The position numbers and the translations under genes are program-made. This document shows, one piece after another, positions 1 through 64,000 of a DNA stretch of 64,000 nt. Source of the stretch: Coffea arabica (lineage: Eukaryota > Streptophyta > Magnoliopsida > Gentianales > Rubiaceae); contig NC_092323.1 in the NCBI RefSeq assembly GCF_036785885.1, forward strand, positions 5,372,501-5,436,500, given 5' to 3'. Every line of letters starts with the position of its first letter. Positions within the stretch are counted from its first letter, which is position 1. The notes below the pieces were generated by a model, which had not been told where the DNA came from, ran no database searches, and saw nothing but the letters and a program-made list of their open reading frames with translations.

Positions 1-544
1 AAAATCAAAAGTTTTATAGGGTAAGAACGCCAGCCCAGCCAAGTAACATTTGATCGAGTACTTACTCTTGATCTGACTCAAACTCTCCACCATCTTTTTC
101 CTGCTAAACTTTTTTGTTTTATTCCATTAATCGGTAAGTTTTATATTACATGGCATTAGTTACTAGATATTTCCAAAACATATTCACGTATCTTAGCTCA
201 TAATTTTTTTTGGTAATGATGTTTTGTTCTAAGCCCGATGCTAGCGAACTCTCCTACTTTTGAGCAAATTGATATTGATACCTGCGTCAATTATGAGTTT
301 GGTTTTTTTTTTTTTTTTGGTTGGTAATACACTGAAACTCATTGTGGGAAAATTCAGTGAAAAATAAATTTTGACATGCGTAAGAATCGAGCAATTAATG
401 ATCTCTCAACCATCTGAGAGAGAAATGAATGCTTGGAATTTTTTAGCCCGGCGAGAAAAGGATATTAATCCTTTGGATGCTAGTAAAATGCCTACAAAAC
501 AAAACCAAAAAAAATGCTAATAAAACATTCTAAGACGAGAATCG
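1..544. other. 3' flank of the patatin-like gene, no gene seen
   Basis: AT-rich sequence downstream of the minus-strand patatin-like gene. It contains a poly-T run near 303-318. I see no supported open reading frame and no repeat ends. It presumably carries the 3' UTR and polyadenylation region of the neighbour. Confidence 0.6.
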
Positions 545-2419
545 TCAGTTGGCTAGTCGGAGCTTCCTTTCATCCGAAAGCAGCTTGGCAAATTGTGTAA
601 GAGCTTCTTCGTTGGTGCCCTCTCCTTGAACAGCCTCAGATCTTCCGGTCTCCAAATTCACCCTCGACACTGGCTTCTTCAGCAGGCTGTTGCCAATCTG
701 GACTAGAGTCTCCATATTTTCCGTGGTTGCGACATCAACTGATGATGCATCCCCAGTCAATCCCTCTTCCTGTTATTCAAAGACCAAGTGGCCTCAATTA
801 GCATGCACTCGTGTTGTGGTTTGATGCTAACATTCATTAAAATATGGTCACGGGTATATGGAAACTTATTATTATTAATTAGCACGGCACTTGTTATTTT
901 GGCTTTGTGTTTGTTTGGTTACCTGGATGCGAAGGTAATTTTTCTCACTGCCAAGTGATTGGAAGAGGGTTGAAACGTGTATATCAACCATATCAGATGT
1001 TGCAGCACCAAAAACATCCAGCAGCGGCGTGGCACCATTGCTGTATACCCATCCCAGCAACCCCCACTGGTTAGCCGCTGCGGCAGTGTATTTTTCCTCG
1101 TTTTTGGCCATTCCTGTGCCTAGCGACAACACCAGCATTCTATTGCTCTCCATGGGCTTCAAATCCGTCAATTGAAATTGGCCCGTCAAAATTTGTTTGG
1201 AAATATGGGTTATGGCCATCAGAGTCTATGGAGAATTATATTATTTCAAAGGAAAAAAAATATAAATAAATCAGCTCCTTTTAGACAGCTTTATAAGTAC
1301 CAGAAAGCAAGTCTCTTCTATAAGCAGCTAAATTAAGGAGAGGGAAGATGTGCAACACATGGTGATAGAGATACTGACTGGATTATTAGCAGCAACTCCT
1401 CCATCAATGAGATCAAAGCTGCGTGTGTTCCCTTGTGCGTCCTTGGTCTCGAAGTAGTACGGTGGAAGATAGGTGGGTGCTGCGGAAGTGCTGATGCAGA
1501 CATCTGATAGCAGAGCATTCTTAGAAGCATTTGCTTTGGCCTGCTTAAAAGTATATTCAGGCACGTTAGTGTGATCTAGCATCCATCAGTAAAGTCTTTT
1601 ATAGCACTACTAGTTTACAGGGACCATACGTCAATTGTGGAGAAGATAATCGGTTGAAGGCGCTTGATATCGAAAGTGGGTATGACCACGTCTGTTAACG
1701 TGTTTTCCATGGTGAGATTGCCCAATAGTCTCTTTATCAACGAGTGCAAGTACTTGCCATCGTACTTTGGTCCTCCCAACAAATTTGTAAGCGATTTTAC
1801 CACGTCCTTGCGGCTTGATTGATTACACAAACGTTCAACAATAAAATAGAGGCAGAAATTTTTTTTTTTTCTTTTGAAAGGAATCTGAATTTCGAGGAAC
1901 TAAAAAGTTTTGGTCTTACTAAGTTTTTGGTTATCTTGTATACCTGCTCTCGGGAAAGATCTGGGGGGAGTTTTGCAAGTAGAAGCTGGTTATGTCTTTG
2001 GCAGCGTAAAGAGGGCGGCTGTCCTTATTTGGGGCAGTGAGCATGGTGGTGACAAGCCCACCTGTGCTAGTCCCTGCAACTACATCAAAGTAATCTGCGA
2101 TTCTTGCATTCGGTCCATCGAGTTCCTACCAAACAGTCAAGTATGACGTACTTTTAAGTACTACTACAAACTTAGATTGGTTGTAAATGGGGTTTTATGT
2201 TGTATACTTAAAAATTCAAAACATGATTATCTGAAATACCTGAAGTTTGGCTTCCAGGAAAGCAAGAATGGTGCCGGGAATGATGCCTCTGATACCCCCT
2301 CCGTCTATGCTTAGAACTGTAGCCAACCTTCCTTTAGTTATAGCATCTGTCAAAGGAGGTTGTAGGAGGTTGAAGGTTGTTAATAAGGCAAGTGTTAGGA
2401 TTAGCTGATTCATCTTCAT
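545..2419 (-). CDS. patatin-like lipid acyl hydrolase (phospholipase A type)
   Basis: Six exons on the minus strand: 2419-2240, 2125-1944, 1813-1630, 1540-1379, 1225-923 and 769-545. All joins are GT-AG and keep phase, giving 411 residues, the usual length for plant patatin-like proteins. The first ~26 residues ([19 protein letters not shown]...) look like a signal peptide. The oxyanion-hole motif DGGGIRG is at residues 39-45, the nucleophile motif GTSTG at 78-82 (Ser80), and the catalytic Asp in DGGVAANNP at about 228, so the Ser-Asp dyad is complete. Family knowledge: these enzymes deacylate galactolipids and phospholipids, act in defence and lipid turnover, and some serve as storage proteins. 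The start was chosen at the first ATG that leaves a clean signal peptide; a second ATG lies two codons on. The gene appears intact; its substrate cannot be read from sequence. Confidence 0.9.
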
Positions 2420-3047
2420 GCTTTGGGCCAAATTCCGACAGGATCTATATATATACACAGATATAATCTAGTACTTCCCTTTTCTTCCTTTTTTTCGGCG
2501 AGGAACTGGATTTTATATTCTCAAATCTAAAATATGCATCAGGGGGAATCAAGAAACTGGCAAGTATTTTGCAGAGAAGGATCTATATGTACTTGAGATT
2601 TCTACGAGTATGATCTCAGTTCTGGTTTGCAGCCATGGGTAGACTTTTCCATCATCAACGTCCCATCTGTTTACGGAAAAAGAATAGTCCCATTTCCTCC
2701 TAAATGGGATTGGCAGTGAAAGTTTCTTCACGTGTCAACTTCTTATCTTTCGTCGCCTGACTAGCTATTTTCGATCCGGTACCATACTACATTTATGGTA
2801 CACCATATATGAAAGCTGACAAAGCAATTGTCTTCCTTTTTTTTTTTTTTCAAACCGTAGGATTTCATAATAGTTTGTTGATTTTTCTTGCAGTCATCAA
2901 TTATTGAATAAGTACTATTCTTTTGGGCTGCGGAGCAAATTAAGCTGCGTACTCTTTATTGTAAAAGCACTTACGTATTAGACCTGTAAGAAAAATCTGG
3001 ATGATTTTTCGTTTCTTCATACCATACCGTTGCTAAATGAGCTCAGA

Positions 3048-3175
3048 CGTTTTTCGTCGAAAAATTACATCGTTTTTCGTGATCACATTTCCCTATTATC
3101 TTTTTTTCTCACATACATCAAATCACTACAGTAATTTTTTCACGAAAAATCATGGAAAATGCAATCCAAACACAA
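3048..3175 (+). repeat. short dispersed MITE-like repeat, copy 1
   Basis: This stretch shares a core with 12640-12776, 14405-14525 and, inverted, 21540-21645 and 21727-21897. Shared words, with small changes, are TTTTTCGTGA, CTCACATA, a TCGCTACAGTAATTTTT-like block and the end TGCAATCCAAACAC. The outer ends resemble TGTTTGGA inverted repeats. A dispersed non-autonomous DNA transposon is the likely explanation; superfamily not determined. Confidence 0.5.
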
Positions 3176-4005
3176 CCTAAACTTGGGGAGAAAAACTGAA
3201 GCTTACCACAGGAGAAGCCAGTTAATTCTCTTTTAAATGTCGAAAAAGCAAAAAATAAAAGAGTTTCAGGAGAATGACGAACATAATAAAGTGAGGATTT
3301 AGGAAGTTGATATGTTCTAATCCCCGCAACAATCTCAATAATGTGACCCAATTATTTGACTGATCATGACAAGTATATTACGTGGATTGTAATTACATGA
3401 AATGAGACGTAAAATAGTACAGTTTCTCCCTTCTTGATTTTTCTATTCCCTGGATTATTTATTGCCCTTAGCAAAGGATTAGGGCGTAGAAAACCCAGTC
3501 ACAATAAAATGCTTCCTTTGAACTTCACAATCATACGTCTCTCAATAGCAATAACAGCATCGCTTTTTGATCTAAAGGTCTTCCCAACGCGTTTTTCTGC
3601 TCGACTATCTCTCTCTCTTTAGTCTTTTCTCGGCGAGTTACTTACGAACCGGAGTTTCCTGAATTCAAAAGCGTCCTTTTGATCGTCGTCAACAAAGCAT
3701 CTTGTTCAAGGGCTGAGCTGACCCGACCAAGAAGTGTTCTTCCTTTGCAACTTCCGACCGAATGGCATCGGTTTTTTCTTGATTGTGAGAGGTACATAAA
3801 TATTCCTGACCAACATGTGATAACCACTTAAAATTGTGAGTGGGAAGCATGGATGAATCATTCGCTGTAAAGTGTAAAAGCCCCGCATGCATTGTGGGCG
3901 AATCATCTTTATCTTTGCCTTCTTTGTCCACACCTAACGAAAAAATGTTTGAGAATGAGAAAACCCAATAAGTTCTTCTTTGCTAAAATGTTTGGGTTGG
4001 AAGTC

Positions 4006-4443
4006 TAGGGCTGCAAACGAATCGAGCCGCTCGCGAGCGGCTCGAGTCAAGCTCGAGTTAAACTCGAGCTCGAACTCGAGCTCAGAATATTAAGCTCGTT
4101 AGCTCGCGAGCTGACTCGCGAGCTTGAGTATATATATATTTTTTATTTTTTTTTATTTTTTATTTAATAATAAAATTACGTATATTATATATTTTTATTT
4201 TTTATTTTCATAGTAAAATTACGTATATATCCTTAATATTTTATTCTTTATTAAGAAAAAAATATTATTTTATTTATTTTTTAAAAAGTAAAATAATTAT
4301 TTTTTTTTTCGAGCTCGACTTGATTCGAGTCGAGCTCGAGCTTGAAAATTGCCGGCTCGTCGAGCTCGAGCTTGGTAAAATTTAGTCGAGGCTCGGCTCG
4401 ATTAGCTCAAAGCTCGACTCGGCTCGGCTCGTTTGCAGCCCTA
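4006..4443. mobile_element. hAT-like MITE with CTCGAG-rich subterminal repeats
   Basis: The element has 15-bp perfect terminal inverted repeats, TAGGGCTGCAAACGA on the left and its complement on the right. Subterminal regions are dense in CTCGAG/GCTCGAG words, and the core (about 4136-4300) is very AT-rich with no coding potential. The right flank begins GTTGGAAC and a matching GTTGGAAG lies two bases outside the left end, an imperfect 8-bp target duplication. The TAGGG start with an 8-bp duplication fits hAT-type MITEs; the superfamily call is inference. Confidence 0.75.
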
Positions 4444-5187
4444 GTTGGAACGATGAACGATAGACATGTCGAATTCAGTTGTGTGTAATAGAAACAAAAT
4501 GGATTGATTCACTGAACTCAAACTAAGGTTCCGTCTGAATTCTTAAGTCTGAATTCTAAAATCTGAATACTGAAACAATTAATTTGCTAAATTTTAAGTA
4601 CTGAAAATAAATACATGAATATCTGAATTTTAATGTTAAATCTATTTATACTGTTTGATAAATATTTTATAACTAAATGCTTAATAAGTTAAATTTGACA
4701 ATTTTGTGTTTATATCTTTTCATCCAAAAAAGAAATAGAACCTATGATTTAATTAGTTTAAAATTGTTAGGTATGAAAATGACAATAATATTTATTTTTA
4801 AATCAAATTGATATAAAAGATTAAATATATTATATGAGGAGTATGGAGAAGGTGTGAAAGTTATTAAAAAGGAAGAAAAGGGAAATAGAGAACCGTTAGA
4901 TAGAAAATATCAAATTATTTAATTAGATAAAAATTTTGAACATAATTAACAAACAATGGTAGATTTGATAGATAAAATAAGTTAGTTGAAATAATTATAT
5001 TGATTCTTATCAAAATTAAGCATTCAGTTAGGATTCTTGTACTGAAAAAAATACACACAAATTTAGCACTGTTTAACAAGTTCAATAGATGGATTTTCAT
5101 TTATCAAACACTCAAAACATCTGAATGTATGAAACAGTTCAGGTTGAGCACTTTTTATAACTAAATATAGCATATTAGTCAGCTGAT

Positions 5188-5412
5188 TTAACGTTGTCGC
5201 AGGAGGTAAAGTGTCACGGGGAAAAGACTCCATGATTCTAGGGTGAATTCACCGCTGGGAGTCTGAAATGACTTCTCCGATGTATGATAGCTGAGGCACC
5301 GTCGGGCTTCAATCATTGGAGATTGGATCCTCTGCGATTGTAATTTGTAAATGCAATCGCATGAGGCAATTAATGGCTGAGATCGGCCGAGTCGAATCAA
5401 AACTGATCTCAA
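5188..5412 (-). other. ATG-less ORF, possible gene fragment
   Basis: An open frame of about 74 codons that begins TTG AGA TCA GTT rather than with ATG. The product is rich in Arg, Ser, Leu and Gln near the start and contains the stretch RRCLSYHTSEKS, resembling the N-terminus of a small plant mitochondrial-type protein, though I cannot name the family. It sits between two transposon-like regions and could be a captured or decayed first exon. It could also be chance. Confidence 0.25.
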
Positions 5413-5693
5413 TCCTTAATTTGAATTTCATAATTTCATCCTTTCTATCTTCAAAATGCTTCTTTTAATTCAACCATTTATGAATTTTTTTTTCCTATAG
5501 AGAAGAACCATTTAGGATATAGAAAGCATGTAATTCGATTTTCCAATTAGTAGCAAAACCGACTTTAGTAAGACTTCAAGAAAGATAAAAAGAAAATATG
5601 CACGGAATGATATCTTTGTCTAACATTGCCATACCGAAGAATTAGTTACACCAGATTATCACATCCAACTATTGATGTACATATTACTAATTG

Positions 5694-6236
5694 GCGGGGT
5701 TGTTCATCGGCCCGGTGATCGGTAATTCAGTAAAAAGAAAAAAAAATTAATTTTTTTCAATTTTTTTTCAATAACGTCAACATTCAATTATCGTCCAAAC
5801 TTTTACTTGGTAATTGAATTTTAGTCGAATAATCGGTATTTCGATAAAATACCCAAGATTTTTATATTGATTTTCTAATATAGATTAGTTAAGTACATTT
5901 AATATGTAATTAATAATATAAAAGTTATTAATATGTTAATTAATGTGCTTTTAAGGTCACATATTTGTTTATGAGCATAAATTATAGCATATAACAATAA
6001 TATGTAATATGACATATTATTAGGCATGAAATATATAAAATATTGACTTAAAATATGAAATTTAGTAAAATCAGGAGTTCAGAAATAGAATTTCAATATC
6101 CATTTCCAAAATGTTTCATCAAATTTTAAGATTAGATCTTAATCGATTTTCTCGAATTCTATTTCATCCGTATCCAATTTTTGATCTAAATTTGATCGAC
6201 TGTTCATTCGATTTCTGCCGAAGTGTGAACACCCTT
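5694..6236. mobile_element. hAT-like MITE
   Basis: The left end reads GCGGGGTTGTTCA and the right end TGTGAACACCCTT, sharing a GGGTGTTCA-type inverted terminus. Flanks are ACTAATTG (5686-5693) on the left and GCTAATTG (6237-6244) on the right, a one-mismatch 8-bp target duplication. The interior is AT-rich and non-coding. An 8-bp duplication fits a non-autonomous hAT element. Confidence 0.6.
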
Positions 6237-6954
6237 GCTAATTGTTGAAAAAATGATTTGATAATTGATGATGATCCAGCTGAAGCATGGAGAAAAAAAT
6301 GACCACGTGACTTGATGGGGAAAAGAAAAGTAATTTTCAATCTCGGCAGTCAATCTAAAAGGCTATTGGTCAAAGACGAGGGAAAGTGTTCATAATTAGT
6401 TCCCATTTGGCAATTTGCTAAAGGCAGTTTCATACTTTTGGAGTCTTGCAATTCACGTTTGGTTTGGTCCTACAAACCCCTCAATTTGACCATCCTTTTC
6501 AGTCCAAAGTTTTGCTGGTTGTTAACCATGGATCATATCGTACACAATACAACACAGGGTGATAAATGATAATTTGATGACCCACCGGCTGTGGCCGAAT
6601 TGAACGAGTTTTAAGCACTGCGGAACTAGATACAGGCCTGTAAACGCAAGTATACAGCCCAAAAAGTGACATTTGGGCCAGTAGCAAACCGTCTGGTGTT
6701 CCTGGTCCAGAAAAGTCCAGAGTCCACACAATAGTAAGATATTTATCCAGAGAAGAAAAACAAAGGAAAACGGAAATACTTACCATCGTCAAATGACCCG
6801 TGTGTGTGCTGTGAAAATATTCCAATTCCCCCGCCACGCAAACACTCTGAAGTCTTCTTCACCTTCTCCGTCGGTTTCCGAAAAAAAGCTCCGTTTCATC
6901 ATCTCTCCTCCGTTGATCCACAATCCAGGAACAAGCTCCCTTTCCATCTCCTTA

Positions 6955-9900
6955 ATGGCCCATTCCAGGCCCAGGTTTTCTCTATTTGAAGTTACTTTTT
7001 GGTTTTTTTTTCCCCTGATTAAAGTTCCATCCAAGCCTTCTTCTTCTTTTTCATTTTTCTTTTTTCATACCTGTTTACTTGGCTCAGGATTTTAGAGCAA
7101 GCCGAGGCCGATTGCGACGGTAAAATTACGGATAATATAGCAGGAGAGCGAAAGTACGCTGAAATTGTTGTGATACGTCATGGTGAAACCGAATGGAATG
7201 CCGATGGGAGAATTCAGGTTTTTCTGACGGCAGTTACTAGCTCAATTAATTTTGTTTACGGAATTTTGATCCCAAATTTATGTTATAGTAGATAAACAAT
7301 TGCCCTATCCCTATCTATCCTGTCAGGATAATCGTTACTCTTCCCGTGTATAATCTTCTATGAATTGGTAGATTCTCTTCAAAATTAGTGATGTTGTTTA
7401 ATCTTCGTACATAGGGGCACTTAGACGTTGAGTTAAACGACGTAGGAAGAGAGCAAGCTACCGCGGTAATCCTTGACTTGTGCAATACAGTTTATGCATT
7501 TTATCATGCACGTAGTTGGTGTGGTTTAAGGATAAAAGTTCTGTTTGGTTTGTTAAAAGGTGGCTGAGCGAGTTTCCAAAGAGTTCAAAGTCTCTGCGGT
7601 TTACTCATCTGACTTGAAGAGAGCATTTGAGACTGCACAGATTATAGCAAGCAGCTGCGGGGGCCTTCAGGTATCAATTAGTTATTAATCTACTAGTTTG
7701 CCATTCACCCAATTCCTCTTGCTAAGTTGTGCTGGATATGCGAATAAACTAGACTTTGGTATCACTATCTGATTTTGAGCATTGGAAGTGCTCACTGCTG
7801 AATTCTGGTCAGCAATTGGTTGGAATCTATCATTTTCCTCGTTTTAATGAAGGCTTCAGTTTATGTTTCTTCTATCTTGATTGAGAAAGTATGTACTCTG
7901 TGTTCCTTTTCTGCATTAAAATTTTTTGAAATTGATTGGAGATGATATAAACACGCTGTGTGACTTTCTTTTCATGTGTTTCCCATGGAAAGTTCTCATC
8001 TAGGAGGTCTTGCTAGCATTTTTTAAATGAAGTTGAAGTCTGCATTGTTGTCATTATCGCAGTGAACAGAAGAATGTCTACATTTAGGAGTTACCAGCAA
8101 TCTATATATAGGAGTTAACTGCCATTTTATTGGAGTTATTATTAAGATACTTCTCTTTTATTCCTGTAACAAAATGCAAATGTGTCTTAGCATTTGCATA
8201 AAGGCCTACCAGGCATGGAGGTGGGAAATGGTCTACATGTTTTACAACATAAATTTTAATGCCAATGGTGGTCCTTAAAATATCGGTATGTAGACCATCA
8301 ATTGAGCATCACATTGCTTGTTTTGCATTGTTGGGATCAGGTTCTTGAAGACCCAGACCTGCGGGAAAGACATCTCGGGGATCTCCAAGGCCTAGTGGTT
8401 CGTGAAGCTGCCAAAAGCAGTTCGAAGGCTTATAGAGCATTTGTATCTAAACGAAGGGATGAAGAAATTCCAGTGAGTTTTATGTTTTATATCTGTTGCG
8501 GATGACCAATGCACCATTAAATTAAGTCTGTTTCTATGGTTGTTAGAACTATATTTTCATCAAAGTGCCTCATAGACACCTTGGTCCCTAATGATTACCT
8601 AAGAATTAACTGGGCTGAAGGAGAGGTAATGGCAGAAAAGTTGGTTGGATAACATTTTGATGACCTCATTCTATTTGGAAGCACCATTTTGTCTCCCTGA
8701 TTGGAGACTTCATTGACTGATAATGTTGCTTTTTATCGAATATGCTCCTGACCCAGTAAGTACGGCCTAAAATTCTACTTCAAAAGTAAGTGTATTGCTT
8801 GATATCTTCACCAGCAATGCTTGGGCTGATTTTCTTTACTTGCTAAAATGGTACCTTCCTGAAAAAAGGAGTAATGTATCTTTCATTTTTATTTGTTGAA
8901 TAAAATAAGTTTTCATCCTTTAATTAGCTCTGTCTTGGAAGGAGATGGATGCCTCATGATTGTGATGGTGCTAATTTGCGGTCAAGCTTGTTATTCATTT
9001 GGTTACATGTCAAATTGTTAGGTTTATAATCCCGTGTTTTTGATCGGCGCAGCTGATGTTAAGCTACTAGACACTAGATTTGCTGGTGCTTATCTATTCC
9101 CACTGGAATACTGCTCGTGGGATCCAATAACCTTGTCTGATACTGGAAGTCCTTCTATAGTTGCATGGTTGTATAGTGTAATTGAGTAAGGATGCATAGT
9201 TTCCTTGTAGGTGCCTTTGGCATTTGCAGAGAAACCAAGCAGTTTTTTGGTTCAACCAATTTTTTCTCGAGTATCTTTTTCCCTTGACATGGTATACCCA
9301 AAATTCACCCTGCAATAACAAGATCCCCCTTTTGTATCATTAAAATGTCTGTAGTTTATGTTTTTGTTTCTAGAAAATGAAGATTGACACAAATACTTGT
9401 AATAAAACAAGCAAGTTGCACAAAATTGGTTTAAATGGTCAGATTGGACAAGCCTACCCGCTCCCCTACCTTCCATGTAACACGACAAACACCATAAACA
9501 GAGGGTAATTGACTACTACTTGCCATTGCAGGGTGGTGGAGAAAGTCTTGATCAACTTTATCAACGCTGCACATCTTCGCTGCAAAGGATTGCAAACAAG
9601 CACATAGGTACTACAAGACTCAAAATCACAATGGTTCGTGGAAAAATATAGCATGTGATCCTAGTTTCAATTGCAGGGGAGCGAGTAGTTGCGGTCACTC
9701 ATGGAGGAGTTATCAGAGCACTTCATAGACGGGCATCTTCACATGGGCGGTCTGCTGGGAAGATTATGAATACATGTGTCAATGTATTTCAGTTGTCTGA
9801 TGAGGATGAGTGGTCCATTAAAGTATGGGGTGACGTGAGTCATCTTAACCAGACTGGCATTTTGGAGTCTGGTTTTGGTGGGGACAAATCTTCTGGTTAG
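6955..9900 (+). CDS. histidine phosphatase family protein (phosphoglycerate mutase-like)
   Basis: Seven exons: 6955-6974, 7088-7217, 7415-7465, 7560-7670, 8341-8472, 9532-9607 and 9677-9900. All are GT-AG and phase-consistent, giving 247 residues. The first exon is only 20 nt; it was chosen because its ATG splices in frame to the exon at 7088. The RHGETEWN motif (phospho-acceptor His at about 38), ERHLGDLQG, and the second catalytic motif THGG (His at about 182) are all present, so the active site looks complete. Plant orthologues are usually annotated as phosphoglycerate mutase-like protein 4. True glycolytic mutase activity is not implied; many members are small-molecule phosphatases. No targeting peptide is obvious. 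Introns 4 and 5 are long (670 and 1059 bp). Confidence 0.9.
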
Positions 9901-12639
9901 TCTTTACATGTCTACTTGACATCGACAAACCTGGAATTTTGTAGGGGACATGCCCCTTTCACCATTATAAATCGCTGAAACATTCGAATTGGTTCAACAA
10001 CTACGATTAATTAATTAGAATCTTCATTATAATTTTGACAATGTTGCGACATGTGATATGTATGTATCAGCATGGCCATCAATTGTCATCCCGTTTTGTA
10101 ATTTTTATTTATCAACAAAGCCGGGACATGCAAGGATAAGTTGATGTCGAAAACCATTTAGGAAATGGTGGAAGGTGATTAGCCGTCAGATCAGTTGCTG
10201 GGGTAAGAGGTTATCTTACTTAGATGAAGTTTTAACCGGTTTCTAACTCTACAAAAGTATCATGATCACCCAATAAGAAGGGTTTTAATTTTTTTCAAAT
10301 GAACAATTTGAAGGCTTATTGATTCTGCTTAGTCCGCGGTGCTAGCAGTGGGGTTGTATGAGATTTTATTTGGTCTAAAGTGGAGCAATTTTGAAAAGAA
10401 TTAATTGGATAACAATGAATAATAAAAATGAAATATCAAAAAGAACCAAATGAATAAACTGTTGCGCGGCAATTGGCTTGTTTATGGTAACATTGCCATT
10501 GAGCAAACATGTTTCTGTTAGTGCAGGGTGTCATGCGTGACACGTGCTGGTCCACCCTCGTCAAGCTTTTGAGGAAAAATTATACAAATAGTCCTTCGCA
10601 TATTAACTTCGTATTTTTTTTTACATTTTTCACATATGAGGTGATTATTTTTGACACATGGCATATTGATTTTGCACTTTTTACATCATTCACATACTAA
10701 AAAAATGATTTTTTTGTTCCTCACAAATGAAAAGTGCACTTTTTTAGTTCCTCAACTAATTTCTACTCATATTCTTGTTGGAAAAAATCACATATACCTC
10801 ATGCCTTGTAAACTTTAGCGGCAATATCGGAAGATTGCAAAAAAAAAAAAAAAGGAAAAAACATCCCTCAAATTGCTTTCTTCTTAGCCCTATTTTCTTA
10901 ACAAAAAATGTGGCAGCGGCCATGTTTGTCTCTGGCCACCACTAAATTCAATCACAAATTTTCATCAAAATTCAACTTCTCGCTCAATTTTTCACGTAGA
11001 ATCTAATTTTAATATTAATTTTTAAAAAAAAAAAAAAAACAAATGCAAGTGAAAAATACTAACGGTTAGATTTTGATTTCAGTAGTAGTTTCGCATTTTT
11101 TCTAAAATGATATAACTAATAGGAAAAGAGGCAATATTTGTCGTAGCAAATTCTATCCGCCAATGTTTTTTTTTTTGTAAAAAATGATATCGAAGCGCAT
11201 GAGCAGCAAACTTGTAGGGGAGGGATCAGAATTTCAAATGTAAAAGTAGTTTGGACATAAAAATAATTTCAATTGACAGATGGGGAGCAAGAAGCCTCGA
11301 GCATGAACCCTGCAATCCTCAGAATCACTCAAGTATGTCTAGATTTTAAGATGAAATATTTCAACGATTAGATTATCGTTCTATATTTCTACTTGCTTCG
11401 GTCCCCGATTCACCGATAAATAAAAATTAGTTCAATGTCAATTGTCAACCTATTACACTTTCCACTCAATAAGATAAATTGCGATGTCTTCAAGTCAAAC
11501 ACAAGAACGGCCGTTGGTTATAAAATAAAAAGGAAGGGGGAAAGAAAGAAGAGCAAATTAATGTTGAGTTGGATGAATATGATGGTACTCGGAAGAATTT
11601 ATGAGTAAGCAAAGGATTTAACGGGGGATTGCCATTTAACCTGTCGCCATTCTAGTGCGATAATGAAGGAAGAAGTGGTGGCAGTAGCTCAATTCATGTG
11701 TTCGCCACTTCCGAGTAGTTATGGCGAACAGCTTTTGACATTTTCAGTAAACATAATCATCTATCAAAAAGTTGAAAACCCCCCGTCTTTTCTCTTCACC
11801 TTCTCTCTTCCGAGCAAACAAAGAACAATAAAACAGAAAATCCACCCTCAAATCAATAAAGAAACCCCGAATCATCACCGAGGATAGGGTTGAATTGATT
11901 AGTAAGATGGGATGGATTACAAGTATAAAATTTTGAATTTATGACCTTTTACTTAAAAAAAAAAAGAGCCCAAACTAACTGAGTAGGTCGAAACTGATTT
12001 CTTCCACATCAGTAGTTATTAATTATTACGCCACATATAATTGACAATTTTATCAAGAGCAATTACTATCTTTACTTAAAAATACATAGTAATAGTAGTA
12101 AATACATAAGGAGCAAAGCCAAATCGAGTATCAAATTCAAGTTCTCAATAACTAACTTAGTTGGGTCCGTTTCCATCCTCTCCCTCCTTCCCTAATAGAG
12201 TATCGGTTGTAAATTGTCCTACTCAAAAAAATAAAGAAATATCAAATCCGCGGGTGACATTTATTTGTAGCATCATCCCTCATGTGAAATGGTTGAATTG
12301 GTTGCATTTCTTGTGCATGCAATGTACAATTGAATTGACCCATCTTTCCTGTTCATTTTTTTTCTCCCTGGAACAGAAAACGTATCTGGTTCGTTGACTT
12401 TAAACATTTTAATAACCAAAAACGTGGTACTGTTGATCTAGTCGCAGCATCAGAGGCATTTTACAGTTGAATGGTTCAGATTTTGGGGCATCCCAGATTG
12501 ATTTAGTAGTCCCATAATATATAGTAGTATTATAGTAACATGTCTCTGCAACTTTAATACATGGACGAGTTTTTCTCCATATGCAGATTCACGGTCAGAG
12601 GTAAGAGAAGGAAACCGCCTGTGGCAATTATAAACCTTG

Positions 12640-12776
12640 TTTGGAAAGTAATTTTCTAAAGAAAAAATTATTACGTTTTTTGTGAATATATTTTTTAATC
12701 ACTTTTTTACCTCACATATTTCAAGTCGCTACAACATTTTTTTACAACAAATTTTTAAAAAAACTGCAATCCAATG
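12640..12776 (+). repeat. short dispersed MITE-like repeat, copy 2
   Basis: Starts TGTTTGGAAAGTAATTTTC and ends TGCAATCCAA, with the shared TTTTTTAATCACTTTTTTACC core. Same family as the copies at 3048, 14405, 21540 and 21727. The ends form a short imperfect inverted repeat (TTTGGA / TCCAA). Confidence 0.5.
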
Positions 12777-14404
12777 GATTTCAGTTTCTATGAAATGACT
12801 GCAATTGGTTTTTGTATTTTCTTCTATAGTTTTTTTTGCTTTTATTTTTAAAGGGGTAAGAGGAACAAGTTTTACTTATGTCAAACATAGATGTGGCAAA
12901 AAGTCCCAATGAACACCCATACCCAAATTTTATTTGGGCAGGATGAGTATGCAAAATATGGAACTGGGTCTAATTGGGAATGTACCCACTAATATCCATT
13001 TAAAATATAGATCTAATTGGGATTTATGTGGAATTCCCATAGGTTTTTCTTTCTCCAAAGACTAAGAATATTGATTTTTCCATAAGCCAAAAACCACCCA
13101 ACAATTTTGAGGCATTTGATTAGCAAAGTTTGCTGTGTCCAAATTGAACTTAAAGTAAACTTACTTTCAAATCTCATGAAATTTAGTTTTCGAAAGCTAA
13201 ATCTAGAACGAAAAAAGATCAATTGACATAGGTTTTATTGCATGATTTTTTTTTTCACAATGCAAAGAATCAGAATTGATAAACCTCATCTTGACATGGA
13301 TTATACAAATATGTATAAGATCGTCTCCTCCAGAAAATATAGTCAGCATTAAGTCATAAGAAGTAGAGATTTGGATAGTTACAAAATTGAATCATTAAAC
13401 ATTTCAGGAGAAAACATGATTTTGATGGTGGAAAGTTTTACAAAGTTAAATGAACTAACTAAATGATACTGAAAAAAAAAAGTAATATTGAGGCATTTGA
13501 TTAGAGAAAAAGAGTTTAAAAATATAAAATGGGAATTTATTGAGTATTTAGGCGGTATTAAAATGGGTCTAACAAATTTTAGTTCCATCCATATTGGTCC
13601 CATGACTAATATCGAATTGCTTGGATATATCTCATATTTTGCAGTTTCAATGAAGTTCGGGTTCAAATCTTGCCCATTTGCCATTTATATAGTCAAACAT
13701 AAACGGGATTTATAAAAAATTAAACATACTTTTTAATCTAAAAAAAAAGATTTGCACTCCCAACCAAATATATGCTATTCCTAATTCCTATTGGAGGTCC
13801 CGATCCCGGTCTAGCCCTACCCTAGATCAAAAAGTTGATATCTATTAACATCCTTTCGGTGTATGATACATTCATAATAATCGTGTTTATAAGGAAAAAA
13901 TGCTTAAAGCTCCAAATATATGGGTTTTCTTTATTGAACGAAGAATTTTATACCAGGGCTTTGTTTGGCAAGCAAGTTTTTTAGCCAAATTTGTTTGTTT
14001 CAAGTTTTCTAATAACTTTAGTTATAGTAATCTCAAAAAATTTATCAAAATTTTTAAATTATACACTTTAAAATATTCAAAAAAAAATTCTACAACTTTT
14101 ACAGTAAGTTACAATAAAATTTTAGATAAACAATCAAAAAATTCACTTACTAAATTGGCCCGGATTTAGAAGCTGGTGGAAGTATTCAAATTACAAGTTA
14201 CGTGCTCGGTTGAGATTACCGAAAGAAAGCACGCTGTGTTCAACCACACTTACTGGAGATGATAATGCCTCAAAATTAATTTGCAAGCTGACCTTGGTAA
14301 ATTTGATGCAAATTGTTTAATGAACAAACATAGAACCATTGAGGGAACAAAACTTATTCTTAGCCCAATTTTGCTCCAAAACTCACTTCCATCTAAAGTT
14401 TTGC

Positions 14405-14525
14405 ATGGCGAAAAATTGTTACATTTTTCGTGAATATATTTTATAATCACCTTTTTGCCTCACATATATCAATTCGCTATAGTAATTTTTCTACAAAAAT
14501 ATATAAAAAAAATGCAATCCAAACA
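14405..14525 (+). repeat. short dispersed MITE-like repeat, copy 3
   Basis: Shares the core words TTTTTCGTGAATATATTTT, AATCACCTTTTTGCCTCACA and TGCAATCCAAACAC with copy 2, in the same orientation. The left terminus is degraded. Confidence 0.5.
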
Positions 14526-16254
14526 CAAAACTTATTTCATGTATACAACGATTTTTTTTTTCTATGTGATTTACTCCGTACATTACAGCTGCAATCGGAG
14601 TATGACACCACCATCATAAATTTCCTAAACGATTGGCAAGTCAAAACTAAACAAAAAATTTCCTAAATAGTTTCCTGGTAGTTTCTGATTCGAAGAAATT
14701 CTTTTTTTTTTTCTTCTTTTTCATCCAACGGAACTACGTACTAGCCAGACTGCATGGGGGGGGGGGGGGGGGCAGTGATAATACCTAAAACGGTGCGCTT
14801 TTGAATATTTGGCTGTGGTCTACTCGGCAGTTGATTCAACTCGAGTGAGGACAAGGGAATTTTCTTTTATTCCTCTACCTTTTGATTCCGACTAAACCCG
14901 AATTTACAGCCAAGATGCTGCAGTGCTGCAAGACAAATACACCGATTTCTTTATGTTTTTATTTTGTAGTACAGTATTATACAAAAATCCACCGCCTTTT
15001 GATTTCGTCTCATCTCTCTCTCTCTCTCTCACCAACTAGTTTGTCCACATAACTATTGAATTAAATCCATGTCCCACTCCGTTCGAGAATCAATCATCGC
15101 TGATCCCCTCCTAAGCTAAACAAAGAAACCCAACTCTAATCAAATCAATTATAATCAATCCCATTCACCAAAAAGAAAAAAAAAAAACAATTCCCTCTTT
15201 TTTCTGCCACGTGGATTTCCACTGTATCAACCTGGCCCGCTCTCAGTCCACCCTCACGATCTTTTTGAAATTTTTTATTCTCACTCGCAGCAACGCTTAA
15301 TCCGGTTCTATCTCAATTACGAGAAATTGCACTGTCAGTCCTTGACACTTGCAGAGCTTTCATCTGTCGCCGTTTACATCACACAATTTCACACTGGTCC
15401 TGCTGATTTTCACTTATATGTAGGCACTCCTTTTATATATACACTAAAAAAAAAAAACCTTCTCACCCCTCTCCGCACGCCTCCCACCTCCAACCAATTG
15501 CTAAATACACGGATTCGAATCTTGAACCTAGAGAGACGCCTCTAAAAGTACTGTTATAATCACTAAATAGACTTTAATAATTATCATATTAGTACCATGT
15601 GCGCTAATTAATCAAGAAGAAAAACAATCTTAAAAAAGATTCAGACTACTACTTACGATTATTGAATGAATACTTAGTATGAATTGGCAACAAATATTTT
15701 CAAACCGGATGTAATAATAAACACATTAAATATTTTGGCAACTTAGTATCCGGTGTGAGATTGTATATTAAAAAAAAAGTAGTTGAATTAAAGATTTGGG
15801 AAGAGATTTTGTATTATACACGGACGCATTACAATTGATTGTGTGCCATGTTGAGTGCCATGAGGGACCTTAGAAGATTGCATTGTATATCTGAGACACT
15901 GCTGATGCAATTTCCCAAAAACTATTAAATTTTATTTTCCGACAAAAGTGTAACATCGTCGATCGTGGTTTCTTTTTTATCAACTTCTGCTCTGAACCCG
16001 CTCGCAGATCTCTCTTTTTTCTCGCTCTATCAGCAGTCTGCAGCAGAGACAAAGTTCAAAGCTTTCCCCCTCCAAAACCCCAATAAGTAAGGAAAAAAGA
16101 AATTATAGCTTCAATTCAATCTTGAACTGGCAATGGTTTCAGTTCTGAGCTAAGGATTTTTCGTTCTAGATAGGGTTGTGTTTGGGGAGGGAGGGAGCTC
16201 AGGTGGTAATAAATTCCAAATAACGAAGAGGAAAGAGCACCTGAAGTCCTGAAC

Positions 16255-19200
16255 ATGGGTATTTGCACTTCCAAACCCTCCCCGGAACCCAATCTTCATC
16301 AAGATTCCAAGCAAAACCCTATTCCAACCAAGGATAAAAATAACCCAGCCCAGGTCAAGGATAATGGTGGAAACTCCAGCAATCAGCAAGAAAGCAAGAA
16401 ATCAGATGCGGAATCCGCTAAAAAATCTCCGCTTTTCCCCTTTTACAGCCCTAGTCCAGCGCATTATTTGTTCTCCAAGAAGTCTCCGGCGAGATCTTCC
16501 GCGAATTCCACGCCCAGGAGGTTTTTTAAGCGACCGTTCCCGCCTCCGTCTCCGGCGAAGCACATTAAGGCGGTGTTAGCTAAGAGGCACGGGTCTGTGA
16601 AGCCGAACGAGGCGTCGATACCGGAGGGGAATGAATCCGATACGGTGGCGGCTCTGGATAAAAGCTTTGGATTTTCTAAGCATTTTGGAAATAAGTATGA
16701 GCTGGGAGAAGAAGTGGGAAGAGGGCATTTTGGGTATACTTGTAAAGCTAAGTTCAAGAAAGGGGAGCTTAAGGGGCAAGAAGTTGCCGTTAAGGTCATC
16801 CCAAAAGTCAAGGTTTGGCATTTTTCAGAGTTTTAATTCTACTTTGCTGACACTTCAGCATTTTTTTTGTAGCTATTTTCTGAAAGTTCCTATTTTCTCT
16901 TTTGGTGTGATCTATGTGAGTTGAGTAGTGGTAATCCGCATTGATTTATTGATTGATCGTTATTGAAGTTTCAGAGATCAGATCTGTGAAAAGGAAATTA
17001 GAGGAAGCAGTAAAAGATCATGTTTGGGAGTGGAATTTGCCCTTTCTATAGATGTTTTTGTCCAGTTGTGATGTTTAAGTAGTATACTGGGTTTTAGCTG
17101 GAAAGATGGTAGCGTTGATTTTTCTATTCTTCTAGCTTTAGTCTATGGGAGGTTTTACACGTTTGACCTTATTTTCCATGTTTTTCTCCTAGTACATGTG
17201 ATTTTCAATAAGCATATAGGAAGATTTTTTGTCCTCTCTCTGCTATTCCTTTTTCATGAATAGTAATATTGGAGCAGAGAGTTTCCATGATCATGTTTGT
17301 ATCACCGATGCTTGCACTAATCTTCTGGCTGGCCTTTAACATTAAATTGGACTTCAGATAGATTCCATGGATGGCTGCTTGTTGGTTATTGTGCGTTAAG
17401 AAGACTTGAGATTCCATATATTACACAAGGAATTAGTAGTCTTATATGATGTCAGGATAATTAGCTTCTGTAGTTATTAGTACTTGTTTTGGGAGGACGC
17501 TCCCGCTATGTGGATGAATTCTAATGCTCTTCCACATTGTGCATTTTTCATTGTTCATGTGTCTGCGATCTGATACTTATCCCTAAAAGAAATGTTCTTT
17601 TCAATCTGATGGGACATATGGATAGTCTTTTTTTGTTGCTCTATTTTTCCAGTATGTTGCTTTTCATTAGATTTCTATATTTTATTGCTCTAGGACCATG
17701 TATTATGCTTTTGAATGTGTTTGTTTTCATGCATTTCCTGTGAAGTTTGGTTATTGAAATTTCTTTTACAGCAAGTATTTCTTTTCTTTCTCTTGAACCA
17801 GATGACCACTGCCATAGCCATTGAAGATGTAAGAAGGGAGGTAAAGATATTGAGAGCCTTAACAGGACATAGCAATCTCGTACAATTTTATGATGCATAT
17901 GAAGACCATGACAACGTCTTCATTGTAATGGAGTAAGATCTGATAACTTGATTTGAGGCCCATCGTATTTCTTTACCTATGTGTCTGTGTATGTATTACT
18001 CAGAGTTTCTTTGCCTATGTATCTGTGTATGTATCAACTAAGAGACTTTTGGATCAAATTGCTTTAGCAGTAAATTTACAGTTTTGCACATGTTATGACT
18101 TATGTGGCTTCATCATGTTTTGTTTCTTGCCTGTTGTCGTTTTAATACACAGAGACATGTGCATTCATTCCATTGTATCTGAACGTTTTGACAATTCTAA
18201 AATTAGTTATCATGCTTTTTGAAGGCTTTGTGAAGGAGGGGAGCTTTTGGATAGAATACTTTCGAGGTAATTCACTTGTTTTAGTGTAATTAAATACCTG
18301 GTGAACTTTAGTGCCGTTGAGTTTCTGATGGTGTTTAGGAAAGATATTGTAGAATGGAACTCTGTGATAAAAGGAGCTCTTTTGTTCTGCAGGGGTGGGA
18401 AATATGCAGAAGATGATGCAAAGGCTGTGATGGTACAGATTCTAAATGTTGTTGCTTTTTGTCATCTGCAGGGTGTGGTGCACCGGGATCTTAAACCTGA
18501 GGTGGGAGATCTTTTGATTTTAAACTGCTTATACTTTTAATTCTCTCTTGAATCACAACATTTTGTTTCTTTCTGCCACTCTCCCTGCCTATTAGCTTGA
18601 TAGTCCCCCTTCCCAAGAAGACTAAACTGGTTGTGAACTTTTGTAACTGAATTTTTTGTTCATCAACGTACACTTTTACAGAAGTGAAATGTCAAGATGA
18701 CATGTTAGTTCTCGGGGATACAATATATTCATGCTTGTCAAAGAAGATATGCCACTTCATGTTTATTTTCCTACCTGCCCTATGTTGTTGCTGTGCTACA
18801 TTCTTGTCTAACTGTGGCTTATTGCTGGAGCAGAACTTCTTGTTCACTTCTAAGGATGAGAATTCACAACTTAAAGCTATTGATTTTGGATTATCAGATT
18901 TCGTCAAGCCAGGTTTTTTCTCTGTCCCTAGTCTTCTTAATGGTTAATATCTGTATCCTCCTTTTGGTAGTTCTGGAAAATTAACTATCCAACTGAATGA
19001 AATAATTGCTTCTCAGATGAAAGGCTTAATGACATTGTTGGTAGTGCATACTATGTTGCTCCTGAAGTTCTGCACAGATCATATAGCACAGAGGCTGATG
19101 TGTGGAGTATTGGAGTTATAGCATATATTCTTCTGTGTGGCAGCCGTCCTTTTTGGGCTCGAACTGAGTCAGGGATCTTTAGGACAGTTCTAAAGGCTGA

Positions 19201-20727
19201 TCCAAGTTTTGAAGAACAACCTTGGCCTGCTCTGTCTTCGGAAGCAAAAGACTTTGTTAAACGTTTGTTAAATAAGGATCCCCGTAAAAGAATGACTGCA
19301 GCACAAGCCTTAAGTGAGCTTCCTATTATGTGTCGAAGATAAAATGTCACTTTTTTAAATCTTCTTTTCATGTTTAAAGTCTTCTTGAAATTTTTGGCTT
19401 CAGGTCATCCATGGATTAAACATGGTAATAATGTAAAGGTACCGCTGGACATTTTAATCTTCAAACTCATGAAGGCTTACATGCGGTCTTCTGCACTTCG
19501 TAAAGCTGCCTTGCGGGTATGTATTTGCAAATTGTTTATCTCATATTCTAATTTCCTAAAAATGTTGGTATTTCCCTTTTTTTTTGGGCATATCTTTTCC
19601 TGTTCTTTGAGGAAAAATAAACTGGGTTGAGTCCTCCTAAACTGTGTATCTTTTGTTTGATGCCACACCTGTATCAATGATAGTTAGGTTGCTGTTTGAC
19701 TTGTGGCCCTTTCATTTGTAAAGAGCAATTGCCTTTGGTATCCCTAGTTTATTGGTGTTGTTTACCTCACCCTTCATTTCAAAACAAGTGTTACTTTGAT
19801 GCATCGATTATTGAAATGAAAGCTCCATTATGGCAGCTAGTAGGTGTTTGGGAATGTCACTTGAAAAGCTCTCCTGGTCTCGTTCTTCTTTTGGTTCCTT
19901 GACTTTTGTGCTCTAACTTTGGCAGGCTTTATCTAAGACATTAACCGTAGATGAGCTATATTATTTGAAAGAGCAATTTGCACTGCTGGAGCCAAGCAAG
20001 AATGGCACCATAAGCTTGGAAAATATTAAAGCGGTTAGTTTATCTGCAAAATGTTTTGTTTCTGTTTTCTTACTGAATTTTAGGATTTTATAACTTCTCT
20101 TAATCTTGACTCTATATTCGTATCGTGCCAGGTCTTGATGAAAAATGCAACCGAAGCTATGAAGGAGTCTCGTATCCATGATTTTCTGGGTTCAGTACGT
20201 AAAATTATGAAACGACGGAATTTCTTGTTGTATGAAATTTCTTCTGCTTAACTAATTTGCATTCTATCCTTCAGCTTAATGCACTGCAGTACAGAAGGAT
20301 GGATTTTGAGGAGTTCTGTGCAGCTGTATTAAGCGTCCATCAGCTTGAGGCACTTGATAGATGGGAGCAGCATGCTCGCTGTGCGTATGAACTTTTTGAG
20401 AAGGATGGAAACAGGGCCATTATGATTGAGGAATTGGCTTCGGTAATTACACTTTTCCATTGTTCGATTTGAATTGACTTTTCATCGAATTGCTTCTCGC
20501 GATCCGAAAGTGTGTTTTCTCAGAGCGGATAAATTTTGGTAGCATTACAAGCGCTGCAGTGTAATGATTTCAAATCCTTGTTCCAGGAACTTGGCCTCAG
20601 CCCTTCTGTGCCCGTTCATGCTGTTCTCCATGATTGGATCAGGCACACTGATGGAAAGCTCAGTTTTCTGGGATTTGTAAAATTGTTGCATGGTGTGTCT
20701 AGCCGCTCTCTTCCTAAAGTTCAATGA
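16255..20727 (+). CDS. CDPK-related protein kinase (CRK)
   Basis: Eleven exons: 16255-16812, 17802-17932, 18225-18266, 18393-18501, 18834-18912, 19017-19313, 19404-19516, 19926-20033, 20132-20194, 20275-20442 and 20587-20727. All are GT-AG and in phase, giving 602 residues, the normal CRK length. The start MGICTSK has Gly2 for N-myristoylation and Cys4 for palmitoylation, suggesting membrane anchoring. A basic, Ser/Pro-rich N-terminal region of ~145 residues precedes the Ser/Thr kinase domain: Gly loop GRGHFG, catalytic Lys in [12 protein letters not shown] at 274-280, DFG at about 297 and APEV at about 322. The C-terminal third resembles the CDPK junction and EF-hand region, but no loop keeps a full set of calcium-binding acidic residues, as is usual for CRKs. 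Members phosphorylate targets in stress and hormone signalling, often with calmodulin. Looks intact. Confidence 0.93.
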
Positions 20728-21539
20728 CAGTCGTAGGAGGTGCCCTCGTGCACCTAATGGCTAATGACTGCACATTTGGGGATCTTTTGGCAAATCAAGG
20801 AGCTCATAATTGGTGATTGAGATCATTTTGCACACCATCATTTGCTGCAACAAAGATTGGACTTTGGGATTGGTATTTAGGTCGTGGCAGAGGCTTGGTC
20901 GTGTCCATTATATTTTTTTAGAGGATCAGAACTGTCATTACTGATTACCGTGCGGTGAACATGTGATTAGGTTTGCCACTGTAAAGCTGTAGTTAATTTC
21001 ATACTTAACGTTTTAGATTAGAATATTTTTCAGTTGGTTCTGGACGCAACCTCTTTTACTAACACATAGTTACGCCTTGACATGTTGGATTGCCCTGTAT
21101 CTTCCCTTGCTCTGCATTTTTTTCTAATCAAGAATTTCTTTTGAACTTTTGCCGTTTACCTTCATCTTTCGTTTCTTAATACTAATAATAATACTCTCAA
21201 TGATGGTTTGTAATATCAAATTTGATGCACGTTACATATTCTTCTATTGAAAGCGAAACTTGATGTGAAATTGAACCCTCGAGTCTTCAGCTTCTTCCCG
21301 TCCTAGAGAATGCTTTTGGTTAACTTTCAACCCGCAAAGGAAGAAGATACGAGGTGGAAATTGTGTCCATAGAGAGTATTTTATCATAGAATTTCTATGG
21401 TGGAAGCTCTTTCTCCGGCGTCCTATATTTCATATTATAGGATGACCAAAACACCTACCACTCGTGACACCCCCCCCCCCCGGGGGGAAGGGTGGCTCCT
21501 ACTTTTGGGGATTAGACTCGTAACCCAGTATGACCGGAT

Positions 21540-21645
21540 ATTAGATTATTTGGAATAATTTTAAAAATATTATATTATATGTGATGTATATGAGATAAAA
21601 AAATGATTAAAAAAATATGTTGATGATTTAAGTAAATAAAAATTT
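21540..21645 (-). repeat. short dispersed MITE-like repeat, inverted copy 4
   Basis: On the minus strand it matches copies 1-3 in the core: on the plus strand it reads ATGTGATGTATATGAGATAAA followed by ATGATTAAAAAAATATG, the complement of the shared AATCA...CTCACATA block. Ends are degraded. Confidence 0.4.
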
Positions 21646-21726
21646 GCAAATAAATAACAACCAAAATGTGGCTTCATGACCAACCAAATGAGCACCTATG
21701 TAAATATATCTTGGTTGAGGATTACT

Positions 21727-21897
21727 AGTATGTTTGGGTAGAAAATTATTTGAAATAATTATTATAATATTTTTTTTTATGTGATATATGTGAAATAAAA
21801 AATGATTGAAAAAATAAGAGAGTTATTAAAAAATATATTTATAATGCAAACAAATGATATTTAGAAAAAATTTTCTATCCAAAGATGTGAGATTATT
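21727..21897 (-). repeat. short dispersed MITE-like repeat, inverted copy 5
   Basis: The left end GTTTGGGTAGAAAATTATTT and right end AAAATTTTCTATCCAAA form imperfect terminal inverted repeats. The core carries GTGAAATAAAAAATGATTG, matching copy 4. This copy best shows the complete structure of the family (about 170 bp). Confidence 0.5.
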
Positions 21898-22665
21898 TGT
21901 TTTTGACTGCAGCTTCTCTCCATCTCCTGCACGACTTTACCATTTTATTTTATTTTTTTTAGTTACAAAGGAGAGCTAAGCAGCTCAATGCATAGATACT
22001 AAACGAGGGGTAGTATGATATCCAAGTTCATCCATCTCCTGACTATGTCGGGTGGACTCAGTAAGCAATATATCATTGGCTCCTTGTTGAGGCTGTCTTT
22101 AGCTAAGCAATCCGCACTGTTTGTTTCCTTATCCTTACCGCCCATTCCTTGCGTCTCCACCATTCAATTTGTTTCAGCAGATTGGAGTGAGGGCTAAATT
22201 CAGGTGGTTTCTTCACTTTACCATTTTGCATTTGCCCGCTGTGTTCCTTTTCTTTTTAATTCTTTCAGTAGGCTCGAGCGTTGAGCAATTCGGTCTATAC
22301 ATGTTTTAGTAAGGTGCTAGAATATCTTTACTTTTGAGAAAATTGGGACAAGAATAACAACCCCTTGATTGTGTTAATTTCTTTTTCGCCTCTAACCAAC
22401 TGGTGACATTTATCCAAATCAAAAAATAGAAAAGTTTGTGACCCAGAATTTGAAGATATTCACGTGCACAAATGGATATAGCAAGCTGATTGATTGAACA
22501 AATTGCCGTAGAAGAATACCACTGTAGTATATATATATATGTGTGCGCGTGAGAGAGATCTCCCTCCGTCTCATAAAATTCATTATCTGTTACTCGAAAG
22601 AATGTGTAATTTATGTATAATAATATTAATAAAAAAGATTATTTTTACTTCTTTTTATATCCTAA

Positions 22666-23551
22666 GGGCAGCTCCAATGGGGGTGTAATGGGGAGCCATT
22701 ACACCGCTCCATGACACGGCTCCCCATTGGAGCCGTGTCATGGAGATTACACGCATCACATGTATGATGCGTATAATCCATTGAATGTGGGTCCTATGGC
22801 AACGGTAAAATTCCAGCACAAAGCACATTTAACATTTTCAACGGTTATATCCAACGGCACTATTTTTAGAATTCTATATAAACACACAACACTTTTTGCT
22901 AAAACATATCCCAATATTCTACTCTATTATTTCTTTTATTCTCTCACACACTTCTACTCTCTCACTCATTTAATTCATTTTTTGTGATTATGGATGAAAA
23001 TTGGAGTAGTTTTACAAATATGTTAAATGCTCCAAATATAGAAAATTCAGCATCCTCACAAAATCAAAACCCCCAAAATATTATGTTATGGAGTTCAACT
23101 AATTACATTCCGAATTATTAATTAAGTATGGATTATTATGATATCTTCGCATTTGAAGTATCAAATATTTGTTTAATTTCCTACATAATTATTTTTAAAA
23201 AAATAACAATATATTATTTTTGAAACATAGAAAAAGATATATTATTCAAACTTAAAAATTAATAATATCATTTTTAGAAAATAAAAAAATTCAAAATGTA
23301 CAAAATTTAACGAAAGTTAGTACTTTATTTTTTAAAAATAACAAAATTACTTTTAAAAATTACTTTATTTATTTATGGGATATGAGTTATGCATTATTAA
23401 AATAAATATTTGATTAATTGTGGACCCATGCTATTACACCTTGTGGAGTGTAATCCATTGTGAGTGAAAGTGTAATAAAAGAGGAGAAAGTGGAATGCTG
23501 ACGTGGCATGTGGATTACACTCCACAAAGTGTAATAGCATTGTGGATGCTC
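22666..23551. mobile_element. Harbinger-like non-autonomous element with ORF1 start remnant
   Basis: The left end GGGCAGCTCCAATGG and the right end, read inward GAGCATCCACAATGC, are similar but diverged inverted termini. The bases just outside the left end are TAA, the typical PIF/Harbinger target; no matching TAA is visible on the right. Near 22878 is TATATAAA. At 22990 a short frame of 43 codons starts MDENWSSFTNMLNAP and stops, resembling the start of the Myb/NAM-like first ORF of Harbinger elements. A deletion derivative is likely. Confidence 0.5.
22682..22744. repeat. two adjacent perfect hairpins
   Basis: GGTGTAATGG (22682-22691) pairs with CCATTACACC (22696-22705). Immediately after, a 16-bp arm beginning TCCATGACACGG (22708-22723) pairs perfectly with 22729-22744 across a 5-base loop. 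They lie at the left end of the Harbinger-like element. Confidence 0.85.
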
Positions 23552-24230
23552 GGTGAAAGGCCATCTTTTATTCAATGTATTGATAATTGTGGAGAATAAG
23601 TGATGGATTACATGAAAAGTAAAGATTAAATTTCATTAAAAAGTGGAGTGACTTCACTAAGATAAAAATTAGTTTGAAACAAAAAAAAAAAAGGCAAATT
23701 TTTCGAGACGAAGGAATATAATTTGTGAACGGTCGCTGGGCGCAATATCGACCTTTGACTTTGAGGAGCATCAAACGTGGGACTGTGATTCCTGTCCATC
23801 AGGATGACGCCTTGTGTGTACTAAATTGGAACACGCAGCCGCCTTTTGTCCATGCAAACCCCATCCCACACCAAACGTGTTGTGGGGCATTTACAAATGG
23901 GTCCTCCTGTGTCTGAACTCTGAATGGCTACTTGCGAGTAATTGAGTATAAATAGATTTAAGTAGCGTGTCAAGTGGTAGTATTGTGATGAAAAAAATTA
24001 GCAAAAAGACTATTTTGTCCTTAATTGGTGGGAAATGCAACTTGTGAGGCTTGTGATCCAAGTATAGCTTCCAAAAACAGTAATGCACGACAAGTAAAGG
24101 GTACAGAAATGAGAGAGAGGGGGAGGGAAGATATTTATATTTGAGACAAAGACATTTCAGCCCGAAAAGTGAAATGAAAACGATTGAACGATCATACGAA
24201 TTTATAATTATGTAATTACATTAAAAATAA

Positions 24231-24383
24231 GAATTAATCTTGTATATGCTGACAATTTTATACATTATTATGATTAGATATATGATACACAAGTAAAATA
24301 TGAATTTGAAATTTAAATTCAAATAAATTGTCACGATCTAATGATAATTTATATGCATTGTCAGTATATAAAAAAATTAATTC
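24231..24383. mobile_element. MULE-type MITE with 9-bp target duplication
   Basis: Starts GAATTAATCTTGTATATGCT and ends with the near-complement ...TATATAAAAAAATTAATTC; the inverted arms are about 48 bp with a few mismatches. It is flanked by perfect TAAAAATAA repeats (24222-24230 and 24384-24392). A 9-bp duplication is the signature of Mutator-like elements. There is no coding capacity in 153 bp. Confidence 0.75.
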
Positions 24384-25947
24384 TAAAAATAAACAGAAAC
24401 TAAATTAGGACCAGCACTACTAAAACGTCACCGTCACACGAAAGCAGCCCCAAAAATTATGAGTCTGCGCTCACTTTTATAGCAGAAAAGGGCGACAGCT
24501 GCTCCTATCATTTGCAACTTGAAATCCTGTACGCATGCATGTCGACGCAAGTAAACAGGACAGGAGGTGAAGACTTGTTGAAAGAGCGGGAGAGTAATGT
24601 TGTAATGATTAATCGATGGAAGACAGTAGTAGTAGGGACGCGCTCTTAATTTCATTTCATTCAGAAAAGACTAGAGTTTGAGGGACGGAGGTCGATCTCT
24701 TGGGTCCAAGCGGATCGGTCTTGAATGTGCAATTGCCAATAGGTTTGAGCCAGCACGTCTGGGTCCATAATCTCTTCCCCTTCTCCGATACCAATCTGCT
24801 GCTGCTGCTGCTCTTGTTGTTCCCCAACCCCCTTTGATCTTTGTTGTGAAGTTGATGACGTTGCTGCCCTGCCAATCCATTCGATGAATTTAAGTTTTCA
24901 AGCCAGCCTTAATTATAGCATCTTCCTCATACCCGAGTTTATGACCAGTATAGTAATACTGCTACCTAATTTACTGTTAAAGCAGGGCATAGTTTGAGGT
25001 ATAGCATGTTTCTTCATGCCAAAATCAGGATTTCATTGTAGGTGGTTCCCAGTGAGGCAACATATTCTTGAATCCCAACATATTAATGAATCCCAACTTA
25101 ATATCTCTACAGAATGTTGAGAATGACGAACCAAAAAAGAGCTTGGCAGGAAAAATCAAGAATCGAGATTCAGAAATTTCAGCAAAGAAACGAATATGAA
25201 CATGGTAATAAATTACGCAAGCGTAGCATAACTCTCCACACATGCATATGCACGATAGAACTGGCTAGCAAATTAACCAGGAGATAAATAAAAACAGACA
25301 AACCGAGGTACGCCGATATAGCCGTCTATGATGACATGTGCCACGTGTACACCCTGAGGTTGAAACTCTCTAGCCAGACACTGCGATAAGGCTCTCAATG
25401 CAAACTTCCCGCAACCTGACACAGAAGTAGAAGTGAAAAAGGGAGGAGAAAACAGTGTCAGAGAATCATCTGTTGTCATACTATACTGTGCGATTGCGGG
25501 CTGATGGAATACATAGCGCGTTCTTGCAGTTACCATATAGTACTGGTAAAACCCTACTTAATTAGGATCAGTACATACATAATTCCGAGTAACCGGCTAT
25601 TCCATTAAGGGAAGCAAAACAGCCCGTAAAGAGAATCGTCCCTCGGCCTCTATCCACCATGCCCGGCAGTACCTGAGGTTTCATCGATCCCAGGGGCGGA
25701 AAAAAAAATGAACAATTTATCCAGGTAAATCAGAGCCGTTACTAGTTACTAGTTAACTGCTAGCTGTTTAGAGTGGAGAAGAAGTAATGGACAGGGACCT
25801 GTTGGGCACAGTGGAAGGCGCCGACGGAGGAAACGGCGATGGACTTCTCAAAATGTTGGACTCTCATGTCGGCGAAGTTAGTGGGAGGCCAAGACATGGG
25901 ATGGTACGCATTGTACACCAACACCTCCACGAAACCTAAAGACAGAA

Positions 25948-26182
25948 TGAAAGAAATTCTGTGAGGGAAAAGTTCCCTTTCTATTGCTTCCGTGCCTTCC
26001 ATATATACAGGTACCGAGACCAGAGTCCTATTACATCCCAATTGAAAAACAGAGTTCTATCACACCTCAATGACAGAGGTCTAACATACCTCAACTACTC
26101 CTAAAGATATTACCGAGGAAAACGGGTACAGAGAGTAACCAAAGGTACCCAGATAGACATATACCTAATATAATCTTCAATA
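25948..26182 (-). repeat. 3' LTR of the copia element
   Basis: A 235-bp repeat with the same sequence as 30529-30763 by eye. On the element strand it starts TATTGAAGATTATATTAGG and ends TTTCTTTCA, and contains TATATATGG, a candidate TATA box. Because element and SDR gene share orientation, transcription from this LTR would run into the remaining SDR exons. Confidence 0.95.
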
Positions 26183-26194
26183 CCCCCCCTCAAG
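26183..26194 (-). other. polypurine tract of the copia element
   Basis: CTTGAGGGGGGG on the element strand lies directly before the 3' LTR, where plus-strand DNA priming occurs in copia elements. The gag-pol stop codon TGA is inside it. Confidence 0.85.
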
Positions 26195-29100
26195 TTGGTG
26201 CGTGCAGATCACAAACGCCCAACTTGCGAAGAAGATACTCGAATTGTTGTCGCCCAAGCGCCTTGGTAAAAATATCGGCTAACTGCTCAGAACTACGCAC
26301 ATAAGTGATAGTAACATTTCCACTCTGAACTTCATCACGCACAAAATGGCAATCCACCTCGATATGTTTTGTTCGCTCATGAAACACAGGATTAGCCGCT
26401 ATATGCATGGCTGCTTGACTATCACAGTAAAGATGCATAAGACCAGAATGTAACACCCCAAGGGAAGCTAGCAGACCCTTCAACCATCGCAGCTCACAGA
26501 TGGTCACAGCCATAGAGCGATACTCTGCTTCAGCAGATGACCTGGACACTGTATGTTGCTTCTTAGTTTTCCAAGATATAGGAGAGTTGCCCAAAAAAAC
26601 AAGGTATCCAGTGAGAGAGCGACGTGTCAGAGGACAGCTTGCCCAGTCCGAATCACAATATGCTTGCAGTTGCAAATTGCAGTCCGATCGAAGGAGTATG
26701 CCTTGACCAGGGCTGCCCTTCAAATAGCGAACCATCCGCAAGGCTGCCTCCCAATGCTCCTCTTTGGGTTTCTGCATAAACTGAGCTAGAACATGGACAC
26801 CATAAGACAGCTCAGGGCGTGTTAGTGTCAAATAAATTAACCGGCCTACTAACCGCCTATACTTTTCTGGCTCTACCAAAGGCATGCTGTCTGCCATTGC
26901 CAACCGATGATGTTGCTCCATCGGAATTCCTGTTGGCCGAGCACCCAATAACCCGGCATCAGCAATAATATCCAGTGCATACTTTCGTTGACAGAGAAAA
27001 ATTCCAGCCTTATTTCTAGCAACTTCCAATCCTAAGAAATATTTTAATATTCCTAAGTCTTTCATATGGAAGCATTGACACAAATATTCCTTGAATTGTT
27101 GAATTGCAGCACTATTATTGCCCCCAATTACAAGGTCATCAACATATACAAGTATACTCATTTGAATGGTATTCTGACTCAGAGTAAACAATGAATAATC
27201 AGAATGAGATTGAGAAAAATCGTACTGCCGTAAGGCATTTGTGAGTTTAGCAAACCAACAACGTGGAGCCTGTCGCAATCCATAAAGAGACTTTCGTAGT
27301 CTACACACCTTTCCAAATTGTGGAGTTGTAAAACCCGGAGGCATCTTCATGTACACTTCCTCTTTCAAATCACCATGCAAGAATGCATTGTGAACATCCA
27401 TCTGGTGAAGTTCCCATTCCTTTGCTGCCGCCACAGCCAAGAACGTGCGTACAGTCACCATTTTCACAACAGGAGAGAATGTTTCATGATAGTCAATTCC
27501 CTCAACCTGATTATTGCCAAGAATCACCAGACGCGCCTTATACCGCTCGACAGTTCCATCTGAGTTATACTTGATTTTGTATACCCATTTGCTGCCTATG
27601 GCTTTCTTTCCCGGTGGTAGATCTTCCACCGTCCATGTTCCATTAGTCTCAAGTGCATCGATTTCATTCTTCATGGCCTGGCGCCACCGAGAGTCCTTCA
27701 CTGCCTCACTATAAAATTTTGGCTCCCTACCGGTTGTCACAGCTGCCAAGAAAGACCGATGATGCACAGAAAAATTATCACATGTTACATAATGCGCTAT
27801 AGGATAAGGAGTACCTGAGGATGAGATTGGTTTGGGTGAACACGCTGAAGGGCTTATGCATTGAGCTGTGTACGTCACATAATCATTTAAGCGACTAGAT
27901 GGGTGCTTTATTCGTTGACCACGCCCAAGTTGCTCAGCAACCAATCCAGCTTCTGCACCTGTGGTGCCCCCCCTGTCTTCGTTATTCTCATCATTGTGAA
28001 CCCGATCCGTGATCTCCGGTAGTATACTCGCAACCTCTGTAAGCAGATCATCTTCCCTTGCATCATCCACTTCGTCTTCCACAAGGTCGAATGGCTCAAG
28101 TGAACTTGTCCCCAGGACATCTTTAGTCGTATTAGGTGCACTTACTTTCGCATACGGAAACTCATCTTCTGAAAACACCACATCTCGTGATACAAAATAG
28201 TCACCATTTTCAAGGTCATACAACCGCCATCCCTTCTTACCAAAGGGATACCCCACAAATAAACAACGCCGACTCCTAGTGGCAAACTTATCTCTTTCTC
28301 TATTCATATCCCTAGCATAACACAAACATCCGAATACACGAATATGTTTGTAACTGGGTGGCTCTCCAAACAAACATTCATACGGCGTCTTATTCCCCAA
28401 AAGTTTGGATGGAGTCCGATTAATCAAGTATCCAGCAGTCAGCACACATTCTCCCCAAAATTCAATAGGGAGATTCGCCTGAAAACGTAATGCCCTAGCC
28501 ACGTTCAAAATATGGCGATGTTTTCTTTCAACCCGCCCATTCTGCTGGGGTGTTCTTACGCATGATGTATGGTGTATCATTCCATTTTCAGCAAAGTAAC
28601 CATCCAAGCAAGTGAATTCCATGCCATTGTCACTTCTAACAATTTTCACATTCTTGTTATATTGTCGTTTGACCATGGCAAAGAAATTACGAAGCACACG
28701 TTCTACTTCGGACTTAACAACCAACATATATATCCACACAGCTCTTGAAAAATCATCCACAATAGTTAAAAAATATGAGGCACCACACGAAGCAGTAGTT
28801 CGATAGGGTCCCCATATGTCACAATGTATCATCTCAAAAATTGCATTTGCTTTATTATCACTAGGAAAAAATACTTCTCTAGTCTGCTTGGCTCTTAAAC
28901 AAATGTCACAAGGTTTTCCCTTATCATAATTGTTACTGCTAGAACTCACATCAGGAAGTAATCCTACTATTTTTGCAGATGGGTGTCCCATTCTTCTATG
29001 CCATAGCCCACTGATATCCAGACATTTGGTATTGCACGCTTTGATTTCTCCCATGGACTTGAGGTAGTAAAGCCCTTCGCGTCGTTCACCCGCTCCAATC

Positions 29101-30515
29101 ACCATCCTCGAAGTGCGGTCCTGTATAACACATAATTTTTTAGTAAATAAAACATTGCAATTTAATTCGTCAAGCAATTGTGATACTGAAATTAAATTGC
29201 AGTTCAAATTGGGGACATATAGCACTTTCTTCGACTTCATATGTTTCCCCAAACGAGCTGACCCTTCTTTCACTGCTATGGTTTGGTTGCCATCAGGCAA
29301 TCCTACTGCACACCCCGTCAAATTCTTCAATTCAGATAGACATTCTAAGCGTCCAGTCATATGGTGAGACGCACCCGAGTCAATTATCCAGTTCAAATAA
29401 TGCTTACCCGATAACTTTTCATTGGCACCAGGCTTGCAAGAATTCAGCAGACTCAGGAAAGCTGCCCACTGTTCACCATTCAACAATCCTTGTGCTGTAT
29501 GCTCCCTTTCTGCGGTTACTGTTGACGAGGAGGACTGACCAATCGTCTGAACAGAGTTAGCCCGATGTGCACCCCCACGTCCACGTCCTGAATTCTGGTT
29601 TCCGCGTCCACGTCCTGAACCGCGTCCATTTCCTTTGGGTCGATCACCCCACCATTCAGGATATCCAATAAGCTGAAAACAGTTTCCAGCATCATGCCCG
29701 CTGCGATTGCAATATGAACACAGCGCAGACCTGTCCTTTATTTCAGTCCCAAGTTTCCTACCTCCTGCGTTGGCCTGAACGGCAAAACTCACGGGATCTC
29801 CACGTCCCTCATTTCCTCTAGACATGCTTCGGACGCGCTCCTCTTGGCATATCAAGGAGTATGCCTTACCCACACTGGGTAGTGGTTCTGTACCAAGAAT
29901 GTTTGAACGAATTGTTCCATATGCCATGTCATCCAAACCCAACAAGAACTGATGAAGTTTCTCTTCCTCACGTTTCTTGTCAAGTTGGACTGAAAGATTG
30001 CATACGCACCTTCCACATTGGCATGTCGGAATTTGTTCATAGTTTGCTAGTTCCTCCCACAATTGCTTCAATTTCCCATAGTAGGTCACAATTGGAAGTC
30101 CCCGTTGTTTCCATTCTGCAATCTCTCCTTTGATTTGTTGTACCCGAGGCCCGTTAGCGACAGAGAACCTTTCTTGGATGTCTTCCCAAAGGTCCTTTGC
30201 AATTTCCACATGAGTTATGGTGGAACGCAAAGCTGGCTCTATCGTGTTGAGAATCCATGACACTACCATCGAATTCACGGTCCACCAATCCTCTAGATCG
30301 ACGGAATCGTCATCCGGATGCGTCACCGTTCCATCAACAAATCCCATCTTCTTCTTGGCTCTCAACGCTGTGCGCACAGCTCGAGCCCATTCATCATAAT
30401 TGTCACCTTTCAATTGTACCTGGGTAATAATGGTTCCAGGATTGTCATTCGAAGTCAAGATGTATGGTGAAACAGATTTCTTCCCAACATTCTTGCTTTT
30501 CCCTTCGTCATCCAT
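26190..30515 (-). CDS. copia gag-pol polyprotein
   Basis: One open frame of 1441 codons with no stop or shift. Domains in order: gag region (about 20-250) with the N-terminal SPYILTSNDNPG motif; CCHC zinc knuckle CSYCNRSGHDAGNC at 266-279; Gly/Arg-rich linker; aspartic protease with DSGASHHMTG at about 379; GAG-pre-integrase and HHCC zinc motif (WHRRMGHP...CDICLRAKQ, about 505-543); integrase core with CDIWGPY, RSDNGMEF and the downstream Glu; reverse transcriptase with QMDVHNAFLHGDL and the YVDDLVIGG active site; and RNase H with AYCDSDWASC, SRSSAEAEYRS and LYCDSQAA. Integrase before reverse transcriptase is the copia order. The start ATG lies 1 base downstream of the primer-binding site. 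All key catalytic residues are visible, so it may be active. Confidence 0.96.
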   Translation of the reverse strand: MDDEGKSKNVGKKSVSPYILTSNDNPGTIITQVQLKGDNYDEWARAVRTALRAKKKMGFVDGTVTHPDDDSVDLEDWWTVNSMVVSWILNTIEPALRSTITHVEIAKDLWEDIQERFSVANGPRVQQIKGEIAEWKQRGLPIVTYYGKLKQLWEELANYEQIPTCQCGRCVCNLSVQLDKKREEEKLHQFLLGLDDMAYGTIRSNILGTEPLPSVGKAYSLICQEERVRSMSRGNEGRGDPVSFAVQANAGGRKLGTEIKDRSALCSYCNRSGHDAGNCFQLIGYPEWWGDRPKGNGRGSGRGRGNQNSGRGRGGAHRANSVQTIGQSSSSTVTAEREHTAQGLLNGEQWAAFLSLLNSCKPGANEKLSGKHYLNWIIDSGASHHMTGRLECLSELKNLTGCAVGLPDGNQTIAVKEGSARLGKHMKSKKVLYVPNLNCNLISVSQLLDELNCNVLFTKKLCVIQDRTSRMVIGAGERREGLYYLKSMGEIKACNTKCLDISGLWHRRMGHPSAKIVGLLPDVSSSSNNYDKGKPCDICLRAKQTREVFFPSDNKANAIFEMIHCDIWGPYRTTASCGASYFLTIVDDFSRAVWIYMLVVKSEVERVLRNFFAMVKRQYNKNVKIVRSDNGMEFTCLDGYFAENGMIHHTSCVRTPQQNGRVERKHRHILNVARALRFQANLPIEFWGECVLTAGYLINRTPSKLLGNKTPYECLFGEPPSYKHIRVFGCLCYARDMNRERDKFATRSRRCLFVGYPFGKKGWRLYDLENGDYFVSRDVVFSEDEFPYAKVSAPNTTKDVLGTSSLEPFDLVEDEVDDAREDDLLTEVASILPEITDRVHNDENNEDRGGTTGAEAGLVAEQLGRGQRIKHPSSRLNDYVTYTAQCISPSACSPKPISSSGTPYPIAHYVTCDNFSVHHRSFLAAVTTGREPKFYSEAVKDSRWRQAMKNEIDALETNGTWTVEDLPPGKKAIGSKWVYKIKYNSDGTVERYKARLVILGNNQVEGIDYHETFSPVVKMVTVRTFLAVAAAKEWELHQMDVHNAFLHGDLKEEVYMKMPPGFTTPQFGKVCRLRKSLYGLRQAPRCWFAKLTNALRQYDFSQSHSDYSLFTLSQNTIQMSILVYVDDLVIGGNNSAAIQQFKEYLCQCFHMKDLGILKYFLGLEVARNKAGIFLCQRKYALDIIADAGLLGARPTGIPMEQHHRLAMADSMPLVEPEKYRRLVGRLIYLTLTRPELSYGVHVLAQFMQKPKEEHWEAALRMVRYLKGSPGQGILLRSDCNLQLQAYCDSDWASCPLTRRSLTGYLVFLGNSPISWKTKKQHTVSRSSAEAEYRSMAVTICELRWLKGLLASLGVLHSGLMHLYCDSQAAMHIAANPVFHERTKHIEVDCHFVRDEVQSGNVTITYVRSSEQLADIFTKALGRQQFEYLLRKLGVCDLHAPT

Positions 30516-30516
30516 A

Positions 30517-30528
30517 GCTCTGATACCA
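30517..30528 (-). other. primer-binding site (initiator tRNA-Met)
   Basis: TGGTATCAGAGC on the element strand, directly adjacent to the 5' LTR. This is the standard plant copia primer-binding site, complementary to the 3' end of initiator methionine tRNA. Confidence 0.95.
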
Positions 30529-30763
30529 TGAAAGAAATTCTGTGAGGGAAAAGTTCCCTTTCTATTGCTTCCGTGCCTTCCATATATACAGGTACCGAGA
30601 CCAGAGTCCTATTACATCCCAATTGAAAAACAGAGTTCTATCACACCTCAATGACAGAGGTCTAACATACCTCAACTACTCCTAAAGATATTACCGAGGA
30701 AAACGGGTACAGAGAGTAACCAAAGGTACCCAGATAGACATATACCTAATATAATCTTCAATA
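30529..30763 (-). repeat. 5' LTR of the copia element
   Basis: Same 235 bp as the copy at 25948-26182; I found no mismatch by eye. It carries the promoter that should drive the gag-pol transcript. Confidence 0.95.
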
Positions 30764-31569
30764 CAGAACCCCCTCGAATGCCTCCCTTATACTTTTCGTG
30801 TCCGAGCAATCAATTCGAATCGCAAACACTCGAGCCTTTTCATCCCTCGCTATCTCATCCGCAAATCTCGACAGTCTCCCTGCATCTTTTAATCAAACTG
30901 TCATGCATAATTCTGAAGTAGTTGAAATAAAAAGATTGGGAAAAAAAAAAAAGAGTGTCAAAGGCAATAATCGTCCGTTACTGATAGTCAGCAATGTATA
31001 TAGAGTACTGGCCTAAGTCACTGGAGAGGATGGCAAGGGTGTAGCCTTCGCGGGCGAACTTGCGGGCGATGGAGAGGCCGAGCTTGGGTCCGACACCCAC
31101 AATGGCGGCGATGCCTTTGGAGGAGGGGGAACTCGCCATGCTACGCATCTTTGCGAGCCTATTCTAGTTGGCTTGCTAACAAATGGAGGAGTACTATTTT
31201 TAGCTTTTACTACTAATTCAGTAATGACGGTACTATATGTGTTTAGAGAGTACGAGGGGTGAGTGACACAAGTGGGTTTCTAGGATTTTGACTCAAAGGT
31301 TTATTACTACTGCAACAACAGTGAAGTCCTACGAAATCAATCAGTGAAACCCTCGTCTTTGATCTTTCCGTCTAGTCGCAGCAGTATTCTTGAACTGAAG
31401 CAGTGGAGAATTAGGAGACAATGGACTACTCATAGGAGGGGGTATGGTGGTGCGCAGTTTAGAAGTCGTTTTCTGAACTCTAAATGGGTGTTTCCTAGAC
31501 GAGAAGCAACGGTGGGGTGAATAGACTCTCCCACCCTTCCCCCACTCCCAACGCGGTGAGCTTTCAGCT

Positions 31570-31735
31570 TCGACGGAGTTTCTTTCCTTTTAGCCTGACT
31601 GCTTTAGATCTTTAATCCGAATCCGAAGCTTTAGTAGTAAACTGGTAAAGTATCGACGGAGTTTCTTTCTCTTTAGCCCGACTGCTTTAGATCTTTAATC
31701 CGAATCCCCAGCTTTAGTAGTAAACTGGGAAGTAG
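31570..31735. repeat. 83-bp tandem duplication
   Basis: Two units, 31570-31652 and 31653-31735, each starting TCGACGGAGTTTCTTTC and containing GACTGCTTTAGATCTTTAAT. They differ at a handful of positions. The duplication lies about 430 bp upstream of the SDR start codon. Confidence 0.85.
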
Positions 31736-34700
31736 TACAACCCCAGCCCTCTCAAAAGAAGTTACTGCCATGGCGATTTGAAGCTGGATGTCTCTCCGTT
31801 GATCTCTCTCCTTGTTTATATTTAAACTTAAGCAACATTATTATAAAATTATGTGATTGTATTATTACTTTCCTTTTTGATGATCAATATATTAAAAAAA
31901 ATATTTTTAAAAAAATATTTTGACATTCCATTTATACGAAATATTTGAACAGCGAAAAATGGATGATAAAATTTACAATGATCAATCAAACGGCAAAACT
32001 TGGTCAATTCCATGCAAAATTTTATGTATAACTAGCACAAATAATAAACTATATTATAAGCGGTGTTGATTTTTAAATTAATTTCATTGAAGTATAATGG
32101 AGAGAAATTTTCTCTAATGCATGCAATGAAGAGAAGTTTAATCCGATTGGAGCCTATCAAGTTAAGTTGTCGTCCAATTCAAATTGATTTTTTAAGTCTT
32201 ACAACTATAGGTGGCGTAAATTGATACGATATTTAATGTAAAACATAACTCTGTAATTTATATAATGTGTTTGAAAAAGTGCATATCCAAACGGACCCAA
32301 TAGTATTTGAAAAACTCAGCAATCCAAACTGAGCATAGGTTTGTGCAAAAATTACGTTTATAAAATTTACATTGGATGTTGTTAAATCTATCTATACGCA
32401 CAAAAAAATTAAGTTTAAACAGGAACTTGCGAAGTCCAAGCCCATGGCCATGCCTCTAGTTTATCCGCCTCCCCCTCTATTTGATCTTCTGGTGTTTTCC
32501 GGTACGTGACTCTCTGCTTGCAAAGTAGACAAAAAATTACGAGCAATTTGACTTTTAATAATTCATAGTAAATGTCTGCCCACTCACCAGTCACCACGAC
32601 TGGATTGGACCACCCCTTTTTTCGTTGTGCATAGGCTCCACGTTCGCTGCCGGGACAGGCAATGCGTGACCCCGTTTCGTTCTTCCAACCCACCCTCTAA
32701 TTCTATTCAACTTTACAGCTTCATGGTTCTTCTTTCTGTCCTTCATTCTCCGATCAGACCCTCCAGGAGGAGTTAATGCCAGCCAAATCGGAGGCATACT
32801 CCCAGCCTCCGTCCTCCCGCCAGCGAAATCCAGTTCTGCTGAACCTCTTTTCTGCAAAACATTTTAGCGTTAATTCTTGACAAGTGCCTTTTTTTGTTAT
32901 TATTATTATTATGCAGCATGGATATGCCCAACATTATGTGAATTTTGAGCTTCAAAAATGGCATATTCACGGAGGAAGCATCGGACGATTCCTGTTAACA
33001 AGTTCCATAGAGGCATTGTTGAAGAGTGAATTCTTAGTATTTCTTTGGTTGGATTGATGAGTTCTAGTACTCCAAATTGTCGAGAGGCCGCGGCCAACTT
33101 GGGCGATAGATAACCAGCGCAGCCCCACTTACGGCCCTTTTTCTATATTGGGAAGTGAATCTCCTAATTTGGGGTTTGGCTACGCGGAAGCAGATCATCA
33201 ATCTTTCAAAAAGCTCCCCATTTTCTTTACCAGCTGGAGGGTACGCTAAAGTGCATCATATTTCATATCCACAACTTGTGTCCCAATGCCCAGTTTGGCC
33301 CTTGGATTAGATATCTCGTGTCGTAGATGAATTCTGCTGCCTTCATAATTATCATTTCAGAATTTATCAACCACAACATTAAAAGCAACCACCCAACACC
33401 AAAAAAAACTGATGCCAAGAATCCCTTGTAATTCAGCTGGATAGGACTTGGATGTAGACGGGCAACTGCATGCAAATGGACAAATTTATTTAGCTTCACT
33501 CTTCAATTTAGCAGCAAAGTGTACATTTTCTCAATAAATTAAATAGGTTGAATGATATATCATTTCAATCAAGACCATTGCCTTGCTATGAAAGGCCGCA
33601 CTTATCCTACGTACAAAGGTGCTGCTGAGACAGACAACACAGTAGTAGCTTCGAGAATATGAAAATTAACCAAAAAAAAAAAAAAAAAGCTTCGAGGACA
33701 TGAAATTACAGTAGGGCATGCAGGCAAATATGGGATCAGAGGCCTCCACAATTGTCAGTGATGATTGAATCGCACGACATAAACACTAACAGAACAAATG
33801 CAGATACTAATATATAACAATCGACAAATATACAATAAATTTTTTCATTTCTTGAAACTTGTACCTAAAAATTGTGTTAGTATTTATATTTATTATTTTA
33901 ATATGTACATTACACACGGTGCAATTATAACTAAACTAAGAATTGGTGGTGATGATCTTGGTCTACACCAAAGCAAGAAGATGTAATAAACCACCTCAGC
34001 AGCTATGTTGTGAACTGGTATTGCATATGGGATAACGCATGATCAGAAATTTTGTTTTAACAGGTTCGTAGCATTATATGTAAAAAAAAAAAAAAAAAGA
34101 TGTCCAATTCACTGATTTTACCATTTCCCCTTTCCTTGCTGCATCCTTGAATATAGCTTCAATGGAAAGGGGAAAAAAATATACCAATAAATAAGAAAGA
34201 GAAGAGATGTATCCCTCTCTATCTTTAGAAACTTAGAGGTAGATCAAAGGAAGAGACAGCGGGCGTGATTGGAGAGCACGAACTGAAAAACAGGAAATAG
34301 ATGTTTAAATGGGCTGGGACAAAGACAGATTAGGGAGGCTCCTGAGTCCTGACTTGAAGATCCGTGTTGGTTTGGATTTGCAAGTTACCTGTTGTTAGCA
34401 AGACAATTCACACGACGGGCCAGGCCCGGATTACTACTGGGCTTTTTGCTTAGAAAGTCTAAAATAAATGGGAAAACCGAAATAAATAAAATTAAATATA
34501 TTAGTAGCTCGTTTTAAAAAATATATATATAATAATAGGAGTGTAAGAGTGCAATATTACAATTTAAATCCACAACATAACAATTCAAGATGCTTTAATT
34601 AGCCTGATTTTTTTTTTCTATTTTAAGACCAGACACTAATTTTTTTTATGTAATTCGTTTACCTACTTACTTATTAAAGTAACAAATACATCACCGTCTA

Positions 34701-35067
34701 CGACACATTGATAATAGCGGTGCTAAGCACCAAAAAAAAAAAAAAAAAAAACTCAATGAGATGGATGTAGTTTTTAAGACAGTATATACATGTTATTAAC
34801 ATAATATACCAAGCTTACTTTTTAAAATCATCAAGTTTGAAATCAATTACATTAAGACCTCGTAATTCGAATAAATATTCAAGTAAGTCCTTTATATAAG
34901 AGCAGCATGTAATTCATCTTCTTGTTTTTTAATTTTTTTCTCATGTAGGATTTAAGAAACGGAAAGAGAAAAGGAAAATTAGAACTCAAGACCTCTAAGT
35001 GACTTGTATTTCTTTTTGTTTGTGTAAAGTTACACTCTGAATATTTAACACTATAGCATGTGATGTA

Positions 35068-35393
35068 CTCCTTCCGTCCCACTTTGATAGTCCTGTATTC
35101 TTTTTTCATCTGTCCCAAATTGTAGTCCACTTTCCAATTGAAGAATGTAGTTGTATTTTAATTTTCCTAAAATACCCTTATTCAATGTAAATAGTTGTAA
35201 CTATAAACCTACCCCATTTAATGAGAGTTGATTCTTTTTTTACCATCAATTCAAGTTCCCATAAAGTTGTATCATATTTAATGTGAGGGTATTTTAGAAA
35301 AATAGCAATCTAAATTTACTTTTCCAACAAAGTTAACTACTTTTTCTTAAACTGTGTGAAAAAAGAAACAGGACTATCAAAGTGGGACGGAGG
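35068..35393. mobile_element. Stowaway (Tc1/mariner-type) MITE
   Basis: Terminal inverted repeats CTCCTTCCGTCCCACTTTGA and complement CAAAGTGGGACGGAGG, flanked by TA on both sides (35066-35067, 35394-35395). The CTCCNTCCGTCCC terminus with TA target is diagnostic of Stowaway MITEs. 326 bp, AT-rich, non-coding. It lies about 430 bp upstream of the TWD40-1 start codon. Confidence 0.85.
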
Positions 35394-35825
35394 TATAAGA
35401 TAAATATAAGCAGATTATTTTGTTAAAAAATGGGGAGTACACATGAAAAGGATGCATGCAATGCAAGAAACGAAGGACTCGAAAGCGCTGCATAGCACAC
35501 CGCTTTCTATTCTGTTTCGAGCGGGTTGACTTTGTTAAATGGACCCAGCACGACTTCATTTAAGATTAAAATGTTCTGTTCCCAATTTTTATAATATTTT
35601 TACCACTTTGCTCCCGACCTCTTTTTTAATTACTTTTTTCTTCCGTTTCTTAATTTTAGTTACGGAAATCATGTTCGTTGATGAATAGCTCAAACGATTT
35701 CAAAATCAATGAGCTAAAAGCACCTTCCTCTCGATCTCGATATCTGTAGGCACTTTTGGAGTTAGTGTTGTCATTCCTAATTTGATTTAGGGAACCGATC
35801 AGCTGAAATTGGAGAGGAATAATTG

Positions 35826-38800
35826 ATGGAGTGGGCGACGCTACAGCATCTAGATCTCCGGCACGTTGGTCGGAGTTCGAAATCCTTGCAGCCTCATGCC
35901 GCCACATTTCACCCTACTCTGGCTATTGTGGCCGCCGCTGTCGGAACTCACATCATTGGTAAACTGATTTCCTTTGTAATTTTGATAATTTCCTTTGATC
36001 TAAGGCAATTGCCTGCTTAATTTTTTGTTAAATTATTTGCTTAAAATCTAGAATTCGATGCGCATACTGGAAGTAAGATCGCGGCCATCGATATTGGTTC
36101 TCCGGTTGTGCGTATGGCTTATAGTCCTACCAGCGGCCATGCCATCATTGCAATACTCGAGGTTAGTTTTGGATGAAATTTCAATGAACAAACTGTATAG
36201 TTGTACTTTTTGAAACCGTAAGATCAGTACTCCGATTGTTGCTCTTCTTCTGTGCTCTCATGTCAATTACTTCGTCCTTCGTTTAAGATAAATCTTTTTT
36301 TTCAAAAAAAAAAACTATTTATAATGTGCTTCTTTAGTCTATAGAAACTGACAGTGGAGCATTTCCTGCTTGTATGGGGAAATTTGGTGTTTCATGCGCA
36401 GGATTGTACAATTCGATCCTGTGATTTTGACTCTGAGCAAACATGTGTGCTGCATTCACCTGAAAAGAGAATGGAACAAATTTCTTCTGATACAGAAGTT
36501 CATCTTGCCTTGACTTCTCTTCAACCTATTGTGTTTTTTGGTTTCCATCGAAGGATGAGTGTAACAGGTTGGTTTGGTTGTCAGTTGTGCAAGTAGTTAT
36601 ATAATCTTTTCCCTCTTCTGAGCCAGGATATAGGTTACTTGTAGACTATACTTGCTGTTGGCAAACAAACCTCCCAAAAGACGGTAACAAATAAGTGAAC
36701 AATGGAATGGCTTAGATGGCTAATATTATGTTGGAATGCATATTCTTATACTGTCTTTATGCATTAAAAGATAAGGTAGAAGGAGATGTACTCAAATACA
36801 TACACAAAATTCAACTGTCATTTGACTATACAAGTACTTTCCAACTTCTAAACAACCTCTGCTTAACAGACAGGAATTATTATATTGCCATAAAACTTTG
36901 AAATTTCAATGCGTAAAGAATGAGTTAGAAATGGATACTATGCAGTTGGCATATATGCATGCCTGACAACCAAGACGCTCACTGGAAATAAACATCATCA
37001 CCATAAACTGCTATGAAGTGGCAAGGAAAAATAAATATAAAATCTTTAAATTAATTACTTTGGAGAAGAAAGGATGGAGTTTAAATCATACAAGTACCTG
37101 ACATAAGGGATTGGCAACTTAAGAGCTACCCATGAAACTCACTTCAACATGATTATGATAAGTTTTGTTTGGATAGAATGAGTGCAAGCTATAAAGCTTA
37201 TGTTTTTAGTTTAATGTTTTTAAACTCGACAACATCCAGCGAAGATGAAAAGGCAATTGTCAGGATAGCATTGATAGCATTGTGTTGCTTGTCTCTCTTC
37301 TATTTAATGGGATTCATCTAGCGAAATTTATTTTCTTATCTGTCTCCATCTCGCTGCTCCCCTGTCTGACTTGAACTATATCATGTCACATACATAATTT
37401 TATCAGTTATGCTTTTCTTCATGTAGCTATTTTCTTGGAATTGGTTTTCTAACTTCATGGTATTTGCTCTTCTAAAGTTGTTGGAACAGTGGAAGGTGGG
37501 AAAGCTCCTACGAAAATAAAGACAGACCTGAAGAAACCTATTGTTAATCTTGCTTGCCACCCTCGCCTTCCTGTTTTGGTAAAATTTTTTCTCTAGTTTC
37601 TGTTCCTTTCTAGATCTATCTTCTGCCTTTAATGCCAAGGACTTTAACTTGTGGGTATTGAAGTGAGCTTTTCTCGTCTTCCATTCCAGTATGTAGCTTA
37701 TGCAGATGGTCTGATCCGAGCCTATAATATCCATACATATGCTGTTCATTACACCCTACAACGTGAGATTTACTTAACTTTCATTTGTGATATTATAGTC
37801 TAGTCCTCTAGTAGATATCTCTCTCTCTCTCTCTCTGGGGTTAGTGATTCCATCTCTATTTTTTTTATGTCATTTTAGTTGATAACACCATAAAGCTAAT
37901 TGGAGCTGGAGCATTTGCCTTTCATCCAACATTAGAGTGGGTTTTCATTGGTGATAGACGTGGTACACTTCTTGCTTGGGATGTATCGACTGAAAGGCCT
38001 ATGATGATAGGGATGTAAGTTTTACAAGGTTCTGCTACTGTGTTTATGAATTGCCTCCATGAGGATGAGTTCTTATGCATTTAAAGATGTGCACTTTTGT
38101 GTTATTTCTTGTTAAGGAAGTAAAAGATGATGTTAAATAGAAGTCAGGTAGTCGCCCACTTCAACCTTGCACCAAATAAAAGACCAGTTAGAACTATTAT
38201 TAAAAACATATTATTTTTAGTGTTCATAGTAACATGTACCTCTCTCTCTCTCTCTCCCCTTAATATGTGGTGAATAGGCTCACATTGCTGGAAAATTTAT
38301 TGAGCTTTTGGTATTGGTTTTGCTTAATGTATAATCTAATTTAGCTGTATATTGCTTTTGATACAACAGTGCAAATGTTTGCTTCAGCAGCATGTTTGGA
38401 AGTCAGATGTAATTGCAAGTTCCACATCATTCCTTCTTGCATACTAATGGAGTTTCCGTTACTTTGCAAATTTTTCTTGGCCACTTGTGAGGGAATAATA
38501 TTGGATCCATGGATTTGTTACTAATCTGTGATGTGAACGTATTTGTGGTTATTTCTGTTTCTTTTCCTCAATTCTGTTTAGTTCTGAATCATGAAGTTTC
38601 TGTCTACTAATGGAAATTGCAGTACTCAAGTTGGTTCTCAGCCAATTACATCAGTTGCTTGGCTCCCAGTGTTACGGTTACTTGTTACGTTGTCAAAAGA
38701 TGGAAGCATCCAATTATGGAAGACTCGAGTTAATGTGAATCCCAATAGACCTCCAATGCAAGCAAATTTTTTTGAGACTGCTGGTTGGTTTACTAGTTGA

Positions 38801-41800
38801 TTCCTTGTAGAATAATATTTTGCACTAATTGTTGTGCATATAGCAACTGGAAAAGGAGGTTAACTGAGTAATCCAATTCATTTTTTATCCTCTTATTGGT
38901 TTGTCTACATACATGGATTTCATTAGAGAAGAAGATGAGCAAGCCTTATACCTCAATAATCATACATAACCTATATTAAATACTATTATTCAATGAACCC
39001 TACTGATTAGAATCATGTACTCCTGTGTGAATAATGTTACATTGGGCTAGAAGAAGTTGAAAATGAGGTTGACTTAGAAGCTGTCATAGTAAAACAATTA
39101 GCGAGGCATTTATATTGAAATAATTCTGTGACAACTGTAACGTCGCAGAGCATCTTTTAAGAGGTAAAGTAAAGCTATCTTGAGGCCTTGCTGAAAGGCT
39201 CTTTAAGCTTTCATAGATGTATGGTGTTCTTGTCTGAGTCCATATTAATGCTGAATTTTATTCTTTTTCCAGCAATAGAGATGGCATTACCTGCCAACAT
39301 ACAAGGATTGCTATAACTGTAGGCTTCCGTATGGCAATGTCATACTGCAAGATGTTCACATACACATGCATTCTCACGAGCTCTACCTTGGTAGATAACA
39401 AACTTTGGAAGAAAAATGTAAACATATCGTTACATCTCTAATAAAAATCTTTTTTTTTTCTTCAAGCAGTTTTCATAGGATATGTGCCACAATCCATAGC
39501 ACACACTGATGTTAGAAATTGTATAGGTTTTCGATACCTAGATAAGACTATCTTTGTTCCCTATGAAATTTAGAGGGGCCTAATCAGAATTTAACTTCTG
39601 AGTCCCAACCTTGAATCGAGAAATCGCTATTGTCGTGAAGCTTCTAAAGAAGCAAAGAAGTTCGAATATTTTATATGCAATGAAGCTGACAAAGGTGGGA
39701 GGAGAAGAACAATTTGAAATGACAAAGTTATTCCTCTTTGTTTTGAAGACGTTGTGGTTTGTCTCTTAGATCTGAGTGTTGTGGTCTGTCATGTGTCTGA
39801 AAAAAGATTCAATAAGATATTCATTTTTTTTTTGCTATTTTTTATTCCTTGTGCAAGTGTTATGTCCTATGGTTCTCTGATGGATGTTTCTTGCACTGTC
39901 TTACGCAGGAATTGAATCAATTGACATCCCTCGGATTCTCTCTCAGAAAGGGGGAGAAGCAGTTTACCCTTTACCACGAATAAAGGCTTTAGAGATTCAT
40001 CCAAAATTAAACCTGGCAGCTGTATTGTTTGCAGTGAGTGTTGCGTTAGTATCATAAATAGCTCACTCAATTCTTTGTCTAAACAATTTGTTGTTGTGTA
40101 ATAGAGTATGACCAGTGGAGACAACCGAAAAAACAGATCTGCATATACAAGGGAAGGACGGAAACAGCTGTTTGCTGTTTTGCAAAGTGCAAGGGGATCT
40201 TCAGGTGATACTTCTCTCTCGATATGCTATTAGATATTCATTTTGTGCCTTCCATTTTCTATGTCAATTGTGATAGAATTCAAAATTTCTGCCTTTTTCT
40301 TTTATGCATTGTACTTTAGTAAACTAAGCTCTTTCTTTTATTTGGCCTTTCTCTGGTGTTGTTTCAGTGGATTTATTTTCACAGTCAAACCAGTCAGAAA
40401 AAGCGAAACATTCTTGAGAAGATAATATCATCTTTGTTTCTTGATTGGGTTGTTTGTTTTGAAATGTGGTGGAGAAGTTTTAAGACTTTAGGTACATAAG
40501 TTCTCATTTTGGTTATTGAGGAGAAATATATATTCTATACAATCAAGTAAATGCTGTGTAAGCAATTTTTTTTTTCCATTTTTTTCCTGAAAGGCATTGG
40601 ATTTTTTACAGTGTTAAAGGAGCATATAAGCACATAGAAATTACCAAAAATTTGCAGTTTGTTTACCTTGGGGTCCGTGTTGGCAAGCTTTGAGGTTTAG
40701 GTGTATTTGATGATTTTTTTGCCATGGTTTTTAATAGCCCTAATAATTCATCATGCAGCATCTGTGTTGAAGGAAAAACTCTTATCTCTGGGTTCATCTG
40801 GAATATTAGCTGACCATCAGCTTCAAGCACAATTACAAGAGCATCATTTGAAAGGGTTAGTTGGTAGCTATTCTCTTCTTTTTTTCTTTTTACAAAGTTG
40901 GTGGTGTCAAGTGAAGCTGGGTTTTATTATTCTTTGTACCTTACATTAGTATGTTCTATGTGGTTAATTACAAACCCTCCCCTCCATCCCCACAATTCCA
41001 GACCCAAAAAAAACAAAAAAATGAATGAAGAAAGCAAGTGGAGCATTTTGTTAGCATCACTAATAGATTGTTACAAATGGTGAAAATTCTGAGTTGTCCT
41101 TCGAGAGAAAGTGTTAACCTGTTTGTGACACAGAACAAGAAGGGTAAAACAGTGATAACTGATAAGATGCCTTAAACCTTCTATGCTGAGCACAATCTAG
41201 CCATAATGCTCATCAATTAATTTGTACAATTTTCAGGTTCATGAATATGCTCTTAATTTTTTGATTTGAATTATGTGGTTAACTCATCTTATCAACCACC
41301 TCAATTGTGTGATGATAGAACATTGATTAATATTGCTTAGACTTAGAAGTTGTGTTTTGTATCTCTTATCACTTCATTCTCAATATGGTGATTAAGAAGA
41401 CATTGTTATATCTTATGAGATGCTAACCAGTACAGAATTTGCCAAACTTCTGCTTTCTGTACTTGACATAGACCTTAAATCTAATAATTTCCTTTCCCAA
41501 TACTTTATGCATGAAAAAGAAGTTGTTATCACATTTTTCCAACTTTCCCTGTTAAGTTTTGTTGGTCGCACACAACAGATCTTGCACTTTTCTCTTAAAA
41601 TGCTATTATGTTTGCTCTAGATGGTCATCATGTCATGGTTAGATTACTTGAGGGAAATAAATCAAGTGAATATTCTCCATCAGAAGTAGTAGTACCTAAC
41701 TGTTTGTAAATTAAGTCTAGAATCACCTGCAATTGCTAATTATGCAGCAGGAATTGCTTGATTGAGTACCTGATCATTTAGTTAGAGTTTATCCTGAATT

Positions 41801-44800
41801 AGCTGATTCCAGTAATTCAGAGTTCAAGGCATTTTTTTCATCTGTCTTGAGCTATAGCAATTGTTTTTCTCTTAGGAAGGAAACATTAGAGTTTTTTTTT
41901 TTAATTTTGAATTTCTTGATGATTAATTAGAAGCAACACAAGGCCATTTTGTAATTTTTCTGAGCTTAGATTGAAAATTTTTATGGTAAGCTTTTGCATG
42001 TTTGGTTTTGTATTTGTTTTGTCATTCTTTAGTTTATTCTTTGCCATGGCTATACTCTCCTCCTAAACAAAGGAGTACTTGTATGCTGATAAACCATTTG
42101 CTGGTTTCATCTCAGTCAAAATCAAATTACAATATCAGACATTGCACGAAAGGCCTTTCTTTACAGTGTATGTCTCTCTTAATTTATTTCCGCTTCTCTA
42201 CTAAACATACTTTATGTCGTTGATCTCTGTGGATTAATTGCTCTTTTCTGTTGGCCTCATATTTTGCGTAAAAAATATTTTAGAGGGTGCTCTTAGATCC
42301 TCATTTTTATTATTTCTTTTAGAGCATATTGGGTCTGGCATTGCCTCAAGGTACAAATGATTCAACTTGATTTTATATTTTGCAGACAATTATCACTGGA
42401 CCTTCTAAGTGATGATTATATTCCTAATAAGAGCTTAATTAACATTTAATTTGTTGTGGTTCTTCTTATCTGTCTTTTTCTGCTTTTTGCAAAACAAATT
42501 TGATTTTCAGAACTAATTACATGTCTAAAAACTATTAAGGTTCAGAAACCAATTTCTGATGCCTAGCTGGTCTTGTGACTTGCTTGTATCATGCTTTTGT
42601 GTTTAGCACATCCTTCAGACATACTGTAAAGATACAGGTTTTTATATGCATAAAATGCACCCTTTTACTTGTCTTTCCATCTTTATGTAGCTGGAGATGT
42701 TGAACTTGGCAATACATGTCCTCTCTCTGTTTTTGATCTCAACGGCAGTACTTTATGCGAGTGGTGTTGAATAATTAAATTTTTACCTGGCTGTTGCAGC
42801 ATTTTATGGAAGGACATGCCAAAACTGCTCCAATAACTCGGTTACCTCTCATCACTATCTTGGATACTAAGCATCTTTTACGAGATGTTCCTGTTTGCCA
42901 GGTGACTATGTTGGTTGCATCCCAGTCTTTGATTTCTAATGTATCATAACTTGATCCTAATGTGCTATGTGTTTTTTTCAGCCATTTCATCTGGAGCTAA
43001 ATTTTTTCAGTAAGCAAAACCGAGTACTTCATTATCCTGTTAGGGCTTTCTATTTGGAAGGGGCAAATCTCATGGCTTATAATCTCTCTTCTGGAGTGGA
43101 TAATGTCTACAAGAAGCTATACACCTCGGTGAGATTTTTTTTTTCTTTTTCTTTTTTTTTGGGCAAATTGATTTGTTGCGGTTTGGTTCTGAATAATTTC
43201 TGTCTCAGATACCCGGGAATATAGAATATCATGCGAAGTGCATTGCTTACAGTAAAAAGAAGCACCTGTTTCTGGTTGTTTATGAGTTTAGTGGCACTGC
43301 ACATGAAGTGATTCTATATTGGGAGAATACAGATCCTCGTTCAACTAATAGTAAAGCAAATACGATCAAAGGTCTTCCCCTTTTGTTACAAGTGTTAATT
43401 TGTGCTGCTGCATCTTTTTGTTGTATTTAAATTCATTCAGATCAATAAGCTAAGTTCATTTCCATCAATTTTCCAGGTCGAGATGCTGGTTTTGTTGGTC
43501 CTAATGAAAACCATTTTGCAATTCTTGATGAGGACAAGACAGGACTTTCTTTATATATATTACCTGGAGTGGCTTCACAAGAGTCTAAGGACAATAATAG
43601 CATGATTGATGGAGACCAAGCTGCCGGTCCTGACATTACGGATGTTACTGCTATTAAGGGCCCACTGCAGTTTATGTTTGAAAGTGAAGTTGATCGTATT
43701 TTTTCTTCTCCACTAGGTAGTTTTATGAACAATATTTTTATGTTAACCTATTTTTAGGCTTATAAACTTCTGACTGATCATTCCACGGATTTAGAGTCAA
43801 CCATGCTCTTTGCTTCGCATGGGGATCAAATTGGCTTGGCAAAGCTTGTCCAAGGATACCGCCTTTCAACTGCTGATGGTCATTTCATATCAACTAAAGC
43901 TGAAGGGAAAAAATCAATCAAGTTGAAAACCAGTGAGATGGTACTCCAGGTAATTACTCTGGGACCTACTGAATTACTACCACCAATTCCTTCATTTATC
44001 TATTATTTTATTTTTTTGCTTTCAATATTATGGCTTATAATTTGAAAAACTTATAGGGAACATGCAAATGCATAAAGAGACGATATTTGCTCTGCAATGA
44101 TTACACATGTAGTATTTCTTTAGATTCTTTATAAACATCTAACTTCTTCTGGGAATATGGCATCTTACATCTTAAATTTGTTCAAGACACCAGATGGTTT
44201 AAGTGGCATCTCACATCTTATTTAAGTGCAGGAGTACACTTGTGATTGTGTATTCTTTACACAAGTTTACTTACAGTTATAGGTTTTGAGTAGGCAATAC
44301 TTGGCCTGCTTTAGCTGTGCTCCCATACCTTAGCTTGTGAATTTTTTAATTTTACAATCTGACAATGATTTGAAGTAAGTATCAAATATCAGTCACAAAC
44401 GGCCTTTAGACTGTGAATTTGTATCTGAATTGAAAGCACTTGCTTGAAGCATGATGATTATTAACATTGACCATCTTATATCTTGTAACACATGCGGCAT
44501 TTAGTCTTTGCTTCTGTTATACTATGATTTTTGCAGGCTTGTGATTGATTAAAAATTCTGAGGGTAATATTGCTTATGTTTCTAATATGGTCCTCTTAGG
44601 TGCACTGGCAAGAAACTCTCAGGGGCTTTGTTGCCGGTATACTAACTACACAGAGAGTGCTCATTGCTTCAGCAGATCTGGATATATTGGCCAGTAGTTC
44701 TACGAGATTTGATAAGGGGCTGCCTTCAATATCCTGAATACAGTGTTGCCTTGTGATTTATTTTTTTGATTCTCTTCCTGTGCGTTTGGATTTGTTTGCA

Positions 44801-47800
44801 TATGTTGATTCAATGTCTGTGAATTGCTGGAGTCTTTAACATGTGATTACTTTAGATCCCTTCTCTGGATTGGGCCTGCTCTTCTCTTTTCTACTGCTAC
44901 TTCCATCAGTATGCTTGGCTGGGATGGAAAAGTGAGAACTGTACTTTCCATATGTATGCCAAATGCAGGTATGCACTTAAGACTTGCGCCAAGTGTGACT
45001 GGTTACTTTCTTTGTGGAGAATACTGGTGTAGATTGTTTTACCTTTTTCACATCTCAGTCACATGATTCCTGTTCTGACCCAAAAGGGATGACTTTTTTT
45101 TTTTCTTTTGGCTGTGCAGTACTTGTTGGAGCTTTGAATGATCGCCTGTTGCTTGCAAACCCTACAGATATAAATCCCCGACAAAAGAAGGGGATTGAAA
45201 TCAAGAGTTGTCTTGTGGGCTTGCTTGAGCCACTTCTTATCGGATTTGCGACAATGCAGCAACATTTTGAGCAGAAGCTTGATCTACCAGAAGTACTTTA
45301 CCAAATCACCTCAAGGTTCTCCTGCTTATAGAACTTCCTCTTCTCTACTTATTTAATTTCATTGAATTGTAAAGAACTTACGCTTTGTTCCTCTTTTTTT
45401 TTTTAATTCTTTTGCTGCATTATGACCTCAGAGATTTATGATATCAAGCTTTTCTGACTGCTCTCGCTCATCATGTTCATTTTCTCCATGAAGGTTTGAT
45501 AGCTTGAGGATTACTCCAAGATCACTTGATATTCTTGCCAGTGGTTCACCAGTTTGTGGTGATCTTGCTGTTGCTCTGTCGCAATCAGGCCCCCAATTCA
45601 CACAGGTGATATATGTGCATTTTGTTCAATATCAATGACAATCTGTCGTAGAGTTATTAATTTAACTTCTTTGTTTTAAGGTGTTGCGAGGAATCTATGC
45701 AGTTAAAGCACTTCGCTTTTCTACTGCTTTATCTGTCCTAAAGGATGAGTTCTTGCGGTCTAGAGATTATCCACGATGCCCCCCAACCTCACATTTATTC
45801 CACCGATTTCGCCAGTTGGGATATGCATGTATCAGGTGGTTGAACATTTTTCTTCTTTTCGGACACATATTTCTGGTCTACTGTACTTCTTTTGATTGCT
45901 TTAGCATGTTCTGCTGTGACCAGCCATTGTACACATAGAAAATCTATGGTTTTGACTGAGCAATAAGTTTGTTCTTTCTCTCATCTCAGTAATCTACATC
46001 CCACTTCAGGACTTGATGCCGAAGGCCACAGTATCTAAATGTCAAGTAGAAATTCATTGTAGTTTGTTGTTTTGATACTTCTGCATGTAAATGTAAACTT
46101 GAATTGAACTGAAGGCCCTGCTTTTGTCGATAAACTATTTTAAGTTTGCAACCGGATATCCTTTTGTCTATAAATTATTTTAAGTATGAAGCCAATTTAC
46201 TGTAGAGTGGCTATCCTTGTAACAGATGTATTTAAGAATTTATCTTTATAACTTGTTCTTTCTTTTTTACATTGGAACGATATGTGAATTTGCAGATATG
46301 GTCAATTTGACAATGCAAAAGAAACTTTTGAAGTAATAGCAGACTTTGAAAGCATGCTTGACCTCTTTATATGCCACCTTAACCCTAGCGCAATGAGGCG
46401 TCTTGCTCAGAGATTGGAAGAAGAGGGCGCTGATCCAGAGTTAAGGCGATATTGTGAAAGGATTTTGAGAGTCCGCTCAACAGGGTGGACCCAAGGCATT
46501 TTTGCAAATTTTGCTGCTGAAAGTATGGTTCCTAAAGGACCTGAATGGGGTGGTGGGAACTGGGAGATTAAGACTCTTATTAACATGAAGGACATACCTC
46601 AATGGGCACTGGCTGCTGAAGTGATGCCTTATATGAGAACTGATGATGGCACCATTCCATCCATTGTTACTGACCACATTGGTGTTTATCTGGGCATCAT
46701 TAAAGGAAGAGGAAATGTTGTTGAAGTGAGAGAAGATAGTTTGGTGAAAGCATTTAAAGCTGAAGGTAGTAACATCAAAGCAAATGGACTTCAGACAGCT
46801 CTAGCCACATCAACACCTGGCAAGTCTAATGGGGTTCCTGAAGGTGAACCAAAATCGAATTCCTTGATGGGCCTAGAAACCCTCTCTCAGCAATTTTCGG
46901 GTTCTCATGCAGTTGATGAACAAGCCAAAGCAGCAGAGGAATTTAAAAAATCGCTGTATGGTTCTGCCGCTGATGGTAGCAGCAGTGATGAGGAAGAAAG
47001 TTCAAAGACCAAAAAGTTACACATTCGAATTCGAGATAAACCAGTCACATCATCTACCGTGGATGTAAATAAGATTAAAGAAGCCACAAAGCAGTTGGGT
47101 TTGCCGATGGGTAGAACCAAATCATCCACTGGTTCATCCCCGGATCTTGGCCTGATTTTATCTCAACCTGCTCCTCCCACCACTGGAAGTGTGACAGCTC
47201 CTACAGTTTCTGCACCTACTGATCCTTTTGGAACAGACTCTCTGGTGCAACCTACATCTACCTCACAGCCTTCCCCTATTTCTACTGGTGCTGGAGTTAC
47301 ACCTAGGCCGATCCCGGAGGACTTCTTCCAGAATACCATATCATCTATCCAGGTTGCTGCATCACTGCCTCCTCCTGGAACTTACCTTTCGCAACTGGAA
47401 AAGAATTCTCAAGGATTACAAGGTAACAAGGTTGTGGCTAACCAGGAGAGTGCACCTGTAGCTGATATAGGTCTACCTGATGGTGGTGTCCCACCACAAG
47501 CAACGCAGCAACCTGTTTCATCTGATTCCATTGGCCTTCCAGGTGGTAGCATACCACCACAGTTAAGTGTTCAGCCTGTCATGCCAGTGCAGTCTCAGCC
47601 TCAGATGGCACAAGTTCCAATCTCAACACAGCCCCTTGATCTCAGTTCTCTGGAAGCTCCAGGTTCTGGAATGCCAGGAAGAGCTCCTGAACATCCCACT
47701 TCTCCAAAAGCTGTACGTCCTGGACAGGTAAGCATTTAGTTTTGTTTTCATCATCTCTTGTTGTCAAATACTAAGAATTTAAAAGAATCAAAACCTTGTT

Positions 47801-49554
47801 AGTCAGGGCATAAAGGGTTTCCCGGAAAAGTCTAGAGATGGTTTATCTCAAGATATAATGAATGTGGAGATATTATGTGGCAAACCATGCTCGTAGCCGT
47901 CAAAGTTCTCATCAGACCGCCAAAAAAAAAAAAAAGAAAAAAAAGGAAAGGAAACACACTACATTAAACAAAATGTACGAAACACACTACATTAGACGAA
48001 ATGTCTGAAGGTTCAATTTAGATGCAAATTTTGATTCCAACTCAACACAATGTACGTTCAGTTCTTCAAAATGTAATCACTTTGAACACAAGTAAACATA
48101 GAACAAATTTTTATGAGTGCCATACATGGTGTTAAAAATGATGTACATGGCATATACAAATAGAGAACATAAAATATGGCAGTCTAGTATCTGCCGCAGA
48201 CTATCGGGGTTATGTTTTATGTTTAAAAACCTGGCATATGGTTATTCTGCCTTAATCCTTTTATTCTACTCATTACAGGTTCCTCGTGGGGCTGCTGCTC
48301 CATTTTGCTTCAAGACCGGAATGTCTCATCTTGAGCAGAATCAACTTCCAGATGCATTATCCTGCTTTGATGAAGCTTTCCTAGCACTGGCCAAGGATCA
48401 GTCTCGTGGAGCTGATATCAAGGCTCAGGCCACAATATGTGCTCAGTATAAAATTGCAGTCACGCTACTCCGGGTATTGTAATTCTTAACCTTGGGAAAA
48501 CTCATATGGTCTCTCTTCAGGTATCAGTTTAAAATGTCTTTTACACGAGGAGTGAGCATGCATAAGGTTGGTATAGCCAAAATCTGTATTCTCGTCAGTC
48601 TAGTCTTGGTTCTAAAAGTTCCATCAGCCACCTTAACATAACGAGGCAATGAAGGTCAAAGTAGGATTGAATTGGATGTTGATAAGTTCCATGACTTCCA
48701 TCAGCCGCCTTAACATAACGAGGCAATGAAGGTCGAAGTAGGATTGAATTGGATGTTGATAATTTCAATTGCCACAACTAAATATGTAAACCAAGTGTAT
48801 CATTTGTGGCCAAATTGCCACCACTCGTTGGCTTCCTAAAACAAAAGCATATGGTGAGCCTTTTGATAACCATCCTATTGCTTGATTTAGCAATCTTGCA
48901 ATCCCAAGGAGTGAACCAAAGCAAAAAAAATCCACAACTATGGTTTAATCTTCTGAATGTTATTACATGATGATTGTTAAGTAGAATTCGCTCAATTTTG
49001 TCGGTGATGTCCTTTTCATTCTTCTGGTAGCATTTTATTCCACCACATTTCCTCCGGAAATCACATGCTTTTTTTTTCCCCAGGAAATTAGCCGGTTACA
49101 GAAAGTCCAAGGCCCAAGTGCTATCAGTGCAAAAGATGAGATGGCAAGGTTGTCTCGTCACCTCGGTTCATTGCCTCTTCTTGCCAAGCACCGGATAAAT
49201 TGCATTCGAACTGCCATAAAAAGGAATATGGATGTGCAGAATTATGCCTATTCGAAGCAGATGCTTGAATTGCTCCTATCTAAAGCCCCTCCTGGCAAGC
49301 AAGATGAGTTGCGTAGCCTAATTGACATTTGCGTTCAGAGAGGATTGTCCAACAAGTCTATTGATCCTTTAGAAGACCCTTCCCAGTTCTGTGCTGCTAC
49401 ACTTGGTCGTTTATCAACAATTGGTTATGATGTTTGCGATCTATGTGGGGCCAAATTTTCTGCACTGTCCACACTTGGCTGCATTATCTGTGGAATGGGA
49501 AGCATCAAAAGATCTGATGCTCTTGCGGGACCTGTCCCTTCGCCATTTGGCTGA
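35826..49554 (+). CDS. TWD40-1: TPLATE-complex subunit, WD40 protein TWD40-1
   Basis: Twenty-four exons encode 1622 residues, close to the Arabidopsis protein At3g50590. Exons: 35826-35958, 36052-36161, 36402-36567, 37478-37578, 37690-37762, 37879-38014, 38623-38783, 39909-40033, 40105-40204, 40759-40855, 42116-42167, 42800-42901, 42982-43128, 43209-43371, 43477-43716, 43795-43949, 44600-44728, 44851-44968, 45120-45315, 45494-45605, 45681-45835, 46296-47727, 48279-48473 and 49084-49554. It starts MEWATLQHLDLRHVGR. The first ~300 residues carry WD40 repeats (e.g. FIGDRRGTLLAWD, SKDGSIQLWK). A second beta-propeller and helical-solenoid region follow, then a Pro/Ser/Gln-rich linker (about 1150-1400) with GLPDGGVPPQ/GLPGGSIPPQ repeats, and a C-terminal CDLCG...CIICG pair. 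TPLATE complex members act as endocytic adaptors at the plasma membrane. One intron is AT-AC. Confidence 0.9.
37817..37838. repeat. CT microsatellite in an intron
   Basis: About ten CT units in TWD40-1 intron 5, part of the pyrimidine-rich intron end. A second CT run lies at about 38240-38257 in intron 6. Confidence 0.85.
44729..44850 (+). other. U12-type AT-AC intron
   Basis: The intron begins ATATCCTGAA and ends GTGATTAC, with TCTTTAAC (44834-44841 approx.) as branch site about 11 nt before the end. These match the minor-spliceosome consensus (ATATCCTT, TCCTTAAC, AC). It separates Ser730 and Phe731 in phase 0. No GT-AG alternative keeps the frame. Confidence 0.88.
48619..48772. repeat. 77-bp tandem duplication in an intron
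   Basis: Two units starting at 48619 and 48696, each beginning TTCCATCAGCC and containing TTAACATAACGAGGCAATG. Only a few mismatches. It lies in the last intron of TWD40-1 and has no coding role. Confidence 0.85.
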
Positions 49555-49819
49555 GATTCATAAGCTTCCTGGATCGACTTAATTGGCAATTTTGTTGTGT
49601 GCTACTTCCTTATTTTGATCCAGCTTCATGCTGTGATTTTGCTTATGCTACCCTCTTTTTTTATAATTTTGTCCTCTTTTTTTTTTTTTTTTTCATTTTC
49701 ATCTTTTGGTTATTTTTCCAGTAGGTATGTTGTTAGCTGTACAGTTTATGTTGTTTCATATTGGGAGGCTTTCATATTTCATGTACTATAATCAATGTAC
49801 TCCCAGCAGAGGGACCTGG

Positions 49820-50019
49820 GTGTATTCTTTGCTGTATTTAAGTGTATTGGTTTTGTATGCTTCAGCTGATTTGATTAATAACGGGAAGAGTAGGGATGGC
49901 AATGGGGGCGGTTGCCCGGGTGTATTCTTTGCTGTATTTAAGTGTATTGGTTTTGTATGCTTCAGCTGATTTGATTAATAACGGGAAGAGTAGGGATGGC
50001 AATGGGGGCAGGTGCCCGC
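49820..50019. repeat. 100-bp tandem duplication spanning a MITE junction
   Basis: Two nearly identical 100-bp units (49820-49919, 49920-50019) start GTGTATTCTTTGCTG. Each holds 3'-flanking DNA of TWD40-1, the GGGAAGAG target sequence and the first ~28 bp of the outer MITE. Only the second copy continues into a full element. Confidence 0.9.
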
Positions 50020-51214
50020 GGGCAACCGCCCCGCGGGGGTCTCTCGGGGCGGGGGCGGGGGGTAATTTTTTCCCCCCGTTTAGAAACGGGGCGGGGGGCG
50101 GGGGAGTATACCCCCGCCCCGCCACCTGCAAAAAAAAATTATATATATATAATTATATATAATATGTAATTTAATTAGTTATAAATTTATGATAATGATA
50201 TTATTAGTTAGATGTATTATATAACGTATATTAGTGTGTGTAATATAATTGATATTATCAATTATACGAATAATTAGACATGTCTACTAATAGAATTTAT
50301 TAATTAGTTATACTAAATTTACTAAGACATTTATACTAAATTTCTAATTACACTTAATAGAATAACATTTTTTTCTCAAAAAAAAAACACAAACACAATA
50401 ATGAATTAGTGATTGTATTTGTACCAAAAGTGAAAACTTGACTATTTTAGTTGTATTTATTTTATCATGTTGGATTGTATTCAAATAACTTTTGTTTGAT
50501 TATTTTTATGAGTTTCAATTGTAAAATTAAAATAAATAATAACTTGATGATGTGTTGATATTTTAGTACTTGATTATTTATTAAAATTTAACTATAATAA
50601 AATTTTATTAATTCAGCGGAGAAAATTTTATTAACCCCGCGGGGGAAGCTGGGCGGGGCGGGGGGGAGTTTGTAGCTAGGGCTGTCAACGGGCCGGGTCC
50701 GGGCCGGAATTCATTATTCCGGACCCGGACCCGAATTACTATGCCGATCCGGATCCGACCCGTTTACCCGACGGGTCTTTTATTCTATGTTCCGGATCCG
50801 GATCCGGCGGGTCTCGGATCCGGATCCGGGTCTACCCGAACAAATTTACCAAAATTTATAATTTCTAATAAAAATGAGAAAAAAATATATTTGTAAACTA
50901 ATTTCTAACTAATGCAAAGAAAAAATCAAATAAGAAAAGAAATCAAATTAACTTTATTAAAATACATCACCCTAATCAAATTATATTGATAAATATATAT
51001 TTTTTAAATTATTAATTCATTTATATCCGGATCCAGGTCTAAAACGGGTCGGAATACTATATTCCGTATCCGACCCGTTTTTTGTTTGACAAAACGGATC
51101 CGGATCCGGGAAACGGAATTAAATCTCTACCTATACCCGCAAAAATTTCACGGATCCGGTCCGGATCCGGGTCTAGACCCGACCCGTTGACAGGCCTATT
51201 TGTAGCCATCCCTA
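49991..51214. mobile_element. outer hAT-like MITE, G/C-rich ends
   Basis: Starts TAGGGATGGCAATGGGGG and ends GCCATCCCTA. Perfect 8-bp GGGAAGAG duplications flank it (49983-49990 and 51215-51222). Subterminal regions are runs of GGGGCGGGG, and the core is AT-rich. It is interrupted at 50677-51198 by another element; without it the length is about 694 bp. hAT-type by termini and duplication length. Confidence 0.85.
50677..51198. mobile_element. inner hAT-like MITE nested in the outer one
   Basis: Starts TAGGGCTGTCAACGGG and ends CCCGTTGACAGGCCTA. Perfect 8-bp TTTGTAGC duplications flank it (50669-50676 and 51199-51206). Subterminal regions are packed with GGATCCGG palindromes, and the core is AT-rich and non-coding. 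The target lies inside the right end of the outer MITE, so it inserted later. Confidence 0.88.
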
Positions 51215-51222
51215 GGGAAGAG

Positions 51223-52154
51223 TCTCTGACAAAACAATTGATCGCATTACGTTTTCACCGTCAATGTCAACATATGGAACCGTGATACCTACTGAAATGA
51301 GAATGTCTTAAGAGAGCCCAGTGCCTTCTTTACATAACGCTAAGTTTGACAAATAAATGTTAAAGCATACGATAGGGAAACTCCTCGAGCGTAAACAGCT
51401 GCTAAGCAGTAATTTTACGAGAAGATTTTTATTGTATCAATGCATCGGGTTCACATTAATCCATAATACGGCGCTTTAACGACAGATTCTATACTTGTTC
51501 ACAATTTCTTTGTAGTATATATCAGAATAGGCGAAACGTGGAATGGGAAGGTGAGCCTCTCTTTCGGATCAATATTGTATTGTGGAAAAATATGGGAAAC
51601 TGTGAAATTCGTTGATATTAAGAAGAGATCTAGCTACATTCACCCACGATGGGGATATAAATAAATCCCAAATTCCAACTCGAATTTATACGGTAAAAGA
51701 ATTTGTGCATGTGGGTTATTAGACCATAAACGGCATCTGATGCACATGCGTGCGGCGGCAACCTTTTCTTTTTTTTTTTTTTTTCCTGTTCAGTAGTTAA
51801 GTTCTGGGGGAATCACAAGCTTCTGCAGTACTCGAGATTGCCTCGTAAAAGTACTCCCCTGAATATTGTGCGGGAAGGGCAATAATTGGATATAATTTAG
51901 CATCAACTGAGGAAAGGACAAACACTTTCAGAGAGGAATACAATGAATGAATTCACAGCAAATACCTATCAATAGGAGATGTTACCAATTTTATGCCGGT
52001 TCCTGACAAATACAATCTCCCAGTTTATTTCTATGTATTTCATCTAATTTTTTCAGTATTTCTAGGAATCTGCAATCTAAGTTCTGAGAAGCTTGGAGAC
52101 TGAAGGTTCTGAATAAGGGAAAAAAGAAGAAAAAGACGGGAAACTAAAAACTTA
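51223..52154. other. spacer between convergent genes
   Basis: About 930 bp between the MITE nest and the stop codon of the DUF547 gene. A poly-T run lies near 51768-51784. The 3' UTR of the minus-strand gene probably occupies the right part. No gene or repeat end recognised. Confidence 0.6.
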
Positions 52155-55100
52155 TCACAGGTATATGAGGTACCTGAAACTGTAATTATAAGGCATTATT
52201 TCAACTATTTGAGAAAGAGGGTCTCCTCCTCTTCTCACGAGGCATTTTAGAGTTTCATTCCTGAGTTTATCTGGTAGCTGCAAACAAACCCAATCTAGTA
52301 ATGCCTCCAAGTCTTTTGCAAAGTCAAGAAGATACCAGTCCAGCAATTTGGGGATTACTAGCTTGTTTGCCGGTGAAATGCCAACTGCAGCTTGCAAATA
52401 TTCCCTCTTCGCAGCTTCCAACTCGTTCTCGACTTGTGCTGCAGTGTACACTCGAACCTTCATTTAAGAAAATTGCGGCCCTCATTACTACTACAAGCAA
52501 AATAAGATTTAAAATCTTTGGAAAGCTAAACAACGGGGCAATCGTGGCAAACTGCTGTTGGTGAGGAACAGCTATCCCTTCGTCAAAGGGAACAGAAAAC
52601 ATACTCCCTTTACCTCGGACATCAAGTGACTCTACTTTAAAACAGCTCCAGCTTGTTTGAAGAAAAGAATCAACTTACAGCAGGGGAGGACCAACACCCA
52701 CAGGAGAGTGCAAATGTCACCAATGGTTCGGACCACTCCAAACCGAAGAGAGCGTGAGCCTTCATTTCATCACCTTTTGCTGATTTTGGACCAGTCTGTT
52801 GACAAAGGTGAAAAAAAAAAAGCTATGACCAATCTCATCAAATTCTGGAAGCTATTACCATATGCTTACAGGAAACGAGCAAAAGAGATTACGAAATTAA
52901 ATGGATCACGACTTACATGTTTTAGATGATAAGGCAACCTCAGGATAAAATGCTCAATTGTTATTGCATTTAGCAGATGTCCGCCAACTGTGATTGTTGC
53001 CTGACAAAGAGCATGGTTGGGTTTTAAATTTTATTTAAGTGCTGAAATGGGCATGCTATGGTTCACATAAAATGCTATAGACTAGTGATGAACCGAAATT
53101 TATTCCTAAAATGAAAGCTTTCACTACAAAGCATAATGTTATTATTCATTTGGTTAAAGAAATTATGAACAAGTACCAGGCCTTTGCAATACAAAGTTTA
53201 TGCCTTTGCCCTCAGCTGTTATGTGACACTATACTGTACATTGAATTATTATTCCTGGTCAAAAAGCAGAAATCAAAATTGAAAATGAGATGATTCCTAG
53301 TATTGATTGATGCTTTGTCATTCATCTTGATAAAGATCAAAGATTTATGGAAAGCAAGACTCGCAGTTTGAATTTAGAGATCTTGCCTTTTGCAAAAGTT
53401 CTACAACCCTCTCAGGACTGTCAGGAATTCCTTGCTCTAAAAATGCCTGACAAGTTAAAAAGGAACAGACAGTCATCTTCCAGTGCAATAATTCGGTTGA
53501 AAGATACAGCCTAAAGAAGAAAATACTACATGTAAAAAGAGAAGAAACGTTTGGAGAGTCCAATGCCATTTAATGATATACAACCCCTTACATTCATTAT
53601 GCAGGAATTGTATGTGTTTATCCAGAAAGCAAGTTTCTGCTGATGGCTGAGTCCCTCTAAATTGACTGTTGCTAGCTTGCCAAGGAGGAGCCTGCAATAA
53701 AGCTAATGGAACTCAAAACCAAAGGATTCCTGAGAGTTAAAAGAAACGAAGCTAAAAAGAATAACAGCCTAATGCCTCACCTGAGTCTCCGAATCAGAAA
53801 CAGAGCATTTGCTTTCCGGTTGAAATCAACGGAGCTAGCTTCAATGGCTGGAAACATTTTGTAAGGACCAAAGTCTCTCTTTCCAGAGCCTGTAGAGATC
53901 AAGTAAGGATCTCGAAAATCTGTGTCCACATTGTGCTCGCTCAAATCCCCTGCTATAACAGAGGAAAAGGATTCTGAATCCAGTGTCTTCCCTTTTGATG
54001 TACTCAACCTTAAAAATATGTTGCACAAGCATTTCAAAATATCCTGGGAAGTTCTGTTGGCCTCTGTTTCAGCTTCAAACACCCTATCATCTGAAGAACC
54101 TGAAGAACTCTCTTGTGCCTGGTCCACAACTCTGCACTGCAGTAATACAGTTCCTAAGTTAGACAACTGGCTCTCTCCATAGTGGCAGAAATTACAGTTC
54201 CAGTAAGTCCAGTGAGTCATCAAGACATCGAAGCCAACTAAATCAACTTGAATAGTACCTGCAATTTCACGGAATCAGCTCCTTTGCCTATTTGTTCTGG
54301 TTTGATTGGACATCGTCTTATTGGAGTTTTTGTTGCAGCGGCTTTCTGTGCTGGAGCTAATTTATCCTTCACTAAATTAGCCCAGGACTGATTTTCTTTT
54401 CCAAGCCTTTCTTCCCCTGGAGAATTTGGTTTCTTTAGCACTTGCTCTCCATATGTTGGCCTGCCATGGGAATATGTCATGTTGCCATCAGCGTCAGATG
54501 ATGCTTGTTTTCTGGTTGAAAAACTTCTAGCCAGAGAAGGCGACTGCATTGCTGCAGCCCAAGAAGATTCCAAGTTTATATTGCCATGGGAAAAGGATCT
54601 TAAATGCCTTCTCCTTCTGGAACTAAGCACCTCAGTGCATGAATCAGCAGCGTTGTTCTCATTGCTCCTGCAGGGTGTGTGAACGGCTTCCTGGTGGAGA
54701 CCTTGCCTGAAATTCACAACCAGTTCTTCAAGATACACAACCTCCTCTTCCAAAACAGCCACTTCAGCAAGAAGTTCTAGCATCTAAAAAATCAGAACTG
54801 AAAAAATCAACACCATTTTCGTAATTAAGATTTTGTGCGCTAGAAACATCAAAATGGAGAAAATAGGAATAGCCCGCCACATCAACGGTGACACATTAGT
54901 CATTTTGGCCACACCAATTAACGATCTTCTGTACCATGTCAAATAAATGAACGAAGAAAATATTGGATCCAAAGAAAGCCAATTTTGTACTAATAATACT
55001 GACGTATTGAGGGAGATAAGGAGGCAGACGTGGCAAAGCTCCCAATGGTCTATTTAATGCCCTCTCCAATGCTCTATGAACATTCTCTTCATGTCTCAGC

Positions 55101-55731
55101 TTCTTCTTCAGCTTATCAACCTGCCAACAAGCCAAACATTCAGCATTTCTATAAAAATCTAAACTTGCTATAAAATTGCAGCCAATCAGTCACATTTAGC
55201 AGGACAGAATTTGATTACATCTTGCAACAGTGCCAATTTTCTTTCTCTGGCTGATGGACGTCTATTAACTTTCTTCGCGGGTAGTATTTTGCACTCCAGC
55301 AATTCCATTTTCTTCTCCTATTGCAAGATTCAGGCTTTATCAATCAAACTATCATCTTGTATGAAACAAAAATCCCATCTCAGATATAATTCTTGTTCAT
55401 CTTTAACTAATAAAGCTGCATATGAGAACCCCTATAAGAATTGGATCAAAAGTTCGAAACTTTTCAGATCAGAGTGACAATTCACAGTCTACTATGTCTA
55501 GGTAGCAGGTAAAGGAGACGGAAATCTATAAAGAAAGCAGGGAGGGGGGTGGTTCATGGCCTACCCCATAAAAACAAAAAGTAAGCTAGGACTCACATCT
55601 TGGGGATACAAAGGCGCTTTCTTAAAGTGAAGACCAGAAGCAGCAGCAGCAGTACAATGTTTGCTACTCATTTCCTCTTTACTTCCCATGAAACATCCAT
55701 CATGATTGTGCACTCCAAAAGCATTTAACAT
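52155..55731 (-). CDS. MIP1-type leucine-zipper/DUF547 protein
   Basis: Ten exons on the minus strand: 55731-55597, 55317-55219, 55120-55004, 54783-54259, 54136-53781, 53691-53592, 53446-53387, 53000-52917, 52795-52679 and 52457-52155, giving 631 residues. Residues ~46-140 form a coiled coil with heptad leucines ([20 protein letters not shown], then [18 protein letters not shown]), the N-terminal zipper of ternary-complex-factor MIP1-type proteins. A Ser-rich, basic middle follows. DUF547 occupies about 400-540, with [29 protein letters not shown] and LVTFALSCG. The last exon ends FRYLIYL. Nine exon boundaries are normal, but the intron after residue 464 starts with GC (AAG|GCAAGA) and ends CAG. 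Biochemical function of DUF547 is unknown. The gene looks intact. Confidence 0.88.
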
Positions 55732-56280
55732 CTTAACTAGTTAGCCTGGCCATCCGATTTCTCCATCTCATAAAAAGAAAGAGCTTGATTCAATGTAAAA
55801 GAAGAAGACAGGAAGACAATTTTTCTTGTATTCAGACGAGAAAAAAATGCAGTAGTACAAATGTTTGAACTAGCGAAGACATTCATGAGAGTTGAAGAAA
55901 CAAGAACCTTGAGGGAGTGTTAATAGATACTGATTTAGATACCATTGAAGGAGAGAGGGAATGAAAACAGAAACAAGAAAAAACAATAGGAGGGGCGGAG
56001 AGAGAAGGAGAGAGCGGGAAAAGTTAAAATGGTAAAATGGTGGTCGCTGCATAGTTGCCAGTATCTATCTTGGTTGTGGATAAAAGAAGAGCGAATTGCG
56101 CGAAATGTCACTAAACTATTTCAAAGTGCCGGTTCTGGTCACTAAACTTTTTTATTAGCGCGAAATGTCACTGAACTCGTAAATCTGTACCATTTTAGTC
56201 CCTTCGTGTATTTGTGCCATTAGGAGAGACGGAAAGTCACTTTTTTGAGGGCAATTTTGTCTACACATTTGTTAAAAAAT

Positions 56281-56700
56281 TTAGACCCTCATTCTTCTTC
56301 GTCCTCATCTTCTTCCTCAAAATCACAGCAAAAATTAGACCCACTTGCTGAATTATTCTGCCCAATTTCTGGGTCTTTGATGCCTGATCCTGTGGTGATT
56401 TCTTCTGGCCAAACTTTAGAGCGGGTTGCTGTTCAAGTTTGCAAGGATTTAGGGGTTATCCCAAATTTATCAGATGGCTCAACCCCTGATTTTTTCGCTG
56501 TAATTCCTAATTTAGCTCTTAAATCTTCAATTATCAACCGGTGTCGACAATCCCGTGTCGAAATCCCCTCCCCACCTGATTATTCTTCCATGGAAACCAC
56601 CATTGTTCAAGCAAAAACGGCCTCTCAACAGGAACCTTCAGTTTCTGAAACGGAGCTGCTGAGAGGGGTAGAGAATAACCCTCCATTTTTGTTTTCTGCT
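56281..56700 (+). pseudogene. captured U-box (PUB) N-terminal fragment
   Basis: The reading frame runs through a Ser run, then LFCPISGSLMPDPVVISSGQ, then VIPNLALKSSIINRC: a recognisable U-box, the E2-binding domain of plant ubiquitin ligases, of the class with ARM repeats. It continues to ETELLRGVENNPPFLFS and then leaves the family into GC-rich sequence, stopping at 56758. There is no upstream in-frame ATG; the first Met is inside the U-box. The first third of the fragment lies within the left inverted repeat and is mirrored in the right one. Confidence 0.8.
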
Positions 56701-57180
56701 CGGTTGGAGGCGCGGCGGCGAGGGTCGCTCCCGTGGTTGAGCTCGTGCGCGGTCTGCTGAGGAGCTGGATCTGCGCACGGTGGAGTTGCGCAGAAAGCTG
56801 CTGATGGCTGCTGGTGCTGGAGCTTGCGCGCGCTGGCTGCGTAGAGAGGGAGACGTCGCGCGCTGGCCGCAGAAGAGACGCACGGCTGGCGTGCGGCGTG
56901 TGAGTGCTGATAGCCGCGGCGGCGCGCGACCAGGTGGGCGGCTGCTGCGCGCTGTCCGCTGGCGGACAGGATGGGCGCGCGGAGGGTTGGAGCTGGAGGG
57001 AGGCGGCGTGGCGCGCTGGTCGCACGACTGGAGTGGCGCGCGGCTGGTGGAGATCGAGCGGCGGGTAGCGACGCGATGGGGGCGGCGGCGGACAGCAGGA
57101 AGAAGGAAGAAAGAAGAGAAGGAAAGAAAGAAATAAAGAAAGAAAAGAAGGAAAAAGAAAAAAAGAGAAAAGGGAATGTT
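56700..57180. other. GC-rich filler of the Pack-MULE
   Basis: Far richer in G and C than its surroundings, with repeated GCGCGCTGG/GGCGCGCG words, followed by a purine-only stretch of GAAGAAAGAAG type (about 57098-57172). Open frames exist on both strands but are low in complexity and match no family I know. It may be a second captured fragment or an expanded repeat. Confidence 0.5.
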
Positions 57181-57204
57181 TTTCATGCAATTTGGCGGTG
57201 TCAC

Positions 57205-57391
57205 TGGAGAGCGGTCGGCGTTGTTGGATGGCGGCGCGGTGGCCAGCCTGGTGGCAATTTTGCGGGATGGAAGTGAGTCTGACTCGTCCGAATCAACACG
57301 TGAGAATTGTGTGGCAGCTTTGTACTAACTAAGTCACGGGAGTCTGAGGTTCAGAGGGCTGCCCAGGGAGTCTGGGTTTTTGATTTTTAGA
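57205..57391 (+). pseudogene. captured ARM-repeat C-terminal fragment of a U-box gene
   Basis: Frame reads GERSALLDGGAVASLVAILR, then STRENCVAALY, a TAA stop (57326-57328), then LSHGSLRFRGL. This is the C-terminal ARM region of the same class of U-box proteins, with a stop where an alanine codon would be expected. It runs into the right inverted repeat. Confidence 0.7.
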
Positions 57392-57892
57392 CATCAAAGA
57401 CCCAGAAATTGGGCAGAGAAATTCATGGGCAGAGAAATTCAGGTGGGTCTAATTTTTGCTGTGACTTTGAGGAAGAAGATGAGGACGAAGAAGAATGAGG
57501 GTCTAAATTTTTTAACAAATGTGTAGACAAAAATGCCCCCAAAAAAGTGACTTTCCGTCTCTCCTAACGGCACAAATACACGGAGTGATTAAAATGGTAC
57601 AGATTTACGAGTTCAGTGACATTTCGCGCTAATAAAAAAGTTTAGTGACCAGAACCGGCACTTTGAAATAGTTTAGTGACATTTCGCGCAATTTGCTCAT
57701 AAAAGAATATGTGAATATGATAAGAGGGATTAATTTATCGATGTCAGTAGTCGCAAAGAGTGCTAGTATTAGCAATATTAATCTTGAAGGACGTGATTTA
57801 GTGACAATAAAGAAATGCTTTAGCGTCTGAGTCTGGCAGTACTGGTACAGGGCAAGGAGAAGCAGTGAAAAAACAGGGACCAACACTGACTC

Positions 57893-58278
57893 TTTTTTTT
57901 TTTTTTTTTTTTCCAGAAACGATGGATGATATTTTATAAATAATTGAAATGTACAATATTTAAGCAACGGCTCAAGCAGCTTTACAAAGTGTACCATGAC
58001 ACTTAAGGAGAGTCAAAAAATCTCTCCTCATCCGTAAGTATGTTTAGAGCATAATGACTAATTTGATTACATAGAGTCATATTACTAACATTCCTAACTT
58101 CAAAAGAGCACATTTGAAACAAATTAGCTAAAGCATGTATGTGTTCAATCAACGTGGCAGTATTTAGATTGTCTCCTTTCCCATCTTTTAGCAAGGCAAT
58201 ATGTTGCTTGTTAGCATTAATGACTTTGATCCTTTGCCAACTTTGTTGTCTTGCTTTCATTAGTGCCAAAAAATTAGT
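57893..58278 (-). mobile_element. poly(A)-tailed 5'-truncated retro-insertion with RNase H-like remnant
   Basis: A 386-bp insert flanked by perfect 14-bp ACCAACACTGACTC repeats (57879-57892 and 58279-58292). It begins on the plus strand with about 19 T, i.e. a poly(A) tail on the minus strand. The minus-strand frame (58269-58003) contains TLIEHIHALANLFQMCSFEV followed by NQISHYAL, resembling the C-terminal half of the RNase H-like domain common in plant LINE-derived proteins. Long target duplication plus poly(A) indicates LINE-type integration. Source gene not identified. Confidence 0.7.
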
Positions 58279-59296
58279 ACCAACACTGACTCAAGTCAGC
58301 CAAAAAATTATAAAAACAGATGGAGAAAACGAGGGGTATTGGAGAGCTTCGAAGTCAGGAAAAACTCAGTTGGACGGTCACCCACAGCAGGGAAGGGAAT
58401 GCCGTGAGGTAACACACACTTGCAGAGGATCAGGAACCGGACAACCCCGCACATATGCCATTAAAATCTTTCAAGGACTCAATGCATAATCAATTTGATA
58501 TGAAGAACTGTAAGTCTAATCCGAATTTTACCGTATATAATCAAAAGTACACAAAGAAAGTTGTACTAGCTACGTGCATCGATTTCTCTGTTGGTTGGCC
58601 ATTTTTTTTCTATCTTCCTTCAATGTTTATTTTCTGGGGTGGGTTTTGGTGTAAAATCTGATTGGGAAGTACAAGGGCAATGAATGCGTGGGAGCAAAAT
58701 TTGCACTGGGTGTTGGTTTTATGGAAGTAGTAGTACTCAGGTAACTCAACACACCGCTCTGCTGCTTCTGTACTAAGTAGTACTTAATGCCAGTAAATTG
58801 TTTTTATTCCTTTTTTTGCATCCACAGAATTAAGATTAAGATGGTAGTAATTGCAGAATTTGATGATTTTAGAATTTCCTCATATTACTAGGGCTCAGCC
58901 ACACCTACTACGTATACGTAATTATTTCTTGGTTCGCGTTAATGTGATTACTATTAGAAATAACAGCACTTATATTATTAAGGAAAGAAATGCTGACAAT
59001 TAATTTTTTGAAAAAATAAAAATAAAAAGCTTGGGAATTGACTCAAGAGTCGTACATCCCAATTCTTGATTACTTTAATTTTCTGTTTCGAAGACGGCAT
59101 TGATGATTGATTTTCTGCTATAGTTAGTGATTGTATGTATAACTTAAAGCTAGTGTATATGTGTGTATATATATATATATCTATATTTTTCAAAGTAAAC
59201 AACTAGGTGAATTCCCATGCTATCATCCTCATGTCAAAAGATTAAAATAAAATAAAAGAAAATGAATTTCAAGTGTAGCAATAAATCGAAGAAGAA

Positions 59297-59530
59297 TCTG
59301 ATTTTTTTTCCCGGATACGATAAATCTGCATTTATTCTATGCTATGAAAAGGGGGGACCTAAAGAGATTTAAGGAAAAATCGACGGAGACTAAACTACTA
59401 CCGGTGTTAGACGAAAACCATTTTAAAGTGGCAGACCACATATAGTGACGGATGGTTGGAGGCAAGGTTTGAATGCTTGACCTCCTATCCCAAATCCACC
59501 TAGCCAAACTCAGCGGTTAAATCCGATTAA
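59297..59530 (-). mobile_element. possible tRNA-derived SINE
   Basis: On the minus strand, GAGTTTGGCTAGGTGG resembles an RNA polymerase III A box and CATTCAAACC, about 30 bases later, a B box. A short poly-A lies at the far end, and AATCTGATT/AATCCGATT words sit at both sides. The matches are loose, so this is tentative. Confidence 0.3.
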
Positions 59531-62104
59531 TTAATCATATAGCGTATGAGTTGTTTTTCTTCTTTCCAACTGGATGATAGGTCTGCTTGCGGAGGCCAAT
59601 AGTCATCCTTTCCAGAATTGAGCTGTGAAGTAGATATGTGTCAATCGCCAAGCTACTAATTTTAGACTTGCAATTCTAGCATGGTCCATGGACGGTTGAG
59701 AATGCGCAGTTCCCCCACCATTACCAATATTCTTTATTGCTTTATATACCACTGAGTTTGATCTATGATGGGATTCTTTTGGCTTTTCGGATTAATTTTT
59801 TTAATATATATATGTGTGTGTGTGTGTTCTTTCATGAAGAACCGATGTGATGGTACGTGATGAACCCCTCCAATAGAATTTACAATTCCGGTAATCTCAT
59901 TGGATTTGCAAGAAAATCAATCAATTCTTGCCCTTTATTTGGCTCAGCCGTCGCAATCGTCGGAAATCTGATACAATACAGCTCTAACACTACTAAAATT
60001 ACACTACTCCTATTTCTTGGAAATGGATCAAGTCCGGTGGGTTGGAATGGTGGTTATAGCGTGGTCCACAACGTAGGAGGCCGATGCATGCGGGGTTCGT
60101 CGGATCGATAACTACGTTGCTAGTTGCGACGTCGAGAGATGAATCCCCATTCATTCATACAACAAGAAGGATATTTGTCTCGCGTGTCCGCCCTCTTCAA
60201 TGCATGCTTCCCAAGTTGAAACGACAGTTTTTCCCAGATTTCATTGTTGCTAGTCTCAACTCATCTGATTGCTTTTTCTTTTTTTTTCTCCTTCTCAGAA
60301 TATTAAAATTGTTGAATTTTGCCGTGTCTCCACCACTCAATAGCATGCACTACACAATTTACTCCCATTCCATTTAAAACTGCATCAATATCCACACTAC
60401 CAAGAAAATTCTGCACCGGCGTTGCCACCGCCACAACTCATTAGCAATTTTTTTTTTTAATGCTTGGAACTGTGTGAAATTTTGCTCTGTTGATCCCCAG
60501 TCCTCCCCCATCCCATGCATGCTGATGCAGAATCAATGCCCGTTTAAGAGGTCCGCAAAGATCAGATTGCACCAGGATCAGTCCCACTCATTCGCTGTTA
60601 AAATGAATGTGGTCCTCAGTTGAATAGGGGAACTGGACCATCTATGCCAAGATGGGATATGCCCCCCCCCCCCCCCCCCCAAAACACCCCCAATAAATAA
60701 AATATCAACTCAGGCCCCATTAAGCACCTTACGCGTTAAGTGCAAACTTTTCTCCTGTACTTGCAGACCAAACAGTACACAGACGACCTAAAAGAGCACA
60801 CAGCTACATAGAGGCCTAAATGCTCCAATACAACAAAAGGCTTGGCTAGTTATGAAACCAGGACCAACTCAAGATGATATGAAGGTAATCAATCGTTACT
60901 GTTAGAATGGTTGTCTCATTTTCGAAACTGCAATGGCCTTTGCCAGCACGGGCATAGAGTTAAAGATGGTCCCCAGGGAATCCTAATTTAAGAACTGACT
61001 TGTGTGAATTTTGCACTCAACTAAATTGCCTCGGATTTAAAAAATAAATAAATAAATAACCTAAATTGCCTTGATTGCCGGCAATTCCAGAACACATGCA
61101 CGAGCACCATTCTTCTCCTGTCAATATCACAAAGTCCTAGCCTGCCTTATCCCTGGACACATCTTCACAGTATTGACATCTCTAGCAAGCCAACATGAGC
61201 ATGCTGAAAGTTACAGCATTCTACCAACATTCGTAGTCATAATGTCAGCAATCTTGATAAAATATCTTTGGATCACTGGAGAACTACTCTTGAGCATGCA
61301 TATACCCAACATGCCAAGAGGAACCATACCCTCACCCAATCATCATAAAAGAGAATTCAAAGACTCGAAGCACAACATCACAGGACGCTGCTTGATGCTT
61401 TATTAGACACCAGTTATACAAATACGAAGCCCTTATATTATCATTAACAGATTAGTTCAGAAACCCAAAATATAATTCAGTTGAGACGGTATGCATATAT
61501 ATACATATAGTGCTATGTCAGAGGATGTCAAAAACAGTGATGCACATTGCCAGACATCAGAATACTGTCAACGGAAAACTAACTGGCTCACCTGATACAG
61601 ATTTATTGTCCGCAAAGGATTGTGTTTCTGGAAACAGTAGCTCCCAGCTATTCACGGGTCAAAGACCAACACCAGGAAAGTATTGATCGATCCATCCTTC
61701 AAGTACAAAAACAAGTCGATACAGCCGCAAACACAGCAGCATCCGTAAATCAAAGTGGGTAGCAAATACAACGTAAACTATAGACACCGAACTCCAGAAC
61801 GTGTTATTATATAATAACTCATTTTATGAACCTAACCCCTTCTGCCCTTTTTCCTATCCTCAATCCCCCGAACGTTAAGAAATAGAGACAGGAGATTGCG
61901 CAACCCCATGGTTCTTTACGGCCACAAAACTGTATATTTGTGAGGCTGTGTTGTCCTAAGATCATTATACAACTACTATCCGGTGACGAAAATACAACTT
62001 TTGAGGAGTTATTGCTGAATCATTCTTTTTCTGGAATAGTGGAGTGTAGCTTTCGTTGAATGAAGTTTCTTGATTGATCAATCATTACTCCAACTCAAAC
62101 ATCA

Positions 62105-62126
62105 GAGAGAGAGAGAGAGAGAGAGA
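62105..62126. repeat. GA microsatellite
   Basis: About eleven GA units just beyond the stop codon of the TMEM131-like gene, in its probable 3' UTR. Confidence 0.85.
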
Positions 62127-62161
62127 TTTGAACATAAGTTTTCAATATATATTTTTTATCA

Positions 62162-64000
62162 TTAACCAACTTGATCAGAACAACTTACTGATTCACGTTG
62201 AGCTATTGTCACGAGGGCCTGCGGACCTCTAACAAAAAAGCTATCCGAGTTATTTTGTTCAGCATGGGGTTGCATCCCGGAAATCTCCTTTGATCTATCC
62301 ACAAAAATATGGTCACCCCAAATGTCATACGTAAATTTTTCTTTCAGTTTTGCCTTTTCCTCAACTGTTTTTTGCTCATTTAGTTTGGATCCAGGAGCCC
62401 GGGCATGTGGAGCAATTGTAGATGCTGATGACAAAAAAGAAGGACGACATGACGAGAGTGAGTCAGGCCTACCAGCTTGAGGGAGGGTTGCAGAGGGCAA
62501 TAACACAGGCTTGCCAGGCACTTTATGCAACACATCAGGCTTCTCTTGACTAGAAGTACTCCAAGCATAATTGTTTTCACCACGAGGTTTCAAAGAAATC
62601 TCAGACTGCAAAACTTTTGCCCTGGGTTTAGGGTCAGGGTATCGTTGAATGGCTACAGGTGCAAATGGATTCCTAGCCTGAACAGATTGATTCATATCAG
62701 GGGACAGAGGCCGAGACCTTGTGGGAGTTAAGGATGAGACAGGAGACAAGGGAGATGAAGGTGTCGAATTGCCACTTTGACTACTTGAAACTTCAAAAAG
62801 CCCAGTTACACCATTGCCAGAACTCTTTTTCTTCCTTCGCCTTCTTCCTTTATCTTTACCAGTTTTAACTGTAAGGTTTCCAGCTTGTGATGCATCCTGA
62901 ACATCGGAGCTTTGACCGGTCACAGCATTTGTCATTGAAGAGGATGGAGTCATTTCCTTTCCGTTATCCAAGCAACAACTGCTTTTCTTGTCAAACTCCA
63001 GAGCAGATTTCACAGGCCTAGCAGCAAAACTTGAAACTTGTTCTTTGGTGACAAAACCATCATTATGCATACCAACAGGCTCCAGAAGTAAGGATTCCTC
63101 CTTCCCAACTGATCGCAGCAAACCATTCATTTTGCCAGACAAGGGCAATTTACTGCAGCTTCTATGGCTACGATGGGGGCGGGCAGATTTTCCAGCTTGG
63201 CTTACAGTAGCAATGAAGCTTTTCCCACTCTTAAACATGTAATCTTGGCCAAAAGTCATCAAATGGGGAATGAAGCAAAAAAGAACTAGAGACAAGATAA
63301 AGGCAGCAAGGAGTAAAACGATAGATTTCTTCAGTCGCATCCAGAAAATTGTCTTTTTACAAAAACTAAGCATGTAAACAGGTAGACTTGCTTTCATAGG
63401 TATCACAATGATACCCGTTGCCAAAGATAATTCAAGGTCTCTCTGTACTGTAGCTGCAGAAAAATCAGTCTGAAATGTTATTATGAGCTTTATAGACTTT
63501 CCAGGTTCAAGAACAAAACCTTTGCAATTCTGTACCACAAACCCATCCAGCCCACATTCAGTTCCAGTAACTTTTATGCTTCTAACCTCCAAGGGCAAGT
63601 CCCCCATGTTTTTCGCATATAGCTCTTTTGCCAAAGGCTGAGAGCATGTACGCATGTTGTCATCGATATGATGTAAAAAGTCAGGAGAAGAGATTGTACG
63701 AGGAAGAGGCAAGCTTAACTTGAACTCAACAGCCTGTACAGGTTCAGATTCTTCAAGCAACACTGCAGAAAATGACCCCCCAAATCCTCGCAGAGGTAAC
63801 CACTCCACACCCGAAAGATTGTTCCTTATTAGCAATGAACTCCTCCACCCACATCGATCAGAGGGTTGAAATAGTATTGGACCCAAGGATGCTCTACCAT
63901 AAGGATGTACAAGAGCCTCAGTCAAAGCTCCCTCTGCCACTGAAAAACCATACTTTAAAGGTGAAGCTGATTTATAACCAGTCGAACTCCCAGGTGAGGA
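62162..64000 (-). CDS. TMEM131-like membrane protein (5' part beyond the window)
   Basis: The C-terminal 612 codons of a gene whose frame is open to the right edge; it reads back past 63940, where a GTG (Val) is not a real start. The visible part begins with a beta-rich, Ig-like region (ELYAKNMGDLPLEVRSIKVTG, GFVLEPGKSIKLIITFQTDF) typical of TMEM131-family luminal domains. One membrane segment follows (KSIVLLLAAFILSLVLFCFI, about residues 225-248 of the visible part). A long basic, Ser/Pro-rich cytosolic tail contains KGRRRRKKK and TYDIWGDHIF. TMEM131 proteins are linked to secretory cargo assembly in animals; the plant role is not established. It stops at TAA 62162-62164. It is one uninterrupted exon here. 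Confidence 0.7.
   Translation of the reverse strand, partial: SSPGSSTGYKSASPLKYGFSVAEGALTEALVHPYGRASLGPILFQPSDRCGWRSSLLIRNNLSGVEWLPLRGFGGSFSAVLLEESEPVQAVEFKLSLPLPRTISSPDFLHHIDDNMRTCSQPLAKELYAKNMGDLPLEVRSIKVTGTECGLDGFVVQNCKGFVLEPGKSIKLIITFQTDFSAATVQRDLELSLATGIIVIPMKASLPVYMLSFCKKTIFWMRLKKSIVLLLAAFILSLVLFCFIPHLMTFGQDYMFKSGKSFIATVSQAGKSARPHRSHRSCSKLPLSGKMNGLLRSVGKEESLLLEPVGMHNDGFVTKEQVSSFAARPVKSALEFDKKSSCCLDNGKEMTPSSSMTNAVTGQSSDVQDASQAGNLTVKTGKDKGRRRRKKKSSGNGVTGLFEVSSSQSGNSTPSSPLSPVSSLTPTRSRPLSPDMNQSVQARNPFAPVAIQRYPDPKPRAKVLQSEISLKPRGENNYAWSTSSQEKPDVLHKVPGKPVLLPSATLPQAGRPDSLSSCRPSFLSSASTIAPHARAPGSKLNEQKTVEEKAKLKEKFTYDIWGDHIFVDRSKEISGMQPHAEQNNSDSFFVRGPQALVTIAQRESVSCSDQVG

Follow-up and report, generated by a model that had tools for sequence, protein, structure and literature searches.

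How the exons of a protein-coding gene are joined across a gap that begins with AT and ends with AC is the question raised by this locus. In the window, the 64-kb stretch of DNA analysed here, a TWD40-1-like gene is divided by 23 introns, 22 of which have the ordinary GT-AG ends and one of which, the 17th, has AT-AC ends. A preliminary description had read this last gap as an intron of the minor spliceosome, and its coordinates, its length of 122 nt, its ATATCCT start and its AC end are all exact when read from the sequence, as is the branch site that it placed 11 nt from the end (TCTTTAAC, found at 44833-44840). A U12-type AT-AC intron in the TWD40-1-like gene is the best reading of the locus, because the motifs, the reading frame, the weakness of other joins and the two copies of the gene all agree with it. 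We put the probability of a true intron that the minor (U12-dependent) spliceosome excises at about 0.94, where both the splicing event and its agent are predicted from the DNA sequence.

Splice signals of the AT-AC intron

The coordinates of the intron, its splice signals, the neighbouring exons and the host gene are collected in Table 1.

Table 1. Features of the host gene and its AT-AC intron, in positions of the window.
Feature	Position	Strand	Remarks
TWD40-1-like gene	35826..49554	+	24 coding exons, 1622 codons plus stop
Exon 17	44600..44728	+	ends ...KGLPS
AT-AC intron, U12-type	44729..44850	+	intron 17, phase 0, 122 nt
5' splice site, ATATCCTGA	44729..44737	+	ATATCCT equals the U12 consensus
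Branch site, GTCTTTAAC	44832..44840	+	
3' splice site, AC	44849..44850	+	11 or 12 nt past the branch A
Exon 18	44851..44968	+	begins FRSLLW...

In its sequence the intron carries the hallmarks of the U12 class. The conserved donor of that class reads [AG]TATCCTT; when scored against the U12 donor consensus over nine positions, the donor found here has 7/9 matches, a score that no other of the 23 introns reaches (the others have 2-6); at donor position +8, a G is found where the consensus has T. The branch site also matches 7/9 positions of its consensus, TTCCTTRAY, and does so at 11 nt. Two other introns of the gene hold a 7/9 branch match, but at 6-7 nt from the end. Either of two adenines could serve as the branch nucleotide, the one at 44839, 11 nt short of the intron's final base, or the one at 44838, 12 nt short of it, and both distances fit the optimum of 11-13 nt published for U12-type introns (PMC3584512). 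The 20 nt before the AC contain 10 pyrimidines, whereas 20 of the gene's 22 other introns contain more; so low a count suits minor introns, which are described as having no polypyrimidine tract (PMC3584512).

The intron sits after codon 730 of the 1622, and splicing it out preserves the reading frame. Were it retained, translation would meet a TGA stop at 44735, two codons into the intron. No repeats were found around the intron, and an Rfam search of the 64-kb window gave no match at the gathering score.

Set beside known U12-type AT-AC introns, this one shares the ATATCCT donor, the TTCCTTRAY-like branch site, the 11-12 nt spacing, the scarcity of pyrimidines before the 3' end and its occurrence as the only such intron in the gene. 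It differs in the +8 G, the 7/9 branch match and phase 0, none of which is foreign to the class. The ends of U12-type introns are either AT-AC or GT-AG, and the ends are AT-AC in both copies of the gene that we describe below. A single U12-type intron per gene is typical (PMC3584512). Because phase 0 is disfavoured among minor introns, with an average of 22% (PMC10639083), its phase makes this intron somewhat uncommon but not out of the ordinary; the phase bias is given as not significant in three of the plants studied (PMC7367187). For Arabidopsis, 269 U12-type introns are counted in the IAOD, 26% of them AT-AC (PMC7367187), and the present intron is of the same class and likewise lies in a plant gene. 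AT-AC splice sites average 0.06% in plants (PMC6310983).

Chance, alternative joins and the major spliceosome

The extent to which chance explains such a motif pair can be read from 30 first-order Markov windows built from the window. A random strand is expected to hold 10.0 AT-AC motif pairs if distances of up to 3 kb are allowed, and 0.27 if the limit is 200 nt. The real window holds 14 pairs of up to 3 kb on its two strands, 7 per strand, the intron's own pair included, and two of up to 200 nt, namely the intron and a pair at 380-465 on the - strand. Taken alone, then, an AT-AC motif pair proves little; the evidence for the intron is that the pair fills the exon gap in frame.

We tried GT-AG, GC-AG and AT-AC joins of at least 60 nt, with donors from 44641 and acceptors to 44913, and 22 of the 117 keep the frame open: 1 GT-AG, 9 GC-AG and 12 AT-AC. 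Only one of these 12 AT-AC joins has a U12 donor, and it is the intron in Table 1. The GT-AG and GC-AG joins on this list leave room for the major spliceosome to use another join here, which we nevertheless consider very unlikely. The single GT-AG candidate, 44657-44832, would yield ...TTQR-SLTCDY-FRSLLW..., and the preliminary claim that GT-AG splicing cannot join the exons was nearly right but has to give way on this one open, in-frame join. Its cost can be judged from a coding score, the codon log-odds under a table trained on the gene's remaining sequence. The 24 codons that it drops (44657-44728) score +8.7 bits and thus look like coding sequence, whereas the six codons that it adds score -2.5 bits; the whole AT-AC intron scores -14.8, -24.4 and -24.1 bits in its three frames, and exon 18 just +0.2 bits. 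In addition, the donor of this join, GTGCTCAT, looks poor by eye, and the fit of the ATATCCT, the branch site and the AC would have to be coincidence. As for the GC-AG joins, all nine lose part of exon 17 or exon 18.

A different possibility is that the AT-AC intron is real but a substrate of the major (U2) spliceosome. We regard this as extremely improbable, since the intron has the two features that define the U12 class, the ATATCCT donor and a U12-like branch site 11-12 nt from the end, and lacks ATAAGT, the donor of U2-type AT-AC introns. What speaks for it is that the terminal dinucleotides do not by themselves set the class of an intron (PMC3584512) and that some AT-AC introns are U2-spliced (PMC3584512, PMC6310983).

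The host gene and its surroundings

The exon borders were placed by hand from splice dinucleotides and an unbroken frame, aided by general knowledge of the Arabidopsis protein, and the resulting 24-exon model, which includes the join of 44728 to 44851, is without an inner stop. From its apparent likeness to the Arabidopsis protein, the gene is putatively TWD40-1 (AT3G50590). TWD40-1 has two beta-propellers and, after them, a COPI-like alpha-solenoid. A Pfam search of the product gave 20 families at E values of 0.1 or less, none of which reaches its curated cut-off; among these are WD40-type matches, the best at residues 155-274 (E 3.8e-9), the COPA/B second propeller at 482-577 (E 9.6e-6) and the COPA/B TPR region at 913-968 (E 0.0083). 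These weak matches follow one another in the order expected of TWD40-1, from WD40-type propeller to COPA/B propeller to COPA/B TPR. The apparent likeness and this weak domain order together suggest, but do not prove, TWD40-1 and hence a subunit of the TSET/TPLATE complex. One of two PDB searches returned no match and the other returned two at chance level (E 0.69 and 0.9), and a search among viral contigs returned two pattern matches, neither of them a relative. The TPLATE complex has been described as one that plants cannot live without (PMC7615741), and male sterility is described for plants in which any of several genes of the complex is knocked out (PMC6853982); the TWD40-1-like gene may be essential in this species.

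The gene has other features around it in the window. Just past it, a stretch of about 89 bases occurs twice on the + strand (49821-49909 and 49921-50009, a spacing of 100, by eye), and a G+C-rich run follows the pair in a region that is otherwise A+T-rich. A single unbroken frame of 1472 codons occupies 26190-30608 on the - strand and reads like what we assume to be a Ty1/copia-type retrotransposon polyprotein. At 16213-16836 (+) there is an open frame that looks like exon 1 of a gene related to calcium-dependent protein kinases.

A second copy of the gene

A search of the genome (1.198 Gb in 131 contigs) gave one further copy of the gene, on contig C13, which is 98% identical over the 400 bases surrounding the intron. 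When the same genome was searched at the protein level, with 11 candidates scored, these two near-identical copies alone were matched, with 2 exons each, counts that are lower bounds. The copy on C13 has an intact frame of 1622 codons, and its end dinucleotides equal those of the first copy at all 23 introns, the AT-AC one included. Between the copies the AT-AC intron is identical at 120/122 positions, and the two changes, at intron positions 35 and 62, are outside the donor and the branch site. This agreement is weak evidence of selection, because the introns of the two copies are only about 2% apart (2/122 here against 173/8734 aligned positions overall), and with copies so alike the sharing of the intron is not strong evidence for it either.

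The comparison bears also on whether the locus could be a broken gene copy, with the AT-AC intron a chance reading of the damage. Of the 45 codons that changed between the copies, 19 are non-synonymous, which is no strong sign of constraint and would suit such a reading. We find it barely credible, however, given that both copies keep the intact frame of 1622 codons and the same splice dinucleotides at 23/23 introns, and that their exons differ half as much as their introns (46/4869 against 173/8734 positions).

Across the genome, genes and pattern matches tend to come in twos, on contigs with adjacent numbers (C3/C4, C5/C6, C9/C10, C11/C12, C13/C14 and C19/C20). The pairing suggests either phased haplotypes or two subgenomes. 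Because several searches match such paired contigs, the two copies of the gene may be haplotypes or homoeologues.

Minor spliceosome RNAs and a model for splicing

Three of the four minor spliceosome RNAs have loci in the host genome that score over the cut-off of their Rfam models: 2 for U12, 10 for U6atac and 4 for U11. The U4atac model gave no match anywhere in the genome, which is no proof of absence and perhaps reflects a limit of the model or of this first look. In both U12 copies, GTCCCACATCG lies 76 bases upstream. Near the 5' end of five of the eight U6atac loci retrieved (out of 10 found) is AAGGAGAGA, and four of these five loci share an upstream element like that of U12, which we take to be a plant snRNA promoter element.

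If one A is left bulged, the U12 RNA of this genome can form 7 contiguous pairs with TCTTT(A)AC, including a single G-U pair. The AGGA of U6atac can pair with donor positions +4 to +7 (TCCT), but not with the +8 G, leaving 4/5 pairs; in an unguided search for pairings of 6-8 nt between the donor and U6atac, another register ranked higher.

We propose a model in which the ATATCCT donor would be recognised by U11 and then by U6atac, while U12 would pair with the branch site and bulge an A as the branch nucleotide. The short spacing of 11-12 nt would then pick the AC as the 3' end, and the phase-0 junction of exons 17 and 18 would read ...KGLPS-FRSLLW..., within a TSET/TPLATE endocytic complex subunit. 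The order of U11 before U6atac, the pairing of U12 with the branch site and the spacing rule are established for introns of this kind.

A genome-wide pattern, ATATCCTT-N55-85-TTCCTTRAY-N8-11-AC, returned 22 rows, two of which overlap at one place, against 6 in a reversed control, and several rows fall in contig pairs. The intron described here does not itself fit that pattern. The excess over the control hints at further minor introns, all of them candidates at this stage.

What the intron may mean for the gene

Introns of this kind are well known, and the present one is a new instance in a class of genes where they had been found before: vesicular transport is listed among the functional classes of U12-intron genes (PMC3584512). 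A search of published papers found no report of a U12-type intron for TWD40-1/AT3G50590, for TPLATE or for clathrin/coatomer genes; the terms AT3G50, transducin and WD40 are all absent from the main text of PMC4892727. Perhaps the intron is already implicit in the minor-intron catalogues.

For annotation, a gene finder restricted to GT-AG introns would be expected either to split the gene at the border of exons 17 and 18 or to leave out the 24 codons discussed above. Minor introns of the AT-AC type are reported to require dedicated factors, which are CENATAC in humans and DROL1 in Arabidopsis (PMC11039992). One could imagine that the phase-0 AT-AC intron is an old control point that has been kept: the level of TWD40-1 would be set by minor-spliceosome splicing, with AT-AC-specific helpers like DROL1 taking part, and in plants at large endocytosis would thereby be tied to how active the minor spliceosome is. 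We think this unlikely.

Neither the consequence for annotation nor that for endocytosis changes what is known of minor introns as a class. What would follow concerns the gene itself, which probably depends on the U12 spliceosome, judging by its splice signals. If it does, a subunit of an essential endocytic complex would need the minor spliceosome, and therefore endocytic defects could belong to the effects of minor-spliceosome mutations in plants.
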